Of a stretch of 37,682 nucleotides of DNA, positions 1 through 37,682 are shown piece after piece. Positions within the stretch are counted from its first letter, which is position 1, and each line of letters opens with the position of its first letter. The position numbers were made by a program, and so were the translations under genes. The DNA comes from Candidatus Thiovulum imperiosus (GTDB lineage: Bacteria > Campylobacterota > Campylobacteria > Campylobacterales > Thiovulaceae): assembly GCA_024281175.1 (NCBI GenBank), contig JAMJTW010000001.1, forward strand, positions 1 through 37,682. Direction: 5' to 3'. The notes under the pieces were generated by a model. That model was not told where the DNA came from, did not search any database, and was given only the letters and a program-made list of their open reading frames with translations.

Positions 1-1
1 G

Positions 2-2959
2 AGAAGTGCTGGAACAGGGTTAATAGTTGAACTCAATGCTTCTTCACACTCTAATGTATTTACTATTACTGATTTTGAGGGAACTCAATATTTTGACATA
101 AATACTACAACTCACAATACTGGTTCATCTCAAACATTAACTGCAAGAACAATTAATCAACAAATTAATAGATATAAATTAGATGGAAATGTTTCAGATG
201 AGTTTAATATTGTTGCTTATCCAACAGGAACAGCAAACACAATTGCTTTAATTTCTGATAAAAGATTTATTGTTAAGCCAACAAATGCTACTTCAATTTC
301 AACTCAATCAATTGGAGCAATAACAACTTTAACAGGTGGAAAGGCATGGGATTTAAATACATCAAGCCCTAATGTATTAACTGCCGTTACTGGTATTCAT
401 AACTCAGCTCAACAATATGCTTCTGTTTATGATGAAAATACTCTTGGACTAGAGACTTCCGATGAAAACACAATGGCTGGTGGTTTAGTTATTTACTCTA
501 ATGTTAGTGATGACTATTCTGGTACTGATAGCAATAAAACAACATATAATCCAGCAAGTGGAGCAATTGGAACTGTTTCAACAGATATAGAAAGTGGATT
601 AGCTGGTGAAAAAGTTACTCAACTTGACCTTGCTTTTGACGATGGAACAGATGACACCTTATTAGTAGCTTCTACTTTAAGTTGGGGAATTGAAGAAAAT
701 ACTTCTACAAGAACTTATGAAATTGTTTCGTCAGGTGAAACAGGACCATCAACTTTAGTTATTGATTATAATTATGATGCTAATGATGATGGTGTGATAG
801 ATTTAAATGATACTATCTCATTTGCTATTGGCAATGATGATAGTGGTGATATCATAGCAACAGCTATTAATGGTCACTCTAAGTTTAGTGCACAAGCAGA
901 CCATAACAAAACACTTTATGTTACAACAACTGATATGAATTATGCAAATTTTTCCATCTATCAATCAGAGGGAAGCTCAAGACTTAAACTTGTTACAGAC
1001 TCAACTGAAGATAATTCATCAGGTGTAATTAAAAATGTTTACTCTCTTGAAAATCTTGCAAGAGCTACAATTAATCTGAATACAGTTGAGTATACAGTTA
1101 GTGATGTTGCTACTGCTTACAGCAGAGACCATTCAGATATAAATATTACTGGTGACAATAATACAACATTCTCTGTGCATATAGGATTTAATATTCCAGG
1201 TACAGGTAGTTCTGCTTTATCACTATCAGCTGATTACAACATCTCTTCTGGTGATCAAAGTGGTGTAACAGAATATGCTAATGGAACAAAAATTAACACA
1301 CCTTCAGGTGAAGTTAATGTTACAGCAAGTGGTTATGGAAATGAAGTAAATATATCTCTAGCTGGTGAAGATACTGGTGAGTATTCAACAAGTGAAATAG
1401 CAGCTCTTATTGCTCATGGTTGGAACTTATTGGCATCTATTGATGAAAACTTATCTATTAGAGCTGAAGCAACTTCTAATGTTGTAACAATTACAGGTGA
1501 CTTTAATGCTAGTAGAGATACAAATGTTTCTAGAGCAGATGCTGGTGACTTTACTATCACAAAAGAGACAACAGTAATTGGTGGTAGTGTAACTTTAGAT
1601 AGTTTAACTGATGACCTAGGACATTCTCCAATTTATGCTGGAGCTGCTGTAACAGATGTGAACAACCCTATTACACTTCTTCAAGATGCTACGGGAATGA
1701 AAGTAAATAAAGTTCTTTCAACAAATGAAGAGGGAGACTCAATCTCTTGGAACTTTGCTGACTTTACAAAAGATAGAGATGATTGGTTTGATTATGCTGA
1801 TACATATACACTATTCTCATTCGATGAAGGTAAAGGATACTGGGTTTACTTAGATAGTTCATCTGCTGTTGAGTTTGACTCTGCATTTGATACAGACGAT
1901 TTAACAGTTTCTGCTACTTATGACCATATCTTTACTCAAGATACAAACATCTCTTCTAACTCTGGAACAGACTCTGATGATGACATGACAACAGTAAATG
2001 TTATCAGTTCAGGTTCAATCACAGTTGATGTTGCTGACTTAGCTTCTGTAACAATCGATAGAGTTATTGCAAATGTTAATGGTGTTGATTTAACAATGAC
2101 TCAATCTGGAAATGAGTATGTTGCTAGTTATAGTGAGTATATGGTTGGAGACTTTGATGATACTGAAACTCTTACAGTGACTGTATTTACAGAAGATAAC
2201 TTTGCTAAATCTCTTACTTACAGTTTAGATACTTCTAAGCCATCTACTCCAACTATTACTGTTAGTAACCTTACAAGTGCAGACCTTACAGCTGATGATG
2301 GAAACTCTATTTATGTTTATAGCGGAGATATCAATAACTCTGATTTAACAGGTTCTACTTATGAAGCTACTGTTGAAGCTGGAACTGTAAATATTTGTCA
2401 ATATGCTGATGACTTCTCTTCAAATATTGTTGAAATGAGATTTGTTGCTTCTAACGGATACTCTACTGCACCAGCTTCTGATATTGGATATATTGGTGGT
2501 GACTTAAATGCTACTTACTATCCAGTTTACAAAGATGCTTCTATTCTTACTGTAACAACTTCTGAATTGACTGATGGTCTTTCTGATGATTATGACTCAA
2601 CTTGTACAAGTACAGGTGCTGCAACTGAAAGTTATGGTATTGAACTTTCAACTACTGGTTATGATGTAAAAATTGCATTTGAAACTCCAGATAATCCTGT
2701 TCCTCTTGCAGATGTTGCTCCAGCAAACATTGGACTTACAACTCTAGAAGTTACTACTAATAATTTAACTACTGAAATTGCTACAATCCAGTTTGATACA
2801 AGCAAATTTGATAGCACTTCTGATATAGTTCTTATTCAATATGATGATGTTATTTATAGCACAACAACTCATGTTCTTGAAGCAGCTGCAACAGCTGGAG
2901 AAAATGTTGCTCTTACAGAGGACAATGTTACTCAACTTTCTGGTCAAACTATCGACTAA
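2..2959 (+). CDS. Large exported surface protein, 5' end outside window
   Basis: The frame is open from base 2 with no stop before TAA at 2957-2959, so the internal ATG at 473 is not the real start and at least 985 residues of a longer protein are present. The sequence is rich in Thr, Ser, Asp, Asn and Gly, has almost no Cys, and shows beta-strand-like alternation, as in adhesin or Ig-like repeat proteins. Around bases 1770-1860 it has a tryptophan-rich stretch ending GKGYWVY, like the C-terminal half of a GW/GFW module also found in the genes at 6048 and 9025. No anchor or sorting signal is visible at the C-terminus, which ends GQTID. A secreted or surface role is inferred from composition; I recognise no enzymatic domain. 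A terminator follows. Confidence 0.7.
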   Translation, partial: RSAGTGLIVELNASSHSNVFTITDFEGTQYFDINTTTHNTGSSQTLTARTINQQINRYKLDGNVSDEFNIVAYPTGTANTIALISDKRFIVKPTNATSISTQSIGAITTLTGGKAWDLNTSSPNVLTAVTGIHNSAQQYASVYDENTLGLETSDENTMAGGLVIYSNVSDDYSGTDSNKTTYNPASGAIGTVSTDIESGLAGEKVTQLDLAFDDGTDDTLLVASTLSWGIEENTSTRTYEIVSSGETGPSTLVIDYNYDANDDGVIDLNDTISFAIGNDDSGDIIATAINGHSKFSAQADHNKTLYVTTTDMNYANFSIYQSEGSSRLKLVTDSTEDNSSGVIKNVYSLENLARATINLNTVEYTVSDVATAYSRDHSDINITGDNNTTFSVHIGFNIPGTGSSALSLSADYNISSGDQSGVTEYANGTKINTPSGEVNVTASGYGNEVNISLAGEDTGEYSTSEIAALIAHGWNLLASIDENLSIRAEATSNVVTITGDFNASRDTNVSRADAGDFTITKETTVIGGSVTLDSLTDDLGHSPIYAGAAVTDVNNPITLLQDATGMKVNKVLSTNEEGDSISWNFADFTKDRDDWFDYADTYTLFSFDEGKGYWVYLDSSSAVEFDSAFDTDDLTVSATYDHIFTQDTNISSNSGTDSDDDMTTVNVISSGSITVDVADLASVTIDRVIANVNGVDLTMTQSGNEYVASYSEYMVGDFDDTETLTVTVFTEDNFAKSLTYSLDTSKPSTPTITVSNLTSADLTADDGNSIYVYSGDINNSDLTGSTYEATVEAGTVNICQYADDFSSNIVEMRFVASNGYSTAPASDIGYIGGDLNATYYPVYKDASILTVTTSELTDGLSDDYDSTCTSTGAATESYGIELSTTGYDVKIAFETPDNPVPLADVAPANIGLTTLEVTTNNLTTEIATIQFDTSKFDSTSDIVLIQYDDVIYSTTTHVLEAAATAGENVALTEDNVTQLSGQTID

Positions 2960-2968
2960 GAAAGAACC

Positions 2969-3031
2969 AGAGGAGCTTTTCTCCTCCTCTCTCTTCCCCC
3001 CTATTTTGATAAGAAGAGCCTTAGCTCTTCT
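2969..3031 (+). terminator. Tandem hairpins after the surface protein gene
   Basis: Two inverted repeats follow the stop codon at 2959. The first pairs AGAGGAG (2969-2975) with CTCCTCT (2984-2990). The second pairs AGAAGAGC (3012-3019) with GCTCTTCT (3024-3031) around a CTTA loop, an 8 bp perfect stem followed by ATTTA. Neither has a long T run, so termination efficiency is uncertain. The second lies between convergent genes and could serve both strands. Confidence 0.5.
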
Positions 3032-3036
3032 ATTTA

Positions 3037-3267
3037 CTATAAGTTGGAGAGCTTCTCTCCTATCTTTACCATAGCTTGAAATAGCTCCTCTTCCGTTTGA
3101 AAAACTTCTCTTATCTCCTCTTCTGGAAAGATAAAAACCAATCTATACTCTAAAATATTTACTCTATCTTTATAGGCTTCTACCCACTCCAGAGACATCT
3201 CACTCTGCTCTTTCTCAAACTCTATCCATACAGCTGGATATACTTTTTTTAAATTTTCTAACTTCAT
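3037..3267 (-). CDS. Small hypothetical protein (76 aa)
   Basis: I do not recognise this protein. It is charged, rich in Glu, Lys and aromatic residues, with no signal peptide or membrane segment, and looks like a small soluble alpha/beta protein (start MKLENLKKVYPAVWIEF). It converges with the surface protein gene and is separated from ftsH by the repeat-rich gap. No clear Shine-Dalgarno sequence precedes the ATG. Instead a TATAAT lies only 6 bases upstream, so the transcript may be leaderless. Its composition is protein-like and unlike that of the shadow ORFs around it, but it could still be spurious. Confidence 0.5.
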   Translation of the reverse strand: MKLENLKKVYPAVWIEFEKEQSEMSLEWVEAYKDRVNILEYRLVFIFPEEEIREVFQTEEELFQAMVKIGEKLSNL

Positions 3268-3273
3268 ACCTAT

Positions 3274-3279
3274 ATTATA
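3274..3279 (-). promoter_or_regulatory. Candidate -10 box, leaderless start
   Basis: The minus strand reads TATAAT here, with its 3' end 6 bases before the ATG at 3267. The predicted transcription start would fall at or next to the start codon. No good -35 is evident, which is common in Campylobacterota promoters. Confidence 0.35.
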
Positions 3280-3323
3280 CTTTTAAAAATAAGAGTAATC
3301 ACTCAGGTACTCTCTAGGACTCC

Positions 3324-3398
3324 GTCATTTCGAGCTTGTCGAGAAATCTATTTTCCATACGGAGATTTCTCCACTCCCTAACGGTCGGTCGAAATGAC
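3324..3398. repeat. Palindromic repeat, copy A
   Basis: A 75 base element bounded by GTCATTTCGA (3324-3333) and its inverse TCGAAATGAC (3389-3398). An inner pair, GAGAAATCT (3341-3349) and AGATTTCTC (3363-3371), forms a nested stem. The same layout recurs at 3562-3654 and 31498-31569, so it is a dispersed family resembling REP or small non-autonomous elements. Confidence 0.75.
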
Positions 3399-3519
3399 AC
3401 TTTGGGGCTGAGTGGTTACAAATAAGCAAGTTAAATTGTTATTTCTGAAGAATTGATTTCGAGTAGTAGCAAGAGTCTTGAAATAAGAGGGAGTGGCTAA
3501 AAATGGTGAAGTAGATACA

Positions 3520-3543
3520 TCACTTCGTTCATGTCGAAATGAC
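3520..3543. repeat. Palindromic repeat, half copy B
   Basis: Only the right end of the element is present. The bases CACTTCGTTCATGTCGAAAT (3521-3540) plus GAC are the same as the right end of copy C at 3632-3654. It may be a remnant, or one end of a larger nested arrangement with copy A or C. Confidence 0.6.
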
Positions 3544-3561
3544 AAAAAAGAGGATACACTC

Positions 3562-3654
3562 GTCATTTCAAACCTTTTTGGGTGAGAAATCTTTTATTTA
3601 GTAAAACGATAAGTTTCCAAGATTTCTCAATCACTTCGTTCATGTCGAAATGAC
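3562..3654. repeat. Palindromic repeat, copy C
   Basis: A 93 base element starting GTCATTTCAA (3562) and ending TCGAAATGAC (3645-3654). The inner arms are GAGAAATCTT (3584-3593) and AAGATTTCTC (3619-3628). Its right end matches half copy B, and its left interior (CTTTTTGGGTGAGAAATCTT) resembles the inverse of the right side of copy D. Confidence 0.75.
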
Positions 3655-3689
3655 AAGAGAGATAGAAACCTATTTGGTCACTCCCTAGC

Positions 3690-3714
3690 AAAGAGTCTGA
3701 TTTAAAGACTCTTT
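3690..3714 (-). terminator. Hairpin downstream of ftsH
   Basis: AAAGAGTCT (3690-3698) pairs with AGACTCTTT (3706-3714), a 9 bp stem with a 7 base loop, placed 17 bases after the ftsH stop. The T tract on the ftsH strand is poor. The stem core (GAGTC/GACTC) resembles the hairpin after tcdA at 16516. Confidence 0.5.
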
Positions 3715-3731
3715 AAGTTTTTATGAGAGAT

Positions 3732-5648
3732 TTACTCTTCGCTCTCTTTTTGAAGTAGAGATGGTAACTCATTTTCAGTTTCAAACTCTTTTATGATATT
3801 CCGAACCTCATCACCACTTATAGTTTCTGTATCATAAAGAGCTAGAACCATCTTTTCAATTGCATCACGATAGGTTTCAAGATGTCCTTTTACAACATCA
3901 TATCTCTCTTGCAGAGTATTTCTTATAAATGCGTCCATTTCTCGAGAGGTCTCTTCTGAAAAATCTCTACCTTGTGCAAAACCTCCACCTAAAAAGCTCT
4001 GTCTCTGCTTCTCAAGAACCATAAGACCAGCAACATCAGACATTCCATAATATTGAACCATCGATTTAATGATATCCGTAGCTCTTTCTAAGTCATTAGA
4101 TGCTCCTGTTGAAATCTCTCCAAAGAATACCTCTTCAGCACCTCGACCTCCAAGAAGTACATCAACTTCAGCAATAAGTTCATGTTTTTGAGCTAAAAAT
4201 TTGTTCTCTTCAGGAGTGTTTAGAGTGTATCCAAGTGCTGCAAGACCTCGAGGAACAATAGATACTTTATTTACTTTTTTAGCACCTTTTGTAATTTCAG
4301 AAATTAGAGCATGTCCGCTTTCATGATATGCAACTATCTTTTTCTCTTTTGGATTTATTCTTCGGCTCTTCTTCTCAAGACCAGCAATTGCTCTTTCAAC
4401 AGCTTCTTTAAAGTCGTGATGAGTAATACTCTCTTTCTCTTCTCGTCCTGCTAATAGTGCTGCTTCATTTACAATATTTGCTAAATCTGCTCCAGCCAAT
4501 CCTGCTGTAAGTCTAGCAATATCTTCTAAGTCCACATCTTCATCGAGTTTATACCCTTTAATATGAACATTTAGAATTTCAACTCTACCTTTGAAATCAG
4601 GTTTGTCTACAAGAACTTGTCTATCAAATCGTCCTGGTCTCATAAGTGCTGGGTCAAGAATTTCAGGTCGGTTTGTCGCTGCAAGAACGATGATAGGTAA
4701 AGTTGTATTGAAGCCGTCCATTTCAGCAAGAAGTTGATTTAAGGTCTGTTCTCTCTCATCATTTCCACCTCCAACTGGTCCAGAAGCTCTACTCTTTCCA
4801 ATCGCGTCGATTTCATCAATAAATACAATTGCAGGTGCTTCTCTTTTAGCATGTTCAAAAAGGTCTCGAACTCTGGAGGCTCCAACCCCAACAAACATCT
4901 CAATAAAACTACTTCCTGTTACAGAAAAGAATGGAACTTCAGCCTCACCTGCTACTGCTTTTGCAAGAAGTGTCTTTCCAGTTCCTGGAGGTCCAACCAA
5001 CAGAACACCTTTTGGAATTTTTGCACCAAGAGAGATATATCGGTCTGGGTGTTTTAAGAAGTCTACGATTTCTTTAACTTCCTCTTTTGCCTCTTCTGAA
5101 CCTGCAACATCATCAAACTTTGTTTTTGGCTTTTCAGAATTTATAAGTTTACGAGATTGTCCCATTCCAAGCATTCCACCGCCTAAATTTTTCTGCATTC
5201 GAGATGCAAAAAACATCCAGACTCCCATAATCAATAGAAAAGGAAAAATCCAACCAAACATCTCAATAAACCAGTTTGATTCATTGAAACCGCCATACTC
5301 TATTCCCTTTTCGTCGAGAAGTTTGATAAGTTCGCTATCAAATGCTACAAGTTTTGAATGGTAAACAATAGGAGCAGTTCCTTCAAATCCAAACGCCTTA
5401 ATATATGATTGTCCAATTTCAACTCTCTGAACTTGTTTGTTTGAAATTAGACTTTTCATTTCAGAGTAACTTATCTCCTTATGAGTTCTAATGTTTTGTC
5501 CCTCTTGAAGAGAAAACTCATCTCCGCCTCCATCACCTATTATAAGTTTAAAGAAGAAGATAGTTATGAGTGAAAATATTGCAAAAGTGATGAGGGGATT
5601 TTTATTAAAAAAGTTGTTATCCCCTCCTCCCTTATTACCTCTATTCAA
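3732..5648 (-). CDS. ftsH: ATP-dependent zinc metalloprotease FtsH
   Basis: Membrane-anchored AAA+ protease that extracts and degrades membrane and regulatory proteins. The 638 residues have the usual order: a membrane helix at about 18-37, a short periplasmic domain, a second helix at about 127-147, the AAA domain with Walker A GPPGTGKT (219-226), Walker [10 protein letters not shown] (about 274-282) and an Arg-finger region RPGRFDRQ, then the peptidase domain with the zinc site HESGH (442-446) and a downstream DLERAT that supplies the third ligand. HESGH replaces the commoner HEAGH; both metal-binding His and the catalytic Glu are kept. The start is TTG at 5646-5648 with AAGGAAA upstream; the next in-frame ATG is at residue 64, inside the periplasmic domain, so TTG is well supported. 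A glycine-rich cytoplasmic N-terminus precedes the first helix. Confidence 0.97.
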
Positions 5649-5720
5649 TATAATTTCCTTTTAAAAATTTAGTTCCGAATTCTAGCAAAATAGAGATAGT
5701 TGCTAAGCAAATATATTTTG

Positions 5721-5746
5721 AAATCAAAGAATCTGAACTTTGATTT
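5721..5746 (-). terminator. Hairpin between fliQ and ftsH
   Basis: AAATCAAAG (5721-5729) pairs with CTTTGATTT (5738-5746), a 9 bp stem with an 8 base loop, in the 124 base gap after fliQ. On the minus strand it is followed by CAAAATATATTT, a weak U tract. It could end the fliQ transcript upstream of the ftsH promoter. Confidence 0.4.
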
Positions 5747-5772
5747 TGTAGAAAAGAATCTGAAGCTAGATT

Positions 5773-6039
5773 CTATTGAACAAATTTAGGAATATAGTTG
5801 AAAATTCTTTCTGAAAACTCTATTGTTAGATTTAACATCCAAGGCATTGTTACTATCATAACAACAACAACACCAATAATTTTTGGTATAAAAGATAGTG
5901 TCATCTCATTAATTTGAGTTGTGGCTTGGAAAATTGAGACAGCTAATCCAAGTATCATACCAGTCATAAGAGCTGGAAGTCCTAAATATAGAGCCAATTT
6001 GAATGTCTCAATTCCCAATTTTATAAGTTCGCTTTCCAT
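5773..6039 (-). CDS. fliQ: Flagellar export apparatus protein FliQ
   Basis: FliQ is a small inner-membrane subunit of the flagellar type III export gate, assembled with FliP and FliR. The 88 residues match the family length. Two hydrophobic helices (about 14-36 and 53-74) flank the conserved polar linker FQATTQINEMTLSFIPKI, which is diagnostic of FliQ/SctS proteins. The ATG has a clear AGGAG five bases upstream; that Shine-Dalgarno overlaps the stop codon of the GH16-like gene 8 bases away, so the two are probably cotranscribed and coupled. No other flagellar gene is in the window. Confidence 0.95.
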   Translation of the reverse strand: MESELIKLGIETFKLALYLGLPALMTGMILGLAVSIFQATTQINEMTLSFIPKIIGVVVVMIVTMPWMLNLTIEFSERIFNYIPKFVQ

Positions 6040-6047
6040 TTAATCTC

Positions 6048-7094
6048 CTATTTCTGTATCCAAAAACCGCTATAGGCTGGTATCTCTTCAATAACTTCTA
6101 TACCATTTGCTTCTAAAGTTTCTCTAATTTTACGATAAGGAGAGTATGCTTTCCATTTTTCATCTGAGAAAATCCAAACCACTCTTGCACTTTTAAAAAT
6201 AGAGAAATTATCTATCTTTTCAGAAGCTCCTAAAAGAAAGTTTTTATTAAATTCAAGACCCTCAATTTTTGTTTGGAGTTCATTTGTTTGATTTGTAACT
6301 GTGCCTATATCACTATCCTCTATGGCACTACAACTATCTTCATCTTCATTCAAAGGTGTAAATTTGAAATAGTCTATTTTAAATTCAACAGGTAAATCAT
6401 CATTTGTAAGTGAGTATTGTAAATCTTCAACAAGCCAGTTTCTAAAAACAACTCTCATTTTCTGGTCTGGTAGAGTTTTTGCAGAAGCCAATTCTTGACG
6501 AATAGCTTCATTATCATAATACCAAATTACTTTTTCTGGAAAGTAGTCTATTTGATAGAGATGATATTTTAAAGATATCTTTTCACCCTCAAAGTTCTGG
6601 TCAAGTTTAGTATTGTGAAAAGTATTTACCTCATCATCTTCCATAACTCCAGTTGCCATTAGAGTCATATATCCTTTTTCAAGAAGGTCAAAACCTATAA
6701 TTTCATGATGTTTGGCATAGTTATCTCCGTCCCAAAGCAGAAGAACTGTTTCAGTCATAGGCTCTATTCCAGTTGCCCAAATTCTAAACTCATATCTACC
6801 ATAACCAAACTCCATTGATGATTTTACTTCTCCGCTTGTTGAACGAAAAAGAGTTCCACTGCTATCTGTTGTCCCAATAAACTCTAAGTTTAAAACTAAT
6901 TCATCATCAAGAAGATTTACATTATTTGGATATAAAAGTGATGCACTACCATCAAAAGAGACACTGTTTGTTTTTACCCACATATCACTCCACTCTTCTC
7001 CATCAAACTCATCTTCAAAAGTTGGTTCTGAACACAGCTCATCAGCAGAGTATAAAAAAGAGAGAGATATCAATAAAACAAATATAATTTTCAT
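6048..7094 (-). CDS. Exported GH16-like (laminarinase/lectin fold) protein
   Basis: The protein starts with a Sec signal peptide (MKIIFVLLISLSFLYSADEL) and continues as a concanavalin A-like glucanase domain (about 22-255): DEFDGEEWSDMWV near the start, FGYGRYEFRIWATG before the active site, and a C-terminal FKIDYFKF strand, all typical of glycoside hydrolase family 16. GH16 enzymes normally carry ExDxxE. Here the aligned stretch is GFDLLE (134-139), so the first catalytic Glu appears to be Gly, although E131 is nearby. It may therefore bind glycans without cutting them. The last 70 residues are a separate module (KNFLLG to the terminal SGFWIQK) that recurs in the gene at 9025. Its ATG overlaps the stop of the upstream AAA ATPase gene (ATGA), indicating coupling. 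Confidence 0.75.
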   Translation of the reverse strand: MKIIFVLLISLSFLYSADELCSEPTFEDEFDGEEWSDMWVKTNSVSFDGSASLLYPNNVNLLDDELVLNLEFIGTTDSSGTLFRSTSGEVKSSMEFGYGRYEFRIWATGIEPMTETVLLLWDGDNYAKHHEIIGFDLLEKGYMTLMATGVMEDDEVNTFHNTKLDQNFEGEKISLKYHLYQIDYFPEKVIWYYDNEAIRQELASAKTLPDQKMRVVFRNWLVEDLQYSLTNDDLPVEFKIDYFKFTPLNEDEDSCSAIEDSDIGTVTNQTNELQTKIEGLEFNKNFLLGASEKIDNFSIFKSARVVWIFSDEKWKAYSPYRKIRETLEANGIEVIEEIPAYSGFWIQK

Positions 7095-8971
7095 TCACAA
7101 TTCCTACAACTATTTAAAACTTTTTCAGCTTCTGATGGAGATATAAATATACTTTCTGTAAAGTTCAAAATATCTTCTAGTTTCTCTTTTTCAAAATATT
7201 TCACAGTTGGTTCTATTTTCTTCGATGTAACTTCATTTTTTAAAATTTCATGTAAATTTAAATATGGCTCTTTGTAAGAGACATCTATCTTATTTAATTC
7301 CAGTGAGTATTTATATATTTCATAATAATTTTTTTCCGCTTTATAGAAGTTTAAAATTTTCAATAAAGTATCAATTTCACCATCTTTTAGATACTCTTTT
7401 TGCAATGAAGAGATATACTCATTTTCTCTCTCTTCTTCTTGATTTAAAATAACTTTTAAGCGATGACTATTGAAATATGTAACTATTGGAGTTATTTGTA
7501 ATCTCTTTTGAAAAGGAGTGTCATCTAAATTTAAACTATCAATTTCCACATTTCGAATAACTTCTAATTTTCTATCTTTATCAATTAATTTACGAACAAA
7601 AGAGAAATCTTCCTCTTCTATCTGAATAGGTTCTTCTAATTTTTTGACAACTTCTTCTTCCTTTTTCTGTTCAAGTTTTATTATCTCTTTTTCTAAATAC
7701 TCTTCTACTATTTTAGGCAACTCTTCTGTTATTGCAATTTTTGTTGGATTGACTATATCAACTTGAATTTTATCTTCATACTCTATATATTTTGCATAAG
7801 CAACATATATTAAAGTTGGCAGTATTAGGAAAGATAGGTATCTTATATACTCTTTTCTTTTCCATTTTCTCCACACAGCTTCAGCTGTTGGTGTATGTCT
7901 TAAATCAGTACTATTGCTAATTTCAACTTTTATAAAACCTATTTGAATAGCAACAATTTCTATTTCTCGAGCCTTTACTCTCATTTTAGGTTTTGAACCT
8001 ATTGGGTCACTACTATATATTTCTGGATACTTTGAAAAATATGTGTAAAGTAGATTGTTTGTTGCTCTGTAATTTCCTTCTGTAATTGAGTGTATTCGTC
8101 TTACAATTCTACTTGAAAACTGTTTTGCAAGAGAGAGCATTGAAGCACCAATCAGTTTCTTTTGAATATAGTTTTTTAACTCACTGCTAGTGGCATTTTT
8201 TAATTCTATCTTTTCCCAAATTCTACTTTGAAAATGTTCTTGAGAAAATATATCTTCTTGCTTCAATTTATGAAGAACAAAAATAACTCTTAACTTTTGA
8301 GTGTCTGAAAGAATTCGTAACTTTTCTAAAGTGGCATTCGAATAGAGTTGAGCCTCATCTAAAAGAATAATTGGTTTTTTCTTTCCACTTAACTCTTTAC
8401 TAAAAACTATTCTTTCTCTAAGTTCGTCAAAAGTGTTTGGTGGATTTTTTTTAAAAACAACAGATGATATAAATTGAAAAAGCTGTTTTCCATTTAAAAT
8501 TGGAGAAGCAATAAGTATTGAAACTCTATTTAAAGCTAGGAGATCATTATGAAGTCTGCTAATAAACATACTCTTTCCACTTCCAGGAACACCATATATT
8601 ACAGACATTTTCAAATTCTCATTTAAAACTTTATGAATTCTAGTAAATGCTAAAGCATTTGAGTCTAATTCTATATATTTGTAAGGGTCTACAACATCTT
8701 TAAAAGCGTCTTGTGGTTTTGGAGTTTGAACTATCGAATTTTCTTCATATATTTCTTCAAATACAGTTCTTAATTCTCTTTTTTCTCCATTTTCTCCATC
8801 AGATACAAGAACTTCTTTTTCTTCTTGCTCAAATACATCTTTGAGTTCATCACTCTCAATATCTATACTTTGAATGGTCTCTTTATCTTCTTGAAATTTT
8901 TCTGGAAATATTCTTTTTTTTGGGTCAAACTTCTTTTTCTGTTTTGCTAAGTTATCTTTACTAAAAGACAT
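7091..8971 (-). CDS. ExeA/MshM-like AAA ATPase with membrane anchor and extracytoplasmic helical region
   Basis: Counting from the upstream GTG at 8980, Walker A is GVPGSGKS (about 130-137), Walker B is PIILLDEA (about 203-210), and a sensor-like RVIFVLHKL follows. This is the AAA/GspA-type ATPase found in ExeA and MshM, which help build type II secretion or MSHA pilus machinery. An acidic and basic N-terminal tail precedes it. One membrane helix (about 381-397, YLSFLILPTLIYVAYAKY) separates it from a 230-residue Glu/Lys-rich helical part that looks TPR-like or coiled-coil. The protein ends SCRNCE, a CxxC pair at the extreme C-terminus. ATG at 8971 is chosen; GTG at 8980 is an alternative. 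It is translationally coupled to the GH16-like gene. Confidence 0.7.
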   Translation of the reverse strand: MSFSKDNLAKQKKKFDPKKRIFPEKFQEDKETIQSIDIESDELKDVFEQEEKEVLVSDGENGEKRELRTVFEEIYEENSIVQTPKPQDAFKDVVDPYKYIELDSNALAFTRIHKVLNENLKMSVIYGVPGSGKSMFISRLHNDLLALNRVSILIASPILNGKQLFQFISSVVFKKNPPNTFDELRERIVFSKELSGKKKPIILLDEAQLYSNATLEKLRILSDTQKLRVIFVLHKLKQEDIFSQEHFQSRIWEKIELKNATSSELKNYIQKKLIGASMLSLAKQFSSRIVRRIHSITEGNYRATNNLLYTYFSKYPEIYSSDPIGSKPKMRVKAREIEIVAIQIGFIKVEISNSTDLRHTPTAEAVWRKWKRKEYIRYLSFLILPTLIYVAYAKYIEYEDKIQVDIVNPTKIAITEELPKIVEEYLEKEIIKLEQKKEEEVVKKLEEPIQIEEEDFSFVRKLIDKDRKLEVIRNVEIDSLNLDDTPFQKRLQITPIVTYFNSHRLKVILNQEEERENEYISSLQKEYLKDGEIDTLLKILNFYKAEKNYYEIYKYSLELNKIDVSYKEPYLNLHEILKNEVTSKKIEPTVKYFEKEKLEDILNFTESIFISPSEAEKVLNSCRNCE

Positions 8972-9024
8972 AATGCTCACTCTTTTTTTCTTTGAACGAT
9001 TCTATCAAAAAGAGAGAGTGGAAT

Positions 9025-11466
9025 TTACTCCACTATCTTTACTCTATTCACTTTTCCTCTATTTACAAATATAGAAAATAGTTGGTTGTTGGTTTCAATT
9101 AGATAGGTTTTATCATTCTCTTCATCTCTTGTAATAGTAGGGACACTCAAAGTATTTAAATCTTCAATTCCAAGTGATGTAATTTTAAAATTGTAGAGAC
9201 CACTTGTGACACTTTGAGCAGATTCTCCTCCACCAACTGGAAATGACACAACTGAGTTGTTGTAAGCAACAGAATTAGGGTTATAGAAAACAGAAGAGTA
9301 ATTATAGTAATCTCCTATATTTTTAGTTGCAATAAGTTCTGGTCGCTCAATATCTGATATGTCAAAATAGTTCATATCTACACCATAATCATTTCCAGTA
9401 TCAGTAACTCCTCTACCAAAAGTTATTAAGTTATTGTCTTCATGAGATATCAGAACATTTTCTACACTACCTTGAACTTCAAATGAACCACCTTTTCTCA
9501 AGTCATCTTTATCTTTCAAATTTAAAATATAAAAAGGTGCAGTTTCTCTATATACAGAGACGAGTGCTTTATCTTGAAAGAATTTTATACCATTGATTGT
9601 ATCAACTTCATTAACAAAATTGCTTATACTTCCAGCCCTTTTTAGCTCTCCACTCTGTTCTATAAAACTCTCTATTCTATTAGTATAGCTACTATCTTTC
9701 CAAGAGTATTTATCTCTAGTTCCAACTCGTAAAACTTTATCGTACTCATCTATTCCAAATCTATTTATAAGTTCACCATCTATTTCTCCAGAAGCTCTAT
9801 ATTCTAAAACAGGATAAAAGTTAAATTTAAATATTTTTTCTCTAGCTTTATACTCTTCAAAAGAGAGGTGATGAGGTTCTAAGCTATATGCAAGATATAG
9901 TGAATTTGGAGAAACATGCATATATCCAATTTCTCCAAATATAGATTTACTTCCAGATAGAGTTCCTGTTGCTGTATCAATATGTGAGATGGTTAAAAAT
10001 GAGTGGTCTTGATCTAGTTTTGGAAAAGAATAGAGTGTATCAGGTTCAATTAAATTATTCCAAGCCGTCCCTTCTAAATATTTAGGCATGTAGTATAAGT
10101 TTTTAACAGATGGGTTTTCATAATCATATCTAAAGAGTCCTGTATCATCATTTTCTACATCATAACACTCATTATAGTATTCAACTGTATCTTCAAAATA
10201 TCGGCATTTATCTAATATATCAAGATAAGTTTTAGGATATTCTAACTCTATACAAGGTTTAAAATTAGAAATTAGATATAAACTATTTCCTATCATTCTA
10301 CTATCTTTTAACTCTCCATCAAAGAATATATGTTTCTTAGAAACAGTTGAACTATAAGATATTTCTGATATATCATGAATTGAGATTGCTATCTTGTCTA
10401 CTCTACAATTTTCAGCAAATGTTGGACTCTGATTTTTATATAAAAGTTTTGATATTGTAACTAGTCTATCTCCATTGTCTGTTACATAAAAACTCTCAAT
10501 TGTGGAATTATAACTCTGGTTAGTTTCACTATTTTTAAAGTTTACAGGTATAGATTTTGGAACTGAACTGCTACTAAAAAGTACGGTTTCTAATAGCTGT
10601 ATTCTAACTTCATCTCTATCTTCATTTAAATAGTAGAGATAGTTTCCATCTTCTATTACCTTTTTAGGAATGTCAGCATTTATCTCTTCTTTTGGAGGTT
10701 CATTATCATTAGTAATTGCATTACTAATTTCTTCTGTCTCATCTTCTACCTCATCAACAACATATATCGCTTCTTGCTCTTCCCAACCCCAATATTTATC
10801 TTTTCTCTCTCCAACAATCAAACCTTGTGTAACTCTTGAAATTAACTCATCATTGGTTTTAACTGTATCTATTTCCGAAGATATTTCTGATAAATCAACT
10901 GTTTGTGTTATTCCAGAATATAGCCAAAAACCACCTTTTGTATTTAATTCATCTATTTCTGGAAAGTTGAATGGTTCTCTGTATCTTTGATTGGTTTGCC
11001 AACTCTCTGTTTCTGTATATTTCCAAATCTTATAATTGCTAAACAGCTCAGAAGAGAGAACAGTTTCATACGGTAATGAAACTAGGTTCCAGCCTTTATA
11101 AATCTTTAGAGAAGAAACATCGCGACTATCTTCATATAAATCTATATTTTCTTCGATGTTCAATTCCCAATCATTATAGCTGTAAACCCAAACTCCATGC
11201 CATCTTTCAATATTTGTTAGTATATTCACACTACTTGCATAAAGTTTATCAATTGTACTCTTCTCTGGTGAAAAACCTAACCAATCACCATATTTTGCAT
11301 CATACGACCAAACTAAATGTACATTGCTATTACTAAAAACTCTCATATTATCGATATCTGATGGAAGTCCGATAAGTTGCCAACCCTGTTTTACTTGAAT
11401 TGCATACTCTTTTCCATAAAGGGTAACAGATAAAATAAATAGAAGCTGAAAAGACCATCTTATCAT
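9025..11466 (-). CDS. Secreted beta-propeller protein with two N-terminal GW/GFW modules
   Basis: A signal peptide (about 1-20) precedes two copies of a roughly 75-residue module, starting GWQLIGLP (about 28) and GWNLVSLP (about 119) and ending GVWVYS and GGFWLYS. From about residue 270 the sequence fits the secreted C-terminal beta-propeller family (Pfam Beta_propel, distantly WD40-like), notably SDIERPELIATKNIGDYYNY and the following VFYNPNSVAYNNSVVSFPVGG. Propellers of this kind are thought to mediate protein or surface interactions; no enzyme is indicated. It lies 53 bases upstream of the AAA ATPase gene on the same strand, so one operon (9025, 7091, 6048, fliQ) is plausible. Cysteines occur in a cluster (about 425-450) and may form disulfides. 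Confidence 0.7.
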   Translation of the reverse strand: MIRWSFQLLFILSVTLYGKEYAIQVKQGWQLIGLPSDIDNMRVFSNSNVHLVWSYDAKYGDWLGFSPEKSTIDKLYASSVNILTNIERWHGVWVYSYNDWELNIEENIDLYEDSRDVSSLKIYKGWNLVSLPYETVLSSELFSNYKIWKYTETESWQTNQRYREPFNFPEIDELNTKGGFWLYSGITQTVDLSEISSEIDTVKTNDELISRVTQGLIVGERKDKYWGWEEQEAIYVVDEVEDETEEISNAITNDNEPPKEEINADIPKKVIEDGNYLYYLNEDRDEVRIQLLETVLFSSSSVPKSIPVNFKNSETNQSYNSTIESFYVTDNGDRLVTISKLLYKNQSPTFAENCRVDKIAISIHDISEISYSSTVSKKHIFFDGELKDSRMIGNSLYLISNFKPCIELEYPKTYLDILDKCRYFEDTVEYYNECYDVENDDTGLFRYDYENPSVKNLYYMPKYLEGTAWNNLIEPDTLYSFPKLDQDHSFLTISHIDTATGTLSGSKSIFGEIGYMHVSPNSLYLAYSLEPHHLSFEEYKAREKIFKFNFYPVLEYRASGEIDGELINRFGIDEYDKVLRVGTRDKYSWKDSSYTNRIESFIEQSGELKRAGSISNFVNEVDTINGIKFFQDKALVSVYRETAPFYILNLKDKDDLRKGGSFEVQGSVENVLISHEDNNLITFGRGVTDTGNDYGVDMNYFDISDIERPELIATKNIGDYYNYSSVFYNPNSVAYNNSVVSFPVGGGESAQSVTSGLYNFKITSLGIEDLNTLSVPTITRDEENDKTYLIETNNQLFSIFVNRGKVNRVKIVE

Positions 11467-11579
11467 TATAAAAACCTTAAATTCTTTTGCTATTTTTTAA
11501 AATCGCTCTAAATTGTATAATATTTAGAAAATCTCAATACATGGTAGAATTCTAACAAAAAAGTAGTGATAACAGTTTT
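11467..11579. promoter_or_regulatory. Divergent promoter region
   Basis: The 113 base gap separates the minus operon at 9025-11466 from the plus operon at 11580. On the plus strand TATAAT lies at 11516-11521, giving a leader of about 50 bases. A second -10-like TAGAAT (11545-11550) is part of the perfect 10 bp palindrome TAGAATTCTA (11545-11554), a possible operator. For the minus gene an AAGG sits about 9 bases before its ATG, but I see no strong -10. Confidence 0.45.
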
Positions 11580-12074
11580 ATGTATAGAACCTCCTACACA
11601 ATTTTAATAATGTTGATTATAAAGATAGAGTTATTTGGTGACTATTGGATAGACAGAAATACCTACCTTATGTGGGAGTTAAAAAATAGTTACAATGTTA
11701 TGCACGAATATGATTGGAGAGAAGCAAATGAGTACTGCAATTCTCTCTATCTTAATGGATACAATGATTGGTGGCTTCCAAGTACATCTCAACTGAGAAC
11801 AATTTCAAATATACCATTATATGGTGAATTTAATTATAATTGGGATGTTTGGTTTTTAAAAAATGACAAATATAAGAATAATGGATATTTTGTCAAAGAG
11901 AGATTTCAATATAACATGGGTTCAGAAGGAGATTATTGGTCCCTTTCTGATTATGCAAGTAGTGCAAGAAGCGAAGAGGAAGAAGCGTGGTTTGTAGATT
12001 TTGAAGCTGGTTATGATGACTGGACATATACATCGAGTCAGCACTATGTTAGATGTGTTCGTAGTATTTATTAA
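11580..12074 (+). CDS. Exported Lcl_C/DUF1566-domain protein
   Basis: A short hydrophobic leader (about 1-19) is followed by a complete DUF1566 (Lcl C-terminal) domain: WREANEYCNSLYLNGYNDWWLPS, then GDYWSLSDY, AWFVDFEAGYDD and the closing YVRCVRSIY. The two Cys in EYC and VRCVR are the usual conserved pair. The family occurs on bacterial surface and secreted proteins, often with adhesive roles, and has no known enzymatic activity. At 164 residues it is essentially just this domain. No strong ribosome binding site precedes the ATG at 11580. It opens a plus-strand run with 12087 and 12445. (Motif stretches quoted are parts of one contiguous domain.). Confidence 0.75.
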   Translation: MYRTSYTILIMLIIKIELFGDYWIDRNTYLMWELKNSYNVMHEYDWREANEYCNSLYLNGYNDWWLPSTSQLRTISNIPLYGEFNYNWDVWFLKNDKYKNNGYFVKERFQYNMGSEGDYWSLSDYASSARSEEEEAWFVDFEAGYDDWTYTSSQHYVRCVRSIY

Positions 12075-12086
12075 AAGGATTGAGTA

Positions 12087-12419
12087 TTGAAAATAAAAGT
12101 AGATTGCCAATCTCCTATTCTGCAAATAATATTAGAGAAGAAATTCAGTAAAAATCTATCAGTTTCAGAAGAAGCAGTTCTTTTAACAGATATAGAAGGA
12201 ATAGATAACAGTGTTTATATACAGCCTAATTTTCCTTTAAATTTTTCTCTTTTAGAAGATGAGGTTCAGAAAACATCAAAAGAAGATATTCCAAAAAGTG
12301 ATATTGAAATTGATACAATTAGAGATAAAATAGTAGAGATTGGATATAAACACTATTTAGAATTTAAAGAATCTCTGAGCAAAGAGCTAGAAATAATTAT
12401 TAAAACAACCGATAAGTAG
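12087..12419 (+). CDS. Hypothetical protein, 110 aa
   Basis: I do not recognise this protein. It is acidic, has no signal peptide or membrane segment, and ends in a Lys/Glu-rich helix. The start is TTG at 12087 with AAAAGGA upstream at good spacing. It lies 12 bases after the DUF1566 gene and 25 bases before the large lipoprotein gene, so all three are probably cotranscribed. The lack of an export signal suggests a cytoplasmic helper or regulator for its exported neighbours, but nothing in the sequence proves that. Confidence 0.6.
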   Translation: MKIKVDCQSPILQIILEKKFSKNLSVSEEAVLLTDIEGIDNSVYIQPNFPLNFSLLEDEVQKTSKEDIPKSDIEIDTIRDKIVEIGYKHYLEFKESLSKELEIIIKTTDK

Positions 12420-12444
12420 ATAAATCATAATTTAAGGAGTGAGA

Positions 12445-15400
12445 ATGAAAAATAGTAGTTTGTTGGTTTTGATATTTCTATTATTAATGGGTTGTGAAAG
12501 TGATAGTGGTTTTGGTAGCGATGAAACATTTGAAAGAGTAAACCTTGTTGCTAAAATAGACTTTCCTGTTTTACAAGATGATAGTAAAGAGTTAAAAAGA
12601 GTTACATCTGATGATGTTGATGGTATTTATTTAACTGTTTTTGATAGTCAATCTATATATTATAATGACATGGAGTTTAAAAGAGTTGATGAAGGCTGGG
12701 AGATAAATCTCTATAACTTACCAATTGGTAGGGATATAACATTTATAGCAGAGGCATTGAATGAAAACAAACAAGTTATTCTTCAAGGAAAATCAACAAC
12801 TATTTTAGAGACAGATACATCATCAGTAATAATACCAATAAGTTTATCTTTTGAAGAGCCAACAATATCCATGCCAACAATTGAAAATAATAGTGTAAAT
12901 GCAAATGGAGATGGAACAACAAACATTACATTTACTGTAATAAATCCAAACTCAGATAAAGTAACTTGGAGAATTTATAGTGACCCTGTTCTGCCTGAAA
13001 GTATCTCTTTTCAGCCTATTGATGGAAAAATAGTCTCTGACAATGATACTCAATATATAGAAGGAGAGATAGATTTTAGTGCTGCAAATGGAGATAGTGA
13101 AAAAGTTCGTATAACTTTAATTGGAGAAACAAATAATCTAATTTACAGTAATAACAAATTTGAGATAACAAACTCATTGGGTGATGTTACAAGCTCTATA
13201 TTCTCAATATACTCTCCAAGAGATGAGATAGGTATCTCAATTGCTCCTATTGTAGATAATATATATTTAACTTTTTATCAAGATAAAATATTAGCTCAAG
13301 CTCTTATATTTGCTGATTTTCCAAGATTTGACGAAAGCAGTGCATACTGTACTAATGACTATACTGAATTAAGAAGTATCTCTTTTGCTGATCAAACTTT
13401 TGAAGAGCTTATGAGACACTATTATGTTTCGGTTCATGATGGCACTTATGAAGGAATAGATGTAAACTACACTATTTCAATATTGAATACTGTTGAGATA
13501 TTAGATGAAGATGGTTATTTTAGAGAGTCAAATTTTACAAAACTTATGAAAGTTGATATAAATGATAGTTGGGAAAGTCTATTTGGAGAGTTACAAGATA
13601 TCTACTATGCGGACACAAGAATTGACCCAGATGATGGCCATCTCAGTTTTGATGAGTTGAAAATATTTCTTTATGATGATGGTTTTCAAGAGATGTTGAG
13701 TTACTATACTGGAGAGAAAAAACTTATTACAGCCATGAAAAACTTCTATCGTCAAGATTTAGAAATTATTACCATAATAAATTCTTACCAAAGAGATATT
13801 TCCGATTTCAACACATTCTTAGAATTTATTGTAAATCCACCATCAACAATGATGGAAGATTATCAAAATGGTCGTTTTGTAGAAAATGGTGAATATTACT
13901 ATTCAAAATTTAAAGCAACAACAGATGAAGAGAAAGAGAGTTTGCATCTATTTATTGAAAAGATAGAAGATGCTTCATTCCAATACTTTTTGGATGCTTT
14001 CAATAGTAGTGGATACAGGCTCTATCATCTAATGTATGAGTATTATAAAGAGGATGTTTATGACTCTCGTTTTGCAAAACTTTTGGACTTCAGAATAGAT
14101 GAGACAAAAGAGGCTCTCCTAATTAGTCTTGATCCTCTTTTTGCAACAAAGTCAGTAATTTATCAAGAAGCGTATCAAAATTTCCAAATCTTAGAAGAAA
14201 ATCGTGATTTTAAAGAGTATTTAGAATACTACACAACACAAGAGAGCCTGGACCCACAACTAGAAAACTCTATACAGTCTAAATATGATGACACTGTTTG
14301 TAATAATAGAGTTATTGAAGAAAATGTAGACTATTTTTGGAAGTTTGCAAGTGATCCAGAAAATTTATTAGGTTCTGAAAATCCTTTAGTAATAGAAGAT
14401 TTCTATGGAACAATAGATGATACATTGCTTTTGGAAGTTAAAAATATAGAGGGAATTTCTGCAACATATAGTGTTGATTTAAATATCAAACATTATCACG
14501 ATAGCGATGGTAATCCACTTATTATAGAAGTTGAAGATATAGATGAAAATGTAACTTATACGGATACTACTGATGAGACTAACTCCTCTCTATCTATTGG
14601 AGACCCTGAGTATCGTTTTGAACTCTATTCAAATATTAGTTCATTAGAACTTATATATGGAGAGACAAAAACAGTTCGATTTGTGACAAATGTAGGTTTT
14701 GAAGATTTTAGAGCTGACATAATTGGTAGTATGAGTTTTATAGATTATGAAATTTTTCAAAGAGATTCAACTATATTTGATGTTGAGTTTACGGCAAAGA
14801 GTGTTGAAGGAACAGAGAGTTTTGATTTTATAGTTCAGAATGATGGTCATACAGAAGTGGAACAGATACAGATAGATGTAATACCTCCTGTTATAAATGT
14901 AAAAGTAGATGGAAAAGAGGTTGAAGATGATGTAGCGTCTGTTGTTTCAGTTTATGAGAGTAAATTAAGAACAGTACCAATAGAAGCTACTAGTCCAAGA
15001 GGTCATAAACTAAAATTCTCATTTACAGGTGTTGATATATCAAACTTTGGTGTTGAAGATAATGGTTCAAATACATTCTCCTCTGGCACTTCAGCTGGTA
15101 TTACATATGGTCTTTTGGTAAAAGCTCTTTTAGGTTCAGTAGGAGAGGCAAATACAGTTACACTAATTATTACTGATGAAGAGGTTGGAAAAAGTGAAAT
15201 GTTTAAAATTACACTTGTTTCAACTGAATATATAGATTTGAGTGTTGGATTAAAAGAGTGCAAGTATAGAGGTGCTACTCTTCAACTTGATGATTATGAA
15301 TACACAGCGGCAACAATTGACGATGGTAGAGTTGTAAGTGAAGATAATATGTTCCAGTTACAATCTTTTAATGTTATCAATTACAGCGAAAATATGGCAT

Positions 15401-15633
15401 TTAACGACTATTTATCAAAAATGGTAGTTCTTCATGACCCTTTGGAAACAGAAACAACAAAAACACCTACTTATAAAATGGATATTTACAACTATTATAA
15501 CCATGAACTGATAGGAGAAATTAGGTATACTGAAGATGCGAAAGGTGATGAGTTTTATATTAAATATGTAGATAATAGTGGTTCAACAAATCAATTAATT
15601 TGTGAGAAACACTCCTTTCCAAGTGATTTATAA
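12445..15633 (+). CDS. Large lipoprotein with Ig-like C-terminal region (1062 aa)
   Basis: The start is placed at ATG 12445 because AAGGAG sits five bases before it; an in-frame GTG at 12439 overlaps that ribosome binding site. The N-terminus is a classic lipoprotein signal (SLLVLIFLLLMGC), so Cys would be lipidated and the protein attached to the inner or outer membrane facing outward. The N-terminal 230 residues are beta-rich (Ig-like). A helical, Tyr/Asp/Glu-rich middle (about 280-640) follows, with an acidic DPDDGHLSFDEL loop that resembles but does not match an EF-hand. The C-terminal 400 residues return to Ig/cadherin-like strands. Only a few Cys are present. I know no family for the whole protein; surface structure or adhesion is an inference from export and composition. 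Confidence 0.65.
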   Translation: MKNSSLLVLIFLLLMGCESDSGFGSDETFERVNLVAKIDFPVLQDDSKELKRVTSDDVDGIYLTVFDSQSIYYNDMEFKRVDEGWEINLYNLPIGRDITFIAEALNENKQVILQGKSTTILETDTSSVIIPISLSFEEPTISMPTIENNSVNANGDGTTNITFTVINPNSDKVTWRIYSDPVLPESISFQPIDGKIVSDNDTQYIEGEIDFSAANGDSEKVRITLIGETNNLIYSNNKFEITNSLGDVTSSIFSIYSPRDEIGISIAPIVDNIYLTFYQDKILAQALIFADFPRFDESSAYCTNDYTELRSISFADQTFEELMRHYYVSVHDGTYEGIDVNYTISILNTVEILDEDGYFRESNFTKLMKVDINDSWESLFGELQDIYYADTRIDPDDGHLSFDELKIFLYDDGFQEMLSYYTGEKKLITAMKNFYRQDLEIITIINSYQRDISDFNTFLEFIVNPPSTMMEDYQNGRFVENGEYYYSKFKATTDEEKESLHLFIEKIEDASFQYFLDAFNSSGYRLYHLMYEYYKEDVYDSRFAKLLDFRIDETKEALLISLDPLFATKSVIYQEAYQNFQILEENRDFKEYLEYYTTQESLDPQLENSIQSKYDDTVCNNRVIEENVDYFWKFASDPENLLGSENPLVIEDFYGTIDDTLLLEVKNIEGISATYSVDLNIKHYHDSDGNPLIIEVEDIDENVTYTDTTDETNSSLSIGDPEYRFELYSNISSLELIYGETKTVRFVTNVGFEDFRADIIGSMSFIDYEIFQRDSTIFDVEFTAKSVEGTESFDFIVQNDGHTEVEQIQIDVIPPVINVKVDGKEVEDDVASVVSVYESKLRTVPIEATSPRGHKLKFSFTGVDISNFGVEDNGSNTFSSGTSAGITYGLLVKALLGSVGEANTVTLIITDEEVGKSEMFKITLVSTEYIDLSVGLKECKYRGATLQLDDYEYTAATIDDGRVVSEDNMFQLQSFNVINYSENMAFNDYLSKMVVLHDPLETETTKTPTYKMDIYNYYNHELIGEIRYTEDAKGDEFYIKYVDNSGSTNQLICEKHSFPSDL

Positions 15634-15645
15634 AAGGAGAATTTT

Positions 15646-15870
15646 ATGCTAACAGCAATTGCGGTTCTATTAGTTAGTGCAATCGGAGGTGGAGTAGTAG
15701 GAGCATATCTTACTACAACATATCCATCAGAAAATATATGTAATAGCTGTGAAGAGAAGGCTCTATATCAACAAGATTTGGTGTATGAGTCTCTTCAAAG
15801 AGAAGAAAAGCAGAGTAGAGAAGAAGAGTATATGTATCAGGAAGAAGAAGATAGAGACGAAGCATACTAG
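15646..15870 (+). CDS. Small membrane protein with CxxC and charged tail
   Basis: This 74-residue protein has an AAAAGGAGA ribosome binding site and starts 12 bases after the lipoprotein gene. Residues 3-24 form one hydrophobic helix (AIAVLLVSAIGGGVVGAYL), followed by the motif CNSCEEK and a very acidic Glu/Gln/Arg/Tyr tail (about 40-74). The helix plus CxxC suggests a membrane-tethered redox or metal site, but I recognise no family. Its 3' part overlaps the 5' end of the tcdA reading frame in another frame. Confidence 0.6.
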   Translation: MLTAIAVLLVSAIGGGVVGAYLTTTYPSENICNSCEEKALYQQDLVYESLQREEKQSREEEYMYQEEEDRDEAY

Positions 15871-16498
15871 AACCTCTCTTCTTTTTGGAGAAGAGAACTT
15901 CTCAAAACTTGCAAAAAGTAGAGTTCTTCTATTTGGAGTAGGAGGAGTTGGAAGTTTCACTTTAGATTGTCTATATAGAAGTGGAGTTGAAAACATTACA
16001 GTTGTTGATTTTGATATTTATGATATTACAAATCTAAATAGGCAACTCGGAAGTGATGGGAATATCGGAAAGTATAAAGTAGAGGCTTTAAAAAAGATAT
16101 ATCCTAAAATAGAAATTCAAAACAGAAAAGCTACCATAGAATTTATTGAAAATTTTGATTTCTCAAATTTTGATTTAGTCTTAGATGCTATTGATGATAT
16201 TCCTGTGAAAGTTGCAATTGCACAAAGAGTCTCTTTTAAACTCATTAGTTCTATGGGTTCTGCAAAACAGATAGACCCAACAAAGATAGAAATAACTTCT
16301 ATCTGGAAAACAGAGTATGACCCATTTGCAAAAAGAGTTAGAGCAGAACTTCGAAAGAGCAAATTTCAAGGAGATTTTCAAGTTGTGTTTAGCAAAGCAG
16401 AAAGAGAAGGTAGTGAAAAAGGTAGTTTTGTTGGAGTTACAGGCTCTTTTGGACTTGCTCTCTGCTCAGAAGCCATTCAGACAATCGGAACCAAATAG
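15785..16498 (+). CDS. tcdA: tRNA threonylcarbamoyladenosine dehydratase TcdA (ThiF/E1-like)
   Basis: The protein has the E1-like ATP-binding fold: RVLLFGVGGVGSF (glycine-rich nucleotide loop), VVDFDIYDITNLNRQL (Asp and the Asn-Arg-Gln motif), VLDAIDD, and a SSMGSAKQIDPTKIEI stretch typical of TcdA/CsdL rather than of MoeB or ThiF, with no CxxC zinc sites. TcdA cyclises t6A at position 37 of tRNAs in an ATP-dependent reaction. Family members usually begin just before the RTSLLFGEENF segment, yet no ATG, GTG or TTG lies near it. The closest is ATG 15785 (238 aa, basic extra N-terminus), with GTG 15749 an alternative. Neither has a ribosome binding site, and both overlap the preceding gene. Confidence 0.85.
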   Translation: MSLFKEKKSRVEKKSICIRKKKIETKHTRTSLLFGEENFSKLAKSRVLLFGVGGVGSFTLDCLYRSGVENITVVDFDIYDITNLNRQLGSDGNIGKYKVEALKKIYPKIEIQNRKATIEFIENFDFSNFDLVLDAIDDIPVKVAIAQRVSFKLISSMGSAKQIDPTKIEITSIWKTEYDPFAKRVRAELRKSKFQGDFQVVFSKAEREGSEKGSFVGVTGSFGLALCSEAIQTIGTK

Positions 16499-16515
16499 AG
16501 TACTCTAAATGTGTG

Positions 16516-16541
16516 CGAAGAGTCAAGTTATAGACTCTTCG
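16516..16541 (+). terminator. Terminator hairpin after tcdA
   Basis: CGAAGAGTC (16516-16524) pairs perfectly with GACTCTTCG (16533-16541) around an 8 base loop, 17 bases after the tcdA stop. The following GTTGCTTTGCTC is only moderately T-rich. It probably ends the plus-strand operon begun at 11580. Confidence 0.65.
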
Positions 16542-16650
16542 GTTGCTTTGCTCTAAAAAAGCTATTTAATCACACTCAAACAATCTTATAAGAAAAAATA
16601 ATTTTTTATGTTAAAATCTTTTTGTCATTTTGATAAAAGGAAGTTATATT

Positions 16651-17319
16651 ATGGAGTCAAATGAAGTCGCAATCTCTTTAAAAAAAGTCTCATTACTAGC
16701 AGAAATATATGTTATAGTTAAAACATATATAAAGCAAGAAAATGTAGAATTAGCAACTCTACAAGAGAAGATATTCAATAAAGATAAAGATATCTTTGTT
16801 TTTAACTTTCTTGAAGATTTAAAAGTTTCTAATAAAAATTTCTATCACAATCTTTACAGTATATTTAAAAAGTCTATTGTAAGTTTTGCTAAAGAAGATA
16901 GTTTCAAAACAGAAGCTGTTTTAACTTTAATTATTGAACATTTTGACAGTAATTTGATTACCTATAAGAACTTAGAAAATGTTGCTAAGAAACATAATTT
17001 TTCAAGTAGAGTTCTCAAAAATATAAATTTTTTTATAAATTTCTTAATTGATGCAAAAAATGGATTGGTCTCTTTTCGCTCTTCAATATCTATTGAGGCT
17101 GAAGCAAAATCAATATTTGATAATCTAATAAATAGACATGGTGAATACAGCTTTACAGATTATTGGCACTCTACAAACTATGATAGCAATCTAACTCTTT
17201 TTGTCTCAATTTCAAATAAAAATAGTCGAGTTTGTGATATAGAACATAAGCTCACTAAATCTTTAGAGTATATGAATAGGAGACAAGAAACTAACTTTCA
17301 GAAAATAAGTGTAGTTTAA
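16651..17319 (+). CDS. Hypothetical protein, 222 aa
   Basis: I do not recognise this protein. ATG 16651 is preferred over the in-frame TTG at 16630 because AAAAGGAAG lies in between at proper spacing. It is helical, rich in Lys, Asn, Phe and Ile, with no signal peptide or strong membrane segment, so probably cytoplasmic. An ILIDAKNG-like core and a HGEYSFTDYW segment near 165 are visible but match nothing I know. It lies between the tcdA terminator and gspG, 33 bases upstream of gspG, and may be cotranscribed with it. Confidence 0.6.
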   Translation: MESNEVAISLKKVSLLAEIYVIVKTYIKQENVELATLQEKIFNKDKDIFVFNFLEDLKVSNKNFYHNLYSIFKKSIVSFAKEDSFKTEAVLTLIIEHFDSNLITYKNLENVAKKHNFSSRVLKNINFFINFLIDAKNGLVSFRSSISIEAEAKSIFDNLINRHGEYSFTDYWHSTNYDSNLTLFVSISNKNSRVCDIEHKLTKSLEYMNRRQETNFQKISVV

Positions 17320-17352
17320 AAAATTTGATAAAATACAGAGAAAAGGACTTTT

Positions 17353-17772
17353 TTGAGAAAAGGTTTCTCTCTAATTGAGATAATGATTGTAATCATTATT
17401 CTTGGACTCTTGGCAACTCTTGTTATGCCAAACCTCATCGGACAAGGTGATGAAGCTAAAAGGAAACTTGTTTGTATTCAGATGAAAAGTGTGGCTGACT
17501 CTTTAAAAACTTTCAAAGTTTATAATGGTGTTTATCCTTCAACAGATGAGGGGTTAGAAGCTCTACAAAAAAATCCAGACCCAGAAAAATATATAAATTA
17601 TCCTGCAAGTGGTTTTTTAGATGATGGACGACTTCCAAAAGACCCGTGGGGGGGAAGCTATATCTATACAAATGATAGTGGTAGTTTCAACATATTTTCA
17701 CTTGGAGCAGATGGTAAAGAGGGTGGAGATGCCGAAGGCAAAGATATAACTTATGAGTCTTGTCAAAAATAG
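17353..17772 (+). CDS. gspG: Type II secretion major pseudopilin GspG
   Basis: The N-terminus is a class III prepilin signal: RKG then FSLIEIMIVIIILGLLATL, cleaved after Gly by prepilin peptidase, with Glu at mature position 5 and a long hydrophobic helix. The C-terminal half has the GspG signature: YPSTDEGLEAL, LPKDPWGGSYIY, and the calcium-site loop FSLGADGKEGGD. GspG forms the periplasmic pseudopilus of type II secretion and related systems. Its 139 residues match the family. The start is TTG at 17353, with AAAAGGA upstream; it leaves a leader of only three residues before the cleavage site, which is normal. The 3' end overlaps the next prepilin gene by 20 bases. Confidence 0.92.
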   Translation: MRKGFSLIEIMIVIIILGLLATLVMPNLIGQGDEAKRKLVCIQMKSVADSLKTFKVYNGVYPSTDEGLEALQKNPDPEKYINYPASGFLDDGRLPKDPWGGSYIYTNDSGSFNIFSLGADGKEGGDAEGKDITYESCQK

Positions 17773-18301
17773 AGAGAGGGGGTTATCTCCCTCATTTACT
17801 CTTTTTGAACTACTCATTGTAGTAGTTTTGATAATAATCATTATCTCATTTGTAGCAAACTCCCCTATCCTTTCTGGTAAAAAACCTGTTGTTGTTCAAC
17901 TCTCTAACTTACCTCAAGTGTTAAAAACTTTAGAAGTTAAAGAGGTAGAGTTCTATCTTCTTGGTAGAGAGTGTGATGAGGTTCTTTGGCTCTCAAATGG
18001 TGAGAGTTTAGAAGTAGAGTATGAAATATCTTTATCAGATGAGATATCTGCTTACAGATTGAACTACTATGGAGAGTTGAGGAAATTTGAATTTCCAAAT
18101 TTGAGAATAGGTGAAAAAGAAGAGAAAGTTTGTCTAAAATTTCAACTTTTCAAAAATGGTTCTACAACTTCAACTATCTTAGAAGCAGATGAAAAAGTCT
18201 ATTTCTACAACCCATACTTTAAAAAACCTTTACTCTTGAAAACCATTGAAGAGGCAAAAGAGCATTTGGTCAATGAAGATTTAAATCCAGAATATTTATA
18301 A
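17753..18301 (+). CDS. Prepilin-like protein (minor pseudopilin)
   Basis: An N-terminal prepilin helix (FTLFELLIVVVLIIIIISF) follows a short basic leader, with Glu at position 5 of the predicted mature protein, but the residue before Phe is Ser instead of the usual Gly. The rest (about 45-182) is a small beta-rich domain with two Cys (RECDEVLW and KVCLKF). This suits a GspH-like or otherwise minor pseudopilin acting with GspG at the pseudopilus tip. ATG 17753 overlaps gspG, which implies coupling. The Ser at -1 could reduce or prevent peptidase cleavage; whether it is processed cannot be told from sequence. Its stop overlaps ywbE on the other strand. Confidence 0.75.
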   Translation: MSLVKNRERGLSPSFTLFELLIVVVLIIIIISFVANSPILSGKKPVVVQLSNLPQVLKTLEVKEVEFYLLGRECDEVLWLSNGESLEVEYEISLSDEISAYRLNYYGELRKFEFPNLRIGEKEEKVCLKFQLFKNGSTTSTILEADEKVYFYNPYFKKPLLLKTIEEAKEHLVNEDLNPEYL

Positions 18302-18487
18302 AATCTCTTTCACTCTACCAACTTGTCCATCTTCTAATTTCACCTTAATTCCGTGAGGGTGAAAAGAGGAGTTTGTAAGAATAGTTTTTACAACTCCAGA
18401 TGTCAATTTTCTATTTCTCTGGTTCTCTTTTAAAACAATGTTTACTTTTGCTCCAATTGAGATATTGGCTCTGTTTTGACCATTCAT
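18296..18487 (-). CDS. ywbE: YwbE/DUF2196 family protein
   Basis: This small basic protein of 63 residues matches the YwbE family: MNGQNRANISIGAKVNIVLK, RKLTSGVVKTILTNSSFHPHGIKV and the final EDGQVGRVKEIL. The fold is a small beta barrel with a KOW-like feel; the cellular role is unknown. I place the start at 18487, where AGGA precedes the ATG and the family consensus begins, and not at the upstream ATG 18508, which has no ribosome binding site. It converges with the prepilin gene and shares the TTATAA at 18296-18301, each strand reading its own stop. Confidence 0.85.
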   Translation of the reverse strand: MNGQNRANISIGAKVNIVLKENQRNRKLTSGVVKTILTNSSFHPHGIKVKLEDGQVGRVKEIL

Positions 18488-18551
18488 AAATTTTCCTATT
18501 TTTCCCATATTCTATTCTAATTATGAAAAGAAATTCGTAAATTTTCAAGAT

Positions 18552-18581
18552 TTTACATATCTAATAAAAAATAGCTAGAAT
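18552..18581 (+). promoter_or_regulatory. Promoter of the giant RTX/MshQ-like gene
   Basis: TTTACA (18552-18557) and TAGAAT (18576-18581) are 18 bases apart, 26 bases upstream of the ATG. The predicted leader of about 20 bases carries AAAGGAG at 18595-18601. This is the best promoter match for the 18608 gene. Confidence 0.5.
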
Positions 18582-18607
18582 TTAGAAAACTTTCAAAGGA
18601 GTTTTCT

Positions 18608-21600
18608 ATGAAATGGTTACTTTTCTTTTTGGCAATTTCTTTATATGCTGAAGATTATGGAAATGGAAAAAATAGTTGGGACTCAATTATTGGAACAGAA
18701 GAAGGTGATGATGTAGTTGCTGGAAACAAATGGGATAAAGTAGATTTAAAAGGTGGTGATGACACCTTAGGAATTGGAGACGCTCCATCAAGCAGTGCAA
18801 CTATTGATTTAGGAGATGGTGATGATGAGGCAGAGATTGGAGATGAGTGGGGAACGATAAATTTAGGGGCTGGAGATGATAAGCTAGTTACAGGTGTAGA
18901 AATCCGAAACATCTATGGAGAAGATGGTAATGATGAAATTGAAGCTGATGACTCTCTTGAAGATGTTTATACAACTATCTCCCTTGGAAATGGAGATGAT
19001 AAATTGGTCGCTAAAGATTTCTGGAGTAAGGTAGATGCTGGAGATGGCGATGATGAAATTGAAGTTGGAAATGGTAGTGAAAATATCAACTTGGGAGATG
19101 GAGAGAACTCTTTAAAAATTGGAGATGCTCATGAAAGTAGATATTCTCTAATTGTTGGAGGAGATGATAAAGACACTATTTCTGCTGGAAACTACTGGAG
19201 TAAAATAGATAGTGGAAGTGGAAATGATGAAGTTTCAATGATAGATGGAACAGAACTTATTATACTTGGAGATGGAGATGATATTGCAACAATAGGAGAT
19301 GCTCAAAGTGGGAAATATGCGAAAATAGAGGGTGGAGATGGAGATGATAAAATTTATGCTGGAAACGATTTCTACAACATATCTCTAGGAGATGGAGATG
19401 ATATCTTAGGGATTGGAGACTCTATTACAAGCAACTCTGTAATTACAGCTGGAGATGGTGATGATGAGGTCTGTTTTGGAGCATATTGGAACTCTGTTGA
19501 TGGAGGTCTTGGAAATGACACTGCCATCTTTCAGAAAGAAGAGAGTGAGTATACAGATACTAGTCGATGGGGTCTCACATTCTACACAGAAAATAGTTCA
19601 GGATTTGAAACAAAAATTGTAAACTTTGAGAACATAGAGTTTGGTGGAAGTTGTGATGGTAGTGAAGAAGTAGCCTCCCAAACTTACAACTGTGCCTACT
19701 CAAGTGGGCAAGAGATAGTAGAAACAACTTGTGATGGAACTGGAGGCGGTTTTACAGCAGATACAGAAGTTGTAGAGGTCGGAGATGAGATAAGAACCAT
19801 CGATGAAATTACCACAATTTCCACTGGAACTTACTACTATGGAAAACTTACAATAAATGCTGATGTCAAGATTTCTGGAGATGTAAAAATCTATACTGAT
19901 ATTTTGCATATTTCGGCGGGGGTTCAGATAAATTGTGGTGGAAATCCAGACTCCCTACACATATCTACAAATACCAACAACTTTATTTGGAATAAAGAGG
20001 TTCATGTTTCAGGAACAATTTTTGTAAATTCCAATTTGCAAATCAAAAAAGATACTTCCCTAAATGGTCTTATCGTAACAACAGATAAAATGACTGGAAT
20101 TCCATATCTTAGTGCTGGAAATGGAAATTGTGAAGCTGATGAGGTTGTGGAAGAGGAAGAGAATTTAGAGAGTGGTATCGAAGTTACAGATGTAGACACT
20201 CTTATCTATGTAAATGCGGGAAGTTCTGAAACGATAGATACAAAATTTGAGACAGGTTTAGAGAAGAGTTGGGAAATTGGAGTAGTTGAAATTACAAATC
20301 AAGACTCGACTCCAGGAGACATCTCATACATCTCTTACGACTCTGCTCTTCTCTCCTCTCTTGGACTCACAGTTGAGGAATTTACTGGAAATGGACAAAT
20401 CATCTTTTCAGGAAAATCACTACCAAATAGTAGTTGGGAAGAACTCTTCAAGAGTGTGAAATTTGTTACAGAAGCAACAGACCTTGATGATACTAAAAAA
20501 GTTACTTTCACTCTCAAAAACTCTGAAAGTGGCTACGATTTACAACTCGGGAATGTGCCTCCAAAATTTATAGAGGGAAACCCTTATGAGTATGAAACGA
20601 GAACTTCTCTAACCGCCTCCTTGAGCCAGTGGGAAGATGAGAATGTAGAGATGAGTAGTGTGAACTCTTATGGTTCTACAAATGTTTTTTCAGTTGCCAA
20701 TCAATACCGCTCTACAATTTCAGAGGGAACTTATGTCGGGCAGAACATAGCATCTTATGGAACAGACCTATCGTATCATGTCTCAACTGGACTTGGTGTT
20801 ACAAGCGGACAGATACAGTGGAGACAAGACTCCTCAAAACCTGATGGTGGAGTTGCTGAAAAGATAGAGATAGAGTTTTCTAAACCAATTACAGATATTA
20901 GAGTCGGTTTTACAGGGCTTGGACCTCGATTTATCGATAGTGCAAATGCGGTTTTTGAGTTCTACTACAAAGATGTTCTGGTTCGAGCAAGAGGACAACT
21001 AGACCGAAGTTCAGATTTTGATGGCGATGGAATGGTAGCTACAAATATCGCAACAACAAACCTCATCGTCGATAAGATGATTTTTACAATTCTAATTGAG
21101 GGTGATAATAAATCACTTGCGAACTACTCTGTTCGATACATAGTTGGAAACTATACAGATACTGAGAAGAGTTTTTCAAAAAGCTACATTGTTCAAATCA
21201 TAGAAAAGACTTTTACAAAAGTTGGAGAGAGTATCCAAACTCAAATTCTTGGAGATAGCTTCGATTTAAATATCTCAATGTTTGATGGTTCTGGAAATTT
21301 GAAAACCTATTCTGGAAATGTGGAAATCCAATTTGGAAGTGAAATCCAAACTTTGGAGTTTTCAAAAGAGAGTTTCAAAACCGCCTCTTTCACAACTTCT
21401 GAAATTGGAAAAGAGTTCCAAATTTATGCAACAACTATCTACGGAACTTTCTACTCTGATGTTTTCGCAGTTCGACCAAAAGAGTTTCAAATTTTTGCAG
21501 TTCCTGAAGAGCTTTCTGAAAACGAAACTTTCACTCTCTCAATTTTGGCTACTGATTCTAATGGAGCTTTAGTTCAAGATTTTGAAGAAACTTTAGATTT

Positions 21601-24301
21601 AAATTCCACAATTTCTCTTTCTGGAATCTCAGAAATAGAGTTTATTTCTGGAAAGTTTGAAGCTGAAACTTCTTTTCTTGGAAATGGAGATGCGAATCTT
21701 TCGATTTCGGAAACCCTTGGAAATGAGTTTGCAAAAATAGACGAAAACGATACTTCTGAAGAGAAAAGACTTATCGAATCTGGAAACTTGAATTTGGAAA
21801 TTTTGCAGGAGATTCCAGAAAGTGGAAATGGATTTGTAGTTTCAGATGGTCTTGCTTACCTCATCGAGAAGAGTCCACTTTTTGGAGGAGCTACAAGGTT
21901 TGATATTACTTTACAAGTTGATGGAAATCTCTCTAAAAATGGGGTTCTTTTAAACTATTATGTTGGAAATTCTGATGAGGTAAAAATTTATACAGATAGT
22001 GGAGAAATCAAAGTTGCAATAGGTTATCACTCAACTTTTAAAACATTTCCGATACCTGAAACTTCAGATGTAAATACAGTTCGTTTTATTTGGGAAAATG
22101 GAAATTTAGATTTCTATTTCAATGGAAAATTTATAGGTAATCAAATTTTCAAAACTGGCTATACAATTGAAGAAAATGGAGTTCTTCTTTTAGGACAAGA
22201 GAATGATGATAGTAGCGGTTTTGACATAGATGAAGCATTTGTTGGAATTTACAAATATATTAAAATTGAGACAGATATAAATAGTAGTGAATGGGATATG
22301 AGTGGAATTGGAGAAAATGCCATCTACTCTGATACTCATACTTTAGAACCTTTTGGAAATATTTGGAGAGAGAGTGATGGTAGCTCTATCTCTCCAGAAA
22401 CTCTGAATTCTCCAACTCTCTCAAGTTGCTCTGGAGTCTATATTTCAAAAAATGAGACTTTTGGAGGTGAAGTTGTAGAAGATGGAAATATCACACTCTT
22501 TTTTGAAACAGCAACAGATGGAACTCTTTTGGAGTGGGGAAATCTGAAATTGGAATTTCAGAAAAGTGTTCTCTCTTTAGAAGTTGGTAGCGGTAGCAGA
22601 GAACTTTTTGAAGTTTCTGAAGGAAATCTCTCTCTGCACTTAGAACTACTTCCAAAATATGGTCTTGCTAGAGTTTGGGCTAATGAAGTTTTGGAAAGCG
22701 TAGAAGTAGCTTCAAGTTTTGGAGAATTTGAGAGTGGGAGTGCAACTTTTGGAAAAAACTTTGAAAGCACTTTCTATTATGCACAAATTGGGGATACGAT
22801 TTGGGATTTGGAGAATTGTGGAGGAACTTCGGAAGAGGAAACAGAAGAGGAGTTAGAAACCTCATCAGAGTACAATTTCAAAATTGCTGAACCTGGAAAA
22901 GACCTCATCGATACTAAAATAGCTGGAAAGAAATTCAATATCCAAATTGAAGTTTTCGACTCCAACGGCTCTACAGCAAAAGATTTTGATAGAGATGTAA
23001 ATATCTCTGTAAATGGAAAAGTTTGGGGGGAGATAAGTATTAAAAATGGAAAGAGTCTTGAACACTTCACAATTACTGATGTAAATCGAAGTACCTATTT
23101 TCAAATTTGGAATTCAAAATCTGACAATTTTGCAATTCGTCCAAAAGAGTTTGAAATCTCCATAGGCGACTCTCTAACTTCAGGAGATGAGTTTTCTCTT
23201 TCAATTTCCGCTTTAGATGAAAATGGAGACCCTACAAAATATAATCATGATGTAAATATCACAATTGCAGATACCAAGGGGTGTTCAGAAGCGGAGAGTT
23301 TTGAAGTTACACTTCAAGATGGAATTTTTCAAGAAAACATCTCTTACTTAGAAGTTGGAGAAGTGGAAATCACTGTTTCAGAAGTCTCTGGAGATTTATA
23401 TGCAAAAATAGATGGTGATGAGGTGATTTCTGGAGATAGTGCCGAAACTACATTTCACCCAGCCAAGTTTTTGGTTTCTGCCGAACTCTCAAATTTCGAT
23501 GGAAATTACACCTATTTTGCAAATGAAGTTTGGGAGATGGGTGGAGATATAAACTTCTCTTTCTACTCTAAAAATAGTCTTGGAGATACAACAGAAAACT
23601 TCTCAAGTGAGTGCTATGCCGAAGATATAAATTTCACAACAACTTTTGTAACTTCTGAAAATCCTCCAGAGATGATAAGTTGGGGAGATACAAACGGGAC
23701 AATTTCTAAAAGCTCTTTCACTCTTGGAGTTGCAAAACAGGGTGCGAAAGTAAATTTTGAGAGAAAAAGCAATAAGCCTCTAAACCTAGTTCAAGTTTTA
23801 GAAGCATCTGTCGAAACAACACCGTATCCTACGGAGAGCAACTCAAGTGGAACAATCTCTTTTCTCTACTCTCGACTTATGGCTGGAGAGGGTGATGATA
23901 AAAAAGCTGAAAGTCAGATTTTAGTAGAGTATGTTTTTGAAGTTTATTGTTCTCAAAATCCTGAACAGTTTGGAGAGAGAAAGTTTTCAAAAGAGTGGTG
24001 CGAACATCTTGAAGCGAATGAAAGTAAATTTCAAATTTCTATGATACCTAGAAGTGATGATATTTCCGTAAATGAGAAAGAGCTAACTCTAAACTCAACA
24101 CACTCTGTAAATCGAGAATATGCGATAAATCTATATCCTCCACTATATATGATATATAGCTATTTTGAAGAGAATGCTACCTTTTCTGTTTTCAATGTTG
24201 AGTTTCATATCTACGAGGAAGATAGTGAAGTAGAAACGAGTGGTGAAAGCATACAAATTGAGAAGATATATCTACCAAAAGATAGACGAGTTGAATGGTA
24301 A
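18608..24301 (+). CDS. Giant exported RTX and MshQ-like protein (1897 aa)
   Basis: A Sec signal peptide (MKWLLFFLAISLYAEDYG) is followed by a calcium-binding beta-roll at about 25-310 with many GDGDD, GAGDD and GNGDD repeats. A beta-helical polymer-forming (bactofilin-like) segment lies near 395-500. Two copies of an Ig-like unit end in FAVRPKEF (about 953) and FAIRPKEF (about 1508), with LamG/concanavalin-type domains between them (about 1075-1240 and 1290-1430). The C-terminal 400 residues resemble the DUF6701 part of MSHA biogenesis protein MshQ (FDGNYTYFANEVWEMGGDI, LYSRLMAGEG). RTX proteins usually leave by type I secretion without a signal peptide; this one has a signal, so type II or pilus-linked export is more likely. 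No anchor is seen. Good AAAGGAG site. An adhesin or pilus-tip role is inferred. Confidence 0.8.
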   Translation: MKWLLFFLAISLYAEDYGNGKNSWDSIIGTEEGDDVVAGNKWDKVDLKGGDDTLGIGDAPSSSATIDLGDGDDEAEIGDEWGTINLGAGDDKLVTGVEIRNIYGEDGNDEIEADDSLEDVYTTISLGNGDDKLVAKDFWSKVDAGDGDDEIEVGNGSENINLGDGENSLKIGDAHESRYSLIVGGDDKDTISAGNYWSKIDSGSGNDEVSMIDGTELIILGDGDDIATIGDAQSGKYAKIEGGDGDDKIYAGNDFYNISLGDGDDILGIGDSITSNSVITAGDGDDEVCFGAYWNSVDGGLGNDTAIFQKEESEYTDTSRWGLTFYTENSSGFETKIVNFENIEFGGSCDGSEEVASQTYNCAYSSGQEIVETTCDGTGGGFTADTEVVEVGDEIRTIDEITTISTGTYYYGKLTINADVKISGDVKIYTDILHISAGVQINCGGNPDSLHISTNTNNFIWNKEVHVSGTIFVNSNLQIKKDTSLNGLIVTTDKMTGIPYLSAGNGNCEADEVVEEEENLESGIEVTDVDTLIYVNAGSSETIDTKFETGLEKSWEIGVVEITNQDSTPGDISYISYDSALLSSLGLTVEEFTGNGQIIFSGKSLPNSSWEELFKSVKFVTEATDLDDTKKVTFTLKNSESGYDLQLGNVPPKFIEGNPYEYETRTSLTASLSQWEDENVEMSSVNSYGSTNVFSVANQYRSTISEGTYVGQNIASYGTDLSYHVSTGLGVTSGQIQWRQDSSKPDGGVAEKIEIEFSKPITDIRVGFTGLGPRFIDSANAVFEFYYKDVLVRARGQLDRSSDFDGDGMVATNIATTNLIVDKMIFTILIEGDNKSLANYSVRYIVGNYTDTEKSFSKSYIVQIIEKTFTKVGESIQTQILGDSFDLNISMFDGSGNLKTYSGNVEIQFGSEIQTLEFSKESFKTASFTTSEIGKEFQIYATTIYGTFYSDVFAVRPKEFQIFAVPEELSENETFTLSILATDSNGALVQDFEETLDLNSTISLSGISEIEFISGKFEAETSFLGNGDANLSISETLGNEFAKIDENDTSEEKRLIESGNLNLEILQEIPESGNGFVVSDGLAYLIEKSPLFGGATRFDITLQVDGNLSKNGVLLNYYVGNSDEVKIYTDSGEIKVAIGYHSTFKTFPIPETSDVNTVRFIWENGNLDFYFNGKFIGNQIFKTGYTIEENGVLLLGQENDDSSGFDIDEAFVGIYKYIKIETDINSSEWDMSGIGENAIYSDTHTLEPFGNIWRESDGSSISPETLNSPTLSSCSGVYISKNETFGGEVVEDGNITLFFETATDGTLLEWGNLKLEFQKSVLSLEVGSGSRELFEVSEGNLSLHLELLPKYGLARVWANEVLESVEVASSFGEFESGSATFGKNFESTFYYAQIGDTIWDLENCGGTSEEETEEELETSSEYNFKIAEPGKDLIDTKIAGKKFNIQIEVFDSNGSTAKDFDRDVNISVNGKVWGEISIKNGKSLEHFTITDVNRSTYFQIWNSKSDNFAIRPKEFEISIGDSLTSGDEFSLSISALDENGDPTKYNHDVNITIADTKGCSEAESFEVTLQDGIFQENISYLEVGEVEITVSEVSGDLYAKIDGDEVISGDSAETTFHPAKFLVSAELSNFDGNYTYFANEVWEMGGDINFSFYSKNSLGDTTENFSSECYAEDINFTTTFVTSENPPEMISWGDTNGTISKSSFTLGVAKQGAKVNFERKSNKPLNLVQVLEASVETTPYPTESNSSGTISFLYSRLMAGEGDDKKAESQILVEYVFEVYCSQNPEQFGERKFSKEWCEHLEANESKFQISMIPRSDDISVNEKELTLNSTHSVNREYAINLYPPLYMIYSYFEENATFSVFNVEFHIYEEDSEVETSGESIQIEKIYLPKDRRVEW

Positions 24302-24311
24302 AATTTGAGAT

Positions 24312-25607
24312 ATGAAAGATTTGAAATTTGAAATGAAAGAGTATTTGGAAAGACTTTTTCCAATTACAAGAAGTATTACTGGAGAGGGAAACAGAAAGAG
24401 TCTCCAGATTTTAAAAGAGTTAGTACCTCTAAAAATTTTGGAATTCGATACAGGAGAAGAGGTTTTTGACTGGACAATTCCAAAAGAGTGGAGAATAAGA
24501 GATGGTTGGATAAAAAACAGTAGAGGTGAAAAGATAGTAGATTTTCAGAAATCAAATTTGCATATTGTCTCCTACTCAAAACCGATACACTTTTCTGGAA
24601 AGTTGGCGGAGTTTAGGGAAAAACTACACTATTTAGAAAATCTTCCTGAAGCGATACCTTATAGAACTTCATACTACAAAGAGGATTGGGGTTTCTGTTT
24701 AAGTTTTACAGATTTCCAAAAACATTTTAGAGAAGATGAGGTTTATGAACTCTATATAGACTCTGAACTTTTTGATGGTTCTCTCTCAATTGGAGAACTT
24801 CTAATTCCAGGAAAATCTAAAAAAGAGTACCTCATCTCCTCCTATATCTGCCACCCATCAATGGCAAATGATAGCTTGAGTGGAGTTTTAGTTTCAGCAT
24901 TTCTTGGTAGAGAACTTCTTCAAAGAGAGTTAGAGTTTTCATACCGAATTCTTTTTGTTCCTGAAACAATTGGAGCTATCACCTATCTCGCAAATTTTGA
25001 AAAAGAGATGAAACAGATAGATAGTGGTCTAGTAGTAACAACTTGTGGTGGTCTTGGAGATTTTGGATATAAACAGAGTTGGGAAAAAGAGCACTTTCTA
25101 AACTCTTTAGTGGAAGATGTTCTGCAAAAAGATTTTAAAACTTACTCTTTTGATATTCATGGTAGCGATGAACGACAATACTCTTCTCAAGGTTTTGGAA
25201 TAAATACTGTTACGATTTCCAAAGATAGATATTATGAATATCCTGAGTATCATACAAGTTTAGATAATTTAGAATTTGTTACACCTGAAAATTTAGAAAA
25301 GAGTTACAAACTCTATTTAAAACTTATAGAGAAAATGGAGAAAAATATCATTTACAAAAATCTCTATCCAAATGGTGAAGTTATGCTCTCAAAACATGAT
25401 TTGTATCCAAAAACTGGTGGAGCAATTCTTCCAAATGAGACTGTTTCAGCACTCGACATAATCTTATGGATACTATTTTATGCTGATGGAAATAGAGATC
25501 TCTTTGAGATTTCTCAAAAAATAGGAACTAGCTTAGAAGCCACATTTAAAGAAGCCAAGAGATTAGAGGAGAAAGGAATTCTTTTGGAAGTGACCAACAA
25601 GAAATAG
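24312..25607 (+). CDS. DUF4910/DUF2172 aminopeptidase-like zinc hydrolase
   Basis: The protein opens with LFPITRSITGEGNRKSL and has an M28-like aminopeptidase core: SSYICHPSMANDSLSG (His181 and Asp187 as metal ligands), FVPETIGAI (Glu218), and EYHTSLDNLEF (His near 303). A winged-helix-like C-terminal segment (about 370-431) completes the DUF2172/DUF4910 architecture. Family members often sit in polysaccharide or glycoprotein gene clusters and their substrate is not settled. It is 431 residues, the normal length, with no signal peptide, so cytoplasmic. It starts 11 bases after the giant protein gene without a strong ribosome binding site and is probably read from the same transcript. Confidence 0.85.
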   Translation: MKDLKFEMKEYLERLFPITRSITGEGNRKSLQILKELVPLKILEFDTGEEVFDWTIPKEWRIRDGWIKNSRGEKIVDFQKSNLHIVSYSKPIHFSGKLAEFREKLHYLENLPEAIPYRTSYYKEDWGFCLSFTDFQKHFREDEVYELYIDSELFDGSLSIGELLIPGKSKKEYLISSYICHPSMANDSLSGVLVSAFLGRELLQRELEFSYRILFVPETIGAITYLANFEKEMKQIDSGLVVTTCGGLGDFGYKQSWEKEHFLNSLVEDVLQKDFKTYSFDIHGSDERQYSSQGFGINTVTISKDRYYEYPEYHTSLDNLEFVTPENLEKSYKLYLKLIEKMEKNIIYKNLYPNGEVMLSKHDLYPKTGGAILPNETVSALDIILWILFYADGNRDLFEISQKIGTSLEATFKEAKRLEEKGILLEVTNKK

Positions 25608-25618
25608 CTTTTCTTACC

Positions 25619-25978
25619 TTAAACACTCATCTCTATCTTCTCTAATATTTTTCTCAAATCATCTTTGAGTCTAAAGATAGAGTTTAACATCTCCATGGCA
25701 ATATCATCATTTGAGTTATAGTCGTGGGCTATCTCATTTCTCAAATCCCGTATCTCAAAGTTTACATTCTCACCTTGATAGAGTAGTAGAGATTTAAAGA
25801 GTTTTGCACCCATACTGTCTTGAAGTTTTGAAAAGCGGTAAATTATCTGGTCGCTATAAGCAAGGTATTGATTGCTACTTAGAATATCTATGAAATTTTT
25901 ACTATTTATTGGAAAAGAGAACTCTTTTTGTAGTTCAGAAAAGGCGTTTTGAAGTCGCTCTAAATGGAGGAACTTCAT
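25619..25978 (-). CDS. HepT-like HEPN domain protein, no MntA partner
   Basis: The motif RNEIAHDY fits Rx4HxY, the ribonuclease active site of HepT toxins, in which the Tyr is the residue AMPylated by the MntA antitoxin. The upstream YRFSKLQDSMGAKLFKSLL is also typical of this HEPN family. At about 120 residues it is shorter than the usual 140-150: the loop between the KLQDSMG helix and the Rx4HxY helix appears reduced. No nucleotidyltransferase (GSxRRG-type) gene is adjacent. ATG 25978 is used; TTG 25984 is an alternative. Its 5' end overlaps the truncated relE frame, so expression would depend on the copG promoter. Confidence 0.75.
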   Translation of the reverse strand: MKFLHLERLQNAFSELQKEFSFPINSKNFIDILSSNQYLAYSDQIIYRFSKLQDSMGAKLFKSLLLYQGENVNFEIRDLRNEIAHDYNSNDDIAMEMLNSIFRLKDDLRKILEKIEMSV

Positions 25979-26102
25979 TTCCAATCATCTTTTTAATATC
26001 TCCATCTGGAATTTTCTGAATTGCATCAAAAATCTGTTTTTGAAGTTTTGGTTGATATTTTGAAAACTGTTTCTCAAAAGTTTTAGAGTATTGAAAAATC
26101 AT
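25935..26102 (-). pseudogene. Truncated RelE/ParE-family toxin
   Basis: A 55-codon frame begins IFQYSKTFEKQFSKYQPKLQ and continues with KIPDGDIKKMIGNEVPP, matching the N-terminal half of RelE-family toxins. In that family a segment like RLRVGKYRILF should follow. Here it is replaced by sequence that, in the other frame, encodes the HepT-like protein, and the frame stops at 25935. The ATG overlaps the copG stop (ATGA), the normal toxin-antitoxin coupling. The catalytic C-terminal half is absent, so it is likely inactive. A deletion joining relE to the HEPN gene would explain the junction near 25975. Confidence 0.7.
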
Positions 26103-26347
26103 AAATTAAATTTCTTCTTAAAGTTCTCATTTGAAGAGAAGTCATCATTTTTTATAATCTCTAAAATCTCTTTCTCATCATTAGCTTCTAAAAGAAGCTT
26201 AGTTTGAACCTTTTTTTCTCTGTTTTTAGATAGATACTCTGAAAGACTCTCTCTAATAATTTTAGATATTGAATTTTTTTCAAGAAATGAAAAAGCTCTC
26301 GCCTCTTCATAAAGAGCTTCATCAATTGTTAAGCTAATTCTGTGCAT
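26099..26347 (-). CDS. CopG/ribbon-helix-helix antitoxin
   Basis: The N-terminal RISLTIDEALYEEARAF and SISKIIRESLSEYLSKN fit a ribbon-helix-helix DNA-binding domain (about 1-45), followed by a Lys/Glu-rich tail ending FKKKFNL that would wrap a toxin. The ATG at 26347 is preferred to the in-frame TTG at 26359, since MHRISLT is the usual family start. The stop overlaps the start of the relE remnant (ATGA). It would normally repress its own operon and neutralise RelE; with RelE truncated it may now control the HepT-like gene or be a leftover. Confidence 0.75.
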   Translation of the reverse strand: MHRISLTIDEALYEEARAFSFLEKNSISKIIRESLSEYLSKNREKKVQTKLLLEANDEKEILEIIKNDDFSSNENFKKKFNL

Positions 26348-26365
26348 CTTTAAATCCAAAAGTGA

Positions 26366-26511
26366 TGTATTGATGTAATTATATCAACTATTGATGAGGT
26401 TAGATTTTTAACAATTGGTAAAATTGATACTAAATTTTATACAGCTATTTCAACGGTTAGAGGTGGAAATATATCTGTAAGAAGAAGCAGAAAAAAAGGA
26501 GATAGAAATTT

Positions 26512-26515
<4 letters not shown>
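26366..26515 (+). pseudogene. brnT: 5'-truncated BrnT toxin remnant
   Basis: The frame from 26366 to TGA 26515 gives 49 residues, including DEVRFLTIGKID, YTAISTVRGGNISV and RRSRKKGDRN, the C-terminal half of BrnT ribonuclease toxins. The N-terminal half is missing: an in-frame TGA lies at 26363 and the copG gene starts just beyond on the opposite strand. No start codon and no room for a promoter are visible. Its stop overlaps the brnA start (ATGA), preserving the original operon junction. Confidence 0.75.
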
Positions 26516-28667
<2,152 letters not shown>

Positions 28668-28690
28668 TTTCTCTCCTAAAATTTTTTGAC

Positions 28691-28696
28691 ATCATA
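28691..28696 (-). promoter_or_regulatory. Candidate -10 of groESL promoter
   Basis: On the minus strand TATGAT lies 23 bases upstream of the groES TTG, followed by an A-rich leader with TTTTAGGAGAG. No CIRCE element or obvious -35 is seen. The rest of the 28668-28919 gap holds a partial palindromic repeat and the leader of the 28920 gene. Confidence 0.4.
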
Positions 28697-28788
28697 AAGG
28701 ATTTTTTCTTAAAAAAGGTTTAGTGAGTTTGACTAAAGTTAGTTGAATTTATATTGTTAGAGACAAATATAATTTAGTAGCTATTCTT

Positions 28789-28817
28789 GTCATCTCGACT
28801 TGAGCGAAGCAGAATTT
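28789..28817. repeat. Partial palindromic repeat, copy E
   Basis: GTCATCTCGACTTGAGCGAA and the bases after it resemble the left end of the palindromic family (copy A starts GTCATTTCGAGCTTGTCGAG). No matching right end follows. It is a degenerate fragment upstream of the 28920 gene. Confidence 0.4.
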
Positions 28818-28831
28818 TTTATAATGAGTTG

Positions 28832-28849
28832 AATAGTTATAAAACTATT
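28832..28849. promoter_or_regulatory. AATAGTT/AACTATT inverted repeat
   Basis: AATAGTT (28832-28838) and AACTATT (28843-28849) are perfect inverse copies around ATAA, followed by TTTAT on the plus strand. It lies upstream of the predicted -10 (TATGAT, 28867-28872) of the 28920 gene and could be an operator or a weak terminator. Confidence 0.3.
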
Positions 28850-28876
28850 TTTATGGAAATTAGTTTTATGATATAG

Positions 28877-28912
28877 TTTCTTTAAACTAAGTAGAAACTT
28901 AATTAGGAGAAA
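28877..28912 (+). promoter_or_regulatory. Leader hairpin covering the ribosome binding site of the 28920 gene
   Basis: TTTCTTTAAACTAAG (28877-28891) can pair with CTTAATTAGGAGAAA (28898-28912) across a TAGAAA loop. The stem has 13 of 15 positions paired, two of them G-U. The 3' arm contains the AGGAGA ribosome binding site, 9 bases before the ATG. A TATGAT at 28867-28872 would place the transcript start near the hairpin base. The same structure precedes the paralogue at 29315. Confidence 0.55.
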
Positions 28913-28919
28913 AAACGAA

Positions 28920-29231
28920 ATGAGTAAAGATTACGACACATCTTTGTTTGAAATGGTAGAGGGTGAACTTAGAATAGCTCATGATAAAATTGCTGAAATA
29001 TTAAAAATCAGTCCAGCTTCTGTTAAAAAACTTATTAATAGAGATAGACATTATAACAACTTAGAAACTCTCGGTAAAATCGTATTTAAAATAGTATATT
29101 TTTTAAATGAGAAACAACTTAATTATATTATTTTCATTTTGGAAACACCCAGAGCTTTAGCAGTACTACTTGTAAAACATAAAAACTCATTTAAAGCAAT
29201 CGAGGAATTTTCTAAACAAAGTCGTAGTTGA
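28920..29231 (+). CDS. Short HTH protein, paralogue of the 29315 N-terminus
   Basis: This 103-residue protein is a close relative of the first 100 residues of the next gene: both share SLFEMVEGELRI, KIAEILK, PASVKKL and NSFKAIEEFSK. The segment HDKIAEILKISPASVKKLIN reads as a helix-turn-helix like that at the N-terminus of Rha-type and other phage antirepressors. It lacks the nuclease-like and C-terminal domains of its neighbour, so it could be a stand-alone regulator or a competitor of the longer protein. The stop is followed within 20 bases by the leader of the paralogue, so the pair looks like a tandem duplication of leader plus gene. Confidence 0.65.
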   Translation: MSKDYDTSLFEMVEGELRIAHDKIAEILKISPASVKKLINRDRHYNNLETLGKIVFKIVYFLNEKQLNYIIFILETPRALAVLLVKHKNSFKAIEEFSKQSRS

Positions 29232-29251
29232 AAATTGTTTTTATGGTAGAA

Positions 29252-29307
29252 TTTCTCCAAACCAAGTAGAAACAACGAATTTCTATTTGAAACTTAGTTT
29301 GGAGACA
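29252..29307 (+). promoter_or_regulatory. Leader hairpin covering the ribosome binding site of the 29315 gene
   Basis: TTTCTCCAAACCAAG (29252-29266) can pair with CTTAGTTTGGAGACA (29293-29307), 13 of 15 positions matching, including an uninterrupted GTTTGGAGA/TCTCCAAAC block that contains the GGAG ribosome binding site. Inside it a second stem, TAGAAA (29267-29272) with TTTCTA (29280-29285), closes a 7 base loop. Two U-G pairs in the 28877 hairpin are C-G here, and its A-A mismatch is A-U here, so pairing is kept while sequence differs. Confidence 0.6.
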
Positions 29308-29314
29308 AAACAAA

Positions 29315-30163
29315 ATGAGCCAAAATTATAACACATCTTTGTTTGAAATGGTAGAGGGTGAACTTAGAATACCTCATCACAAAATTGCTGAAATATTAAA
29401 AAACAATCCAGCTTCTGTTAAAAAACTTGTTAATACATATGGTGATGAACTAGAAACTATCGGAAAAATCATTGTTTCTAATAGTAAAATTCTTCTAACT
29501 CAAGAACAATTACATTGTCTTTTTGGAGTTATGAGATTACATATTGATTTATCAATACTATTAGCAAAACACGGAAACTCATTTAAAGCAATCGAGGAAT
29601 TTTCCAAAAAAGAGAATATTGATACAAGAAAAGGTTTTGTTTATATCGTTGAGTTTGATAATGGAAATTTGAAAGTTGGACATTCGATAAATCCTACTCA
29701 AAGATTAAGAAATTTAGAAACTCAATCTGGCAACTACATTAAAAGATACTCTACTTTGGAATTTGAAACTAAAGATAAAGGTTTGAAAGCTGAGAAAAAG
29801 CTGTTGCGAAACTTGAAAAAGTGGCGAAGAATTGGAGAATATATTGATAAAAGTTACGAGCATGTAGTAAAAACCGCAAAGAAAACTTTCAAGGTTTTGA
29901 ACTACGCAGAGAAAACTTTTCTCTTTACAAGCACTCAGCTTTGTGAATATATTTTTAAAAGCCAAAACTTTCCAGAGAAAATCAAAAATTTAATTTCTAC
30001 AAAAGATAAAAAGCCACAACCAAATAATTTAAACAAATTACTTGAGGCAGAAGGGTTGCAAATTCGCAACAATCAAAATTGGAAAGTTACAGAAAAAGGG
30101 AAAATCTTTAAATCCAAATCCTATTGGAAACTAGATGTTTTAGAAGAACTACTTATAGCATAG
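29315..30163 (+). CDS. HTH, T5orf172 (GIY-YIG-like) and antirepressor C-terminal domain fusion
   Basis: Three parts are visible in 282 residues. Residues 1-100 match the 28920 protein, with an HTH at about 20-42 (HHKIAEILKNNPASVKKLV). Residues 107-180 are a T5orf172/MUG113 domain, a GIY-YIG-like fold: GFVYIVEFDNGNLKVGHS, NPTQRLRNLE and a later RIGEYID with the conserved Glu. Residues about 195-282 resemble the C-terminal domain of phage antirepressors (LNKLLEAEGLQ, WKVTEKGK), which also ends the Bro-N protein at 31933. The family is mostly phage-borne and thought to act on DNA or on repressors. No phage structural genes are nearby, so this may be a domesticated or orphan cassette. Confidence 0.7.
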   Translation: MSQNYNTSLFEMVEGELRIPHHKIAEILKNNPASVKKLVNTYGDELETIGKIIVSNSKILLTQEQLHCLFGVMRLHIDLSILLAKHGNSFKAIEEFSKKENIDTRKGFVYIVEFDNGNLKVGHSINPTQRLRNLETQSGNYIKRYSTLEFETKDKGLKAEKKLLRNLKKWRRIGEYIDKSYEHVVKTAKKTFKVLNYAEKTFLFTSTQLCEYIFKSQNFPEKIKNLISTKDKKPQPNNLNKLLEAEGLQIRNNQNWKVTEKGKIFKSKSYWKLDVLEELLIA

Positions 30164-30189
30164 ATACAATTTCAAGAAAAGGAGTGCCG

Positions 30190-31482
30190 ATGAGATATCT
30201 ATTTTTAATTTTACTACTTGTAGGGTGTAAAGAGAAGAGTTTGGTTTGGAAAGGCGAACCTCTCAAATCGGAAAGTGTAATTCTCTCTTCAAAAGAGGAA
30301 ATTCAGAGAGCTGAAACTTTTGAAAAGGCTTTAGAAATAGAGTGGTCGAAAATGCAAAAAGACCAATTTGAGAAATTAGCAGATTTTGAGAAACGGAAAG
30401 ATGCTGTTGTTGGAGATGTTTTAGAAATTTGGCTTGGAGAGAAGCAGGATTTAGAGATGAGTTACGACTCCAAAAAGGAGGTTTTTAAAATCTTTGAGTA
30501 TCGACTTGGTATCTATTTTGAACTTTCAGTTCCAATAAATCGGGGCAGAAAGTTTTTAGAGAGATATAAAACAGAGAGTATGAAATTCCACTTTGAAAAT
30601 ATAGATAAAAAACTATTTTTAACAAAAGTGGAAGCTGGTAGCTACTCTGCGGAACTAAATCGAACAGTTAAGCCAAATTGGGAAATAGCTCTTTTGGAAT
30701 GGGCGAAAAAGAGTGGTGTTTCTCTTCCTCAAACAAAACGGGAACTTATGAAAATGGAAAGTTTGGAACTTAGAAACAGAAATCTTTCAGAAATTCCTGA
30801 TGAGGTTCAATATCTTGCTGGTCTTCAAAAAATAAATTTGGGACAAAATCCAAATTTAGATTTTGAAAATGCAATTGAAATCTTGGCTCAGATTCCAAAC
30901 TTGCAAATTTTGTATTTGCATTCAAACAAACTAACGACACTTCCAAACTCTATTGGGAATCTCAAGAATTTGCAAACTTTATATTTAGGAAATAATCCAA
31001 GTTTAAACTTTGATTCCGTTTTAAAAATCTTGGTTCAAATTCCAAATTTGCAAACTTTTTGTTTGAATTCAAACCAACTAACAATACTTCCAAACTCTAT
31101 TAAGAATCTCACAAATTTACAATCTTTGTGTTTGGGAGAAAATCCAAATTTGAACTTTGCTTCCGCTTTTAAAATCTTGTCTCAGATTCCAAATTTGCAA
31201 ACTTTGGATTTGAGTTGGAATAAACGAAAAGAACTTCCAAACTCCATTGAGAATCTAACCAATTTACAATCTTTGTATTTGTTGGACAACCAACTAACAA
31301 CACTTCCAAACTCCATTGGAAATCTAAAGAATTTGCAAACTTTGAGTTTGGGAGGAAACCAACTAACAACACTTCCAAGTTCGATAAATTCGCTTTCAAA
31401 ACTGAAAAGTTGCTGTTGGAAAGACCGCTCCGAAAACGAAACCCCTCTCCAATTCATGAACAGAGTTTTAGGATTGAAGTAG
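30190..31482 (+). CDS. Leucine-rich-repeat lipoprotein (430 aa)
   Basis: ATG 30190 is chosen because AAAAGGAG lies 5 bases upstream and a lipoprotein signal (RYLFLILLLVGC) follows directly; an upstream in-frame ATG at 30124 overlaps the previous gene. Residues 13-190 are charged and helical with no recognised domain. From about 190 to 415 are leucine-rich repeats of two alternating types, TLPNSIGNLKNLQTLYLG and NFDSVLKILVQIPNLQ. Three units of exactly 49 residues are followed by single repeats. LRR proteins bind other proteins; being lipidated, this one should be membrane-attached and possibly exposed. It lies in the accessory island behind the T5orf172 gene. Confidence 0.8.
   Translation: MRYLFLILLLVGCKEKSLVWKGEPLKSESVILSSKEEIQRAETFEKALEIEWSKMQKDQFEKLADFEKRKDAVVGDVLEIWLGEKQDLEMSYDSKKEVFKIFEYRLGIYFELSVPINRGRKFLERYKTESMKFHFENIDKKLFLTKVEAGSYSAELNRTVKPNWEIALLEWAKKSGVSLPQTKRELMKMESLELRNRNLSEIPDEVQYLAGLQKINLGQNPNLDFENAIEILAQIPNLQILYLHSNKLTTLPNSIGNLKNLQTLYLGNNPSLNFDSVLKILVQIPNLQTFCLNSNQLTILPNSIKNLTNLQSLCLGENPNLNFASAFKILSQIPNLQTLDLSWNKRKELPNSIENLTNLQSLYLLDNQLTTLPNSIGNLKNLQTLSLGGNQLTTLPSSINSLSKLKSCCWKDRSENETPLQFMNRVLGLK
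30847..31287 (+). repeat. Three tandem 147 base LRR super-repeats
   Basis: Units at 30847-30993, 30994-31140 and 31141-31287 each encode 49 residues that begin NPNL, NPSL or NPNL and hold one repeat of each LRR type. They are clearly alike at DNA level (for example CTTCCAAACTC recurs in every unit). Each is a multiple of three, so recombination could change copy number without breaking the frame. Confidence 0.8.
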
Positions 31483-31497
31483 TTTTTTGTCGTATTT

Positions 31498-31569
31498 GTC
31501 ATTTCGAACGAATGTGAGAAATCTTAAAAATTTGGAAAGGATTTCTCACCCAAAAGGGTTCGAAATGAC
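31498..31569. repeat. Palindromic repeat, copy D
   Basis: A 72 base element bounded by GTCATTTCGAA (31498-31508) and TTCGAAATGAC (31559-31569). The inner arms GTGAGAAATC (31514-31523) and GATTTCTCAC (31540-31549) are perfect inverses. It belongs to the same family as 3324-3398 and 3562-3654, about 28 kb away. Its right end supplies the sequence before and including the ATG of the HTH gene. Confidence 0.8.
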
Positions 31570-31816
31570 AAGGTCAGTTTTTGTAAAATTTCAAAAAAGG
31601 AAAGTTGTGGAGAGTGAAGAAAATTTAGTAAAGAAGACTTGCCGAGAATTGGGAATTACACAAAAAGAGTTGGCAGAAATAATGGGAGTTAGTAGGCAAA
31701 CCATCAATAATTGGGCAACAGAAAAAATAAGGACTCCAAAAATATTAGAAGTGCTACATGAATTGCTAATTATAAAAGATAAATACGAACTTGCAAAAAA
31801 ACAGTTTCTAAATTAA
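31565..31816 (+). CDS. Small XRE-family HTH regulator
   Basis: The core GITQKELAEIMGVSRQTINN is a textbook XRE/Cro-type helix-turn-helix, followed by a short helical tail. Three starts are possible: ATG 31565, with AAAAGGG upstream (both inside the palindromic repeat); GTG 31607, with AAAAAAGG six bases before it, giving a 69-residue protein; and the far upstream 31487, which would translate the whole repeat and is unlikely. ATG 31565 gives 83 residues. DNA binding and transcriptional control are expected; the target is unknown. It is 82 bases downstream of the LRR gene and precedes the Bro-N gene, so control of these accessory genes is plausible. Confidence 0.75.
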   Translation: MTRSVFVKFQKRKVVESEENLVKKTCRELGITQKELAEIMGVSRQTINNWATEKIRTPKILEVLHELLIIKDKYELAKKQFLN

Positions 31817-31836
31817 AGTAATTTTACTTTTTAATC

Positions 31837-31865
31837 TTGTAAAAATCAAAATATTTTACTATAAT
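31837..31865 (+). promoter_or_regulatory. Promoter of the Bro-N gene
   Basis: TTGTAA (31837-31842) and TATAAT (31860-31865) are exactly 17 bases apart, upstream of the TTG start at 31933. The predicted leader is about 60 bases. This is the best sigma70-type promoter I can see in the accessory island. Confidence 0.6.
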
Positions 31866-31932
31866 CATTTTCAAGCAACAGAGAAGACTTGAAATCCCTT
31901 TCTCCATTGCACAACAACTAAAAGGTTATAGT

Positions 31933-32628
31933 TTGGAAATTCTACCATTCAACTACAAAAATCACAATATTAGAACTTTACTTGATGAAAAAGGCGATAT
32001 TTGGTTTGTTGCAAAAGATGTAATTACTCTTTTGCAAGACAATATCAATCCGAATGTTGGACAAGCTACTAAAGATTTGGATAGTGATGAGCTGACATCA
32101 TTTAAAATTATGTCAGGTGGTCAAACCCGAGAAATGGCTTTTATTTCAGAGTCTGGACTCTACTCTCTCATTATAAGAAGTCGAAAACAAATTGCAAAAC
32201 CTTTTCAAAGGTGGGTAACTAGAAAGGTTTTACCAAGTATCCGAAAAACAGGAAGCTACTCTCTTTCAGAACTCCCAAACTTTTCCGAAATCCTTTCCCA
32301 AAATGAAGAAGCTAAAAAACTCGTGGAACTTTTCGAGGAAACCAAACCTTTCCACCTTTTGCTTCTCCAAAAACTCCTAAAAGAGAATTCTGTTTCAAGT
32401 CTCTTCCAGCTAGACCTTTCCAATTCCTACTTTCTTCCAACAGAACTTGGAAAACTTCACGGACTTTCAGGACGGGAAACGAATTTGCTTTTGGAAAGCA
32501 AAGGCTTCCAAGTTTCCGAAAACGGAATTTGGAAACTTACAGAAAGCGGAAAAGAGTTTGGAATGGAAATTGGTGGAACTTACCACCAACTTAAATGGAA
32601 ACTAGAAACACCACTTTTTGTCGTTTAG
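31933..32628 (+). CDS. Bro-N domain antirepressor-like protein
   Basis: Residues 1-112 are a Bro-N domain: DIWFVAKDVITLLQD, TREMAFISESGLYSLIIRS and RWVTRKVLPSIRKTGSY. This is the N-terminal DNA-binding domain of phage antirepressors. The C-terminal 75 residues (FLPTELGKLHGLSGRETN, LLLESKGFQ, WKLTESGKEF) match the C-terminus of the T5orf172 protein at 29315. Start is TTG 31933 with AAAGG at good spacing. Such proteins occur in prophages and plasmids, where they switch phage repressors; here there is no integrase or structural gene. It may regulate the island or be a relic. Convergent with nifU, 26 bases away. Confidence 0.85.
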   Translation: MEILPFNYKNHNIRTLLDEKGDIWFVAKDVITLLQDNINPNVGQATKDLDSDELTSFKIMSGGQTREMAFISESGLYSLIIRSRKQIAKPFQRWVTRKVLPSIRKTGSYSLSELPNFSEILSQNEEAKKLVELFEETKPFHLLLLQKLLKENSVSSLFQLDLSNSYFLPTELGKLHGLSGRETNLLLESKGFQVSENGIWKLTESGKEFGMEIGGTYHQLKWKLETPLFVV

Positions 32629-32654
32629 TGAAATTTCGTTTTTGAAATATGACT

Positions 32655-33632
32655 TTAAATTGGAAGAACTCTAATATTTTGAGATAGTTTCTCTTTTAAA
32701 GTTGTTTCAATTGCATAAAGTGTTCCAGTTGTAGAAGTTGAACAAGTTGAACAAGCACCAAGATATCTGATATAAACATCAATAAATCCTTGGTCTGTAT
32801 CTCTAATATCGATAACTTCCATATTTCCACCATCAGCAATTAGGAATTGTCGAACAGACTCATCAATTACAGCATCAATTGCTTTAAGTCTTTGAACCAT
32901 TGTCATCTTTTCAAAATCTCCAGAGATACCAGCATCAGCTGCCTCTTTCAACTTCTCTTCGTCCATTTCAGCTCGAACAGAAGCTAAAACATCTACAAGA
33001 TAGTATTCCATCTCTTCATGACCACCAGGTCTAGCACATGATTTACAGAAACCACCAGCTTTTGTATAGTCTGTAACCTCATCAACACTTTTTAAGTCAT
33101 TTAATTTTATAACTTCTTGTAAAGTAGCAAGACTTACTCTTGCACATTCACAAACAATTGTCTCTTCTTCAAATGATTTCGCATCAACACCTTTATAAAT
33201 TGCTGCTGCTTCCTTAATTACATCATAAGCCATAACTGAACAGTGCATCTTCTGTCCAGGAACTGCTGGTTCTTCTGGATTATCTCGAAGAGCCATCTCA
33301 ACATCAATATTCGTGATTTTTACAGCTTCATCAACTGTTTTTCCAATACATAAATCAACCATCATGTCTGAACTTGCAATAGCTGTACCGCAACCAAAAC
33401 TTTTAAATTTCGCATTTAAAATCTTATCTGTATCTGTTTCTACTAACCAGTAGAGTCGAACAGCGTCTCCACAACTTTCTGCTCCAAAATCTGCAACAAC
33501 AAGTCTTCCGCCCTTAGCTGTTGCCTCTTCCTCTGTAATTTCACCCTGATTTCTAGGATTGTTCATTCTATCTGAAACTACACTTGAGTATTGGTCCCAA
33601 AGAGCTTCACCAAATAAATCTGCTTTTGCCAT
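32655..33632 (-). CDS. nifU: Iron-sulfur cluster scaffold protein NifU
   Basis: Full-length three-domain NifU (325 aa). An IscU-like N-terminal scaffold has Cys54 (ESCGDAV), Cys81 (FGCGTA) and Cys131 (HCSVMA). A central BFD-like [2Fe-2S] domain has Cys161, Cys163, Cys196 and Cys199 (CEC, CKSC). The C-terminal Nfu domain has Cys294 and Cys297 (GACSTC). All expected ligands are present. Campylobacterota use this NIF-type system for general Fe-S cluster assembly instead of ISC. The usual partner cysteine desulfurase NifS is not adjacent: its neighbours are the Bro-N gene downstream and the divergent flippase gene upstream. A TATAAT on the minus strand (33647-33652) lies 14 bases before the start, with GAGGA in between. 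Confidence 0.97.
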   Translation of the reverse strand: MAKADLFGEALWDQYSSVVSDRMNNPRNQGEITEEEATAKGGRLVVADFGAESCGDAVRLYWLVETDTDKILNAKFKSFGCGTAIASSDMMVDLCIGKTVDEAVKITNIDVEMALRDNPEEPAVPGQKMHCSVMAYDVIKEAAAIYKGVDAKSFEEETIVCECARVSLATLQEVIKLNDLKSVDEVTDYTKAGGFCKSCARPGGHEEMEYYLVDVLASVRAEMDEEKLKEAADAGISGDFEKMTMVQRLKAIDAVIDESVRQFLIADGGNMEVIDIRDTDQGFIDVYIRYLGACSTCSTSTTGTLYAIETTLKEKLSQNIRVLPI

Positions 33633-33771
33633 TTCTCTATCCTCAAATTATATTGCCGAAAGTATAGAAAGTTTGCTTTAAGTTTTCTGAAAAATATAAT
33701 TTTATCTTCTATTTTTTATTTTTTAAGAAAGCTCCATTTTCTGTTTATAATTTCATAAAAAGAGCAATATC
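33633..33771. promoter_or_regulatory. Divergent promoters of nifU and the flippase gene
   Basis: Minus strand: TATAAT at 33647-33652, giving nifU a leader of about 8-10 bases. Plus strand: TATAAT at 33746-33751, about 20 bases before the TTG of the flippase gene. The middle is very T/A-rich with no clear operator. Confidence 0.5.
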
Positions 33772-35481
33772 TTGATATCAATTTTAAAAAAACTTAAAGT
33801 TATATTGACAAAAAAAGATAAGAAGTATCTCATATTTCTTTTTCTATTTTCACTACTCATTGCTGTAATAGAGACAATTGGTATTTCAGCAATCATGCCT
33901 TTTATCTCTGTTGCAACAGATTTTTCTATAATTGAAACAAATAGCATCTATTCTGAAATATACAATTTTTTGGAATTTGAAACTCAAAAGAGTTTTGTTA
34001 TCTCTTTTGGAATTTTGCTTATATTTTTCTACATTTTTAGAGGAGTGATAAATATAACATTTATCTATTTTCTTAACAAATTTACTCAAGGTAGATATCA
34101 TCTTTTGGCATACAGACTTTTTCAAAACTATCTTGGAATGCCTTATAAAGAGTTCACTTCCAAAAACTCTTCAGACCTAACAAAAACAGTTGTCAATGAA
34201 GCAACAAATTTGACTCAACTTATAAGTTCATCTCTATTTCTATTTAGCGAACTCTCTGTTTTGGTCGCCATCTACTCAATTATGCTTTATGTAAATTGGA
34301 AAATAACTTTAGTTCTAACTGTTGTTTTGCTTTTAAATGGAATTTTGATGTTAAAAACTATCTCAACAAGAATTAGAAAAGCTGGAGTTATTAGAGCAGA
34401 TTTGCAGAAAAAGTTTTATGAAATAGTAAATAGGAGTTTTGGAAACTTCAAATTTATAAAACTTCGCTCAAATGAAGAAGAGATTTTAAAAGAGTTTGGA
34501 GTAGCGAGTTACGGTTTCTCAAATGCGAAAAAAGTTAATGCTACTTTAAATCAAGTTCCAAAATACTTTCTTGAGGTTATCGCATTTTCAATAGTTGTTT
34601 CAATAGTTACCTATCTGGTTTATCAATACGATGATATCGCCTCTATTCTCTCTATGGTAATGATGTTTGTTGTAGCTCTGTATAGATTGATGCCATCAGT
34701 GAATAGAATTACTTCCAGCTATAATCAAATTCTATTTCTTATAAAATCTCTTGATATTGTTCATAACGATTTAATGTTTGATACTGAGAAACTTGGGAAA
34801 GAGAAGATAGAGCTTAGAGAAAAGATAGAGTTAGAAAATATATCTTTCCATTACGAAATTGGAAAAGATGTTTTAAAAGAGATAAATTTGGAAATTGACA
34901 GAGGTGAAAAAGTAGCATTTGTGGGAGAGAGTGGTTCTGGAAAATCGACTCTTGTAGATTTGATTACTGGACTTTACAAGCCAACTTCTGGAAAAGTTCT
35001 ATTAGATGGTGTAGAGTTGAGTGAAGAGAATGTTGTCTCTTGGAGAAGAGAGATAGGATACATTCCCCAATCTGTATATCTTTTTGATGGAACAGTTTCT
35101 GAAAATGTTGTTTTTGGATTAGATGTAGATGTAAATAGAGTTGATGAGGTTCTGAAACAGGCAAGGATATATGAGTTTCTCCAAACTAAAGAGGGTAGAG
35201 ATACACTTGTTGGAGAGGGTGGAGTAAAACTTTCTGGTGGACAGAAGCAGAGAATTGCCATAGCACGAGCTTTGTACTCAAATCCATCTATTTTAGTTCT
35301 TGATGAAGCAACTTCTGCTCTCGACACAGAAACGGAAACAGCCATCATGAATGAGATATATGAAGTTAGTAAAGGTCTAACTCTTCTCATCATTGCTCAT
35401 AGACTCTCTACAATTGAGAAATGTGAGAAAGTCTTCAAATTAGATAGTGGGAACCTCTTAACAAAAAGATTTTTTAAGTAA
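33772..35481 (+). CDS. pglK: ABC-type flippase, PglK-like
   Basis: The 569 residues have a six-helix exporter domain (about 18-325) and an ATPase domain with Walker A GESGSGKST, signature LSGGQKQRIAIARAL, Walker B ILVLDEATSAL and the H-loop IIAHRLSTI. Several stretches agree with Campylobacter PglK by eye: KKDKKYLIFLFLFS, ETIGISAIMPFISVATDFS, IRKAGVIR, LYRLMPSVNRI. PglK flips the undecaprenyl-linked heptasaccharide for N-glycosylation. No other pgl gene is in the window, so a related lipid-linked-sugar substrate is possible. The start is TTG 33772 with only a weak AAAAAGAG upstream. It is divergent from nifU; a weak TTTAAG/CTTAAA hairpin (35473-35489) spans its stop. Confidence 0.85.
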   Translation: MISILKKLKVILTKKDKKYLIFLFLFSLLIAVIETIGISAIMPFISVATDFSIIETNSIYSEIYNFLEFETQKSFVISFGILLIFFYIFRGVINITFIYFLNKFTQGRYHLLAYRLFQNYLGMPYKEFTSKNSSDLTKTVVNEATNLTQLISSSLFLFSELSVLVAIYSIMLYVNWKITLVLTVVLLLNGILMLKTISTRIRKAGVIRADLQKKFYEIVNRSFGNFKFIKLRSNEEEILKEFGVASYGFSNAKKVNATLNQVPKYFLEVIAFSIVVSIVTYLVYQYDDIASILSMVMMFVVALYRLMPSVNRITSSYNQILFLIKSLDIVHNDLMFDTEKLGKEKIELREKIELENISFHYEIGKDVLKEINLEIDRGEKVAFVGESGSGKSTLVDLITGLYKPTSGKVLLDGVELSEENVVSWRREIGYIPQSVYLFDGTVSENVVFGLDVDVNRVDEVLKQARIYEFLQTKEGRDTLVGEGGVKLSGGQKQRIAIARALYSNPSILVLDEATSALDTETETAIMNEIYEVSKGLTLLIIAHRLSTIEKCEKVFKLDSGNLLTKRFFK

Positions 35482-35552
35482 AACTTAAATTCAGCTGTTT
35501 GTAAGAAATTCAAACTAAAATTCCACGAACGATTCTTTTTGGGAAATAGCAA

Positions 35553-35984
35553 GTGGAAAAATTTACGAAAAGTATAAAAAAAGAGGAAGTAAAGAGAGAG
35601 TGGGTTGTACTAGATGCAACTGACCAGACTTTTGGACGACTAATTTCAAAAGTGGCTCATATTCTTCGAGGAAAGAATAAGCCTTACTTTACTCCTCATG
35701 TGGATTGTGGTGATTATGTAGTAATTACAAATGCTTCAAAAGTGAAGTTTAACGGAAATAACAAGATGGAAGATAAAAAATACCATCGACACTCTGGATA
35801 TTTTGGAAGTGTAAAAAGTGAAAACCTCGCAACTCTTTTAGAGAAAAATCCAGAAAAACTTTACAAACTAGCAACTCGAGGTATGTTACCTAAAACAAAA
35901 CTTGGAAAAGAGATGTTAAAGAAACTTAAAGTTTATCAGGGTTCTGAACACCCTCATACTGCTCAAGTCGGAAAGGATAGTTAA
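35553..35984 (+). CDS. rplM: 50S ribosomal protein L13
   Basis: L13 is an early-assembly protein of the large subunit. The 143 residues include [49 protein letters not shown] and [20 protein letters not shown], then GSEHPHTAQ, all hallmarks of the family. The start is GTG at 35553, preceded by GGGAAATAGCAA, a weak ribosome binding site; the protein begins [16 protein letters not shown] as in other Campylobacterota. The stop overlaps the rpsI start (TAATG), the classic rplM-rpsI pair. (Motifs are separate parts of one protein.). Confidence 0.97.
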
Positions 35985-36373
35985 TGAGAAAAATTTATGC
36001 AACTGGCAAAAGAAAGAGTTCTATTGCAAAAGTTTGGCTTCAACCAGGTTCTGGACAAATTAAAGTAAATAACTTATCTCTTGACGCTTGGCTTGGTGGA
36101 TTAGAAGCTAAGAAAAAGAGAGTTCTTCAGCCATTAGTTCTTACAGAGCAGTTGAGCTTAGTAGATATTACAGTTCAAGTTCTTGGTGGTGGTTTTTCTG
36201 GTCAAGCTGACGCTGTTCGACACGGAATTTCAAAAGCACTAAACAGTTATGATGAAGCATTCAGAGCTATTCTTAAACCAGCTGGTCTTCTTACTCGAGA
36301 TAGTAGAGTTGTTGAGAGAAAGAAATATGGTAGAAGAAAAGCGAGAAGAAGTCCTCAGTTCTCCAAAAGATAA
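35984..36373 (+). CDS. rpsI: 30S ribosomal protein S9
   Basis: S9 contacts the P-site tRNA with its C-terminal tail. The 129 residues start [18 protein letters not shown] and contain the [19 protein letters not shown] core and the terminal [15 protein letters not shown], whose last SKR is the tRNA-contacting end. ATG 35984 overlaps the last base of the rplM stop codon. It is followed 15 bases on by rpsT, so rplM, rpsI, rpsT and prfA are probably one transcript. Confidence 0.98.
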
Positions 36374-36388
36374 TAGGAAAGGAAAAGA

Positions 36389-36664
36389 ATGGCAAATCAT
36401 AAATCTGCTGAAAAGCGAATTCGTCAAACAGTTAAGAAAACTGAAAGAAACAGATATTACCGAGCAAGAGTTAAGAATATCACAAAAGCTGTCCGAGAAG
36501 CGGTTGAGAGTGGCAATTTAGAGGAAGCTCAAAAGCAGTTCAAAATTGCAAACCAGACTTTCCACGCTTATGTGAGCAAAGGCTTCTTTAAAAAGGGAAC
36601 AGCTTCAAGAAGAGTTAGCCGACTAGCTAAACTTGTAAATACTCTTTCCCAAAAGCCAGAATGA
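36389..36664 (+). CDS. rpsT: 30S ribosomal protein S20
   Basis: S20 is a helical primary-binding protein of the small subunit. The 91 basic residues start [20 protein letters not shown] and continue [16 protein letters not shown], with [20 protein letters not shown] near the C-terminus, matching the family throughout. AGGAAAGGA upstream is a good ribosome binding site. The stop overlaps the prfA start (ATGA). Confidence 0.97.
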
Positions 36665-37682
36665 GAGAGAGGCTAACGCCCTTTATCGAGAGATATGAAG
36701 AGATAAATTCTCTTCTCGTTTCTGAAAAAGTTTTAAGTGATATAAAACTTATGACTTCTCTCTCAAAAGAGCAATCAGACCTACTTCCTCTTGTCGAAAG
36801 GGCAAGAGCCTACTCCGAAATCCTAGATACAATTTCTGAAAACAAATCTCTACTTTCTGACCCTGAACTTGGCGAACTTGCCAAAGAGGAACTCAAAGAA
36901 CTTGAACCTCAAATTCCCCAACTTGAAAGTGAAATCAAAACTCTACTAATTCCAACTGACCCGAACGATGACCGAAATGTCTTCCTCGAAATGAGAGCTG
37001 GAACTGGTGGAGATGAAGCAGCGATTTTTGTTGGAAATCTCTTTCAAACCTATATGAGATATGTTGAGAGTCGGGGCTGGAAAGCGGAACTTATTTCAAC
37101 TAGCGAAAGTGATTTCGGCGGATATAAGGAGATAGTTGTTCTTGTAAAAGGGGATAAGGTTTATAGCCGTCTCAAATATGAGGGTGGAACTCACCGAGTC
37201 CAGAGAGTTCCAGCAACAGAGTCTCAAGGTCGAGTTCACACTTCAGCTATCACTGTCGCGATTATGCCTGAAGTTGATGATGTTGAAATTGAGATAAATC
37301 CAAACGACTTGAAAATCGATGTTATGAGAGCTTCTGGAAATGGTGGGCAGTCGGTAAATACGACAGACTCAGCAGTCCGTATCACTCATATTCCAACTGG
37401 AATTGTCATCACAAACCAAGATGAGAAATCTCAACATAAAAATAAAGATAAAGCTATGAAAGTTCTTAAAGCTAGACTCTTTGAAATTGAGATGCGGGAA
37501 AAGATGGCGAGTGAAAAAGAGAATAGACTTGCTCAAGTTGGAAGCGGAGATAGAAGTGAGAGAATACGAACTTATAACTATCCTCAAAACCGAATTACAG
37601 ACCATCGAATAGGTCTAACTTTGTATCGCTTAGACGAGATTTTACAAGGAGGGCTTATGGACGACCTCATCGAACCAGCATT
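36661..37682 (+). CDS. prfA: Peptide chain release factor 1, 3' end outside window
   Basis: The frame starts at ATG 36661, overlapping the rpsT stop, and stays open to the window end: 340 codons of the usual 355 or so. RF1 reads UAA and UAG. The codon-recognition motif PAT (in [15 protein letters not shown]) identifies RF1 rather than RF2, and the peptidyl-tRNA hydrolysis motif GGQ lies in [18 protein letters not shown]. The N-terminal helical domain and [12 protein letters not shown] segment are normal. The rpsT-prfA order is common in Campylobacterota. Only the last 15 or so residues are missing. Confidence 0.97.

Follow-up and report, generated by a model that had tools for sequence, protein, structure and literature searches.

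The window, a stretch of 37,682 nucleotides from "Candidatus Thiovulum imperiosus," carries on its forward strand two neighboring paralogous genes with alike leaders. The first (positions 28920 to 29231) encodes a protein of 103 amino acids made up of a Rha-like N-terminal domain only, with 58% identity to the N terminus of the product of the second. That product (29315 to 30163; 282 amino acids) combines a Rha-like N terminus with a T5orf172/GIY-YIG-like middle domain and a C-terminal piece common to antirepressors. Pfam matches above the cut-offs were to T5orf172 (PF10544; 22.0 bits, cut-off 20) and MUG113 (PF13455; 24.6 bits, cut-off 22.3), and Pfam placed neither domain in the shorter protein. 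Both proteins match the A3 profile (E = 2.0e-32 for the 103-amino-acid protein) but are themselves members of A3. Phage_pRha (PF09669) scored 14.9 bits with the longer protein, below its family cut-off of 29.9, and gave no match with the shorter one; in the wider A3 family, seven of the nine members tested match it at E ≤ 0.01.

The gene pair looks inserted, since the stretch next to groES lacks a Rha gene in four relatives. The 29315 protein found no tblastn match in the phage or plasmid collections, a protein search among the contigs of the genome collection yielded no relative, and NCBIfam and PADLOC returned nothing useful. Three T5orf172-type copies are 92 to 95% identical to each other across promoter, leader, and gene, and the window copy is 75 to 77% identical to them. 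The T5orf172-type paralogues (L024, L025, L027, and the 29315 gene) have promoter, leader, and gene in common and diverge near the C terminus, which looks like a swap of the last domain. Many places in the genome, among them a Bro-N gene at 31933 (32479 to 32562), contain the C-terminal piece found in the 29315 product (29920 to 30130). Elsewhere in the window, about 80 bp (3606 to 3684) resemble DNA that lies downstream of a paralogue on contig 10 (84.8% identical).

The leader of the 29315 gene has the fuller layout. A −10 box, TAGAAT (29247 to 29252), with a TG at 29244 to 29245, runs into the 5′ arm of a stem (29252 to 29266). Within this arm, the outer helix P1 (29252 to 29262) includes the anti-Shine-Dalgarno bases TCTCC and is followed by P1b (29263 to 29266). 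An inner stem, P2 (29267 to 29285), consists of TAGAAA (29267 to 29272), a loop (29273 to 29279), and TTTCTA (29280 to 29285). It is followed by a one-sided bulge, TTTGAAA (29286 to 29292), whose TTTG is able to pair with CAAG in place of P1b, and by the 3′ arm (29293 to 29307), with the Shine-Dalgarno sequence GGAG at 29301 to 29304. Transcription is predicted to start at an A inside the 5′ arm (29259), 7 nt past the −10 box. The leader of the 28920 gene has the −10 box TATAGT (28872 to 28877; TG at 28869 to 28870), which matches TATAAT at five of six positions and aligns with the −10 box of all 23 copies described below. Its 5′ arm (28877 to 28891) is divided into P1 (28877 to 28887) and P1b (28888 to 28891), its 3′ arm (28898 to 28912) holds AGGAG at 28905 to 28909, and the predicted start is again an A inside the 5′ arm (28884), 7 nt past the −10 box. 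Alignment with the other copies shows that the bulge and the second, 3′ half of P2 are missing from its loop (28892 to 28897).

The two alike stems, each with a 3′ arm that carries the Shine-Dalgarno sequence, had been described in the first-pass annotation, and their coordinates, the pairing of 13 of 15 positions in each, and the loops of 6 and 26 nt are all borne out. The 29252 stem (13 Watson-Crick pairs) is clearly above chance (z = −6.0; 0 of 200 shuffles as good). The 28877 stem (11 Watson-Crick and 2 G-U pairs) by itself is not (RNA z = −1.3; equaled by 21 of 200 shuffles). A single stem of this kind means little, because such stems are common by chance: in 75 of 131 background open reading frames (ORFs) of this genome (57%), a 9-nt Shine-Dalgarno segment reaches a score of 7 or more out of 9 against some upstream segment. 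The annotation had also held that pairing is kept between the two copies while sequence differs. The changes it named, U-G to C-G and A·A to A-U, are present; both are one-sided, and it takes the wider set to find changes on both sides. The reality of the feature rests on its recurrence, with 23 copies in three genomes.

These copies, gathered by a pattern search, an RNA model, and a listing of the leaders of Rha-type genes, with every string confirmed in the fetched DNA, lie in three genomes of Thiovulaceae: 11 in this genome and 6 each in another genome from the genus and in "Ca. Thiovulum stygium." The pattern search of this genome gave five further sites, one of which (C27:4592) turned out to be no copy of the element. 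When 100 genomes were scanned with stricter filters, the 97 other sampled relatives gave no convincing copy; single matches in three other genomes (E between 0.016 and 0.07) were taken as chance. The exact pattern matched only T. stygium in the genome collection and nothing in the viral contigs. Most copies precede Rha-type genes, and the downstream genes overall are Rha-type or related antirepressor genes. Three copies are exceptions: g1C15 stands before a remnant that is truncated, C31b before a gene that is interrupted, and g4_301 before a gene with a broken frame that was identified by eye as AntA/AntB-like. The element is absent from two Rha genes (L069 and L072, at G000:C35:27434 and G000:C14:77840) that have short local hairpins on the Shine-Dalgarno site (TTACCT/AGGTAA and ACCTTT/AAAGGT).

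Across the family, P1 joins the bases that follow the −10 box to the Shine-Dalgarno region. Nearly all copies have the Shine-Dalgarno sequence within the 3′ arm. P1b is CAAG/CTTG, and P2 is a nearly invariant TAGAAA/TTTCTA with a loop of 5 to 7 nt. P1b and P2 are contiguous on the 5′ side (0 nt) and separated by a bulge of 6 to 11 nt on the 3′ side only. Two-sided changes occur in all three helices, e.g., C-G to T-A in P1, CATT/AATG in P1b of C30a, and AGAGA/TCTCT (C30a) and TAGAGA/TCTCTA (g4_433) in P2. Swapping whole 3′ arms among copies reached the observed pairing in 0 of 5,000 trials for P1, 7 of 5,000 for P1b, and 0 of 5,000 for P2, on segments and an alignment set by hand in a way that favors the structure and with related copies whose counts are not independent. 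Pairs were counted on the hand alignment because MAFFT alone misregistered the outer arms in several of the 23 copies. In a MAFFT alignment of the first seven copies, the structure was not singled out by a column-shuffle control and was singled out by sliding arms. A conserved, structured leader has good support.

Common ancestry might by itself produce such a family if a multiplying cassette carried a leader that was self-complementary by chance and had no regulatory role. The near identity of the three T5orf172-type copies and the frequency of Shine-Dalgarno hairpins in the AT-rich DNA here would fit this explanation, but distant copies keep the pairing despite two-sided sequence change, and the −10 box is conserved between flanks that have diverged; we regard it as very improbable.

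A predicted promoter overlaps the stem. Each of the 23 copies has a −10 hexamer that matches TATAAT at five or six of six positions and ends at base 1 or 2 of the 5′ arm. The hexamer is the best match among six neighboring positions in each copy, and part of this agreement therefore comes from choice; the nearly gap-free register of the −10 box across copies is a stronger sign than the match itself. Pairwise identity among copies is 0.86 in the hexamer and 0.34 to 0.40 in its flanks, and the distance from the box to the conserved CAAG is 9 nt in 19 of the 23 copies. An extended −10 TG is present in 13 copies; few have a clear −35 box. Pairing at 8 or more of 9 positions together with an abutting −10 box is found in 14 of 23 copies and in 4 of 131 background ORFs. 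The duplex energy of the untranscribed upstream strand alone did not separate the Thiovulum copies from background. Under a rule that preferred purines, 22 of 23 copies have an A at the predicted start, 6 to 7 nt past the box. On this evidence, transcription would begin within the 5′ arm, immediately beyond the anti-Shine-Dalgarno bases.

The first-pass annotation proposed that RNA structure gates translation, as a thermometer, by autoregulation, or with a ligand, and named a start inside the 5′ arm as grounds for rejection. Such a start is now predicted, as every one of the 23 copies has its −10 box at the stem's 5′ edge, and it does not void the hairpin: given a start within the arm, the likely role of the hairpin is to silence read-through RNA. 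The occluding hairpin itself is upheld by its conservation, its two-sided changes, and its 23 copies, while a thermometer or ligand gained no support, as no match to Rfam (thermometers and riboswitches) was found in the window at curated score. A form of the original idea would have transcription start at or before the 5′ edge, so that every mRNA contains the full hairpin, opened by a protein, a ligand, or temperature. In its favor, several copies have a stable full stem, its inner sequence is strongly conserved, and TTTG and CTTG compete for CAAG. Against this, transcription from before the stem would require a further promoter, since the −10 box lies at the 5′ edge in all copies, and the absence of an Rfam match again counts; gating of the native mRNA seems improbable.

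Folding predictions set the two kinds of transcript apart. The median unpaired probability of the Shine-Dalgarno sequence is 0.03 when 40 nt of upstream RNA is included versus 0.35 from the predicted start (Wilcoxon P = 4e-5), and the read-through value is also below that of controls with shuffled upstream sequence (median 0.28; P = 5e-4). In the native RNA, CAAG is mostly paired by the TTTG of the bulge (median 0.99). Native accessibility is not better in four copies (C2, C31b, g1C49, and g4_301) and little better in C10a.

Upstream RNA would mostly come from a small XRE repressor-like gene. A small XRE-type ORF on the same strand ends 13 to 42 nt before the stem in 16 of 23 copies, as judged from translations read by eye. 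Ten upstream ORFs, eight of them from hairpin copies, were sent to Pfam, and six of these eight matched HTH_3, five above the cut-off. The five T5orf172-type copies, including both window copies, have no XRE gene upstream; copy 1 (the 28920 leader) was grouped with them by its leader and N terminus, and no codirectional gene was found close upstream of it.

As the best explanation, we consider it somewhat more likely than not that these leaders filter out read-through RNA on chromosomal Rha-type antirepressor genes of Thiovulaceae, in the manner of T4 gene e and I-TevI. Promoter and ribosome-binding site would share one foldback, in which the anti-Shine-Dalgarno strand follows the −10 box and precedes the transcription start. 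Transcripts of the gene's own promoter would lack the anti-Shine-Dalgarno bases because the predicted start lies past them; such RNA would retain the inner hairpin only and leave the Shine-Dalgarno sequence mostly free. RNA from upstream would contain the whole stem, and its Shine-Dalgarno sequence would be buried. The antirepressor would then be made only when its own promoter fires. The copies, their conserved pairing, the placement of the −10 box, and the XRE-type genes upstream are observed; we infer this start site, such folding in the cell, its effect on translation, and the roles of the XRE and Rha-type products as repressor and antirepressor. If true, the mechanism would explain how repressor and antirepressor can stand head to tail on one transcript without joint production, and it would be a phage T4 trick carried over to chromosomal gene families.

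The palindrome had also been proposed as a DNA operator for the HTH proteins that it precedes. The inverted repeats would then bind the upstream XRE repressor or the Rha protein over the promoter and start, and the coincidence with the Shine-Dalgarno sequence would be secondary. One half-site does occupy the interval from −10 to +1, a place for a repressor to act; XRE-type genes adjoin; and P2 (TAGAAA-N5-7-TTTCTA) is nearly invariant and operator-sized. The changes are almost all Watson-Crick on both sides: G-U pairs are scarce (four in the P1 core and none in P2) and C·A mismatches are present, unlike in a typical freely drifting RNA helix. A DNA role is also plausible because of this scarcity and the well-kept 5′ strand. 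A single center of symmetry is, however, lacking, as the one-sided bulge of 6 to 11 nt puts P1/P1b and P2 about 3 to 5 bp off center from each other. Loop and bulge lengths differ among copies, copy 1 lacks P2, almost every copy has its 3′ half-site at the Shine-Dalgarno sequence, and the XRE gene is missing at five. We regard an operator as the main rival to the read-through filter and as rather unlikely in its place, although both could hold.

Precedents for a read-through filter come from phages. In the T4 gene e, soc, and 49 leaders, the Shine-Dalgarno sequence and/or the start codon is sequestered in a helix, and the late transcripts of gene e itself lack the 5′ strand that longer upstream transcripts contain (PMC3014915). 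A sequestered ribosome-binding site likewise silences I-TevI RNA from upstream promoters (PMC3014915), and a title in the reference list of that paper points to a similar site in mobE of phage Aeh1. T4 gene e has a late promoter and temporal switching, whereas the Thiovulaceae leaders have a sigma70-type −10 box and belong to many paralogous copies on a bacterial chromosome. A GIY-YIG domain is present in I-TevI and apparently also in the 29315 protein. In contrast to I-TevI, the host gene here is not an intron and has no known homing site, and the nuclease-like domain occurs in T5orf172-type copies only. IS10/Tn10 protects itself by a foldback against outside transcription, following the same logic; transposase and element ends were not seen at the Thiovulaceae leaders. 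Phage Rha and Bro-N antirepressor genes beside XRE repressors have in common with the present genes the Rha domain and the upstream XRE-type gene, but the Thiovulaceae copies are chromosomal and multicopy.

In other Campylobacterales, the leaders of Rha genes belonging to the same subtype are unrelated in sequence. In one (L157), TATAAT is followed by TCCTAAA, and TTTAGGA lies at the Shine-Dalgarno site; in another (L153), CTTTATTTTC beside the −35 box pairs with GAAAATAAAG. As a set, the leaders from other genera lose more accessibility than background genes do (P = 0.009) and have stronger complementarity of promoter to Shine-Dalgarno sequence (promoter swap P = 0.006, or 0.009 minus a near-duplicate); a shuffle test of the same leaders was not significant (P = 0.09). 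The pattern had been noticed before testing and several tests were tried, so that a foldback pattern in these leaders is suggestive only; the background genes come from the genome of the window, not from theirs. We raise tentatively, as a possibility we do not expect to hold, that antirepressor genes after XRE genes in Campylobacterota generally have a promoter complementary to the ribosome-binding site. Unrelated leaders would have reached the same foldback, and no antirepressor could then be made from the transcript of its repressor.

An XRE gene also precedes the window's Bro-N gene (31933). The predicted accessibility for this Bro-N gene is 0.23 in read-through RNA versus 0.74 from a later start, with a fold that is not significant (z = −1.35), and the −10 region of the gene (31858 to 31866; ACTATAATC) is complementary to the Shine-Dalgarno/start region (31924 to 31932; GGTTATAGT).
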